In this document: piece by piece, positions 1-31,893 of the stretch | Position numbering within the stretch: position 1 is the stretch's first letter | Layout of the letters: each line of letters begins with the position of its first letter | Virus record (IMG/VR): IMGVR_UViG_3300032288_000999 | Coordinates: 1-31,893 of that record | From: a virus | DNA length: 31,893 bases | Strand: one strand, 5' to 3' | Position numbers and translations under genes: made by a program | Notes under the pieces: generated by a model | Seen by the model: the letters and a program-made list of their open reading frames with translations, nothing else | Told to the model about the DNA's origin: nothing | The model's database searches: none

Positions 1-123
1 ATATTCTGCTTCAGTCATACTTATAGAACCTGAAGTAAGAACTTTATGCGGCGAGTTATAAGAACCTTCGCTTACTAATTCAAAGTAAAAATCCGCAGTC
101 GTTGCAGTCATATCTAATACTTG
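1..123. repeat. Terminal direct repeat, left copy
   Basis: These 123 bases are identical to the last 123 bases of the window. The repeat lies inside one small gene whose 5' part is only at the left end and whose 3' part is only at the right end, and joining the copies restores one open frame. This fits a circular or circularly permuted genome of 31,770 bp linearised by the assembler. A real short terminal repeat is possible, but ends inside a gene make it less likely. Confidence 0.95.
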
Positions 124-189
124 ACATTTAAGAATCATAGCAACTGCTATTCCTTGTGTAGGTATTGTTATAGGTTGAATATTTATCAT
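1..189 (-). CDS. Small tail-fibre-associated protein, N-terminal part (cut by window edge)
   Basis: The start is ATG at 187-189, 11 bases after the fibre gene stop, and the frame is open to base 1. Read across the circular junction it continues into the fragment at 31699-31893, giving an 86-residue protein; residues 1-63 are here. It begins with a short beta-prone stretch (MINIQPITIPTQG). Small proteins of this build, with a late YNAWG...W pattern, sit next to fibre genes in other Bacteroidota phages as I remember the family; the function is unknown. An internal Met at 109-111 would give only 60 residues, but the longer version fills the gap behind the fibre gene. Confidence 0.8.
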   Translation of the reverse strand, partial: MINIQPITIPTQGIAVAMILKCQVLDMTATTADFYFELVSEGSYNSPHKVLTSGSISMTEAEY

Positions 190-199
190 AGTTTTAAAT

Positions 200-1876
200 T
201 TACCAAGTTGCTATTGCTGCACGTTTCCAAGTGTTTGTTCCTGTGCATACGTAAATATAGTTAGCATCAATACGCACTTCCCCTGTAGTTCCTGTTGCAG
301 TTGCTGAAGCAGGAGTTGTACTTAATGCAGAATAAAATAAAGATGTTACCCTTGCACTTCCATTCACATCAAAAGTATAAGTTGAACTTGCCCTACCTAC
401 TAATAACTTTGCAGAAGCAGTTACACCTGAAGCCGTAGGATTGATAACTACACTTCCATCTGCAAAAGCCTGAAGAACGTTTGCAGTATAGTTTTGAACT
501 GCACCTGTACTTGCTCTTTCAGTATAGTTAATTCTCATAGCATTACTTGCAACGGTACTTGAATAAACATATTGTAATTCAAAGCCAGGATAACGGCTAT
601 TTGCTTGTAAGTTAGTTTGAGCAAATGCAATTCCTGCTCCGTGTGTTGAAGTTGCAGAAGAAGTATAAACTCCGACTTTTGCGTCACCATTAAATGAAAA
701 TGAAGCACTTTCAAAATTCCCTCTACCCATTGTTCCTGCAGTTCCTCTTACTACATCAAAGTTATTTGCAGGACTTGTAGTTCCTAATCCTAATCGGTTG
801 TTAGTATTATCCCAAAAGAAATTAGAGTTCTTTTGTGCTATTGTAGTTCCATCTGAAAATAAAACCGAACCGCTTGTTAAAGATGGTAAAGTAAACTTCC
901 CTGCTATTGCAGTATAAGTATTTGTACGTGCTGAATCACTACGAAATTTCGTTTGATAAATTGTGCTGTCTGACGAATTTAGCTTTGTATTAATGCGACT
1001 ACTTAATGAAGAAGTATCTGAAGCGTTTAACTTGACATTTATTCTATTGCTTAAACTTGTAGTATCTGAAGGTTTTAAGTATTTAGTTCCAATAGCATTA
1101 TTAATGCTTACATCGTGCCATAAAGAATCAACTCTACTAAATTGCAAAATAGTTGAATCAGCAGGAACTGCTGCTATCTGAACATCGCTTAATTCGTCTA
1201 ACTGCCATCCGTTTTCAATCTTTATTTCTATTGAACCGAATGTAGGATGCGCCCTTGTAATTGAACCTATCTTACAAATGTGATAAGGTGCTAAAGGCTT
1301 TGTAGTTGTAATTCCTCCAGGTGTTGTAGGACTTAAATAAACTACATCTCCATCCGTGTAGCTTGATGTAGGAAGATTTAGGTTTTCAATTTTACCTGCT
1401 TGAATAACTACTCCTTGATTGCTTGTTTCAATATCATTTTCTACTAAAGCAAATGTCTTATAACTATTTTCTTCATTGTTCCCTTGTGCAAGTGCAATCG
1501 TAGGAAGGTTGCTTGAATGTCTACCACTAATATAAACTACTGAACCTTTAGGAATTGTGCTGCCTGTACTATTATAAACATTAGTTATTAATCTTGTAGC
1601 AGAAGTTGAACCACCACCTCTAATAGTATCCCAAACTAAAGTTTTAGGATTGTAGAAATAAAACCTTCCGTTTGTGGAATCAATAGCCAAAGCACCCTTT
1701 CTTAAAATATTACTTTTAAGCGTAGGAACTCCGTTGAATGTAGGAATGGTTAAAGTAGAATCAAAATTCATTCTTGGAGCTGAATAACCATATTGTGGCA
1801 TTGATTGATAAACTTGTCCTTTAACTGACAAGACAAAAATTGACAAGACAAAAATTGTCCAAATTAATTTCCTCAT
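200..1876 (-). CDS. Tail fibre / receptor-binding protein with signal peptide
   Basis: I choose the ATG at 1874-1876 (558 residues) because it overlaps the previous stop as ATGA; an upstream Met would add six residues. The N-terminus is a clear signal-like sequence: two basic residues (MRK), a hydrophobic core containing IFVLS twice, then a small-residue region (VKG/Q). The middle carries two similar blocks (SNRINVKLNASD and SSRINTKLNSSD) that look like coiled fibre repeats. The C-terminal half has the LGLGTTSPANNFDV motif common in phage fibres and ends with an aromatic-rich tip (YVCTGTNTWKRAA). The gene lies between neck and lysis genes, as expected for a host-binding fibre. A signal peptide on a virion protein is odd; it may instead be a virion-anchoring hydrophobic helix. 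Fibre role likely, receptor unknown. Confidence 0.8.
   Translation of the reverse strand: MRKLIWTIFVLSIFVLSVKGQVYQSMPQYGYSAPRMNFDSTLTIPTFNGVPTLKSNILRKGALAIDSTNGRFYFYNPKTLVWDTIRGGGSTSATRLITNVYNSTGSTIPKGSVVYISGRHSSNLPTIALAQGNNEENSYKTFALVENDIETSNQGVVIQAGKIENLNLPTSSYTDGDVVYLSPTTPGGITTTKPLAPYHICKIGSITRAHPTFGSIEIKIENGWQLDELSDVQIAAVPADSTILQFSRVDSLWHDVSINNAIGTKYLKPSDTTSLSNRINVKLNASDTSSLSSRINTKLNSSDSTIYQTKFRSDSARTNTYTAIAGKFTLPSLTSGSVLFSDGTTIAQKNSNFFWDNTNNRLGLGTTSPANNFDVVRGTAGTMGRGNFESASFSFNGDAKVGVYTSSATSTHGAGIAFAQTNLQANSRYPGFELQYVYSSTVASNAMRINYTERASTGAVQNYTANVLQAFADGSVVINPTASGVTASAKLLVGRASSTYTFDVNGSARVTSLFYSALSTTPASATATGTTGEVRIDANYIYVCTGTNTWKRAAIATW
1826..1855. repeat. 15-bp tandem duplication in signal peptide
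   Basis: TGACAAGACAAAAAT occurs twice head to tail at 1826-1840 and 1841-1855. On the coding strand each copy adds exactly five codons, so the hydrophobic core of the fibre protein leader reads IFVLS-IFVLS. The change is in frame and the copies are identical, which suggests a recent slippage duplication. Confidence 0.9.
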
Positions 1877-2307
1877 ATCGTTGGCATATCGCACTTATCA
1901 AATGCTGAAGTGCTTGTTAAACTTAAAGTTAATTGTACTCCACTTAAATAATCTTCGAACTTTTCGCTAATAACATCAAAACGAATATTGTCATCAATAA
2001 CAAATTCATTTGCTCCGTTTCTTAAACTGCTTATTATATCCCCTGCTACTTGGTGCATATCATTTACAACTTCAGTTTCAAATTCTCCTTCAACCCCTGA
2101 CTTATCTATAAACCAAAATTGAATATCAAATTGATGTTGCTTCCCAAGATTAAAAGAACCTGAATTAATAGAAAAGGAAGCTAAAGGAAATACAGGTTGG
2201 TCATCCCAATTTAACCACTCTATTGGTGTCGCAAACTTTGTTGTGTGAATCATTGCGTGGCTTTCCAACAGGCTTGTTATTTCCGTTGCTAATTGTTTGT
2301 AGGTCAT
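1873..2307 (-). CDS. Probable neck / tail terminator protein
   Basis: This 144-residue protein has the size and mixed alpha/beta pattern of tail terminator or head completion proteins: an N-terminal helix (TYKQLATEITSLLES), then beta-rich segments with W and F residues (QHQFDIQFWFIDKSG), a helix (VNDMHQVAGDIISSL) and a last beta segment (GVQLTLSLTST). It follows the connector gene and its stop overlaps the fibre start as ATGA, so it is in the head-to-tail junction block. No catalytic motif is visible. Assignment to the neck rests on size, layout and position only. Confidence 0.65.
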   Translation of the reverse strand: MTYKQLATEITSLLESHAMIHTTKFATPIEWLNWDDQPVFPLASFSINSGSFNLGKQHQFDIQFWFIDKSGVEGEFETEVVNDMHQVAGDIISSLRNGANEFVIDDNIRFDVISEKFEDYLSGVQLTLSLTSTSAFDKCDMPTI

Positions 2308-2359
2308 TGAACTTTTGTTTTACTTTGTCTATGTATTCTTTTTTATAGCCTTTACTCAT
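2201..2359 (-). CDS. Possible small basic protein overlapping the neck gene
   Basis: An ATG three bases after the connector stop opens a 52-residue frame rich in Lys and Asn (starts MSKGYKKEYIDKVKQKF). Its first part fills the otherwise empty gap before the neck gene, but its last two thirds overlap that gene out of phase. The position and A-rich start favour translation, while the long overlap counts against it. Function unknown. Confidence 0.35.
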   Translation of the reverse strand: MSKGYKKEYIDKVKQKFNDLQTISNGNNKPVGKPRNDSHNKVCDTNRVVKLG

Positions 2360-2362
2360 AAA

Positions 2363-3151
2363 TTAAGTATATAAGAATGTAAATAATTCTCCTGCCGTAG
2401 CAACATCACCTGTAGGTAAAGTAACCATACCGCCAACAATTTGTAAATATCCAGTATCTGCAGTAGCAAATGTTGTAATCGTTTTTGCTAACCCTGAACG
2501 ACTCGCAAAGATTACTCTATTACCACTCAAAGCCATTATTTCAAAACTTGTTTGTCCTGCAGTTGCAGTATGGTAAACTACCTGTGGAGTAGCGTAACCA
2601 CTTGAACTATTCATATACTTCGTGCCGCAAGGTTCAAAGCCACCTAAATAAATAGGACAAGTGTAAGCCTTTGTTGTAGGGAAGATAGTATCTAACCCCA
2701 TTGAAACATTTAAGTACTCTGAATAAAGCGTATAATTCTCTTGCAAGAAACTTATCAATCTGCTATTGTAAAATTCAGCCATTGATTTATACTTCTGCTC
2801 AATCAATTCTAAATCTGCCCTACTCGGTGGTGTGCTTTCTTCACTTGTCTTTTGTAGGAATCCCTTACTGAATAACTGATATCCCATTGTCATAGGAAGC
2901 ATTGACATAGTAAACCAAATCAAAGCATCGGTAATATAGTCATCTATTAAGGTCTTTTCATCTACACTTAAATCATCATTTTCAACTCCTTCTTGTAATC
3001 TTTTGTAAAGCGTAGAACCTAAAACAGGTTGAATAAACATATCCCCTGCTACCTTAATCATAGGAAATAATTGCTTTCCATCAATAGCATTTGATGCTCC
3101 TGTTCTTTCCTTGAATGTTTGTTCAGTTAGAAATAATATATTTTTACTCAT
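2363..3151 (-). CDS. Head-tail connector / adaptor protein
   Basis: The first two thirds of this 262-residue protein are helical and resemble phage head-tail adaptors of the Bacteroidota type: an N-terminal LTEQTFKERTGAS segment, a GDMFIQPVLGSTLYKRL segment that is typical of these connectors, and a long helical stretch ending near residue 150. The last 80 residues are a separate small beta domain (YHTATAGQTSFEIMALSGN onward) of the kind found on decorated virion proteins. The gene shares one base with the portal gene, so the two are co-translated, and it precedes the neck protein. The extra C-terminal beta domain may project from the neck. Confidence 0.7.
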   Translation of the reverse strand: MSKNILFLTEQTFKERTGASNAIDGKQLFPMIKVAGDMFIQPVLGSTLYKRLQEGVENDDLSVDEKTLIDDYITDALIWFTMSMLPMTMGYQLFSKGFLQKTSEESTPPSRADLELIEQKYKSMAEFYNSRLISFLQENYTLYSEYLNVSMGLDTIFPTTKAYTCPIYLGGFEPCGTKYMNSSSGYATPQVVYHTATAGQTSFEIMALSGNRVIFASRSGLAKTITTFATADTGYLQIVGGMVTLPTGDVATAGELFTFLYT

Positions 3152-5166
3152 TACTTTTGTTTTCTTGTTACTATATTAGCTTTCCATTCGTGCCTACATT
3201 GGTAACTATGTGTTCCGTCAGGCATTGTCCACCATCCACCGCATCTATCCCAAACTGAATAACCTACTCGCTTACTGATATTCTCAATGTCCTGTCTTGA
3301 CCAAAACTTTGTCAAACTTAAATCCATTAGCCTTTGGCAAAATGGTCTTGAAGTGTTGTAATCTCTTTGCGAAGCAGGAACACGCCAATCGTAAGAATAC
3401 ATAATTAGAATGTCATTAACCTTTGAACTCTTACCAGGAAGTTCAGAAACAGGCTTATTAACATACCTTCTTACTACTTCATCTTCACCAATTAATGTTT
3501 TTTTTTCGGTAATAATTTTATTACCTACCAATTCGCTGATAGTAGCTTCAATATCCTTTAAAGGTTTCTTCAAAGTTTCTGCTATCACTTCAGGTGCAAT
3601 CAATGGTTGTTTTGTAATCAATGAAAGAACATCCGCTTGAAGTTGATTTAAAGCCATTTCAAAGCCGTTAAAAGACCTTGTTTCAGTTATTGAATATAAA
3701 CTCCTATCCGAGCCACAAGAAGCAAATTCTTGAAGAAGAAGTTCATCTGCATCCATTGAGAATTTAGTTATTTCGTCATCGGTTAATGGGTCATCATCTA
3801 CACCAAGAAAAGTGTTAACATCTGCATCAGTAAAACCGAATCCATTCTTTAGCATCAAAGTAGCTTGACCTTTAGTTAGTTTGCCGTTTCCGAACTGCCT
3901 AACTATTCGCATTACATTTTGATATTGCCTACCTGTTAGATTCTTAATAGCATCGTTCATTTCAGTTTTTACTTCTGCAGGTTTTACTACTTTTTCAGTT
4001 TCAGGATTTACAACCACTATTTGACCATCTGAAGTAACTTGACCTGCTTCAAGTGGCTTTCTACCCATCAATTCTCTAATCTCGTTTTGTGTAAGATTAG
4101 CAGCAATAACTGCTTCAGTAAATTCAAACTTCAAAGGCTCTACAGGTTGAATAACAAAATCCCCTTGTTCACCTTTAAGATTTCTGAAATTGGTAAATAT
4201 AACTTCCAATTCCTTCTGCCTTTCTTGAACGTATGTATTATTAAAAATTTCGTAAGCATCCCTAATTTCATTCCTTGCTCCTAATTGCCCTTCGGTCTTA
4301 ATACCAAATAAGGTAGGACTTGTAACTTGGTGCGAAGCAAAGATTTCTTGCTGAATTAAATTGTTGACATTTGTAAAATCTTCTTTAGTCAACATCGTTG
4401 TTCCTAAATCAAGAATATCTGCTGCGTTATCCTTTGACTTATTGAACATTATAACAACTCGCTTACCTTCTGAACCTGTAAATTTCTTTAACAAATCCCT
4501 TTCAACTTCACCCTTTATTTCCTCTCCGATAGGGTCGCCATTGTTAAGATTGACAAGTTTAGTTCCTACCCATCCTTGATTAGCGTTTCCAAGAATATGC
4601 CTACTTACCTTTATGTCCGATTCAATGTAATTTAACCCTTGATAGTACGATGGCAAAGGATATATTTCTGAAACAGGGTTATATTCTTTGTAGTAAAAGA
4701 TTTGACTGCCGTAAGGATTGTTCACATTGAAAGCCTCATATTCTCTTGGCTTTTCTCTCATATCATTCCAATCGTTTTTAACGTAAAACGTTTGAAGGTC
4801 TTTACTAACCCTAACCTTTGCAAAATCTATATGGTAAACTTCGCTTACTTGCTTTGCTCTATTCCAAATTACTTGAAGATAATAACCCCTAAATAATTCG
4901 TCATCCTTAATGCACTTCTTTAGAATGTCATTCCAACTTTCTAAACTATTAGCAACTCCAGGTTCTTCAAAACCCTTTCCGTAAATGTAATTAGATTTAC
5001 CCTTTACAATTGCTCCGTGTTTAGGTGATTCAGAATAAAGGTCAATTAAATACTTCGGATAGTCATTATCCTTTCCGAATTCAACATAACCCTTACTTTT
5101 CTTTTCAGTAAATTTCGGTTGTTGTGCTTGGTCAAAAGCCAAAACAATATGCTTGTAATTATCCAT
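3151..5166 (-). CDS. Portal protein with C-terminal head-morphogenesis-like extension
   Basis: At 671 residues this is longer than most portals. Residues 1 to about 400 have the portal build: an N-terminal segment with FGKDNDYPKYLIDLYSES, a crown/wing region, a long helical stem with the QQEIFASHQVTSPTLFGI stretch, and an ARNEIRDAYEIFNNTYV helix. The portal forms the dodecameric ring for DNA entry. A charged linker follows, then a winged-helix-like stretch (about 510-580), and at the end a compact domain with Cys642, Cys657 and His659 (GGWW then CRHEWK), resembling the C-terminus of Mu F-like minor head proteins. The portal may thus carry a minor-head function normally encoded separately. It overlaps the preceding small gene by eight bases. 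Confidence 0.85.
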   Translation of the reverse strand: MDNYKHIVLAFDQAQQPKFTEKKSKGYVEFGKDNDYPKYLIDLYSESPKHGAIVKGKSNYIYGKGFEEPGVANSLESWNDILKKCIKDDELFRGYYLQVIWNRAKQVSEVYHIDFAKVRVSKDLQTFYVKNDWNDMREKPREYEAFNVNNPYGSQIFYYKEYNPVSEIYPLPSYYQGLNYIESDIKVSRHILGNANQGWVGTKLVNLNNGDPIGEEIKGEVERDLLKKFTGSEGKRVVIMFNKSKDNAADILDLGTTMLTKEDFTNVNNLIQQEIFASHQVTSPTLFGIKTEGQLGARNEIRDAYEIFNNTYVQERQKELEVIFTNFRNLKGEQGDFVIQPVEPLKFEFTEAVIAANLTQNEIRELMGRKPLEAGQVTSDGQIVVVNPETEKVVKPAEVKTEMNDAIKNLTGRQYQNVMRIVRQFGNGKLTKGQATLMLKNGFGFTDADVNTFLGVDDDPLTDDEITKFSMDADELLLQEFASCGSDRSLYSITETRSFNGFEMALNQLQADVLSLITKQPLIAPEVIAETLKKPLKDIEATISELVGNKIITEKKTLIGEDEVVRRYVNKPVSELPGKSSKVNDILIMYSYDWRVPASQRDYNTSRPFCQRLMDLSLTKFWSRQDIENISKRVGYSVWDRCGGWWTMPDGTHSYQCRHEWKANIVTRKQK

Positions 5167-5530
5167 TGTATGTTATAAATGAATTATCTTGTTCATCATA
5201 AGTTGTAGGTTCAAATGTTATTGCACTATTCAAATACATATAACCATCTTCAACCTGATTAAGTCCTGTAGGATTCAAATTGCTTGAACTCGCTTGTTCA
5301 TAAACTTGATAAGTCCAAAAGCCTGTTTCAGCATCTTCAAAATATTGGTCTACATCAAGTTCAAAAACATCATATCTTAAAGTTGTACTTTCATTTGTAG
5401 CAACAAACTTTACCACTTCCTGCGTGATTCTATTTGTAAATATAAACAAAAAATAAGGGTCGGTAAGTATAGCACTTTCCGAACCTGTAAAATATATGTT
5501 TTTCGTTTCGCCTTTTGTTAGTACAATCAT
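5159..5530 (-). CDS. Conserved virion-associated protein of unknown function
   Basis: This 123-residue protein begins MIVLTKGETKNIYFTG and contains a beta-rich core with DPYFLFIFTN and GFWTYQVYEQASS. I recognise the pattern as a small structural-region protein widespread in Bacteroidota phages, with a predicted all-beta fold. It starts right after an intrinsic terminator, and its end overlaps the portal start by eight bases. A head decoration or neck role is possible from position, but nothing in the sequence fixes it. Confidence 0.7.
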   Translation of the reverse strand: MIVLTKGETKNIYFTGSESAILTDPYFLFIFTNRITQEVVKFVATNESTTLRYDVFELDVDQYFEDAETGFWTYQVYEQASSSNLNPTGLNQVEDGYMYLNSAITFEPTTYDEQDNSFITYNG

Positions 5531-5535
5531 AACCT

Positions 5536-5567
5536 AAAAAAAGCCGACTTTTTATTCGGTCGGCTTT
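5536..5567 (-). terminator. Intrinsic terminator after the tail tube gene
   Basis: On the minus strand, AAAGCCGAC and GTCGGCTTT form a perfect 9-bp stem (5559-5567 with 5540-5548) around a 10-base loop, followed by a run of Ts made by the A-run 5536-5542. It lies 21 bases after the tail tube gene stop and just before the next start, so it probably attenuates transcription into the portal gene rather than ending it. Confidence 0.9.
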
Positions 5568-5588
5568 CCTATTTTTTATTATTATTTA

Positions 5589-6125
5589 TTAACCTGCTAC
5601 TTCTAAATTCGCAGCAACACTTGCACTTACTACCAAGAAATCTTCAGTTTCCTGTGATGTGAAGGTAAGCATTGAACCTTGTCTATCGCCAGGAGCAGTT
5701 CCACTTCCACTTTCGGTTGTATCAAGGAACAAACCGAATGATTTACCATACATTCTATAAACGCCATCCATGTCCAAAGTTACAAAGGTTAAGCGATTTT
5801 TCGCCAAAGTTGTAATGATGTTACGGATAGAAGCAGTTCTTGAATTGATAGGGAACATTACTTGGTGAGTAAAGAAGATAGTTCCATTCTCTTGTGAACC
5901 TGTTAAGTTAGAAGAAGCAGAAGCAGTTGCTCTTGGAACTTCAAACTTGTAAAATCTTTTACCACTTGCTTTAGTCATTCCTGTAACCGTTCCTGAAGAT
6001 TCAGAAACTCTTGAATTACCTGAAGCATCATAAAGAGCTGAATTTTCTATCAGCCAAATTGCTTGGATTCCCCCGATAGACTCCCTACAGTCAATAGAGT
6101 AGCCCGAATTAAGTGCACACGGCAT
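5589..6125 (-). CDS. Probable major tail tube protein
   Basis: This 178-residue protein begins MPCALNSGYSIDCRESIGG, a start pattern I associate with a common Bacteroidota phage structural protein. It is beta-rich, with a central NGTIFFTHQVMFPI strand pair and a helix (IRNIITTLAKN) followed by RLTFVTLDMDGVYRMYGK, an arrangement like tail tube proteins. It directly follows the capsid gene and is flanked by intrinsic terminators on both sides, so it is probably made in large amounts, as a tube subunit would be. A capsid decoration protein is the main alternative. No transmembrane or signal sequence is seen. Confidence 0.6.
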   Translation of the reverse strand: MPCALNSGYSIDCRESIGGIQAIWLIENSALYDASGNSRVSESSGTVTGMTKASGKRFYKFEVPRATASASSNLTGSQENGTIFFTHQVMFPINSRTASIRNIITTLAKNRLTFVTLDMDGVYRMYGKSFGLFLDTTESGSGTAPGDRQGSMLTFTSQETEDFLVVSASVAANLEVAG

Positions 6126-6138
6126 AGTTATAAGTTTT

Positions 6139-6166
6139 AAAAAAAGGTGGTGTTTTTTGCACCACC
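6139..6166 (-). terminator. Intrinsic terminator after the major capsid gene
   Basis: On the minus strand GGTGGTG (6166-6160) pairs with CACCACC (6152-6146) around a 7-base loop, and seven Ts follow from the A-run 6139-6145. It sits 28 bases beyond the capsid stop and a few bases before the next start. A terminator directly behind the capsid gene is a usual way of giving that mRNA a stable 3' end and high yield. Confidence 0.9.
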
Positions 6167-6193
6167 CTTTTGATTAGTTAATTTATTTTAAAA

Positions 6194-7159
6194 TTAGATA
6201 GCAGACATAAACTTCACACACTCAGAAACGAAAGCCACATCCACTCCGACTTTGAATTCTGCACGGAAGCGGACATCGTTGTTGTCTTCGCTATACCACA
6301 ATTTGTAGTTAGTTTCTTCCGCTTCCAAATCAACTGCGATACACATATTTGAAAGGCTGATAGCGAAAGCATCACCTGTTCCGTTCAAACCATTCACAGG
6401 CTCAATCTTTACATTAGTACCAGGCAAGATGAAACCTTCAAAGTTTGCATCTTGTGGATTGTAAGAGAACATATTCAATGCTCTATAAGCAAGAACAAGC
6501 AATCTGAACCAATCGTAACCTACGAAGATTCTAACATCACCTTTAGCCATAACTTCAGCAGGAATAGCTTTGTAGATTCCTTCAGTAGCAGCTACTACGT
6601 TAGTTGCAGTAATGGTAGCAATTGATGCACCACTTACACCTGTGAAACCACTTACGTTAGCGTTGATAGAAGCACCTGCATTGATAAGAACTGAAAGACC
6701 ATTGAACTTGTTTGTGTTAGCAACACCACTACCTGAATCACCCTGCCATATTGCAGTTTCAAGTTGAGCAGCAATTCTTGCATTCTTCTTTGCAAGGAAA
6801 GCAGCAGCGAAATCTGCGTTACCGAAATCTTCGTAAGTTGAACCTGCACGAAGTGCTTCCATTGTGAAATACGCTTCTAAATCCTTCGGACATATACGCT
6901 CTTCAACTTTTATTTTGCCAGGGGTAATTACCCTCTGCGTAAAGCTCGTACTTCCACTTGCGTCAAAAGAACAAGTTTGTGTTTGGAATACTGCATCAGT
7001 ATCCATAATTGGAATAGCAGTTGGACCTTTAACACCTGTCAACACTATACCATTATCAAGGATAAGTTGTTGAGTTTTTGCACCGATAACGGCTGAAGTA
7101 AGTAATGGTTGAGTTAATTGTTTAGTATATGTACTCAAACCTGTAAATGATAATGCCAT
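6194..7159 (-). CDS. Major capsid protein (HK97-like fold)
   Basis: At 321 residues it has the layout of HK97-type capsid proteins of Bacteroidota phages: an N-terminal arm (MALSFTGLSTYTKQLTQPLL), an E-loop region, a long spine helix (ADFAAAFLAKKNARIAAQLETA, written here with its Ala-rich core), and a P-domain/A-domain C-terminus with VRIFVGYDWFRLLVLAYRA and a closing strand (VRFRAEFKVGVDVAFV). It follows a scaffold-like gene and a protease-like gene and is followed by a strong terminator, all typical of capsid modules. It lacks a long N-terminal delta domain, which is consistent with a separate scaffold. Confidence 0.85.
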   Translation of the reverse strand: MALSFTGLSTYTKQLTQPLLTSAVIGAKTQQLILDNGIVLTGVKGPTAIPIMDTDAVFQTQTCSFDASGSTSFTQRVITPGKIKVEERICPKDLEAYFTMEALRAGSTYEDFGNADFAAAFLAKKNARIAAQLETAIWQGDSGSGVANTNKFNGLSVLINAGASINANVSGFTGVSGASIATITATNVVAATEGIYKAIPAEVMAKGDVRIFVGYDWFRLLVLAYRALNMFSYNPQDANFEGFILPGTNVKIEPVNGLNGTGDAFAISLSNMCIAVDLEAEETNYKLWYSEDNNDVRFRAEFKVGVDVAFVSECVKFMSAI

Positions 7160-7186
7160 TTTTATTTAATTTTTAATTGTTATTAA

Positions 7187-7705
7187 TTAACTGAAAAGAA
7201 CTGAATAATTCTTTTCTTCCTTTTCTACTTTAAAATTGTTTTGAGTTTTAACCGCTTGGTCAGGAGTTCCTGTAGGAGTTTCAGCCAATGTTTTAGTTAC
7301 ATCAAGCAATTGATTAATGATTGAATTTGCGTTGTTTAACTTTGTTTCGTAGTCAGCAAATCTTTGCTCATAAGCAGCAAACTTTTCGTTTGTAGATGCT
7401 TGGAATGCACTAAACAAAGCATTCATATCTTCAACAACAACTTCTTCTTTTACTTCAGGTGCTTTGATTTCAGTAATTGCTCCGTTATCGCCTACTTCAA
7501 TAATAGTTCCATCTTCAAGTTGATGCTCTCCTATAGGAGCAGGAACGCCTTGAATAGTTACGATACCACCAACGGCAAGTTCAGTTACTTCTACTTCAGT
7601 TCCGTCAGCAAGTTTAGCAGTTGCTAATTGCACAGGAGCAGGTTGATTGTTAACCAATTCGTTAAAGGTTAATCTCAATTTTTCAATTATTTCTTTTGGT
7701 TGCAT
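7187..7705 (-). CDS. Probable capsid scaffolding protein
   Basis: This 172-residue acidic protein lies directly upstream of the capsid gene and downstream of the protease gene, the usual place for a scaffold. Residues 1-35 are helical, 36-85 form a Val/Gly-rich segment built of short strands (ADGTEVEVTELAVGG, EDGTIIEVGDNGAIT), and 95-140 form a heptad-like coiled coil (FAAYEQRFADYETKLNNA). A short basic C-terminus (EKEEKNYSVLFS) could touch the capsid protein. Its start shares the ATATCATA leader motif with two other genes. No enzyme motif is visible. Confidence 0.65.
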   Translation of the reverse strand: MQPKEIIEKLRLTFNELVNNQPAPVQLATAKLADGTEVEVTELAVGGIVTIQGVPAPIGEHQLEDGTIIEVGDNGAITEIKAPEVKEEVVVEDMNALFSAFQASTNEKFAAYEQRFADYETKLNNANSIINQLLDVTKTLAETPTGTPDQAVKTQNNFKVEKEEKNYSVLFS

Positions 7706-7725
7706 AAATTATGATATTATTTTAG

Positions 7726-8742
7726 TTAAGAAATTGCGTTTAAAAGTTCAGATATTTTCTGAAGTGCTTGTTCTTCAGGTGTCTTTGGTTCTTCGTAATC
7801 AAATAAACCTTCTACTGAAAAACCCCTAAATTCCCCTGCTTTTACCTTATTCCATACTTCTTCGTTTTCCACATAGAACGAACCAAACCAAGAACCATCT
7901 GCTACATCCTCAAAACCTTGCATTGGTAGGATTCCCCTTTTCTTGTCTACGATAAATGATTCAAACATAGTAACCCCTTGAACTTTTTGGTTAGGGTCGT
8001 GCATCAAATTAACGTTTGATTGATATTTCTTTTTAGAGAATTTAATAGCTATCTTCTGAATGGTATCTGCAGAGAATTTAACGTAATGTTCACCGAACTT
8101 GTCATTGTTACGATAGATTAATTCATCTGCTATCATTAATGGACCTGAAATTATATGCTCATCTTCGCTTATAATCTGAAAGTTCATTTTCTGCTTATCT
8201 ATTTCTTTTAGTTTCCTTGATGCCCATTCTATCCCTTCATCTCCACCCCAAGCTAACCACATTAACCTTCCACATCCTTCTCCTAAAGGTCTATCTGAAT
8301 TTTCCCTATGTCTATCAAAAGAAGCCATTCTTGAAATAGTTTCACGGCTTATATTTTCACCATTAGCCAATTGGTTTGCTCTTGCCTTTCCTACAGGAGT
8401 TCCACAATCACCCCATCCGTTTTCTTCTGCCCATCTTAAAGCAATCTTTGCATTTTCAGTAGCTGCTTTAGGATAGTCATTATAGGTTTCCCCTGCGAAA
8501 TGTTGCTCCCAAATTGAGTAACAAATAGCAACTGCCTGTTCTTGTTCCTTCCCTTCGTTAATGATATATTTTACACATCTTGGAATAAACTCGTTTTCAT
8601 CTTCACCTTTAGAAGGTTCTACAAACTTAAAAGCCAGGAAGTCTTTTTGAATGGCAGGTTCATCTACTAAAGCCACATAGGAAACTTCGCTTTCATCGTT
8701 CAAAGATTCGTTTATTTTTAACTCGTAAATTGGGTAGTTCAT
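7726..8742 (-). CDS. XkdF-like prohead protease fused to an extra N-terminal domain
   Basis: The C-terminal half (about 185-325) resembles XkdF-type serine protease proteins of phages: VNLMHDPNQKVQGVTMFES with candidate His248, then SFYVENEEVWNKVKAGEFRG and FSVEGLF with candidate Ser309. Such enzymes mature the prohead by cleaving scaffold and capsid. The N-terminal half holds another conserved block (NGWGDCGTPVGKARANQLA to LMWLAWGGDEG, residues 108-170), seen elsewhere fused to phage head proteins, function unknown. Placement before scaffold and capsid supports the protease call. The catalytic residues are inferred from pattern only. Confidence 0.7.
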   Translation of the reverse strand: MNYPIYELKINESLNDESEVSYVALVDEPAIQKDFLAFKFVEPSKGEDENEFIPRCVKYIINEGKEQEQAVAICYSIWEQHFAGETYNDYPKAATENAKIALRWAEENGWGDCGTPVGKARANQLANGENISRETISRMASFDRHRENSDRPLGEGCGRLMWLAWGGDEGIEWASRKLKEIDKQKMNFQIISEDEHIISGPLMIADELIYRNNDKFGEHYVKFSADTIQKIAIKFSKKKYQSNVNLMHDPNQKVQGVTMFESFIVDKKRGILPMQGFEDVADGSWFGSFYVENEEVWNKVKAGEFRGFSVEGLFDYEEPKTPEEQALQKISELLNAIS

Positions 8743-8770
8743 ATAATATGATATAAAAAGTTCTTAAAAT

Positions 8771-10669
8771 TTAGTTTATCCTTGCTGCTCTATTTAACCT
8801 CTTAATCCTTTCTTGGTTTCCTGAAACATCAGTTTCTAAAACAAATGCTCTAACGGCAGCGTTTCCTGTTTGATTGATTAATTGTTGATTCAAAGCAGTT
8901 GTTCCTATTTGTGGTTGAATTGGTGAAGTTGTTCCACCACCGCCACCACCTAAATTTCCACCACCACCTGTTGAACCACCTGCTCCAATACCTTGCAACC
9001 CTTTAGCAGTTGCTGCTATTGCAGTTGCTATTCCAATTCCTGCTTTTACTTTATTAGTTAATATTTCTGCTGCTGCAATTGCTTGACCTCCAGGAATTAA
9101 AGCATATTTTGCAGTAACGGCAGCGTTTGCTTTTTGTGTATCTAATATAATTCTTGCAATAGTTAAAGCATTTTCTGCAATTAATGCTGCCTTCTGCAAT
9201 GATTTATTTTTTTCAGAAAACATTTTAAGTATTCCTATTCCTGCACCAATTGCTTCAAAATAAGTTTCTTCTAATTTTGTTTTAGCATCAACTTCGGCTT
9301 GTTTAATTGCTATTGCATCTTGCTTTGCTTTTTCATCTTTAGTTTTCTTATCTTGATTAATTTTATCAGTAGCATTTAACTGAAGTTGATTATAATAGGC
9401 ATCTATTGCTAATCTATTTTCATTATATTGTTTTTCATCAATTAATTTTTGATTTAATCTTTCTAAATTATCATCAATTTCTTTTTGCTTATTAACTTCA
9501 ATTTGTTGTCTTGTCTTAAATTCTTCATCTTTAATAGATTCAATTCTTGCACGAAGTATTAAGTCATCAGTATTTTTATCCTGTGAAATTTTATTTTGAT
9601 TATACTTATCTATTAACGCTTGTAGCTTTTTTCTATGTTCTTCTTCTTCAGCTCTTTTCTTTGCATCTAATGCTTTTTTATTTTCGTTTACTTGTTGTTG
9701 ATTATTAAAATCTTCTAATCTTCTATTAGCTTCTAATAAATCAAACTGCTGATTAGTTTTATAGTAATCATCCCTTATTTTTTTAGCTTGTTCATTAGCA
9801 AGACCTAATGCAGTTAATTGTTTTGTTCCATCTTCTTTAATTATTTCATTTTTAACATAACCTTCTTTTTTTAATCTTTCAACTTCTTTATCTGCTTCAT
9901 CTACTGCATCTTGTGCATCTAATCTTCTTTGCAACCAATAAGCATCCTCAATTTTTCTTAATTCTTTTATAGAAGCACCTCTTGCTTTTGCATTTGCTAA
10001 ATCCTTTTGAAGAACATAATCGTTTAATTTGTTTCTATTATCAATTTCAGTATTAGTATTTTCAATTGATGTTTTTAAATCTTCTTCTGCTTTCTTTTGT
10101 CTTTTTGCCGCTTCAGTTGCAGAATCAGTTGATTTTGCATAGTCCATTAATGCAGTAATAATAGCACCTAAAGCAATAACTAAAACTCCTATTCCTGTAG
10201 TTCCTATTGCAGTTCTTATAGAATTGAATGTTGCTACTGCTACAACTCTTAAATTCTTAAAAGAATCTATTGATTCAGTTATTGCACTTAATCCTTGACT
10301 TAAAGCCATTGCTGAATTTACCTTCAACAACATTTTCTCTACATCCTTACTCTCAACACCTATTAAACCCATTGCTCCCTGAACTGCAGTAAATCCACCT
10401 ACAACTCCTTGCAAAGCGGTACTAAATGCTCTAAACTTTTGGTCAGGATTAAATGCATCAGTCAATGCTTTAGCATCTCCAATTCTATCTTTAAGTTCTG
10501 CTGCTTTCCTTGCTGCGTTTGCTGCTTCTACTGAAGTTTCACCAAACTTATCCGACATAGCAGAAACCTCTGCTTGTGCTTCCCTTAATTGTGCTTTTAA
10601 ACTTTTAACCGAACCTTCGGCAGGACCACTATTTAATGTTGCTTCTAAAGCAATTACTTGTTTTGCCAT
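8771..10669 (-). CDS. Tail tape measure protein
   Basis: The 632-residue protein has the hallmarks of a tape measure: an N-terminal helical part rich in Ala, Lys and Glu, a hydrophobic membrane-active segment near residues 150-175 (TTGIGVLVIALGAIITALM), a very long charged coiled coil from about 180 to 470 (repeated K, E, D, N and Q), another hydrophobic helical part, and a Gly-rich linker (GAGGSTGGGGNLGGGGGG) before the C-terminus. It sets tail length and is ejected with the DNA. At this length it predicts a tail of roughly 90 to 100 nm by the usual 0.15 nm per residue. It lies between tail genes and the head module. Confidence 0.85.
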   Translation of the reverse strand: MAKQVIALEATLNSGPAEGSVKSLKAQLREAQAEVSAMSDKFGETSVEAANAARKAAELKDRIGDAKALTDAFNPDQKFRAFSTALQGVVGGFTAVQGAMGLIGVESKDVEKMLLKVNSAMALSQGLSAITESIDSFKNLRVVAVATFNSIRTAIGTTGIGVLVIALGAIITALMDYAKSTDSATEAAKRQKKAEEDLKTSIENTNTEIDNRNKLNDYVLQKDLANAKARGASIKELRKIEDAYWLQRRLDAQDAVDEADKEVERLKKEGYVKNEIIKEDGTKQLTALGLANEQAKKIRDDYYKTNQQFDLLEANRRLEDFNNQQQVNENKKALDAKKRAEEEEHRKKLQALIDKYNQNKISQDKNTDDLILRARIESIKDEEFKTRQQIEVNKQKEIDDNLERLNQKLIDEKQYNENRLAIDAYYNQLQLNATDKINQDKKTKDEKAKQDAIAIKQAEVDAKTKLEETYFEAIGAGIGILKMFSEKNKSLQKAALIAENALTIARIILDTQKANAAVTAKYALIPGGQAIAAAEILTNKVKAGIGIATAIAATAKGLQGIGAGGSTGGGGNLGGGGGGTTSPIQPQIGTTALNQQLINQTGNAAVRAFVLETDVSGNQERIKRLNRAARIN

Positions 10670-10692
10670 TGATTAACCTTTATAATTTTATT

Positions 10693-11112
10693 TTAAAATC
10701 TACAAGCACTCCAATAACCATTTATTGAAACAATTAAAACAACCTTTGCACTTGGAATTTCAGTATATTTATCACCTACATTTGTACTTGCATTTAAATA
10801 TGGTTGATAAGTTGAATCAAATTGTGCAGCATCAATTTGGTCATAATTAAAAAACATTAATTCCATTCCATCATTTAATGCAGGGTCAGGAAGTATAATT
10901 GTATATGGAGTTAATCCTGTTGAACCTGTAGTAATATAATACAACCCATATTGGTCAATAGTATAATCAGCACTTGTTAAATCTATCTCAAATATTGGTT
11001 TTCTTATCAATGTTTCAATAGTTGCTTTCTTTGTAGTCGCACTTTGAACTACAGGAAGTTCTTCCGTTCCTGCTATACTCGTTACGCTTGTTAATTCACT
11101 TATTTTTGGCAT
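10693..11112 (-). CDS. Small tail-tip or fibre-like protein
   Basis: The N-terminus (MPKISELTSVTSIAGTEELP, then VVQSATTKKATIETL) is the short adaptor seen at the start of many phage fibre and tail proteins. The remaining 100 residues are beta-rich with a YYITTGSTGLTPYTIILPD segment and a final aromatic strand (VVLIVSINGYWSACRF), similar to small head-fibre or tail-fibre tips. It is 139 residues long and sits between the tail tip gene and the tape measure gene. It could be a short accessory fibre; nothing shows what it binds. Confidence 0.55.
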   Translation of the reverse strand: MPKISELTSVTSIAGTEELPVVQSATTKKATIETLIRKPIFEIDLTSADYTIDQYGLYYITTGSTGLTPYTIILPDPALNDGMELMFFNYDQIDAAQFDSTYQPYLNASTNVGDKYTEIPSAKVVLIVSINGYWSACRF

Positions 11113-11117
11113 AATTT

Positions 11118-13562
11118 TTAATTTTCAATTGTTATATTATCTCCACCTTCAGTTTGTAGGCAGATGGAATCTTCAGTTAAAATGCATTCAGTTTGTGCAG
11201 GACTTCCAGTTTGATAGGTTGTATAAATAACCCTCAATAGTTCTATTGTGCATATTTCCCCTGCTGAATAATCTATTATCTTACTCAATCTATAAAGCAC
11301 TCCATCAATCCAAATGAACCTACCGAAATCAAGGTTAAAAATGTCCTGCTCATTTAATTTTATTTTAGCAATAACTAATCGTGAATCCTTGTCGGTTATT
11401 TCGCTTAAATAAGAAGAATAGTAAGTATTGAAAAGATTGTTACCAATAGCACCTGCTACTAAAGTAAAATAAAGTTGTTTTGGTATTCCGAAGGATAAAT
11501 CACTTCCAGGAACATCAGGGTCATCTAAATGACCTGCATATGGATAATTAGTATTAGTTGCTATAGTTGTTCCACTATCATTTTTAATAGTCCAACTTTC
11601 TACATCTTCAATTAATTTGCTTTGTAGAATCCTAATGTTTGAAGAAACCCTTTCTTCTTTGTCCGTTGTAGTTCCATCCCACTTAAAAATAGTTGAAACA
11701 ACTTTATCTTCATCATTATAACCTACTAAAGGTGTAGCAGAAAATATAACTTCAGTTGTAGAACTATCTTTCGCAAAATCTAATTGGTTGTCAAAAATTA
11801 CATTACCATAACCTTCATTAAATTTCTTCTTGTAATCTTCGTTGAAGTAATCTGAATCAGGCTTATAGTTAATGTTATAATACCTTGAATTGATTTCAGA
11901 CATTGGAATAATCTTAATCGGTTGACTTCTGTCTATTTTATCAGACCAATCCAAATAACTTGACCTGCTTAAATTATAAAACTCTACCCAAGGTTCAATA
12001 ATTAAATGGTTATTTCTATCCTTATCTTCAGTAACCATCAAATAGAACATCTTCAAAATAGAAGTAAAGAAGTCCTTTTGTAAAATGTTTTTAGGAAGTA
12101 ATTCATTTAATCTTATAGGGTCATTAAGTAAAATAGGAACAAAAGTATTTTCTTGTGTAAAAAATTCTATTTGTGAATTTGAAAAAGTTAATTGTTCAGG
12201 ATAAATAAAATAAAGTTCAAAAATAAATTCTTCTGCTTGTGTTATATCAATATAATCTGTTAAAATATCAATGCTAAAACTTGTTCCGCCTTGAATTTTA
12301 AATCTTCTATAAGAATAAATATTTTCACCTGTTGTATAAGATAAACCAAAACCATTGTCTGAATAACCCATATTAATATCAAATCCAAAAGTTTGATTAT
12401 TAGATAAAAAACTTTGTGGAGTTATATTTATATTAGCCCTTATTCTAAATCTTACAAATGTTTGTTCAGTAAAGGAAGGATTAAAAACACCATCATTATA
12501 ACTAAAGAAAGAAGTATTAATATTATAAAATCTCATTCTTGTAAATGGTGTTGCTCCAGGACTCCAAGTATAATTGAAATCAGCATTTAACACCCTTGTT
12601 TGATAGTATTGTAGATTAGATTGATTGTTTGGAACTATTAACCTTTTAAAAAAATCACTATCAAAGAAGTTAGATTCGTAAGTATAACCTGCATCCCTTA
12701 TTATTTTGTCTAAATACTCACGAACATAAAGTGCAGGTCTGAAAGCATTATATTGATAATCTTTTTTGTTAGTGCTTACTAAACCATAATCAATTAAAGG
12801 ATAAAAATAACCGAACCCTTTGTTACCTATTTGCATATCAAATTGTCCATACTCATAAGTTATAGGTTGGTCTAATTTGAATCGTGCATACCAAAAATAA
12901 TCAACGCCATCTGGACCAATATAATCAACATCAAAATACGTTTCAGTTACAATATATGTTCCATCATTAGAAGTTGAGCCACTAATAACTATTTGTTGCC
13001 CTACACTAACACCTGAAAGATTAAAAGCATTATATTGGTTAATGTATAAATAATTACCACTAACAATAAATTGCATAAAAAAAGGATAGGTCGCTTCAGG
13101 TTCCCAACTTGCTTCAATGTTTGCTACTGAATAAATATGGTCATAAACTGAAAAATCTAAATCCTCTAACTTCTTATTCCCTAAAGCATTTACAAAGCCA
13201 CCTAACTCTCCGAAAATGGCAACCTCGTATTCTATATTCTCACCATCGTGGATAATAGTAAGCAATCTTAAAACTCCTTTAATAGCAGTTAATCCGTTTA
13301 TCTCTAATCTTACCTTTGCTGCTTTAGAAGCATTGAAGTTATAACCTACATTCGGACCATCACCTGTAAAGTTAGAATTGGTAAACTCAAATATATTTCC
13401 AAATAACTTATTGTTTTTAGCAGTTCCAGGTATAACAATTGTCTTACTAAAAGCCGTGCTTTTGCTGTCCAAGTTCTGAAGGTCATCAACTGCGTAAGTT
13501 ATCTGCTGACTGAATCCTTCGTTAATATCAAGTTCGTTATTCTCTAAATATATTGTAACCAT
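11118..13562 (-). CDS. Large tail-tip / baseplate structural protein
   Basis: At 814 residues this is the largest protein of the phage. Its start (MVTIYLENNELDINEGFSQQ, then ITYAVDDLQNLDSKSTAFS and KTIVIPGTAKNNKLFG) is a pattern I recognise from tail proteins of many Bacteroidota phages. The rest is beta-rich with many Tyr, Phe and Asn residues, consistent with hub and insertion domains of a tail tip. It shares one base with the upstream tail gene and precedes the small fibre and tape measure genes. It probably forms part of the distal tail hub; no peptidase or lysozyme motif is visible. The C-terminus has a Cys-containing tail (TECILTEDSICLQTEGG). Confidence 0.65.
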   Translation of the reverse strand: MVTIYLENNELDINEGFSQQITYAVDDLQNLDSKSTAFSKTIVIPGTAKNNKLFGNIFEFTNSNFTGDGPNVGYNFNASKAAKVRLEINGLTAIKGVLRLLTIIHDGENIEYEVAIFGELGGFVNALGNKKLEDLDFSVYDHIYSVANIEASWEPEATYPFFMQFIVSGNYLYINQYNAFNLSGVSVGQQIVISGSTSNDGTYIVTETYFDVDYIGPDGVDYFWYARFKLDQPITYEYGQFDMQIGNKGFGYFYPLIDYGLVSTNKKDYQYNAFRPALYVREYLDKIIRDAGYTYESNFFDSDFFKRLIVPNNQSNLQYYQTRVLNADFNYTWSPGATPFTRMRFYNINTSFFSYNDGVFNPSFTEQTFVRFRIRANINITPQSFLSNNQTFGFDINMGYSDNGFGLSYTTGENIYSYRRFKIQGGTSFSIDILTDYIDITQAEEFIFELYFIYPEQLTFSNSQIEFFTQENTFVPILLNDPIRLNELLPKNILQKDFFTSILKMFYLMVTEDKDRNNHLIIEPWVEFYNLSRSSYLDWSDKIDRSQPIKIIPMSEINSRYYNINYKPDSDYFNEDYKKKFNEGYGNVIFDNQLDFAKDSSTTEVIFSATPLVGYNDEDKVVSTIFKWDGTTTDKEERVSSNIRILQSKLIEDVESWTIKNDSGTTIATNTNYPYAGHLDDPDVPGSDLSFGIPKQLYFTLVAGAIGNNLFNTYYSSYLSEITDKDSRLVIAKIKLNEQDIFNLDFGRFIWIDGVLYRLSKIIDYSAGEICTIELLRVIYTTYQTGSPAQTECILTEDSICLQTEGGDNITIEN

Positions 13563-14728
13563 TATCGTTTAAAGCCGAAGCGTTTTTGGTTTAATTCAAT
13601 GTTTAATTCTAAAGGTTTCAATCCGTTGAAATCGTGCTTACTATATTCGTAATTAGTTTCTACTATCGTTACAGGGTAATATTCAGAATCTATTTCTGCA
13701 TAAATCAAAGGACTATCTATAAGTTGTGCTAACCATTGGTAGTCAGAATCTGAAGGTGGGTACATTGTCAACTTATATTGCCAATTAATTTCACTTCCGT
13801 AATTGATTTTACTTTCAATGTATTTATTATTGCTTCCGTAGGTATTGTAGTAATTAACTGAAGAAGCACCTAATTCGTAATCACGCTTTTCAAATGTCTT
13901 TCTTTGTATCTGCTTACTTAATCTATTCACTAATTGGAATCTTGCAGTTTCAAACATTCCGTATGCATTCATAAAGTGTAAAGGAATAGGTGTAAACTTT
14001 CCGTTACATTCTATATTTACTATTACAGTAAACTTATATCCACCGCCTAATTCTAAACTTATAGAATACTTTGTAGTTGTTGATGTTATAAAATTTGTAT
14101 CTAATCCTTGATTAACTCCTTCAGGACTAATATTTAATTGCCCATATTTATCAGCAGGTGTAAATGTAAATGGAAATGAACTTGAAGGTGTGCTTCCTGT
14201 GTACTTCGTAATTGTCGCAGTTACTGAACCGCTTGTATGTAAAGGGAAATATAAATCTTCACCGAAATTTGAATCCATATTTAAGAACCTATCAGTTAAA
14301 CTTCTATTGTTCTTTGCAGTAAAATCAAACATTCTCCTTTTAAATACAGGTGGAACGAAGTTATAAGCAGTAACATTCCCTGAAGCCAGGTTTAAAGTTG
14401 TCAATCCTGAAAAATCCTCTCCTACTCTTATTTGGTATGTTTGTGCAATTTGCCCACTTAAATTAGGCTCTGCAGAAAGAAAGTTTCCATTAGGAGCAAA
14501 CCAAGTGTAATCCATTTCATTTCTAACAATAGGTCCTGCATCAAAATAACCCTTACCACTATCAGGTGTTGGAAATACTTTTGCCCTTATCAATTGTTCA
14601 CCACCTTTAAAAACATCAAAGACATATTTAAAATCCACTTGTCCTGAATTATCACTCGTGGCTATATGCCAAAGATTATCCTGAACACTTGGCTTCCCTG
14701 AAGGATTTATTAAACTACTTATTGCCAT
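13562..14728 (-). CDS. Tail structural protein (distal tail-like)
   Basis: This 388-residue beta-rich protein has no enzyme motif. It contains FVPPVFKRRMFDFTAKNN in the middle and a C-terminal half with IPLHFMNAYGMFETARFQLV and QIQRKTFEKRDYELG, then a closing QWLAQLIDSPLIYAEIDSE block. The pattern PLHFxNxxGxFExxxF is one I associate with tail proteins of Bacteroidota phages. Single-base overlaps with both neighbours show tight translational coupling to the tail completion and tail tip genes. It most likely belongs to the distal tail ring or tip; the exact role is inferred from context. Confidence 0.6.
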   Translation of the reverse strand: MAISSLINPSGKPSVQDNLWHIATSDNSGQVDFKYVFDVFKGGEQLIRAKVFPTPDSGKGYFDAGPIVRNEMDYTWFAPNGNFLSAEPNLSGQIAQTYQIRVGEDFSGLTTLNLASGNVTAYNFVPPVFKRRMFDFTAKNNRSLTDRFLNMDSNFGEDLYFPLHTSGSVTATITKYTGSTPSSSFPFTFTPADKYGQLNISPEGVNQGLDTNFITSTTTKYSISLELGGGYKFTVIVNIECNGKFTPIPLHFMNAYGMFETARFQLVNRLSKQIQRKTFEKRDYELGASSVNYYNTYGSNNKYIESKINYGSEINWQYKLTMYPPSDSDYQWLAQLIDSPLIYAEIDSEYYPVTIVETNYEYSKHDFNGLKPLELNIELNQKRFGFKR

Positions 14729-15348
14729 TACTTAACCTTTTTACTGCTTATTGTTTGTATGTTCATTGCTATATCTATTCCTAATGCTTCACCAATTACT
14801 ACATCAATATCTTTAAACGCTTCTTCAAAAGCATCGTTGAAATATTCAGTTCGCTTTATTCCGTACCTCTTAATCATATAAATCAAGTTATCTACTTGCT
14901 TATCTATCAAAGATTTCTTTTTGTTCTTTCTTTCTAAACCAACAGGTTCTTTAACATTTGAAACCTTTGCTTTTCCGTCTAAAATATATCTTTTAATAGA
15001 TGCTCTACCTTCTGCATTCATTCCGTAGTTCTTAAACTTATAAGGACTGCCTACACCATTCTTTGTTCCTTTTACACCTCTTACACCTTCGTTAGGGAAA
15101 TCAAAATAATCCAACATTGTAACTATCAACTTATTCCCATCTTCACTAACTGAAGGATAAATGTTATCAGCTAATGCTCCTGTAGAAGAAACCTTTCTTG
15201 ATTTAATATAGGCTTCAAGAAGAATCTTAAAATCTTGTCCGTATTGCTCCAATATATTTTGAGCAACAAAAGGAATAAATTCATCTCTATCTTTACCACC
15301 TAAACTATTAAGTGCGTCTGCTTGTGCTTTTGCGAATGACTTCGGCAT
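14728..15348 (-). CDS. Tail completion-like protein
   Basis: The protein has 206 residues with a helical N-terminus (FAKAQADALNSLGG), a core with VSEDGNKLIVTMLDYFDFPN, and a basic loop (GVRGVKGTKNGVGSPYKFKN) that recalls HK97 gp10-like tail completion proteins, which have a comparable mixed fold and Gly-rich loop. The C-terminal part is helical (DNLIYMIKRYGIKRTEYFND). It overlaps the end of the frameshifted chaperone product by 41 bases and the next tail gene by one base. The match is by pattern and place, so confidence is moderate. Confidence 0.5.
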   Translation of the reverse strand: MPKSFAKAQADALNSLGGKDRDEFIPFVAQNILEQYGQDFKILLEAYIKSRKVSSTGALADNIYPSVSEDGNKLIVTMLDYFDFPNEGVRGVKGTKNGVGSPYKFKNYGMNAEGRASIKRYILDGKAKVSNVKEPVGLERKNKKKSLIDKQVDNLIYMIKRYGIKRTEYFNDAFEEAFKDIDVVIGEALGIDIAMNIQTISSKKVK

Positions 15349-16053
15349 CCCAATCGTTTTTCATTTTTATATAAGTCAAATCATTTAAAAATTGCATAGG
15401 CTTTAAATCCCACACCTCGTTTAAACTGATATTTTCAAATTCCGATACCATTTTGGCATTGTAAATCCATCCGAACTCTTTCTGAAACCAATCAACGCTT
15501 CCTTCAGTTCCTGCTTCCTCTCCGTCTGACTTTCCAAATAAGGTTCTAAATTCAGAATTGATTCCTTGAAAAGAGCGTAAAAAAAAACCGCTGCGTGGTA
15601 ACAATGTCTAAATTCTGCTTCAAGCATATCTTCTGCAACTTGCTCGTGATTCTTTTCTTTTACAGGTTTTAAGCCTTTCCAAGTCCATTTCATAGGTGTA
15701 GCCATTGTAGCCAACAACTTGTGAAGGTTGCTCATTAAATCAAGTCCAAACGTAGCAGTTTCTACGTATTGCCCTGTTGTCATATTCTTAATGTCATAGT
15801 CAAGCCAATACCATCTTCCATTAGCCTTAATAAGATTCACAGGCTTTGATTCATTCAAACCTTTAGCCATTAGTTCAAATTCATCTAAAACTACCTTACA
15901 TAGTTTATTGAACTTCTTAACCGACATCTTATTTACTTCAAACTCCGTCTTTCCTGTTAGAATCATTACAAAGAAGATTGACTTCTCCAGGTCATCAATT
16001 GACATTTTGTTTACTTCAATAATGTCTTGAAATTGCTTAATGCTTAATCTCAT
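15308..16053 (-). CDS. Frameshifted tail assembly chaperone (G-T-like fusion)
   Basis: A -1 shift at T_TTT_TTT (bases 15586-15580) would join the first 158 residues of the zero-frame protein to 90 residues of the -1 frame, giving 248 residues. The -1 part has VDWFQKEFGWIYNAKMVSEF, then LKPMQFLNDLTYIKMKN, a pattern common in the second frame of tail assembly chaperones. In siphophages such pairs (lambda G and GT) bind the tape measure and guide tail tube assembly. The 9-T run is in the right register, and the -1 frame has an acceptable start only upstream of the slip. An alternative is a sequencing error in the homopolymer, making one long protein. Confidence 0.6.
15421..16053 (-). CDS. Tail assembly chaperone, zero-frame product
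   Basis: The 210-residue zero-frame protein begins with a helical domain (MRLSIKQFQDIIEVNKM...FEVNKMSVKKFNKLC) followed by a beta part with NGRWYWLDYDIKNMTTGQYV and a helical stretch (LMSNLHKLLATMATPMKW). This layout, plus the CYHAAVFF sequence at the slippery site, fits the lambda-G-like member of a chaperone pair. After the slip point 52 residues (YALFKESILN to the stop) are specific to this form. Most ribosomes should stay in this frame, giving an excess of the short form. The leader carries the ATATCATA motif shared with two other genes. It is the first gene after the large terminase. Confidence 0.65.
   Translation of the reverse strand: MRLSIKQFQDIIEVNKMSIDDLEKSIFFVMILTGKTEFEVNKMSVKKFNKLCKVVLDEFELMAKGLNESKPVNLIKANGRWYWLDYDIKNMTTGQYVETATFGLDLMSNLHKLLATMATPMKWTWKGLKPVKEKNHEQVAEDMLEAEFRHCYHAAVFFYALFKESILNLEPYLESQTERKQELKEALIGFRKSSDGFTMPKWYRNLKISV
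15579..15588 (-). other. Programmed -1 frameshift site
   Basis: The minus strand reads G then nine Ts then AC. In the zero frame this is GTT TTT TTT TAC (Val156 Phe157 Phe158 Tyr159), so the heptamer T_TTT_TTT is in the exact X_XXY_YYZ register for -1 slippage. Moving back one base gives TTA CGC and enters the 90-residue -1 frame. I did not find a strong stimulatory hairpin directly downstream by eye. Confidence 0.6.
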
Positions 16054-16092
16054 AATATATGATATAAAAATTGGTGGCTATTTAGATTATAA

Positions 16093-17244
16093 TTAAATAT
16101 ATCTATAAACTCCTGTTAGTTTATTTTCGTTCTTACATTTGATTGCTAAGGCTAAAGCGTTAACGCAGTCATCGTGGTAACCTGAAGGAGCATTATATCT
16201 AACCCCTGTTGAAGTGTACTGATATTCAAAGATTTCTAATTCATTTTTAATTTCACCTTCAGGGAATCCTATTTCTTGTGAATGTATTTTAGATGCAAGA
16301 AGTTCCATTAATTGCTGTTTAGAATGTGCAGTATATTTAAATCCTGTCATTGAGTTGAAGCATTTTTGAAGGTCTTCAGTTATCGCATCACCTACACCTG
16401 TAGAATCAATGTAAACAGGTTTACTTCTATCTATTGAAAGTATGGTTTCCCTTGTTTGCTTCCAATCCTTTTGAAAGCGATTAAAGTAAGCTACATTTCC
16501 GTTTTTGTCTAATCCTATGATAACTGAATAGTCAAATGATTTAGCTAAATCTATGCCGTAATAAGAAGGTTCTAAAGTAGATAAAGGCTTTACACAAAGA
16601 TTGATTTGTTGGCTTCCGAAAGGATTCGCTGCATTCTCCATTGGATTAGCCATATACTCTTGCTCAAATACTGCTTCAGGTAACTGCCTTCTTGCGTCAT
16701 CTATTTCGTTTTTGTCAATATAAGGATTATCGTAAGTACTGAACTTGAAGGATTCCCATTCGTTGCTATTATTCATAAATAGCGAATAGAAATAGTTCTT
16801 GCCTTTAGGAGTTGAAACGAATAAAGCCTTCCCTTTGTAATCGGTTAAAGTAGGTCTTATTGAATTCAGCCATCCATCTTCCAGGTTCGGAATGAATGAA
16901 GCCTCATCTATAACTACGAAGTGGAATTTTCTACCTCTTAAATTATCTAATCTTTCCCCTGTAAAGAATTCAACCGAACCACCATTTGGGAATGTCATTA
17001 TAAGGTCGGACTTGTTATTCTCAAAGGGAACAACTTGACAAAGTTTCTCAAAGAAGGTTTTAGCAAGTTTATAGGTAGGAGTTATATAAGCTACGTTATT
17101 ACCCATCAAGCCATTTGTAATAATCTCTATTTGGCTTAATTCAGATTTACCGAACCTTCGTCCACACATAACTACTCGGAACCTTGCTGAACTATCCAGG
17201 ATTCTTTGTTGGTTAATGTGTGGTTCTGAAAGTTCTATTCTCAC
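16093..17244 (-). CDS. terL: Terminase large subunit
   Basis: All parts of the packaging motor are visible in 383 residues. The ATPase has Walker A CGRRFGKS (27-34), Walker B VVIDEAS with Asp113 and Glu114, and coupling motif STPKG (144-148). The nuclease has Asp232 (YGIDLA), Asp280 (YIDSTGVGD) and the pair Asp358/Asp359 (GYHDDCVNA). The start is GTG at 17242-17244: an in-frame TAA lies two codons upstream and the next Met is inside the Walker A approach, so a non-ATG start is needed. It follows the small subunit and cuts and translocates genome DNA into the prohead. The length is slightly short for the family but complete. Confidence 0.95.
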   Translation of the reverse strand: MRIELSEPHINQQRILDSSARFRVVMCGRRFGKSELSQIEIITNGLMGNNVAYITPTYKLAKTFFEKLCQVVPFENNKSDLIMTFPNGGSVEFFTGERLDNLRGRKFHFVVIDEASFIPNLEDGWLNSIRPTLTDYKGKALFVSTPKGKNYFYSLFMNNSNEWESFKFSTYDNPYIDKNEIDDARRQLPEAVFEQEYMANPMENAANPFGSQQINLCVKPLSTLEPSYYGIDLAKSFDYSVIIGLDKNGNVAYFNRFQKDWKQTRETILSIDRSKPVYIDSTGVGDAITEDLQKCFNSMTGFKYTAHSKQQLMELLASKIHSQEIGFPEGEIKNELEIFEYQYTSTGVRYNAPSGYHDDCVNALALAIKCKNENKLTGVYRYI

Positions 17245-17275
17245 AGGTTAGTAATTCCTTATTTTATTATGATTT

Positions 17276-17323
17276 TTAAATCAATTCATCTTCGCTTTCA
17301 GGTCCGTCTGCAGGATTCCACAT
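17276..17323 (-). CDS. Possible 15-residue acidic peptide
   Basis: A start overlapping the small terminase stop as TAATG opens a frame for MWNPADGPESEDELI. It fills half of the 78-base gap before the large terminase. Coupled start and acidic composition are suggestive only; it may instead serve to carry ribosomes toward the GTG start of the next gene. Low certainty. Confidence 0.25.
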   Translation of the reverse strand: MWNPADGPESEDELI

Positions 17324-17703
17324 TATAATATTGTTTTGCCTTTTACAAATACTACTTCTATTTTATTATCAGTTGTAACGTGTGCCGTTTCTTTTGGCTT
17401 TCCATAAACCCTTGTTAGCAAAGTATCAATTGAATACAAAGAACCCTTTTCTAAAGATTTTCTCATAGCATTTGCTATTGTCTTTTCCAGGATAGTTGCT
17501 TTAGGATTATCATAAACTTCTTTAAGTTCTTGTAAATCCATTGACATCATTACCTGAATAGTGTCGTTTATTTCAGATAGCTTATAACCTGAATCCTTTA
17601 GTAAGGTAACATACTTTTTAGGTCTGCCATTAGGATTCATTGTTTCACCCTTTGCAGGTCTTGTTAAACTTCCGCCGTGTTCCTGTATTTCTTGCTTTGC
17701 CAT
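17323..17703 (-). CDS. Terminase small subunit-like protein
   Basis: The 126-residue protein sits directly upstream of the large terminase. It has a basic, Gly-rich N-terminus with NPNGRPKKYVTLLKDSGY, the N-P-x-G-R-P-K motif found in phage packaging-associated DNA-binding proteins (DUF5681-like), a helical middle (SEINDTIQVMMSMDLQELKE, EKTIANAMRKSLEKGSL) and a C-terminal TRVYGKPKE motif before a short beta tail. The family recognises or marks packaging substrates. Helix-turn-helix recognition cannot be seen clearly, so the call rests on the motifs and the neighbour. Confidence 0.7.
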   Translation of the reverse strand: MAKQEIQEHGGSLTRPAKGETMNPNGRPKKYVTLLKDSGYKLSEINDTIQVMMSMDLQELKEVYDNPKATILEKTIANAMRKSLEKGSLYSIDTLLTRVYGKPKETAHVTTDNKIEVVFVKGKTIL

Positions 17704-17711
17704 TTCCGATG

Positions 17712-18893
17712 TTATTCCGATGTTTTAATATAAGGTAACCCATTTCTTTTAACTTCTAAAGTTGGGTCAAGTTTAAGCATTCTATCAACTATTACTTGAC
17801 AATATTTAGGGTCTAATTCCATTCCGTAACATTTGCGTTTAAGTTGATGAGCTGCGACCATTGTTGAACCTGAACCTAAAAAGAAGTCAAAAACTAAACT
17901 TCCTTTATTTGAACTTATTTGCATTTCATTTGAAATTAATTCTATTGGTTTCATTGTAGGATGCAATCCTGTTTCCCTTCCAAATTCTAAACATCTTGAA
18001 TAATTAACATCTTTTAGTCCATTGTTCCAAATTGCTGATTTTCTAAATAAAAGTAAATATTCAATATCAGGTCTATGTGAATCACCAATAGGAATAGCAT
18101 TTGGCTTTTTCCAAATTAAAACATTAAAAGAATAACCGCTATCTCTTGCCCAAACTAAATAATCAGGTAATAATTCTTTATTACAAAATATGTAAGCATT
18201 AAGTTTGTTCTTTTGAAATATTAATGGAAGAACTTGTAAAAATTCAGTAGGTTCAAAATTTGCTATAAATTCTATACTTGCTCCTTGTTTTCTTAATCCT
18301 TGACCTATACTTCCATTACATCCACCTTCAGTTTCAATTTTATATGGTGGGTCGGTAAATACCATATCTGCCTTTTCTCCATTCATTAGCTTTGCCACTT
18401 GGTCTGAATCCGTACTATCCCCACAAAACAAACGATGCTCCCCTATTTCAAATAAATCACCTAAAACAATATCAGTTTTTATTTCATTAGGAACTTCAAA
18501 ATCATCTTCTTCAGCTTCAAGTTCTTTAACTGCGAAATCAGGAATATCTAAACCCCATTCCTCTAACTTTTCAGCATCCCAATTATTAGCCAGGTCATCC
18601 CAATCCCATTCACCGAAGCCAACATTATCTTTAATTATAAATTCTTTAAGTTCTTCTTCAGTAAAATCTTTTGCCTGTTTAACCCAAGTTTCAGGAATTT
18701 CTTTATAACCTAATTCATTCAATGCTTTTAGTCGCATATTACCACCTTGAACTATAAAGTTTTCATCTACAACAATAGGTCTTAACTCCATCATTTTAGG
18801 AAGTGCCTTAATTGATTCGCAAAGTTTCTTGAACTTTTCATCCTTGATAATTCTTGGATTATTAGGATTGCTTTTGATTTGGTTTAGTTTCAT
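17712..18893 (-). CDS. ParB-like domain fused to DNA methyltransferase (N6-A or N4-C)
   Basis: Residues 1-90 form a ParB/sulfiredoxin-like domain (IKSNPNNPR near the start and GGNMRLKALNELGY, 50-63). Residues 140-375 form a methyltransferase: catalytic DPPY (181-184), a target-binding stretch, HPTMKP (311-316) and the AdoMet site FFLGSGST (337-344). Catalytic motif before AdoMet motif is the beta-class order; DPPY indicates methylation of an exocyclic amino group of adenine or cytosine. Such enzymes usually lack a partner nuclease in phages and protect the genome from host restriction. The start overlaps the GT2 gene stop as ATGA, and terminase follows after nine bases. The target site cannot be read from the sequence. 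Confidence 0.85.
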   Translation of the reverse strand: MKLNQIKSNPNNPRIIKDEKFKKLCESIKALPKMMELRPIVVDENFIVQGGNMRLKALNELGYKEIPETWVKQAKDFTEEELKEFIIKDNVGFGEWDWDDLANNWDAEKLEEWGLDIPDFAVKELEAEEDDFEVPNEIKTDIVLGDLFEIGEHRLFCGDSTDSDQVAKLMNGEKADMVFTDPPYKIETEGGCNGSIGQGLRKQGASIEFIANFEPTEFLQVLPLIFQKNKLNAYIFCNKELLPDYLVWARDSGYSFNVLIWKKPNAIPIGDSHRPDIEYLLLFRKSAIWNNGLKDVNYSRCLEFGRETGLHPTMKPIELISNEMQISSNKGSLVFDFFLGSGSTMVAAHQLKRKCYGMELDPKYCQVIVDRMLKLDPTLEVKRNGLPYIKTSE

Positions 18894-19483
18894 ATCTTAA
18901 TATCTTTAGTTCCGTTTTTATATCCTTGAATATCTAATGTAAATTGGCTCCAATATTTATTTACCATTTCTTGTTTGTCATAACCATATTCGTTTCCTTG
19001 TGCGTGGCTTCCAATATGAACTGCAAGATAATTACAAGCATAATAAGTTTTAAATCCTGCTACCCAAACTCGTTCACAATAGTCCAGGTCAATAGGTCCA
19101 TAAGGAAACATTGATTCATTGAAGTAACCAACTTTATCAATAACTTCTTTTCTTATTATCCAGTTACTAATTATATGTTCATTGTTAGGAACTAATCTTT
19201 CAAACTCTAAAGTACTTGCTATTATACCTGCATTTTGATATTTCTCTAAAGCAATTAGTTTTTTCAGCAACCAATCTTTAGGTTCTAATATATCGTTAGC
19301 AACAAAAGCAATAGCTTCGTAATCACCATTTTTAAATTCATCTAATCCTTCATTAAGTGCGTTTGCTATTCCTTCGGTGTTAATAAATTTTACATTAAAA
19401 GGAAACCCTGTATTCTCTAAATTAGAATGAATTATATCTAAAGGTCTTGTTCCGTAAATTAATGGACAAACTAAAGTATTCAT
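18890..19483 (-). CDS. GT2-like glycosyltransferase
   Basis: This 197-residue protein is short for family 2 but keeps the core: a first strand (MNTLVCPLIYGTRP), INTEGIANALNEGLDEF, the metal-site region AIAFVANDILEP (with ND-I in the DxD place), and the acceptor-side motif GPIDLDYCERVWVAGFKTYY (129-148) matching the ED-D-x-R region of rhamnosyl/galactofuranosyl-type enzymes. It likely transfers a sugar from a nucleotide donor. ATGA overlaps bind it to the acyltransferase before it and the methyltransferase after it. Missing the classical DD pair may mean altered donor use. The acceptor (surface sugar, virion protein or DNA base) is unknown. Confidence 0.7.
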   Translation of the reverse strand: MNTLVCPLIYGTRPLDIIHSNLENTGFPFNVKFINTEGIANALNEGLDEFKNGDYEAIAFVANDILEPKDWLLKKLIALEKYQNAGIIASTLEFERLVPNNEHIISNWIIRKEVIDKVGYFNESMFPYGPIDLDYCERVWVAGFKTYYACNYLAVHIGSHAQGNEYGYDKQEMVNKYWSQFTLDIQGYKNGTKDIKI

Positions 19484-19953
19484 TTTTTAATGTTTTCGCC
19501 TAATTCCCTTACAGGAACTCCTACGTATTTATGATTAGGTTTTAAATTAGATTTCTTGCCTACAAAAGAACTTGCTCCTATCATACAACCATAGGGTACT
19601 GAAACCTTCTGATGAATAACTGCATTCAATCCTATGTTAGTTCCTTCGCCTATTATACAATGACCACCGATTTTAGCACCACAACTAATAGTAACTTCAT
19701 CTTCTATTATTGAATCGTGTCCTATGTGTGCGTGTTTCATTATGTAGCAGTTTTCACCGATGTAAGTTGGATGAATTCCACCTGAATCTATAGTTACCAT
19801 TCCTGTAATTATTGTTCCGCTTCTAATAATTACTCCCATATTTTCTTTATTAGATTTCCATTCTGCAGGAGCACCAATAATACAATAAGGACCGATAGAA
19901 ACATTTTCTTCTATCTTAACATTTGGATAAATAATAGCCGTTGGATGTATCAT
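19480..19953 (-). CDS. Hexapeptide-repeat (left-handed beta-helix) acyltransferase
   Basis: The 157 residues are built almost wholly of hexapeptide turns of the form [IVL]-G-x-x: IHPTAIIYPNVKIEENVSIG at the N-terminus, then YIGENCYIMKHAHIGHDSII and TISCGAKIGGHCIIGEGTNI. His75/His78 in KHAHIGH are at the usual catalytic histidine position of LpxA-like and sugar O- or N-acetyltransferases. The C-terminus has the VGVPVRELG turn seen in NeuD/serine-acetyltransferase-like enzymes. Donor acetyl-CoA is expected from the family. Coupled by ATGA overlaps to its neighbours, it probably acylates the sugar that the two glycosyltransferases add. Confidence 0.8.
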   Translation of the reverse strand: MIHPTAIIYPNVKIEENVSIGPYCIIGAPAEWKSNKENMGVIIRSGTIITGMVTIDSGGIHPTYIGENCYIMKHAHIGHDSIIEDEVTISCGAKIGGHCIIGEGTNIGLNAVIHQKVSVPYGCMIGASSFVGKKSNLKPNHKYVGVPVRELGENIKK

Positions 19954-20231
19954 TTTATTTGCGTTTCGTACCAGGTATAAACTCTAACTAAAAATTCTGC
20001 TACACAAACAGGACAAGTTCTTTGATAATGATAATGTGGGAACTCTACCTTGTAAGCGTTTAGTATTTCCTCTTGAACGTGGTGCCAAAAATTAACCACT
20101 TCGCCTGTTCTCATATAAAAATCATAGTAGTGCTTATGCTTTGACAAGATTGTCAAATGCGGCTTTTCTACTTTCGTTGACGTTGATAAGGTTGTACTTT
20201 GACTTTGCCCATTCGTGGATTTTCTCGCCAT
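19950..20231 (-). CDS. Conserved small CxxC protein of unknown function
   Basis: Residues 25-93 hold a conserved pattern: LTILSKHKHYYDFYMRTGE, then EEILNAYKVEFPHYHYQRTC, with Cys73/Cys76 in CPVC, and VAEFLVRVYTWYETQ at the end. I recognise similar K-H-x-x-Y...CxxCVAEF proteins in Bacteroidota phages, with no function known. The long form (start at 20231) overlaps the glycosyltransferase by 98 bases in another frame; a shorter start at 20114 exists but would cut into the conserved part. The stop overlaps the acyltransferase start as ATGA. A zinc-binding role is possible for the Cys pair. Confidence 0.65.
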   Translation of the reverse strand: MARKSTNGQSQSTTLSTSTKVEKPHLTILSKHKHYYDFYMRTGEVVNFWHHVQEEILNAYKVEFPHYHYQRTCPVCVAEFLVRVYTWYETQIK

Positions 20232-21144
20232 AATCTAATCGTTTATTCGGATTCAAAATTAAATCTTTTAAATGTATGTACCAATCCTTTTGGCTATTAA
20301 CCCAAAAAACAGGTGCATCTTTATCCCTTGAATAAGGTTCTACATTACTAACTATTACAGGAACTTTCTTTGCTGCTGCTTCTAATAGCTTAAGATTTGA
20401 TTTGCAGCTATGCCATTCGGAATTCTCTAAAGGAACAAGCATAATATCTGCGTACTCATATAACCCCATGTAATTTATAGGTTCAAGACCACCTAATTTA
20501 GTCCAGGGTAATTGACCATTGCAAGTGAATGAATTGAACATCTTATCCCAAATATATTTTGAATAAGGGTCTGAATCAGTATAGCCACCTAAAACCATTT
20601 TAATTTTGTCGCTGAAAGGTTTCAATCTTTGCAAGGGATATTTAAGGATTTCTAAATCGTATTGGTGTGTACAACCACCTGCCCAAAATATTCTTATCCT
20701 TTCATCTTCTTTTTTTGCATCCGTGAACTGATGGTGTCCGTAAGGTAAAGCGTTAGGAATAACCAAGACATTTTTATTGAACGGATAAATCTTTTCTGCA
20801 AGTTTTTCATTGGTGCAAGTTATTAAGTGTGCTTCGCTTAAGTTATTTTCTATTATAGGCTTCTTTTCAAGATAGGATTCATAGTTCATATGATTCGGTG
20901 GAAGAACCCAATCGTCATCCATATCCATAACTACCTTTACATTCATTTGCTTTTTGACTTCTACCCAATCAGCATCTAAAGCAGAAAGCCTGTTGTAGAA
21001 AATAATATCCCACCCTTGTTCTAAAATCTCATAGGTAGGAATATCAGTAACCATTCCTTTGATTCCATTCATATAAGCCAAAGGAAGCGTTACCCTGTGG
21101 AAAGTACAACCCGACATTCTACCACCTAATCCCAATATTTTCAT
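20134..21144 (-). CDS. GT4-like glycosyltransferase
   Basis: At 336 residues it shows a two-domain GT-B pattern: N-terminal MKILGLGGRMSGCTFHR, an MDMDDDW stretch (73-79), linker VIPNALP (128-134), then C-terminal domain start IRIFWAGG (151-157) and the donor-site region CKSNLKLLEAAAKKVPVIVS (247-266), with Glu255 as candidate nucleotide-sugar ligand. No membrane segment is seen, so it acts in the cytoplasm. It heads the group with the acyltransferase and GT2 gene. The nature of the acceptor is open: host O-antigen or capsule, a virion protein, or modified DNA. Confidence 0.75.
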   Translation of the reverse strand: MKILGLGGRMSGCTFHRVTLPLAYMNGIKGMVTDIPTYEILEQGWDIIFYNRLSALDADWVEVKKQMNVKVVMDMDDDWVLPPNHMNYESYLEKKPIIENNLSEAHLITCTNEKLAEKIYPFNKNVLVIPNALPYGHHQFTDAKKEDERIRIFWAGGCTHQYDLEILKYPLQRLKPFSDKIKMVLGGYTDSDPYSKYIWDKMFNSFTCNGQLPWTKLGGLEPINYMGLYEYADIMLVPLENSEWHSCKSNLKLLEAAAKKVPVIVSNVEPYSRDKDAPVFWVNSQKDWYIHLKDLILNPNKRLDYGEKIHEWAKSKYNLINVNESRKAAFDNLVKA

Positions 21145-21169
21145 AAGTGTATTTTTTACTCTTGTTTAA

Positions 21170-21370
21170 TTAACGAAGGTAAATTTTGAATTCATCGCAT
21201 CCTTCCATTGCAGTTACAATCATTCCTTTGTAATCTATTGCTACTGAATCAGGAACACCAAGTTCTTGAGATAGTTTTATTACGTTGGCTTCACTCATAA
21301 TAAATTCAGTATTATCTGAACCTTCAAATTCAATAAGCATCTTATCCAGGATGTCTGTTATTTTAATCAT
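21170..21370 (-). CDS. Small acidic protein, unknown function
   Basis: The 66 residues have two helical stretches (KITDILDKMLIEFEG and EANVIKLSQELGV) and a short beta end (DEFKIYLR). No motif is visible. The start overlaps the stop of the preceding small gene by four bases, so the two are translated together. It sits before the glycosyltransferase gene. Confidence 0.6.
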   Translation of the reverse strand: MIKITDILDKMLIEFEGSDNTEFIMSEANVIKLSQELGVPDSVAIDYKGMIVTAMEGCDEFKIYLR

Positions 21371-21552
21371 TGTTTTGTTTTAAATGTTTCTTGATAGTAT
21401 TTTTCTGCTGTTTCATGTAAAGTTCCCCATGTAGCAGCATCAATTATCTCTTGCTTGTGCATTTCTTTGGCTTTCTCTAATATACTATGCCATTCAAGTT
21501 TATCTTTTGAAGTTTCCCATAGTTCATTAAATAGAAATTCTATTGATGTCAT
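21367..21552 (-). CDS. Conserved small helical phage protein
   Basis: The 61 residues follow the pattern EFLFNELWET ... ILEKAKEMHKQEIIDAATWG ... YYQETFK, which I recognise as a widely distributed small protein of Bacteroidota phages and prophages without a known role. It is predicted to be all-helical and soluble. It follows the membrane CxxC gene by two bases and overlaps the next gene by four. Confidence 0.7.
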   Translation of the reverse strand: MTSIEFLFNELWETSKDKLEWHSILEKAKEMHKQEIIDAATWGTLHETAEKYYQETFKTKQ

Positions 21553-21554
21553 TG

Positions 21555-21794
21555 TTATTTGATTTTACTTCCGATGAATCCTGCACCGAAAATGATAGTT
21601 AAAAAATTTGATAGTTCAGAAGGTAAGAAATACAAAGCAACTGCACACCAAACCGAAAGACAAGTTACACAATCAAAAGGCTTTATTCTTTGGTGTGGCA
21701 TCATTGAGAAACCTTTCTTTACTGCATTCGGAATCCCTGCTATGTTCACAAAGTAATAACTAAATAAGAACGCTGCTAAAATGTTACTAATCAT
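21555..21794 (-). CDS. Small membrane protein with CxxC motif
   Basis: A first hydrophobic segment (ISNILAAFLFSYYFVNIAG, residues 2-20) and a second (LSNFLTIIFGAGFIG, 61-75), with a third hydrophobic stretch at VWCAVALYFLP (48-58), flank Cys42 and Cys45 in FDCVTCLSVW, plus Cys50. Proteins with a KPFDCxxC...W pattern between membrane helices are frequent in phages of Bacteroidota; the function is unknown. It would lie in the inner membrane. It overlaps the sigma-like gene stop by eight bases. A superinfection-exclusion or envelope role is only a guess. Confidence 0.6.
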   Translation of the reverse strand: MISNILAAFLFSYYFVNIAGIPNAVKKGFSMMPHQRIKPFDCVTCLSVWCAVALYFLPSELSNFLTIIFGAGFIGSKIK

Positions 21795-22302
21795 TATTGA
21801 TAGCTTTTTTTAATTGTTCTTTGCAATTCCTAACTACTGAATAAACGTGGTCTTTTGGAATGTTGAAATACTTTGCAACCTCTACACAAGAATTTAGTTC
21901 AACATATTTGTTAAAGATTATTGCTTCGTGTGCATCATTTGCTGACTTGTCAATCTTTTTAAGTAATATCTTTTTGGCAATGTTTGCTTCCTTTTCTCCT
22001 AATGCTTTCCCTTGTTGGCTTTCCAGGTACTTAATAGCTTTGTCTAAATCATTTTTTTTGTACTTGTAGAAGAAAGGACTTGTAGAAGAAGTAGCCATTA
22101 ACCACAATGTCTTGATTGAATAAGAAAGAAGTTCATTCCGGAAGTTTAGGTTTACTATTTTCTTGCAGTCCATATTGAACAAAGTAAGTGCAAGTTCTTG
22201 CTTCAGGTCATCTCTTAAATCTTGGGGATAAATTTTTTTTAGGATTTCGTTAACCCTTTTAGATTGGTAAATCTCTAAAATGTATTTGTGGCAATTAGTC
22301 AC
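21787..22302 (-). CDS. Phage sigma-factor-like late regulator
   Basis: This 171-residue helical protein resembles the sigma-like proteins found in many Bacteroidota phages. The region-2-like part includes IYPQDLRDDLKQELALTLFN and a segment with SSTSPFFYKYKK, which corresponds to the NSKTSPFYKKYR pattern I know from those proteins. The C-terminal part (AHEAIIFNKYVELNSCVEVA, KYFNIPKDHVYSVVRNCKEQ) is a region-4-like HTH. It lies between replication and structural genes, where a late-gene activator is expected. Together with host RNA polymerase it may read non-consensus late promoters; I could not identify such promoters. Confidence 0.65.
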   Translation of the reverse strand: MTNCHKYILEIYQSKRVNEILKKIYPQDLRDDLKQELALTLFNMDCKKIVNLNFRNELLSYSIKTLWLMATSSTSPFFYKYKKNDLDKAIKYLESQQGKALGEKEANIAKKILLKKIDKSANDAHEAIIFNKYVELNSCVEVAKYFNIPKDHVYSVVRNCKEQLKKAINND

Positions 22303-22315
22303 AAAACAAAAGTAT

Positions 22316-22681
22316 TTATTTTAGTTTGTATTTTAAAATAATGTCTTCAAGTTCTACCCTATCCCATTTCTTTACATTATTCCTGCTCTTACTTTCCAAT
22401 TCATAAACTTTAGCATCTCCATACCTTTCAACTAACCCCATCCTGTAATGAATCAAGTTTCCGTGAAGGAAGTTATTACACCTTAAACATTGACCATTGA
22501 CATTAGTTTCGTCAAACGTTAGTAGTGAATAATGCCCTGAACTGAAGTAATGCCCAGCGTGGTCTATTTTACCACCACAAGAAATGCACCCTAAATCCTT
22601 ATCCCTTTCACGAATCCACTTATTAAAAACTTCTTGTGCTTTCTTTTTAAGTTTCGGCAGGTCTATCTTTTTTGCTTTCAT
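22316..22681 (-). CDS. ninG: NinG/Rap-like recombination nuclease
   Basis: The 121 residues match the lambda NinG (Rap) pattern: a basic N-terminus with FNKWIRERDKD, zinc pair CISCG (Cys32, Cys35), AGHYFSSGHYS with His41/44/50, FDETNVNGQCLRCNNFLHGN with Cys65 and Cys68, and a helix with MGLVERYGD. The family is a structure-specific Holliday junction or D-loop nuclease in phage recombination. Its place after the replication genes and in the same operon as the ERF annealing protein supports joint action in recombination-dependent replication. It overlaps the upstream gene by 35 bases. Confidence 0.85.
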   Translation of the reverse strand: MKAKKIDLPKLKKKAQEVFNKWIRERDKDLGCISCGGKIDHAGHYFSSGHYSLLTFDETNVNGQCLRCNNFLHGNLIHYRMGLVERYGDAKVYELESKSRNNVKKWDRVELEDIILKYKLK

Positions 22682-23456
22682 AAAATTTTTTAAAGGCTAT
22701 TTTTTTGCTTAAATTCTGCAACCTAAACTTTTCTTCATCGGTTATTTCATTCTTCTTAACCATTTCAAAAAACATATTATTAGCCATAATGTCATCAATT
22801 CGGTTAGATTTAGCGTTTGAACTTAATTCCCTTTGCCGATAACTTTTTGCTTCATCATAAATCTTTAACTTTTCTTCTTTAGTTAAATTTATATATCCTA
22901 ACTTTTCTGCATATTCATAAATAAAGATAGGTATTAGATTAATCTCTAAAGTATTTTTAGAAAGATATTCTTCAACGTCTTGAATCATTTCTTTTTGTGA
23001 TATTTCATTAGAAGCCATAGGAAGCGAAATTTCGGCTTTTGTTTCTTTTGTGTGTAATTCCCTTCTTAAAGTAAGATAAGGCTTTAAAACGTCATCTAAT
23101 GCAGTTAGGTTAAAGTTTTTACCCCAATCATTGATAGTAAAGTTTCTAAAAGCATATTCTATCTCATTTGTGTTTAGGAATGAATAAGATTCCTGAAGTT
23201 TTAAAGAAAGTTGTTCTGCGAAAATATCAAGCAAATTTTTGTCTAAAATGTTCCATCCTGTGATTACGTTCATTTTTATGATTAGCGAATAAGCAGAAAG
23301 TTTTAGTTCTTCAGTATTCATTTGTTTGAATGGAATTCCAGATTCTTTAGCCTTCATTACCCCCACCATATAACTTGGCATAGAGTTCAGCACCTTTTGC
23401 TTGGATGTACTCAATTGATTCGTTGGTAGTTTGTTGTCTTGTTTTTGAAGTTGCAT
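22647..23456 (-). CDS. Replication-region protein, possible helicase-loader position
   Basis: The 269 residues are largely helical with no clear ATPase or zinc motif. A conserved-looking middle (NTNEIEYAFRNFTINDWGKN, then LTALDDVLKPYLTLRRE) resembles proteins that follow the initiator in Bacteroidota phages, the position of lambda P. The C-terminus is charged (DEEKFRLQNLSKKIAFKKFY). The longest start overlaps the initiator by 110 bases; Met codons at 23381 or 23357 would shorten the overlap to 35 or 11 bases and may be the real start. Function by position only. Confidence 0.6.
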   Translation of the reverse strand: MQLQKQDNKLPTNQLSTSKQKVLNSMPSYMVGVMKAKESGIPFKQMNTEELKLSAYSLIIKMNVITGWNILDKNLLDIFAEQLSLKLQESYSFLNTNEIEYAFRNFTINDWGKNFNLTALDDVLKPYLTLRRELHTKETKAEISLPMASNEISQKEMIQDVEEYLSKNTLEINLIPIFIYEYAEKLGYINLTKEEKLKIYDEAKSYRQRELSSNAKSNRIDDIMANNMFFEMVKKNEITDEEKFRLQNLSKKIAFKKFYESKKDRPAET

Positions 23457-24162
23457 CTTTAAATTTTTGTGTTTTTAACCAATTGGTAAAATGAAGATAA
23501 ACTTTGTTTTGAGAATTGTAATGAGTTTCTCCAGTAAGATTTTGGACTTTAAACGCTTCCCACATTTGAATAACTTGGCTTTCAGATAAATCTATTTTTT
23601 GACTGATTTTTATTAACTGAATTGAAGAATGAAGATATTGTTCAGGCAGTCCGTTAAAATCTGAACTTAAATATTTTTTGCCTCTTAAAATTATTTCTTC
23701 TTCTTTACTTTCTTTTTCTTCTAATTCTTCTTTATATATGTTCACCTGTTGTTCATCTGTTGTTCGTCTGTTGTTCACCTGTTGTTCATTTGCTGTGCAT
23801 TGGCTGTTCATAGGCTGTTCAATTTCATCTGATTTGCTTTGATAACTATCATATTTACAAATAGTTACGACTGAATAATGGTTGTTCACTTCAATATCAA
23901 TTTGGCCTAATTCTTGAAATTTAAGCAATGTTCTATAAATCAAACTACCATTAATTCCAAGTTCTTCTTCAGCCTTATTTCTACCAAAGATTAATTGCCC
24001 TCTTTTAACCTCTATTGTTTTAAATCCTTTGCCTACATTTAAAGGAATAAAAGCACTCTTAAAGTTGGCTTTAATTAATAACCAAATCCAAATTTTAAGA
24101 TGGTTAGGATTAGCAAATGAATAGCTATAAAGTAAATCCCTATCTAATTTAATGTAACTCAT
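23347..24162 (-). CDS. Winged-helix replication initiator carrying the origin
   Basis: I choose ATG at 24160-24162, one base after the previous stop; a Met three codons upstream is also possible. The N-terminal domain (about 1-105) has a winged-helix look: YIKLDRDLLYSYSFANPNHL, KIWIWLLIKANFK, VKRGQLIFGRNKAEEELG, then NGSLIYRTLLKFQELGQ as a recognition helix and a wing. A Gln/Asn-rich linker is encoded by 11-bp iterons, then an acidic stretch, then a helical C-terminal domain (ESQVIQMWEAFKVQNL, HFTNWLKTQKF) like DnaD/O-type proteins. As in lambda O, the initiator probably binds repeats within its own gene. It is the central gene of the replication block. Confidence 0.75.
   Translation of the reverse strand: MSYIKLDRDLLYSYSFANPNHLKIWIWLLIKANFKSAFIPLNVGKGFKTIEVKRGQLIFGRNKAEEELGINGSLIYRTLLKFQELGQIDIEVNNHYSVVTICKYDSYQSKSDEIEQPMNSQCTANEQQVNNRRTTDEQQVNIYKEELEEKESKEEEIILRGKKYLSSDFNGLPEQYLHSSIQLIKISQKIDLSESQVIQMWEAFKVQNLTGETHYNSQNKVYLHFTNWLKTQKFKDATSKTRQQTTNESIEYIQAKGAELYAKLYGGGNEG
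23740..23827. repeat. 11-bp iterons, candidate replication origin
   Basis: Seven complete tandem units of 11 bp start at 23740, 23751, 23762, 23773, 23784, 23795 and 23806, followed by a partial eighth (GTTCA). Plus-strand consensus is GTTCATCTGTT; units 1 to 4 differ by one or two bases, 5 to 7 diverge at the end. Since 11 is not a multiple of three, the units are read in all three frames, so similarity must be kept at the DNA level. The 11-bp pitch puts sites on one face of the helix. An AT- and purine-rich stretch (23650-23740) adjoins, as an unwinding element would. Confidence 0.75.
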
Positions 24163-24163
24163 T

Positions 24164-24355
24164 TTAATCATTTAAATCTTTAAGAATAAAGTTTAGGTCG
24201 CAAATAAATTCTTTTAATTCATCTGCAGTTAAATCAACAAACTGAATGTCAGTAAAATTTTCTAAATGTATTCTAATCAAATTGTCATTTGTTTTAAAAT
24301 AAGTTAAAAAACTTGTTCCTTCAACATCATTAAAATATCTTTTTTCTATTGGCAT
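24164..24355 (-). CDS. Small protein upstream of the initiator, unknown function
   Basis: I choose ATG at 24353-24355 (63 residues, MPIEKRYFNDVEG...). An upstream GTG lies inside a strong hairpin stem and is unlikely. The protein has a beta part (FLTYFKTNDNLIRIHLENFT) and an acidic helical end (ADELKEFICDLNFILKDLND). It overlaps or abuts the initiator start, so it shares translation with it. The leader hairpins just upstream suggest its translation or transcription is controlled. Confidence 0.6.
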   Translation of the reverse strand: MPIEKRYFNDVEGTSFLTYFKTNDNLIRIHLENFTDIQFVDLTADELKEFICDLNFILKDLND

Positions 24356-24365
24356 AAAATAAAAT

Positions 24366-24448
24366 AGCCCCACAGGGACAAGCTGCAGGGCATTTATTTA
24401 GATTTCTCTAAAATAAATTTGTAAATGGCTTGTCCTTCATTTACAAAT
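24366..24448 (-). ncRNA. Structured leader with two hairpins and complementary loops
   Basis: In the minus-strand RNA, hairpin 1 has a perfect 10-bp stem (24448-24439 with 24426-24417) and a 12-base loop containing GGACAAG. Hairpin 2 has a 9-bp stem (24391-24383 with 24375-24367, including a tandem G-U pair) and a 7-base loop CUUGUCC. The whole loop of hairpin 2 is complementary to loop 1, so a kissing complex of 7 bp is possible, as in ColE1-type control RNAs. Hairpin 2 is followed by a U-rich tail (UAUUUUAUUUUAUG) that runs into the next start codon. It may act as an attenuator or translational switch for the replication genes. Confidence 0.65.
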
Positions 24449-24455
24449 CGTTAAA

Positions 24456-24463
24456 CAAATATA
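24456..24463 (-). promoter_or_regulatory. Possible promoter -7 element for the replication genes
   Basis: The minus strand reads TATATTTG, a perfect TAnnTTTG element of Bacteroidota promoters. Transcription would start near 24450, exactly at the outer end of hairpin 1. No TTG lies at the usual 17-23 base distance, so the promoter may be weak or depend on an activator or on another sigma factor. Confidence 0.45.
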
Positions 24464-24487
24464 AATCAATTTTCAATAGGGAAAAAA

Positions 24488-24880
24488 TCACTCGTAAAAA
24501 TAAGTTGTACTTCCGTAAGTTTCCAGAAATACTTCCTTAATCTTAACTCTAAATTCAGGTTCAATATCAATAAGTTCACCAATTCTTTTAACGTGGTGCA
24601 TAACTGAAGTATGGTCTTTGCCACCTAAAATATTTCCAATATGCTTTAAGCCTAAACTTAAATATCTATCCTTTCTTAAAACATAGGCAGCAACCATTCT
24701 TGCTTCAGCTATTTTAGCAGTTCTTCTTTTACCTACTATTTCAGTTACAGGTATTTCAAAGAATTTAGAAATAGATTCTAATATTTCATTTGAATTTAAA
24801 CGCTTACTAATAGGATTTATTTTAAAGTAGGAAGGATGCTCAATACACGGATTACAAACTTCTGATTTTACTTCTAACAT
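24488..24880 (-). CDS. Free-standing DnaA domain IV-like DNA-binding protein
   Basis: Residues 30-125 match the C-terminal DNA-binding domain of DnaA: ILESISKFFEIPVTEIVGKR, then EARMVAAYVLRKDRYLSLGL, the HTH (LKHIGNILGGKDH) and the signature GGKDHTSVMHHVKRI (86-100). The AAA+ part of DnaA is absent. The first 25 residues have Cys10, Cys13 and His15 (CNPCIEH). It lies immediately before the structured leader and the initiator gene. It could recruit or displace host DnaA, or act as a regulator at an origin-like site. No perfect DnaA box was seen near it. Confidence 0.8.
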   Translation of the reverse strand: MLEVKSEVCNPCIEHPSYFKINPISKRLNSNEILESISKFFEIPVTEIVGKRRTAKIAEARMVAAYVLRKDRYLSLGLKHIGNILGGKDHTSVMHHVKRIGELIDIEPEFRVKIKEVFLETYGSTTYFYE

Positions 24881-25154
24881 CTTGTTCTAATTTTTGTCTT
24901 TTGTAATAGGATTTACCCCTTAATGATTCGTCTTGTTCTTGAATCTTTTGCCTCATTCTACGAATTGATTCAGGACTTGTGTAAGCACCTTCTACGAAAT
25001 TTAAAAGAAATTTAGTTGCACTCATATTATCCAAAGCATCTTTGCTTCCTGCTTCTTTCATCCAATAAGTAGCAATTAATCTTTCATCTGAATCCCTTAA
25101 ATGTGGATAGTTAATTAAAAGGCTTTTTACTTTGTCTTTAGTTGTTAAATTCAT
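24852..25154 (-). CDS. Conserved early-region protein, unknown function
   Basis: The 100 residues follow a pattern I know from Bacteroidota phages: DKVKSLLINYPHLRDSDERL, IATYWMKEAGS, a helix ending FVEGAYTSPESIRRMRQKIQ, then ESLRGKSYYKRQKLEQDVR. The SPESIRRxRQKxQE block looks like a DNA-binding or protein-binding helix. It overlaps both neighbours (17 and 29 bases) so it belongs to a tight group with the HTH gene and the DnaA-domain gene. No catalytic motif is present. Confidence 0.65.
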   Translation of the reverse strand: MNLTTKDKVKSLLINYPHLRDSDERLIATYWMKEAGSKDALDNMSATKFLLNFVEGAYTSPESIRRMRQKIQEQDESLRGKSYYKRQKLEQDVRSKIRSL

Positions 25155-25353
25155 AAGATTTTTTTGTAGGCATTATCCAACAATCATAATCGTGAACATT
25201 AAAGATTCCAGGAGCAAAGTATTTAGATTTTACTTTTAGAATAATATCGCAAACGCTATTCGCTTTTAGGTTGAATCTTTTACCTATATCTTCATAGCTA
25301 ACCCCTAAATCATAAAGTTCAACTATTGTTTTGTTGCGTTCTTTTATTTCCAT
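25138..25353 (-). CDS. Small helix-turn-helix protein
   Basis: Residues 5-40 form a compact HTH of the sigma region 4 / resolvase type: NKTIVELYDLGVSYEDIGKR followed by FNLKANSVCDIILKVKSKY. The C-terminal 30 residues are aromatic-rich (HDYDCWIMPTKKSYEF). At 71 residues it could be a small regulator binding DNA as a dimer. It is one of few candidates in the genome for a factor acting at the early promoter palindrome. Targets unknown. Confidence 0.65.
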   Translation of the reverse strand: MEIKERNKTIVELYDLGVSYEDIGKRFNLKANSVCDIILKVKSKYFAPGIFNVHDYDCWIMPTKKSYEFNN

Positions 25354-25517
25354 TGTTGAGTTAGTTTTTCTATTTCTTCGTGAGCAATCTTTTTGAACTT
25401 GGCTTTTACATAATAGTAACCCTGAACTTTCTTTTCTTCTTCAGGTTTCTTCAACCAAGGTTTAGGCTTAAATTTTTTTTCTACGATTCCCACGATTGGT
25501 GTTTTTTTCAATTCCAT
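25344..25517 (-). CDS. Small Lys-rich protein, unknown function
   Basis: This 57-residue frame starts MELKKTPIVGIVEKKFKPKP and continues with WLKKPEEEKKVQGYYYVKAK and a C-terminal helix (IAHEEIEKLTQQW). It fills the gap between two other small genes, overlapping the previous gene by 50 bases and the HTH gene by 10. The Lys/Glu composition and the length of the open frame favour a real gene. No motif recognised. Confidence 0.55.
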   Translation of the reverse strand: MELKKTPIVGIVEKKFKPKPWLKKPEEEKKVQGYYYVKAKFKKIAHEEIEKLTQQWK

Positions 25518-25707
25518 TGTTTTGTTTTTTGGTTATATAATCTATTGAAATTCCATCTTCTTTAATAAAGAATACTTGTCCGTTTTCGTGCAGGACTTTA
25601 AGCATCTCATTTAACCTGCCTATTATAGCTACCTTGTCCCCTTGTTCTCCGTAAATGATTTTACTATAAGAACCGATAACATCATTTTTAAGATAGTTCC
25701 ATAGCAT
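25468..25707 (-). CDS. Small early-region protein, unknown function
   Basis: The 79 residues have a beta-rich core (KIIYGEQGDKVAIIGRLNEM, VFFIKEDGISIDYI), similar in pattern to small SH3-like early proteins of phages (GDKVxIIG...). The last 17 residues are polar and overlap the following Lys-rich gene in another frame, so the tail may be dispensable. The start overlaps the preceding gene by 20 bases. Confidence 0.55.
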   Translation of the reverse strand: MLWNYLKNDVIGSYSKIIYGEQGDKVAIIGRLNEMLKVLHENGQVFFIKEDGISIDYITKKQNNGIEKNTNRGNRRKKI

Positions 25708-25927
25708 TTTTGTAAACGTTTAAATGGTAATGGCTATTGAATTTAATAATCTCTGCTGCAGGATGAAGTGCTTTTAATTTAGGAACATCTTTTTCTACAT
25801 AAAAAATACTTTCAAATCTTAACGATTGACTCGTGAATGGGGTATCTCTTAATCTCATTGTTTGTGAGTTGTGCAAATTAATATAATTTAGGCACATTCC
25901 GTTTTCTAATGCTAAATAAAGTTTCAT
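25688..25927 (-). CDS. Small early-region protein, unknown function
   Basis: I choose ATG at 25925-25927 (79 residues, MKLYLALENG...) since it overlaps the stop of the upstream 45-residue gene as ATGA. A 24-residue longer frame exists, but that part overlaps the upstream gene. The protein has a mixed fold: LYLALENGMCLNYINL, SQSLRFESIFYVEKDVPKLK and HYHLNVYKNAMELS. Function not recognised. Confidence 0.55.
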   Translation of the reverse strand: MKLYLALENGMCLNYINLHNSQTMRLRDTPFTSQSLRFESIFYVEKDVPKLKALHPAAEIIKFNSHYHLNVYKNAMELS

Positions 25928-26061
25928 AATTTTTTGATTTTTAAGATTATTAAAGGTGTCCATAAATGACCATTCTTGTAGAAGCGTTCCCAATACCAAA
26001 CATAATTTTTCGTCTTTTTGATTTTGTATTTGTACCAGGTACTAAAGTTTAGCCAAATCAT
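25924..26061 (-). CDS. Short Trp/Lys-rich protein
   Basis: This 45-residue frame begins MIWLNFSTWYKYKIKKTKNY and has five Trp and many Tyr and Lys residues. It ends in an ATGA overlap with the next gene and fills an otherwise empty 80-base gap. The composition is unusual but the coupling supports translation. No family recognised. Confidence 0.5.
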   Translation of the reverse strand: MIWLNFSTWYKYKIKKTKNYVWYWERFYKNGHLWTPLIILKIKKL

Positions 26062-26081
26062 AGATTTTAATTTATTTGCTA

Positions 26082-26333
26082 CTATTTTTTATAATCAAAC
26101 TCCTTTGCTTTTGATATTAATTTTAATAAGGTTTTCAAATTTTGTTCAGTTAATACAATATAACTTAAATTTTTAGTATTGATTTCTACTGCATTATCTC
26201 CGTGTAAAACACAATCAATAGGGTCTAATTCAGCATCAACAATAGTAGCAGTTATAGTGTCATCTTCTTGCAAAATCAATTCATTGATGTTTGAAAATAA
26301 TTTGTATTCAATAGCAATTTCATCTTTTTTCAT
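26082..26333 (-). CDS. Small acidic protein, unknown function
   Basis: The 83 residues start with KKDEIAIEYKLFSNINELIL, have an acidic middle (TATIVDAELDPIDCVLHGDN) and end with a helix (NLKTLLKLISKAKEFDYKK). The core looks beta-rich. It is one of a series of small early genes spaced by 20 to 30 AT-rich bases. No motif recognised. Confidence 0.55.
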   Translation of the reverse strand: MKKDEIAIEYKLFSNINELILQEDDTITATIVDAELDPIDCVLHGDNAVEINTKNLSYIVLTEQNLKTLLKLISKAKEFDYKK

Positions 26334-26363
26334 TTGTTTAATTTTTAATTTTTATGAATATTA

Positions 26364-26582
26364 TTAAAGGTTTTCGCTTATTTGTTCTTTTTCAATTTCG
26401 GTTAATCTATCCGTAATGTCTATTTCAACTCCATTAACATCAATGATAATTGATTCAATTACATTCTTTACATCTACATCAGTAAAGTAATGGTAGCCGT
26501 GACATTCTTCACGCCTTGTTGAAGTCCTTGTAAATTGCTCAAATTTGATTTGCAGGATGTGGTTTTCTAATTTGTTTTCCAT
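26364..26582 (-). CDS. Small early-region protein, unknown function
   Basis: The 72 residues contain an N-terminal amphipathic part (NKLENHILQIKFEQFTRTST), a short HGYHYFTDVD segment with ECHGYHY that could bind a metal, and a C-terminal part predicted as two strands and a helix (IIIDVNGVEIDITDRLTEIE). No family recognised. Confidence 0.55.
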   Translation of the reverse strand: MENKLENHILQIKFEQFTRTSTRREECHGYHYFTDVDVKNVIESIIIDVNGVEIDITDRLTEIEKEQISENL

Positions 26583-26594
26583 TGTATTTTATTT

Positions 26595-26714
26595 TTAGTT
26601 TAAGAAATCTTCTCCGTCATAATCAGTGAAATCTTTATTCATTTTATCAATGCTATTCACCCATATAATTGAAACTATCGTAACAACTAATAAAACAAAT
26701 AAGATGCCCATCAT
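26595..26714 (-). CDS. 39-residue single-pass membrane peptide
   Basis: The start overlaps the stop of the preceding gene as ATGA. The peptide begins MMGILFVLLVVTIVSIIWV, a clear membrane helix, followed by an acidic tail (DKMNKDFTDYDGEDFLN). Small single-pass peptides are frequent in early regions and may act on host membrane proteins. Function unknown. Confidence 0.6.
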   Translation of the reverse strand: MMGILFVLLVVTIVSIIWVNSIDKMNKDFTDYDGEDFLN

Positions 26715-27172
26715 TTTGCTAAAGTTATTTTATAGGTTGAAGAACTTGTTTTGCTCGGTGGGTATAGTTTAACTATTTCATCTTCAATTAAAACCTCTAC
26801 ACCTGCAGAAGGGATGCTTTTAAGGTAGGTTTTTCTTTCATCAAGCATAGCCTTTGCTACTTCAAACTTGGCTTGTAATTGTGCAAGAATAGGGTCTTGG
26901 CATTGGCTAAAATCGTATTTAGTTCCTGCTTCTGCAAGTTCAATCTTTGCTCCTGAAGAATTGGTTATTTCTTTTCCGTTCTTGCTTACTTCTTCACGAA
27001 CATAATCAGTAAAGGCTTTTGAACTTCTTACTTCTTCTATAAATTTTTCCATTATAGAAAGTGCTTCTGCTGCTTCCAGGATTCTACCTGAATCCATTAG
27101 TTCGTTAATAGAATTTTGAGCAATGATTTTGATTTGGTTCTTGGTTAGTCCTGCACTAATTTGTGGTAACAT
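26711..27172 (-). CDS. Conserved helical early protein, unknown function
   Basis: The 153 residues are mainly helical: NQIKIIAQNSINELMDSGRI, EAAEALSIMEKFIEEVRSSK, a helix around DPILAQLQAKFEVAKAMLDE, then a C-terminal beta part (GVEVLIEDEIVKLYPPSKTS). It lies next to the ERF annealing protein (separated by one small gene), so a link to recombination or replication is possible. I do not recognise a named family. Confidence 0.6.
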   Translation of the reverse strand: MLPQISAGLTKNQIKIIAQNSINELMDSGRILEAAEALSIMEKFIEEVRSSKAFTDYVREEVSKNGKEITNSSGAKIELAEAGTKYDFSQCQDPILAQLQAKFEVAKAMLDERKTYLKSIPSAGVEVLIEDEIVKLYPPSKTSSSTYKITLAK

Positions 27173-27175
27173 AGA

Positions 27176-27436
27176 TTAAAGGTTTTTAATTTTAATAATT
27201 GTATTTACTAAATGCTGATTAAATTCTTCTTCATTGCTTTCTTCCAATTTTAAAGCATCAGAAATATCATTAGAAAAATGAATAGAATCTTTAGGAGTTA
27301 AATAAATTAATCTTTCAGAAACACCAATTATATTGTCTTCAGTTATTTTAATATGGTTATAACTGCTTTTAAAATACTTTGGAAGGTCATTAATTACGAT
27401 TGTTTCTTCGGTTGTTTTTTTGATTTTTAGTTCCAT
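27176..27436 (-). CDS. Small early protein next to the annealing protein
   Basis: The 86 residues have a beta-rich front (KKTTEETIVINDLPKYFK, NHIKITEDNIIGVSERLIYL) and an acidic helical end (ALKLEESNEEEFNQHLVNTI). The gene is three bases from both neighbours. No motif recognised. Confidence 0.55.
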   Translation of the reverse strand: MELKIKKTTEETIVINDLPKYFKSSYNHIKITEDNIIGVSERLIYLTPKDSIHFSNDISDALKLEESNEEEFNQHLVNTIIKIKNL

Positions 27437-27439
27437 TGT

Positions 27440-27997
27440 TTAGTTTTTAGATGTTAATAATTGTTCTACTTCTTTAGATACTTTGAAGGCTGCTTTGATT
27501 TTAGCCATTGTAGTTTCGCCTGAATCAAGTTTAGCCTTTGCTTTGTTGAACCATTCAGTTCCTTTGTTCAACCATTGTTTAGTGTTATCTTCTGCTTCCT
27601 GTGGATTCTTACCACCGAAGGTTGCCGTGTTTCCATCGTCATCTTCATCAATGTTCAAACCAAGAATAGAAGCTAAAGCATAACGGCGTTGATATGTTAT
27701 GCAAGAACCTCTGCCTTGTGGGTCATCCTTTACAGGTCGCATTTGATATTCTGCAGAAATCCATTCCCCTGATTCGTGAAGCAAGATAGAAGTTAAGCCA
27801 TTCTCACCTGAAGGAAATTGAGCAACTGATAAGCCTGATTCAATTAAAGGTTCGTTGATGCCTTCCAGTATGTTAGGAAGTGAAGCGTAGGTAGATTTAA
27901 AAAAAGGATTCTTTGCATCCTTCTTAATGGTGTCCACTTTAACGTGGAATAGTACAAGTGCTTTTGCTAATTCTGCGATGGTGTTTGATTGTTGCAT
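27440..27997 (-). CDS. erf: ERF-family single-strand annealing protein
   Basis: The protein has the ERF pattern in residues 5-130: AELAKALVLFHVKVDTIKKD, KNPFFKSTYASLPNILEGIN, a beta sheet with GLSVAQFPSGENGLTSILLH and SGEWISAEYQMRPV, then DPQGRGSCITYQRRYALASI and LGLNIDEDDDG. ERF proteins form rings that anneal complementary single strands in phage recombination and replication, and they help circularise phage genomes. The C-terminus (140-185) is a charged helical tail of the kind used to bind SSB. It is the largest protein of the early block and works in the same pathway as the NinG-like nuclease. Confidence 0.85.
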   Translation of the reverse strand: MQQSNTIAELAKALVLFHVKVDTIKKDAKNPFFKSTYASLPNILEGINEPLIESGLSVAQFPSGENGLTSILLHESGEWISAEYQMRPVKDDPQGRGSCITYQRRYALASILGLNIDEDDDGNTATFGGKNPQEAEDNTKQWLNKGTEWFNKAKAKLDSGETTMAKIKAAFKVSKEVEQLLTSKN

Positions 27998-28048
27998 TGT
28001 TTTAAAGGTTTTGTTTTTACGTATTTGGTTGTTAAAAGTTCTACTAAT

Positions 28049-28165
28049 TTACTGAATTTCTTCTTCTTCAAGTTCCTTTTTAAATCTCTTTGCTTGTCTA
28101 ACATTTAGATAAATTAAAAATGAAATAATGATTGTCCAATAGATTGAGAATGCTAATAGGTTCAT
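28049..28165 (-). CDS. 38-residue membrane peptide with charged tail
   Basis: The start overlaps the previous stop as ATGA. One membrane helix (LAFSIYWTIIISFLIYL) is followed by a basic patch (RQAKRFKK) and an acidic run (ELEEEE). The sharp helix-plus-charge layout indicates an inner membrane peptide with a cytoplasmic tail. Unknown function. Confidence 0.6.
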   Translation of the reverse strand: MNLLAFSIYWTIIISFLIYLNVRQAKRFKKELEEEEIQ

Positions 28166-28305
28166 CGGATTAGATTTAGGTTTTGTTGATATTTGTAGTC
28201 AATATACTCCTGTAGTTTGTCAAGTATAACTACTTTTTCTGCGTGAGTTGCTGAAGAAGAATTGATTGCTTCAAGCAATAATTCAAATGCTGTTTTTTCG
28301 GTCAT
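28162..28305 (-). CDS. 47-residue helical protein
   Basis: The frame begins MTEKTAFELLLEAINSSSAT and continues with a second helix (HAEKVVILDKLQEYIDYKYQ). Both helices are amphipathic, so it may dimerise or bind a host protein. It is coupled by an ATGA overlap to the following membrane peptide. No family recognised. Confidence 0.6.
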   Translation of the reverse strand: MTEKTAFELLLEAINSSSATHAEKVVILDKLQEYIDYKYQQNLNLIR

Positions 28306-28326
28306 AGTTTTAATTTGTTTTTAGAT

Positions 28327-28410
28327 TTAAAGATTACGAAATTGAAAGATAATGTAAGCGAAGATAAGGTTAGCAAGAATAATGATTGCTAAAGTGGTTG
28401 ATTTTTTCAT
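28327..28410 (-). CDS. 27-residue membrane peptide
   Basis: A short frame with two Lys after the start Met (MKKSTT) and a single hydrophobic helix (LAIIILANLIFAYIIFQF). The upstream region is AT-rich with the usual A-rich start context. Its length makes the call uncertain, but two similar membrane peptides occur nearby. Confidence 0.45.
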   Translation of the reverse strand: MKKSTTLAIIILANLIFAYIIFQFRNL

Positions 28411-28441
28411 TTGTTTTGTTTTTAGATTGATTAAAAATTCA

Positions 28442-28462
28442 TGCAGTTGATAGGATGCTGCA
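28442..28462 (-). promoter_or_regulatory. Weak hairpin between early genes
   Basis: TGCAG and CTGCA (five base pairs, one further G-U pair) enclose an 11-base loop; the minus strand then continues with GAATTTTTAA. It lies between the first early gene and the small membrane peptides and may be a leaky terminator or processing site. Confidence 0.3.
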
Positions 28463-28473
28463 CCCCTGTAAGA

Positions 28474-28689
28474 TTAAATATCAAATGTTGGACACATTGA
28501 ATATTTACCAGATGGAAAAATATATTTAGAGCCATCATAACTTGTATGAATTTTTTTTCTTGTTACTTTACCATCAAAATAAATGATTGCGAAATTTCCT
28601 TTGATTTCTAATAATTCTGCAGTCAATATACAATTTGAATCAGTAATCATTCTTGTTGTTAATGTTTTGATTGATTTAGTGTTTTGCAT
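28474..28689 (-). CDS. First early gene, small protein of unknown function
   Basis: This 71-residue protein is the first gene after the early promoter, with a leader of about 34 bases. It is basic at the N-terminus (MQNTKSIKTLTTRMITDSN) with a beta-rich middle (NFAIIYFDGKVTRKKIHTSY) and ends KYSMCPTFDI. First genes after early phage promoters often act on host transcription or defence, but nothing in this sequence proves that. Confidence 0.6.
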   Translation of the reverse strand: MQNTKSIKTLTTRMITDSNCILTAELLEIKGNFAIIYFDGKVTRKKIHTSYDGSKYIFPSGKYSMCPTFDI

Positions 28690-28729
28690 TGTTTTTAGTT
28701 TTAAGGTTATTTGTTTTTGTTTGATAAAT

Positions 28730-28762
28730 CAAAGATAAAATGTTTTTCGTTCTAAAACAAAA
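28730..28762 (-). promoter_or_regulatory. Early promoter (Bacteroidota type)
   Basis: On the minus strand TTTTG (28762-28758) is followed after 20 bases by TATCTTTG (28737-28730). This matches the Bacteroidota consensus of a TTG-type -33 element and TAnnTTTG -7 element at 17-23 bases spacing. The start of transcription would be near 28723 and the first gene starts at 28689. I found no other promoter this complete on the minus strand, so it may drive the whole early region and, with read-through, much of the genome. Confidence 0.8.
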
Positions 28763-28773
28763 TATTTTAGAAC
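28749..28773. promoter_or_regulatory. Perfect inverted repeat over the -33 element (operator candidate)
   Basis: GTTCTAAAA (28749-28757) and TTTTAGAAC (28765-28773) are perfect 9-bp arms around a 7-base spacer in which the -33 TTTTG lies. A dimeric protein binding here would block RNA polymerase, so it reads as an operator. On the plus strand the repeat is followed by eight Ts (28774-28781), so it could also be a plus-strand terminator, although the stem has only two G-C pairs. Confidence 0.6.
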
Positions 28774-28855
28774 TTTTTTTTAAAATAATTTTTCCGATAG
28801 GCTAAAACTCAATAAAATCAATAGTTATTAAATAAATAAATATATATGTATAACT

Positions 28856-28880
28856 AAAAAAGGGATGTAGAAACATCCCT
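28856..28880 (-). terminator. Intrinsic terminator closing the late operon
   Basis: On the minus strand AGGGATGT and ACATCCCT form a perfect 8-bp stem (28880-28873 with 28868-28861) around a 4-base loop, followed by six Ts (A-run 28856-28861). It lies 50 bases after the last late gene and about 100 bases before the early promoter, so it separates the end of the transcription circle from its beginning. Confidence 0.9.
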
Positions 28881-28930
28881 CGCAATCTAAAAAACAAATC
28901 CTAAAAACCAAATCCTATAAAACAAGAAAC

Positions 28931-29200
28931 CTAATTATCTTCTTCATCCTCAAACAATTCATCGTGCATCTCATTTATACACGATTCTATTATCCTTATT
29001 GACTTCTTTATTATCTTCTTAATCTTCCTCGCTTCATCCTTCGTGAGCAAAAGTAAATCAATTCCTTCTACTGCAGAAATTGAATAGTAAGCACAACTTA
29101 CATAGTCCATCCTTGTAGTATATTCAAAATCAAAGTTTTCTTCTATTTCTTTGATTTCTTCCGATGTAGGTTCTTGCTCTACTTTTATTTCTTCACTCAT
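28931..29200 (-). CDS. Acidic small protein at the end of the operon
   Basis: The 89 residues are very acidic at both ends (MSEEIKVEQEPTSEEIKEIE and EMHDELFEDEEDN), with a central part YVSCAYYSISAVEGIDLLLL and a basic helix (KDEARKIKKIIKKSIRIIES). The DNA-mimic-like charge is notable but common in small phage proteins. It is the last gene before the terminator. No family recognised. Confidence 0.6.
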   Translation of the reverse strand: MSEEIKVEQEPTSEEIKEIEENFDFEYTTRMDYVSCAYYSISAVEGIDLLLLTKDEARKIKKIIKKSIRIIESCINEMHDELFEDEEDN

Positions 29201-29235
29201 AGGATTCTATTTTTGTATGTTCTTACATAAATGGA

Positions 29236-30207
29236 TTAAAGTATTTTTCCGTTAAAGATTCGCTTATTGAAGAACTGATAATCAACTCCATTGTTATCTA
29301 AATAGACAACCGCACAACCCCAATTCCATTTATTTAAAGGCATATATTCAGGATGCAATTCGCAAAGGCAACCAATGCTCCAGGTAGTTGTTATCTTTCC
29401 GTTCATATCAGTTTCTGAATGTTCGCTTGTAGAATGGTTATGGCCTTGAAAAGCACTTGTTTTACCCCTTAAATATAAACCCCTCGCTACGTTTACAGGT
29501 GCAGAAATTCCACCAATATATTCGTGTCCGTGTATTCCGTTAAGTTCATTAAGTTTCATATACCTATTTGATTCAATTATTTCAATACCTTCTGCTCGTG
29601 CCTTAATGATATTTGAAAACTGAAATTCCTCAATCCCCACAAGTTCCCCTGCCTTTTGATAAAGGAAATGCTCATACCTATTTTCGTGGTTGCCTATCTT
29701 AAAAAAGATTTTACATTTAAGTTCCTTCTTAATGACATCTATAAAAGCCTTTAAGGTGTCTAATTCAAATTTGAAATCCCTTTTCTTTGGGTCTTTCATA
29801 AACCTACTTAAAGAATGGCAATCAATAGTATCACCATTCAAAAGCAAAGCATCTACTTTCTCCTTCTTTAAGAAATCAATAGCACAGGTTAAAGCATCTA
29901 TATTGTGGTAAGGTAAATGTATGTCTGAAAGAATACCTACTTTTTTAAATCCTTTAATTAAATAAGGCTCGTATATTGTTTCTGAAGATTCAGGTAGCTT
30001 GTAAGGATTATATGAACGCATAGTTTCGTTTTTAAATTCTTCTTTGTATGCTCCTTGTTTAGGATTTTGTAGGTTGTATAGTCGCTTTCTTATATCTTCC
30101 GAATCTTTAAACATTAATGGATTCTCATTGTAAATTATTCTTGATAACTTACGCATAGGCATATCTTTATTATCCCTCAAATAATCCTTTAATAAATCAT
30201 ATTTCAT
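29236..30207 (-). CDS. Calcineurin-like metallophosphoesterase
   Basis: All motifs of the family are visible in 323 residues: D-x-H in ILSDIHLPYH (Asp95, His97), GD in LLNGDTIDCHS (Asp126), GNHE (172-175), GIHGHEY (His226/His228) and GHNH (255-258). These residues hold two metal ions for phosphodiester or phosphomonoester hydrolysis. An N-terminal helical domain of about 85 residues (LRDNKDMPMRKLSRIIY ...) precedes the enzyme part and may bind DNA or a partner. The start overlaps the small basic gene as ATGA. Its substrate (DNA, nucleotide, signalling molecule or RNA ends) cannot be told from the sequence. Position in the late operon is unusual for a replication enzyme. Confidence 0.85.
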   Translation of the reverse strand: MKYDLLKDYLRDNKDMPMRKLSRIIYNENPLMFKDSEDIRKRLYNLQNPKQGAYKEEFKNETMRSYNPYKLPESSETIYEPYLIKGFKKVGILSDIHLPYHNIDALTCAIDFLKKEKVDALLLNGDTIDCHSLSRFMKDPKKRDFKFELDTLKAFIDVIKKELKCKIFFKIGNHENRYEHFLYQKAGELVGIEEFQFSNIIKARAEGIEIIESNRYMKLNELNGIHGHEYIGGISAPVNVARGLYLRGKTSAFQGHNHSTSEHSETDMNGKITTTWSIGCLCELHPEYMPLNKWNWGCAVVYLDNNGVDYQFFNKRIFNGKIL

Positions 30208-30317
30208 TTACCTTGACCTTTATATTTAGATATTTTTTTATCTTTCGGGCCATTTGACTTTTTAGCCTTACCACCTTTTCTTTTTCCGAATGCTACTTTA
30301 TTTGATGAATTTTTCAT
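30204..30317 (-). CDS. 37-residue basic protein
   Basis: The frame begins MKNSSNKVAFGKRKGGKAKK and ends KKISKYKGQGK, with 13 Lys and hardly any acidic residues. I recognise the pattern FGKRxxGKAKKxxGPK...Y(K/R)GQG(K/R) from small proteins of Bacteroidota phages with no known role. It overlaps the phosphoesterase start as ATGA. Nucleic acid binding is likely from charge; a packaged DNA-condensing or RNA-binding role is a guess. Confidence 0.7.
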   Translation of the reverse strand: MKNSSNKVAFGKRKGGKAKKSNGPKDKKISKYKGQGK

Positions 30318-30323
30318 AGTTCT

Positions 30324-30776
30324 TTAAATCTTAAAATATAAATCGGCTTCAGCCTTTCTTCTATTAGTTAATCCTTTTAGTTCAGTTAATACGCCTTTAA
30401 CTCTTGCTTTATTCCATTTCATAAACTCCTCTCTTATTGAAAGGTCACCAGGATTAGCAATTACTTTCTTCTTTAATGTACTTGAATTGAAAGCACCTAT
30501 TCCAAGATTGTAACAAAATGAAACTAAAGCATCAAACTGATTTTGATTCACGTTTACTTTTATCTGCAAAGCGAATTTATTAACGTCATACGTTAGTAAT
30601 GATTCTGCACGATACAAACTTATTTCTTCGCCTTCCTTTACAGGCTTTCCGTCAGGATAACGAATTGTTCCGTAGCCAATAGTCCAAACTCCTGCAGGGC
30701 ATTTATAAGCCTTTAGCCTACAACCTTCAAACCTCTTAATTAGGTTTATACAATTTTGGCTTGGTTTCAATGACAT
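30324..30776 (-). CDS. Endolysin, GH24 lysozyme
   Basis: The 150-residue enzyme has the lambdoid/P22-like lysozyme layout: IKRFEGCRLKAYKCPAGVWT, then IGYGT, with catalytic Glu17, and Cys26 and Thr32 in the E-x8-C-x5-T version of the triad. The NQNQFDALVSFCYNLGIGAF stretch and the GLTNRRKAE end (135-143) are also family marks. It cleaves the glycan strand of peptidoglycan. There is no signal peptide or SAR anchor, so release needs a holin; two small membrane proteins encoded upstream are candidates. The start overlaps the spanin-like gene by 41 bases. No separate cell-wall binding domain is present. Confidence 0.9.
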   Translation of the reverse strand: MSLKPSQNCINLIKRFEGCRLKAYKCPAGVWTIGYGTIRYPDGKPVKEGEEISLYRAESLLTYDVNKFALQIKVNVNQNQFDALVSFCYNLGIGAFNSSTLKKKVIANPGDLSIREEFMKWNKARVKGVLTELKGLTNRRKAEADLYFKI

Positions 30777-31293
30777 AGATGTAAGAAATTAAAACGATTA
30801 TTATAATTAGTAACCAAATGCAAACCTTGTTCATTACCTCGTTTCTTGTCCTATAATCTTCTTTATCTTTTAAAGCAATATCCCTTTGCTTGGTTAAAGA
30901 AAATACTTTTGAACTATCAATGATATTCTTAACAATATAAGGTGGATTGTTCTGCAAATGACCTTTAAGAACCTGAATAAACCTGTTCGCATTTTGCAAT
31001 TTTAGAACTAATTCTTTTACACTTTTAGAACAATCTTTTTTTATAGTATCAGTAACTAATAAGGTATCAGTATTTCTACTTAAAAATGTATCAATCTTTT
31101 GAATGTATTCAGTAATTAACGCAGTATCTTTTACTATTGTAGGTGGGAATAATTCACCGCATTTTTGCGATATTAAAACAGGATATTCATTGCTTACTTT
31201 ATTTAATTGCTTATTAGCCTTTCTTTCCGTTAAGCACGATACCAAGCAACAAGAAAACGCAAAAAATAAAAAAAACTTCTTGAAATATTTCAT
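30736..31293 (-). CDS. Unimolecular spanin (u-spanin)-like lipoprotein
   Basis: The 185 residues have an outer membrane lipoprotein leader (MKYFKKFFLFFAFSCCLVSC), with lipobox LVSC and lipidated Cys20, a periplasmic part with helical coil (KELVLKLQNANRFIQVLKGH, LTKQRDIALKDKEDYRTRN) and a C-terminal membrane helix at 157-175 (KVCIWLLIIIIVLISYIYV) followed by a basic tail. Lipid anchor at one end and membrane helix at the other is the design of T1 gp11-type u-spanins, which join outer and inner membrane at the end of lysis. The gene lies between holin-like genes and the endolysin. An attached inner membrane lipoprotein of another role is the alternative. Confidence 0.7.
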   Translation of the reverse strand: MKYFKKFFLFFAFSCCLVSCLTERKANKQLNKVSNEYPVLISQKCGELFPPTIVKDTALITEYIQKIDTFLSRNTDTLLVTDTIKKDCSKSVKELVLKLQNANRFIQVLKGHLQNNPPYIVKNIIDSSKVFSLTKQRDIALKDKEDYRTRNEVMNKVCIWLLIIIIVLISYIYVIETKPKLYKPN

Positions 31294-31310
31294 TCATTTA
31301 ATTATATTTG
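31280..31310 (+). promoter_or_regulatory. Plus-strand promoter in the lysis cassette
   Basis: TTG (31280-31282) is followed after 20 bases by TATATTTG (31303-31310), a full Bacteroidota -33/-7 pair on the plus strand, facing against all genes. The predicted start is near 31316. It lies just upstream of the spanin-like gene start on the other strand. Confidence 0.5.
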
Positions 31311-31315
31311 TGTAC

Positions 31316-31367
31316 GTTTTTACATATGGGATATACTACGGAGTTGGTTTTTACCAACTCTTTTTTT
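31316..31367 (+). ncRNA. Short plus-strand RNA ending in an intrinsic terminator
   Basis: Between the plus-strand promoter and a perfect terminator lie about 50 bases. The terminator has stem GAGTTGGT/ACCAACTC (31341-31348 with 31353-31360), a TTTT loop and seven Ts (31361-31367). On the minus strand the same hairpin lacks a T-run, so it is a plus-strand element. The transcript also contains ATGGGATATACTACGGAGTT, a possible peptide frame of 20 codons that runs past the terminator. It could be a regulatory RNA acting on the lysis mRNA, of which it is antisense in the gap and at the holin gene stop. Confidence 0.5.
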
Positions 31368-31539
31368 ATTTGGTATCGTGGTCTTTAGCCAAATATCCAA
31401 AAGCAGCTAATGAAGCAGCAAACAATATTTTAGTAATTGTGTTGCCATCAAAATGGTAACCTGTTCCTTCTACGATAGGTTGAACCGCTACCAATGTCGC
31501 TAAAATTAATCCGAAGATTGTTGTTTTTGCACTTTTCAT
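31366..31539 (-). CDS. Holin-like membrane protein
   Basis: The 57-residue protein starts MKSAKTTIFGLILATLVAVQ and has a second hydrophobic helix (KILFAASLAAFGYLAKD) ending in a charged tail (KDHDTK). Two helices and a short loop fit small class II holins, and the xxAASxAAFGYxAKD end recalls holin-like proteins found in Bacteroidota phages. It is coupled by ATGA to the upstream membrane protein and precedes the spanin-like and endolysin genes. The holin role is inferred from structure and place. Confidence 0.65.
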   Translation of the reverse strand: MKSAKTTIFGLILATLVAVQPIVEGTGYHFDGNTITKILFAASLAAFGYLAKDHDTK

Positions 31540-31697
31540 TTTTGTATGTATTTGTTGAAAAATTTAATTACTCCAGGCATATTGCCTATTATAGTTGTTA
31601 TACTTGCAGTTATAGCAAAGAATCCAAGAACTTCCGATGAAGTTAAAAATGTGGCTATTGATAAAAGCCAAACCCCTAATAGTTCAAATTGTTTCAT
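31536..31697 (-). CDS. Small membrane protein of the lysis cassette
   Basis: The 53 residues have a long hydrophobic part (FELLGVWLLSIATFLTSSEV, LGFFAITASITTIIGNM) that could form two membrane helices, and a basic end (KFFNKYIQK). The stop overlaps the holin-like gene start as ATGA. The pair may be holin and antiholin or two parts of one pore. It starts one to two bases from the stop of the tail-fibre-associated gene. Function inferred from place. Confidence 0.6.
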   Translation of the reverse strand: MKQFELLGVWLLSIATFLTSSEVLGFFAITASITTIIGNMPGVIKFFNKYIQK

Positions 31698-31698
31698 T

Positions 31699-31893
31699 TT
31701 ATATAAGTGTTAATCCAAGTTTATTTGCTGCCCATTCAATGCAATATGTGTTGTCTGCTCCCCAAGCATTATATTCTGCTTCAGTCATACTTATAGAACC
31801 TGAAGTAAGAACTTTATGCGGCGAGTTATAAGAACCTTCGCTTACTAATTCAAAGTAAAAATCCGCAGTCGTTGCAGTCATATCTAATACTTG
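31699..31893 (-). CDS. Small tail-fibre-associated protein, C-terminal part (cut by window edge)
   Basis: This is the 3' part of the gene that starts at 189 on the other end; residues 23-86 and the stop lie here. Sequence marks are ADFYFELVSEGSYNSPHKVL and a C-terminal EAEYNAWGADNTYCIEWAAN, a pattern I know from small proteins next to fibre genes in Bacteroidota phages. The end of the protein (KLGLTLI) is hydrophobic. The last 123 bases duplicate the left end of the window. Confidence 0.8.
   Translation of the reverse strand, partial: QVLDMTATTADFYFELVSEGSYNSPHKVLTSGSISMTEAEYNAWGADNTYCIEWAANKLGLTLI
31771..31893. repeat. Terminal direct repeat, right copy
   Basis: Identical to bases 1-123. 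One copy should be removed before calculating genome length, which is then 31,770 bp. See the left copy for the interpretation. Confidence 0.95.

Follow-up and report, generated by a model that had tools for sequence, protein, structure and literature searches.

The replication origin of the phage in virus record IMGVR_UViG_3300032288_000999 very probably lies inside its initiator gene, where an array of 11-bp iterons for the initiator of the same gene is joined to an A-rich tract, in the manner of lambda O. The record was analysed at its full length of 31,893 bases, referred to below as the window. The array was conserved among relatives in position and polarity, and its bases covaried with residues of the initiator in a way that was also predicted out of sample.

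The 11-bp array and the A-rich tract

The genes of the window lie mostly on the minus strand. The features of the initiator gene are listed below with the basis of each assignment.

23347..24171 (-): initiator gene, 274 aa (ORF; phrog_2514 DnaD-like helicase loader; tblastn matches)
23839..24171 (-): predicted N-terminal winged-helix DNA-binding domain, residues 1-111 (AlphaFold2 and wHTH folds in PDB)
23911..23949 (-): predicted recognition helix, residues 75-87, with S76, Y79 and R80 covarying with iteron bases 10, 0, 1 and 2 (covariation and AlphaFold2)
23875..23886 (-): predicted wing tip, residues 96-99 (NNHY), with N97 and H98 covarying with iteron base 7 (covariation and AlphaFold2)
23810..23820 (-): iteron 1, GAACAGCCTAT (repeat analysis)
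23799..23809 (-): iteron 2, GAACAGCCAAT (repeat analysis)
23788..23798 (-): iteron 3, GCACAGCAAAT (repeat analysis)
23777..23787 (-): iteron 4, GAACAACAGGT (repeat analysis)
23766..23776 (-): iteron 5, GAACAACAGAC (repeat analysis)
23755..23765 (-): iteron 6, GAACAACAGAT (repeat analysis)
23744..23754 (-): iteron 7, GAACAACAGGT, the same letters as iteron 4 (repeat analysis)
23739..23743 (-): partial iteron 8, GAACA, meeting the A-rich tract (repeat analysis; a partial last unit is common in relatives)
23679..23738 (-): A/purine-rich tract of low stability, candidate DNA-unwinding element (composition and stability)
23347..23678 (-): C-terminal part, swapped among relatives (comparison of L005 and L006)

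A preliminary description of this DNA had placed seven tandem 11-bp units plus a partial eighth inside the initiator gene at 23740-23827. The units were confirmed beyond all shuffles and resampling, and the location stood, while the exact ends were a few bases off and were corrected to 23739-23820. The lag-11 identity of the array (55/66) was the highest among lags 5-59 over the entire window, compared with no more than 42 for identity of this type in Markov-1 simulations of the window (n=200). The periodicity was attained neither by shuffling the codon order of the linker (0/20000) nor by resampling codons with the protein kept unchanged (0/20000, maximum 52). The degenerate unit GMACARCVRRY occurred six times, always inside the array, with iteron 1 falling just outside the pattern, and was found nowhere else in the window on either strand. 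Units 1-3 were more degenerate than units 4-7. As described previously, the period is not divisible by three and the reading frame rotates, with successive units in codon phases 0,2,1,0,2,1,0, and EQQVN is repeated eleven residues apart, at initiator residues 129 and 140. The linker residues 115-155, including those encoded by the array, were predicted with pLDDT below 50 by AlphaFold2; the array-encoded segment would be a flexible linker, so that a rotating reading frame is tolerated.

The adjoining AT- and purine-rich tract was also as previously described: the 60 nt past the array contained 21.7% G+C and 80% purine, compared to 30.1% G+C in the whole initiator gene. When all 60-bp windows of the record were ranked by stability, the tract fell in the lowest 3.2%, and only 13 of the 765 windows within the initiator gene were less stable. 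Low G+C was also found across the family, in which the partial last unit often ran into an A-rich stretch. Where the junction could be recognised, in 62 arrays, G+C was 20-26% in the 45 nt directly downstream against 38% in the gene; the downstream stretch was below the G+C of its own gene in 61 of them, and 51% of its bases were A. The G+C skew, proposed previously as a check, did not turn clearly at 23.7 kb and did not single out the site.

Predicted structure of the initiator

Residues 6-159 of the initiator matched phrog_2514, DnaD-like helicase loader, in PHROGs (E 5.7e-23), and the protein had no Pfam match above the cut-off. By tblastn, 97 of 50,697 records in the phage collection were matched; the 60 matches listed, which include the O proteins of HK022 and HK620 and staphylococcal DnaD-like proteins, all cover the N-terminal half. 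The AlphaFold2 model of residues 11-110 had pLDDT means of 79-94 over blocks of 10 residues and displayed a winged helix with a helix at 64-71, the recognition helix at 75-87 and wing strands at 91-95 and 100-104. No confident fold was given by AlphaFold2 for the C-terminal part, which would serve as the contact to the helicase or replisome. The Foldseek search with the full model returned 0 matches at E 0.001, and lambda O was missing among the matches listed, which excludes nothing.

In the structural comparison with PDB, the N-terminal domain resembled many wHTH folds of similar Z. Among these were 4pql, with 93 residues aligned at Z 7.7 and rmsd 2.9, and 4pt7, with 99 aligned at Z 7.5 and rmsd 6.7, both of which we take to be RepA_N proteins, their titles saying only DNA binding protein and initiator. 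The window initiator had no Pfam RepA_N match at E up to 1.

Conservation of the array among relatives

The scan with the full protein revealed relatives on three viral contigs. The initiator of L004 was 78% identical and its units were altered in concert, to GAACAACACGT and similar. The N-terminal domain and array of the window were carried by L005 with a different C-terminal part, and the C-terminal part of the window was carried by L006 with a different N-terminal part and no such array. The N-terminal domain and the array thus act as one module, being together in L005 and both missing in L006.

The L006 initiator gene (3770-4519) contained CATATG at 3934, 3945, 4104, 4115 and 4127, that is, two sites 11 bp apart and three sites 11 and 12 bp apart, and this motif was absent elsewhere in its 8.5 kb. 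These sites are possibly another in-gene iteron system. The N-terminal part of this initiator gave a weak DUF1376-like match (E 0.055).

For the training set, scans by N-terminal domain alignments only, together with named phage loci and a profile, yielded 212 sequences with the domain, 210 of which had enough tail; they formed 102 clusters under 80% identity, and 91 of the 102 arrays entered the covariation analysis. A significant lag-11 signal was detected in the linkers of 97 of the 102 clusters, and in 91 it was reached by 0/300 codon-order shuffles. The best lag was 11 in 77 clusters and 22 in 13. The five clusters lacking a significant lag-11 signal were L067 (12 bp), L072, L144, L203 and L211. 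Among control ORFs from the same loci, the signal was significant in 1/113 and none stood at 0/300 shuffles. The later nonredundant sets gave significant lag-11 signals in 37/44 (first held-out set), 44/50 (third set) and 10/13 (fourth set). The first held-out set was mostly genomic: of its 102 loci, 79 had the domain on the plus strand, of which 44 were nonredundant, and arrays were called in 26. The third comprised 80 loci (50 nonredundant, 36 arrays). The fourth consisted of the 23 held-out loci without the domain on the plus strand, re-read on the opposite strand; the domain was present in 20 of them, and 13 were nonredundant. Arrays of distant genomic loci were irregular. Random sequence at this place in relatives, named in the preliminary description as the finding that would count against an origin, was not seen; the 11-bp arrays were kept.

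The same period caller gave lag 20 for lambda O and lag 24 for P22 gene 18, at or inside the annotated origins, and lag 11 for HK620 and phage L, inside the annotated origins, and thus recovers known spacing. When plasmids were searched with the N-terminal domain, 8 of 72,556 records were matched for each of two queries.

Several further observations were made on these loci. In the L067 and L199 linkers the strongest period was 12 bp instead of 11 bp, which makes them natural variants for one-turn phasing. One relative of the N-terminal domain, L266, lies on a contig whose title names an Archaeoglobus MAG and which may be misbinned. A period-9 signal was present in the flank. The idea that one array is read in different frames across phages was mostly rejected: the junction motif, found in 62 of the 91 arrays, lay in one codon phase in 55, in the second in 4 and in the third in 3. 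The second-phase arrays (L009, L049, L056 and L062) had closely similar DNA in the other reading frame.

Covariation between initiator residues and iteron bases

The unit consensus over the 91 arrays was (G/A)A(A/C)CA(A/G)CAAAY, with bases numbered 0 to 10, and each array held 3-7 copies, mostly 4 or 5. At positions 0 to 2 and 10, agreement within arrays was far above agreement between arrays. The covariation of bases 0 and 10 peaked at column 73 in the recognition helix (R80 of the window) with z of about 10-15, that of bases 1 and 2 at columns 69, 72, 73 and 85, and that of base 7 at wing columns 90 and 91, while the best covarying column for 12 control flank positions reached 5.1 only. In the training arrays, Arg at column 73 occurred with G at base 0 in 29/31, Thr with A at base 0 in 17/23, and Lys with G at base 10 in 9/10. 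The window itself has Arg80 and T|GA, matching this rule.

Tests that respect the tree were of only moderate strength. With 45 tree-independent pairs, column 73 ranked first of 105 for both base 0 (p 0.0008) and base 10 (p 0.0013), values that are uncorrected for the 105 columns, and all four Arg/Lys pairs (4/4) switched between (T/C)G and GT. With 68 tree-independent pairs, column 73 was again at the top for base 0 (p 0.0016), and for base 10 it came second (p 0.034). A Mantel correlation (r 0.32) was rejected as evidence and is taken as background only, since shared descent alone can yield such a correlation.

The rules were then evaluated on loci outside the training set. In the first held-out set, part of which had received an earlier preliminary look, the single-residue rule was correct for base 10 in 14/26 arrays (p 0.003) and for base 2 in 18/21 (p 0.002); for base 0 its success was not significant (13/26, expected 10, p 0.13). 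A joint rule was fixed in writing after this set and before the scan for the third set. In the 36 arrays of the third set it predicted base 0 in 27/32 (expected 12.6, p 5e-5), base 10 in 11/15 (expected 6.5, p 0.002) and base 2 in 28/30 (expected 16.3, p 5e-5), with p values obtained by permutation that do not allow for shared descent. In the pool of 136 arrays, training data included, Arg73 went with G in 39/41, Thr73 plus Gln69 with A in 29/31, and Thr73 plus Arg69 with G in 8/8. A callable array was present in 2/13 loci of the fourth set, which therefore says almost nothing on the code. The preliminary description had read the rotating frame as a sign of selection on DNA, and this gained support: relatives keep arrays, the bases covary with residues of the recognition helix and wing, and a rule stated beforehand predicts new loci.

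Comparison with known origins

Tandem 11-bp repeats directly after the N-terminal domain, as in the window, are the arrangement of phage L/HK620-type initiators. In passages of PMC8022706, six imprecise 11-bp repeats in gene 18 of phage L are described as the likely origin, which was deduced from the repeats themselves; for P22, four repeats of some 20 bp are given. In phage L (MW013502, locus L096), the lag-11 window 1897-1940 fell inside the annotated ori 1897-1973. Its O-like initiator matched the family profile in the N-terminal domain (E about 2e-29), and the O protein of HK620 matched it with E 4e-31. Both phages were also in the training set of the profile, so tblastn served as the independent test of homology, and by tblastn the N-terminal domains of the HK620 and HK022 O proteins were homologous to that of the window (E 2e-8 and 6e-8). 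Differently from the window, the unit of phage L is TGTCCAACGGA, its host is enterobacterial, and its initiator gene is followed by a gene for a DnaB-like helicase, where the window encodes a protein of 269 aa that belongs to no known family. The annotated rep_origin inside the HK620 gene comprises two short clusters of the 11-bp unit, compared to the single array of seven in the window.

In lambda, according to passages of PMC7466680, the iterons and the AT-rich tract beside them are located centrally in gene O. The window shares this layout, with initiator sites and an AT-rich tract inside the initiator gene in the same order, and the lambda-like layout proposed earlier gained support from HK620 and phage L, in which the annotated origins coincide with 11-bp arrays. 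By the iteron criterion the window differs from lambda, which has four annotated 18-bp iterons spaced 20-24 bp against the seven 11-bp units here. Lambda O, cited in the preliminary description as the established precedent, thus stands as a functional precedent and not as the nearest relative, given family profile E values of 0.62 for lambda O and 0.25 for P22 gp18; the N-terminal domain is of phage L/HK620 type. An indirect link is provided by phrog_345, which is common to HK620 O, phage L O, P22 gp18 and the N-terminal part of lambda O.

A similar organisation is known from plasmids. Passages of PMC5703833 describe pSK41-type plasmids with Rep boxes centrally in rep, which are bound by a wHTH N-terminal domain, an origin that encodes the linker and a separate C-terminal domain, as well as pPR9, in which another N-terminal domain and origin region are joined to the same C-terminal domain as in the pSK41 type. 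The pSK41 RepA_N systems belong to plasmids, whereas the window is a phage. For phages, a related exchange of N-terminal domains is described for Gordonia initiators in passages of PMC10684548. Lambda-type in-gene origins with 11-bp repeats are thus already known from phage L and HK620, and the window adds a member. An 11-bp rule for the whole family and a code that links residues to bases seem to be new, as no report of either was found in the open-licence literature searched; most subscription journals lie outside it and older phage literature may hold more.

Proposed working of the probable origin and alternative explanations

We infer that the initiator physically binds the array, forms a filament, melts the tract and loads the helicase, and that the site is used as an origin. 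Binding of the N-terminal domain to the array gained support from covariation and prediction, on which basis each N-terminal winged helix would bind a single 11-bp unit, with the recognition helix (S76, Y79 and R80) reading bases 10, 0, 1 and 2 and the wing (N97 and H98) reading around base 7. A unit of 11 bp is close to one turn of the helix, so neighbouring protomers would come to lie on the same face of the DNA, packed side by side. By analogy with lambda and pSK41, the packed protomers may strain the weak A-rich tract beside the last unit until it melts, and the C-terminal part would then recruit the replicative helicase. Among the ten proteins scanned, no gene for a helicase or helicase loader was identified, the family name of the initiator itself aside.

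All the support for binding would fit equally well if the repeats were initiator sites for autoregulation or copy-number control (handcuffing) and not the start of replication, and sites within the gene could slow its transcription. Against this, the weak A-rich tract lies on a fixed side of the array, the record holds no other copy of the unit, and the in-gene sites of lambda, P22 and pSK41 are origins, so a purely regulatory role is considered unlikely. A location of the origin elsewhere, for example in the non-coding 28.0-28.9 kb region or near the gene with a DnaA domain, would make the array secondary. The repeats at 28887-28933, the change in sign of the G+C skew around 27-28.5 kb and the DnaA domain IV gene at 24488-24880 are in favour of such a location; the DnaA box TTATNCACA, however, is absent from the window (0 found, 2.1 expected), and it is the array for which family-wide conservation was demonstrated. 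We regard an origin at another place as very unlikely.

The array might also be a neutral or protein-level low-complexity linker rich in Q/N/T that arose by replication slippage. It does sit in a linker predicted to be disordered, such repeats can expand in this way, and the period-9 signal of the flank may be similar. This origin of the repeats is the least probable of the three alternatives, since codon resampling for the unchanged protein never attained the DNA periodicity, a period of 11 bp does not correspond to whole codons, control ORFs (all but 1/113) were without periodicity, and the units diverge between phages yet stay matched to the DNA-binding residues. The array and A-rich tract as the replication origin is the reading that we prefer.

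It appears slightly more probable than not that in-gene origins of this kind, with 11-bp one-turn iterons read by two or three recognition-helix residues and the wing, extend superfamily-wide through phages and prophages of Bacillota, Bacteroidota and Proteobacteria. If so, the protein sequence would be enough to tell the origin specificity, and initiator molecules would form a head-to-tail row on one face beside the melting tract. If the rule holds, sequence would suffice to tell where the origin lies in many phages and prophages, which iteron sequence they carry and to which compatibility group they belong. The match between residues and bases would allow the evolution of initiator specificity to be tested directly in DNA that has to encode the initiator as well, and the one-turn spacing would contrast in a simple, testable way with that of 20-24 bp in lambda and P22.

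Neighbouring genes and other features of the window

A stand-alone DnaA domain IV protein of 130 aa is encoded at 24488-24880 (-), two genes upstream of the initiator (Bac_DnaA_C, E 1.7e-18), and an ORF of equal length and place was found in L005, L006 and L019. The region between this gene and the next ORF (24367-24487) contains a terminator-like hairpin at 24391-24367, and its sequence looked conserved by eye in L004-L006. The 269-aa protein of no known family is encoded at 22647-23456 (-), in a gene that shares 110 bp with the 3' end of the initiator gene and lies at the place where a helicase loader would be expected; the protein was conserved in L005, L006 and L019 with 77-93% identity, and its AlphaFold2 model was poor (pLDDT 38) and was not used. 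No Rfam match was obtained. Between 28000 and 28933, ORFs were few, some stretches had a G+C content of about 26%, and there were 14-bp repeats (28887-28933) and a local sign change of the G+C skew. A DNA methylase is encoded at 17712-18893 (-) (N6_N4_Mtase, E 8e-24); its N-terminal part seems to be ParB-like, with a ParB_N match (E 7.5e-4) that falls below the Pfam cut-off.

Follow-up and report, generated by a model that had tools for sequence, protein, structure and literature searches.

Directly ahead of the replication genes in IMG/VR virus record IMGVR_UViG_3300032288_000999, of which we analyzed positions 1 to 31,893 (31,893 nt, hereafter the window), lies a short leader with two predicted hairpins whose loops are complementary, which raises the question of whether these loops pair and what such pairing might do for the phage. 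An earlier note had described a short sequence element, two hairpins, a U-rich tail and an ATG here, and all of these were found on the minus strand (as are all features below) where it had put them. Reading in the direction of transcription, the box TATATTTG (24456..24463) fits the Bacteroidota -7 element TAHHTTTG, and from its position, using the published consensus and spacing to the start (PMC6847099), we predict transcription to begin at about 24451, two bases before hairpin 1 and hence at its foot; the promoter consensus used is that of Bacteroidota, and the virus record carries no host label. Hairpin 1 (H1, 24416..24449), seen both in the fold and in relatives, has a 12-bp stem (24449-24438 / 24427-24416) with a G.U pair at its base and a G-C pair beside a folded loop of 10 nt, AAGGACAAGC (24437-24428), so that the hairpin of the earlier note stands while its 10-bp stem and 12-nt loop do not. 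Downstream, a small middle hairpin (TTTAGA-GAAA-TCTAAA, 24397..24412) is predicted by folding and precedes the terminator-like hairpin 2 (H2, 24367..24391), whose 9-bp stem (GCCCTGCAG/CTGTGGGGC) contains two neighboring wobble pairs (UG/GU) and carries, as had been claimed, the 7-nt loop CTTGTCC (24376..24382). All seven bases of this loop pair with GGACAAG (24429..24435) in loop 1, again as described; the eighth C-G pair that had been offered as possible is conceivable, yet would need the G-C pair closing H2 to open. Between H2 and the start codon lies the U-rich tail TATTTTATTTT (24356..24366).

Evaluating this single sequence, RNAfold returned all three hairpins, with 12 pairs in H1 and 9 in H2 (z = -3.8), and H2 scored as terminator-like (0.1 expected). 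Shuffling the whole window 60 times produced 6 comparable two-hairpin arrangements (stems of at least 9 and at least 8 bp, kiss of at least 7 bp), or about 0.1 per window, and for this reason we take the single-sequence case as suggestive only and leave it to relatives to settle whether the structure is real.

Searching IMG/VR with the proteins encoded upstream and downstream of the leader, we gathered related loci that keep the same layout, differ in sequence, and fall into three leader classes (A, B and C). Class A, to which the window belongs, carries three loop types on shared stems (GGACAAG/CTTGTCC, GAGCGAA/TTCGCTC and GTACGAA/TTCGTAC), and next to it stands one locus (L010) with a different H2, a partly changed H1 and the loops GTCGCAT/GTGCGAC. 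Class B has an H1 of the form ATTTCGTTnCG...CGAAACGAAAT and an H2 of 13-16 bp, while class C combines an H1 of 5-6 bp, closing a loop of 7 nt, with an H2 that sits within GCCC/GGGC. H1 was retained in the relatives, with compensatory stem changes in L168; the middle hairpin was confined to class A, where its outer pair shows a compensatory U-A/A-U exchange, and was absent from classes B and C. Within the 180 nt upstream of initiator homologues, the arrangement was present in 33 of 52 distinct leaders (two of these probably by chance) and in 6% of shuffles, and a scan of both strands of 239 loci (2.9 Mb) with a promoter and ATG filter yielded 37 distinct elements, two of them apparently spurious. 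Together, the elements carry about 17 different loop pairs. Two further loci (L160 and L175) show, about 100 nt before position 1501, variants in otherwise different leaders, namely an 8-nt complement (AAGGCGAA / TTCGCCTT) and a 6-bp kiss (CGCACA / TGTGCG), which hints at a family extending beyond the three classes. Separately, terminator-like hairpins of the form CCCTGCAG-N7-CTGTGGGG recur in unrelated phage contigs (L028, L035, L024, L045 and others), often just before an ATG and with tandem wobbles as in H2 of the window, and these have no partner loop; the second-stem pattern CCTGCAG-N7-CTGTGGGG likewise matches unrelated phage hairpins without a partner loop.

Because these scans themselves select for complementarity, we added searches blind to it. 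Using the class C H2 stem with its 7-nt loop left free, we recovered 61 distinct contexts from IMG/VR, of which all 44 with a T-rich tail and ATG possessed a perfect 7-nt loop complement in the 60 nt before, as against 0/17 of the other contexts (longest complement 5 nt), these and the following counts being of distinct sequences rather than independent events since collections can hold near-duplicates. The class B H1 stem, again with the loop free, recovered eight distinct AT-rich elements, each with an 8-9 nt complement downstream (8/8), and a single GC-rich chance match with a complement of 5 nt. Every complete element found with the class A H1 stem had an 8-nt complement (7 in one truncated at a contig end), whereas mixing loop types within class A left 2-5 nt shared, the few values of 7-8 coming from L171 against the L009 type, both of which carry GTACGAA.

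The loops also covary. The class A alignment (6 distinct rows) has a kissing helix that is 100% paired with both-side changes at 4 of 7 pairs, as against 0-1 pairs across the whole structure in slid controls, and its H2 stem shows compensatory changes. In class C (36 rows) the kissing helix is likewise 100% paired, with both-side changes at 5 of 7 pairs, and whole-structure covariation reached 0.392 compared with at most 0.071 when slid. Of 16 distinct loop pairs, each is paired at all seven positions, against an average of 4.3 for mismatched loops, and none of 100000 permutations of the loops reached the observed pairing total. Loop 1 follows the pattern R-U-N-S-N-A-N, with position 6 of the kiss always A-U and position 4 always G-C or C-G, and the 7-base kiss duplexes span -5.5 to -10.7 kcal/mol with a narrower spread than random 7-mers (sd 1.2 vs 2.5). 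Loop 2 has U at position 2 in all classes and mostly A at position 6 (N-U-N-S-N-A-Y), a pattern that resembles a tRNA anticodon loop or U-turn loop; mimicry of tRNA anticodons was considered and set aside, as the middle triplets fit no consistent tRNA.

The earlier note had named the comparison with relatives as the place where its proposal could fail; in distant relatives the stems and the loop pairing are kept, with compensatory changes, ahead of replication genes. From these sequence comparisons, the kissing-loop structure almost certainly exists, and covariation strongly supports its stems, its loop-loop pairing and its fixed place between promoter and replication genes. The conserved G.U pairs indicate RNA and speak against a DNA cruciform, and together the comparisons strongly support that these replication operons are headed by a transcribed leader whose loops kiss at the RNA level.

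We then considered what surrounds the kiss. In class C, 56 of 56 elements possess exactly one TAnnTTTG box, 16, 17 or 23 nt before loop 1. At the other end, every class has a strong H2 (dG about -13.5 to -21), followed in all classes by T3-6 A T3-5 and then, 7-12 nt past the stem, by the ATG, such that H2 resembles an intrinsic terminator set shortly ahead of the start codon; for some class A rows, in which the automatic fold had joined the tail to upstream sequence, the 9-bp form of H2 was used. Judged by sequence, the attenuator feature of an intrinsic terminator between promoter and coding sequence is thus present. The T tail of class A is interrupted (TATTTTATTTT in the window), which may weaken termination. 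No alternative conserved stem that could serve as an antiterminator was noticed in the folds, the kiss being the sole conserved long-range partner. The linker between H1 and H2 measures 12-18 nt in classes B and C and in L010, where H1, seven kissing pairs and H2 sum to 31-34 levels even though H1 and H2 lengths differ, and is near the minimum for spanning a coaxial kissing rod of that size; for L152, L010 and L076 a straight rod slightly exceeds a reach of 6 A per nt and would need fraying or bending. This modeled geometry matches a closed rod formed in cis, but shared descent could account for it as well.

The neighboring genes connect the leader to replication. In the window, the first gene past the leader is a 63-aa ORF to which no function was assigned (24164..24355), and next comes a gene for a DnaD-like helicase loader / replication initiator (23347..24171; PHROG 2514, E 5.7e-23). 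Other genes replace the first gene in relatives, where it falls into eight unrelated clusters that include Lin1244_N initiators, an HNH endonuclease, a GIY-YIG-like protein (by eye), small ORFs and others, whereas annotated operons encode an initiator or DnaD-like protein downstream of the leader and, in several, also DnaB. With a variable first gene and an initiator or DnaD-like gene next, the leader therefore belongs with the replication operon rather than with any one gene. Within the DnaD-like gene are about seven 11-bp tandem repeats of the TGTTCACCTGT type (23739..23821), candidate origin iterons; similar arrays lie inside the initiator genes of several relatives in each class, with units of 12 bp in class B (TTGAACAACCTG) and 15 bp in class C (AAAGGAAAGTAAAGG), and these repeats are candidate phage origins that, like that of lambda O, would lie within the initiator gene. 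Immediately before the leader, on its upstream side, a short gene (24488..24880) encodes only a DnaA C-terminal DNA-binding domain (PF08299, E 1.7e-18), and its product might bind at the origin or at the promoter of the leader.

To summarize how such a leader might work, we propose that it attenuates the phage replication operon in cis through its kissing loops, a scheme that, taken whole, holds about half of our confidence. The leader would be the 5' RNA of the replication operon, its start at the H1 foot being deduced from the promoter box. H1 would fold first and present loop 1; the polymerase would then make the terminator-like H2, with its 7-nt loop fully complementary to the H1 loop, and the two loops could kiss in cis. 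Whether and when the kiss forms would set how often transcription stops at the U-rich tail, short of the start codon, a stop leaving a leader RNA of about 95 nt and readthrough giving the initiator and DnaB genes along with the candidate origin inside the initiator gene. Termination, its alteration by the kiss, the sign of that effect and the action in cis are all parts that we infer.

Standing so near the AUG, H2 could equally block ribosomes, and a translational switch is a rather unlikely competitor of this attenuator. Here, the full leader would be transcribed and the kissed H1-H2 complex would hide or free the ribosome site of the first gene, in likeness to the pseudoknot upstream of repZ in IncI-alpha plasmids. 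The footprint of a ribosome at the AUG would take in H2, structure close to the start codon reduces initiation in Flavobacterium johnsoniae (PMC6847099), and the U-rich stretch before the AUG lacks a favorable A at -3. A run of U right after the stem is, however, what a terminator needs rather than a ribosome site, and since the first gene varies among its eight clusters, a switch at the first start would miss the initiator unless translation were coupled. Loop-loop complementarity ahead of replication genes also recalls targets of counter-transcribed RNA of ColE1 or IncB type, which the earlier note had offered as its alternative in trans. Searching each leader plus 150 nt, we found a complete Bacteroidota-type promoter on the opposite strand in 0/63 elements and single boxes in 9/63, compared with a 17% background, and each loop already has its complement in the same RNA, so this alternative gains no support and is very improbable. 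In ColE1, the 7-nt hairpin loops of RNAI and RNAII are wholly complementary to each other; there the loops sit on sense and antisense RNAs, whereas both loops of the phage leader sit on one strand. The phi29 packaging RNA is a phage RNA that does carry two complementary loops in one molecule, with sequences differing between phages. A free-standing RNA of this manner, its loops joining neighboring molecules into oligomers, would account for two complementary loops per RNA, for sequences that vary between phages with the match kept, and for a terminator-like 3' end. Our leader differs from the phi29 RNA in position, genes and fold; wherever found, it heads a replication operon, none was seen as a free-standing locus, an ATG directly follows the terminator tail, and no Rfam family matches, which makes such an oligomer most unlikely. 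Nor do we give much credence to a protein-binding site or an RNA-polymerase-modifying element (HK022 put-like) for which the kissed fold is a mere scaffold: the fixed kiss bases (A-U at position 6, G-C or C-G at position 4) could reflect recognition, but the stems are wholly different between classes.

The loops themselves raise a further reading, in which terminated leaders build up and their loops pair with other leader copies, such that phages of the same type cross-regulate like plasmid incompatibility groups. Comparing the window with three close relatives (L005, L007 and L008), 8 of 14 loop bases differ as against none of the 69 other core bases, while in the upstream gene 3-5 of 38-40 four-fold sites do. 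Set against L005, 4 of 7 loop pairs and 5 of 38 four-fold sites changed (p = 0.02, for one contrast and one event), and thus the loops outpaced nearby silent sites in this contrast. This is suggestive, though not proof, of diversifying selection on the loops or import of loop types, and in IncK plasmids single loop nucleotides set compatibility (PMC10724649). Against this reading, two loops in one RNA usually pair in cis first and the linker is near its cis minimum; the two class A loop types could differ by drift or recombinational import, as all four class A loop-pair changes are reachable by wobble steps, and class C H1 stems vary as much as the loops. We consider regulation in trans of this kind unlikely, and doubtful too its fuller form, a replication-compatibility code: of many matched loop pairs each lineage would carry one, its terminated leader would act in trans on leaders of that type, limiting the operon by phage dosage and deciding interference in co-infection, and types would switch as matched sets to escape interference. 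In the window as a whole, GGACAAG occurs 10 times (2.6 expected), and we rejected these sites as trans targets; those alignable to relatives are for the most part unchanged, irrespective of which loop type the relative carries, as coding sequence would be.

Returning to the proposed attenuator, its nearest known systems in working, by analogy, would be the IncI-alpha-type pseudoknot leaders and the pT181/pIP501 attenuators (PMC8383071, PMC10724649). In the rep leader of IncI-alpha/IncB/IncK plasmids, the loop of stem-loop I pairs distantly with an element near the gene start and loop nucleotides decide specificity (PMC10724649, PMC8383071); the phage leader resembles this in preceding a replication initiator gene and in the long-range pairing of a leader loop with a site upstream of the initiator operon. 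Unlike these plasmid leaders with their RNAI and pseudoknot, both partners here are closed hairpin loops, the second is terminator-like, the carrier is a phage, and there is neither a conserved antisense promoter nor a conserved leader peptide: a candidate class A peptide (ATG AAG GAC AAG CCA ... TAG) was not conserved, and a leader ORF of at least 5 codons was absent in 23/63 elements, so the leader-peptide feature of the IncI-alpha type was not found. Attenuators of the pT181/pIP501 type likewise place a terminator-like hairpin between promoter and rep gene (PMC8383071), but are switched by an antisense RNA, whereas the partner loop of the phage leader lies in the same RNA.

Rfam 15 gave 0 matches at the gathering cut-off for the window and 16 relatives. 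The only, and weak, Rfam similarity to the whole element was to the trpB motif (RF04312; 27 bits against a cut-off of 59), likewise a leader of two hairpins, the second of which has a terminator-like stem; it precedes different genes, the similarity is a general one, and we know of no kissing in it. Our literature search, with most subscription journals outside its coverage, found no description of the leader, so that, within Rfam 15 and the literature searched, the earlier note's view of it as undescribed stands. The leader was absent in the stretches examined of Porphyromonas phage005b, Flavobacterium phage 1/32, Riemerella CRP6, Pseudanabaena phage Pan5 and three gut contigs; phage and plasmid collections gave no convincing DNA match and no cultured carrier, and one scan of a genome collection for hosts, by protein query only, gave two distant matches.

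Together, these observations point to an apparently undescribed and widespread structured RNA at the point of replication control in uncultured phages, a large group with promoters of Bacteroidota type. Its terminator-like hairpin would use its own loop as the pairing partner, for which we found no precedent among other attenuators. Should it prove true that loop types act in trans, these phages would possess a plasmid-like incompatibility system.
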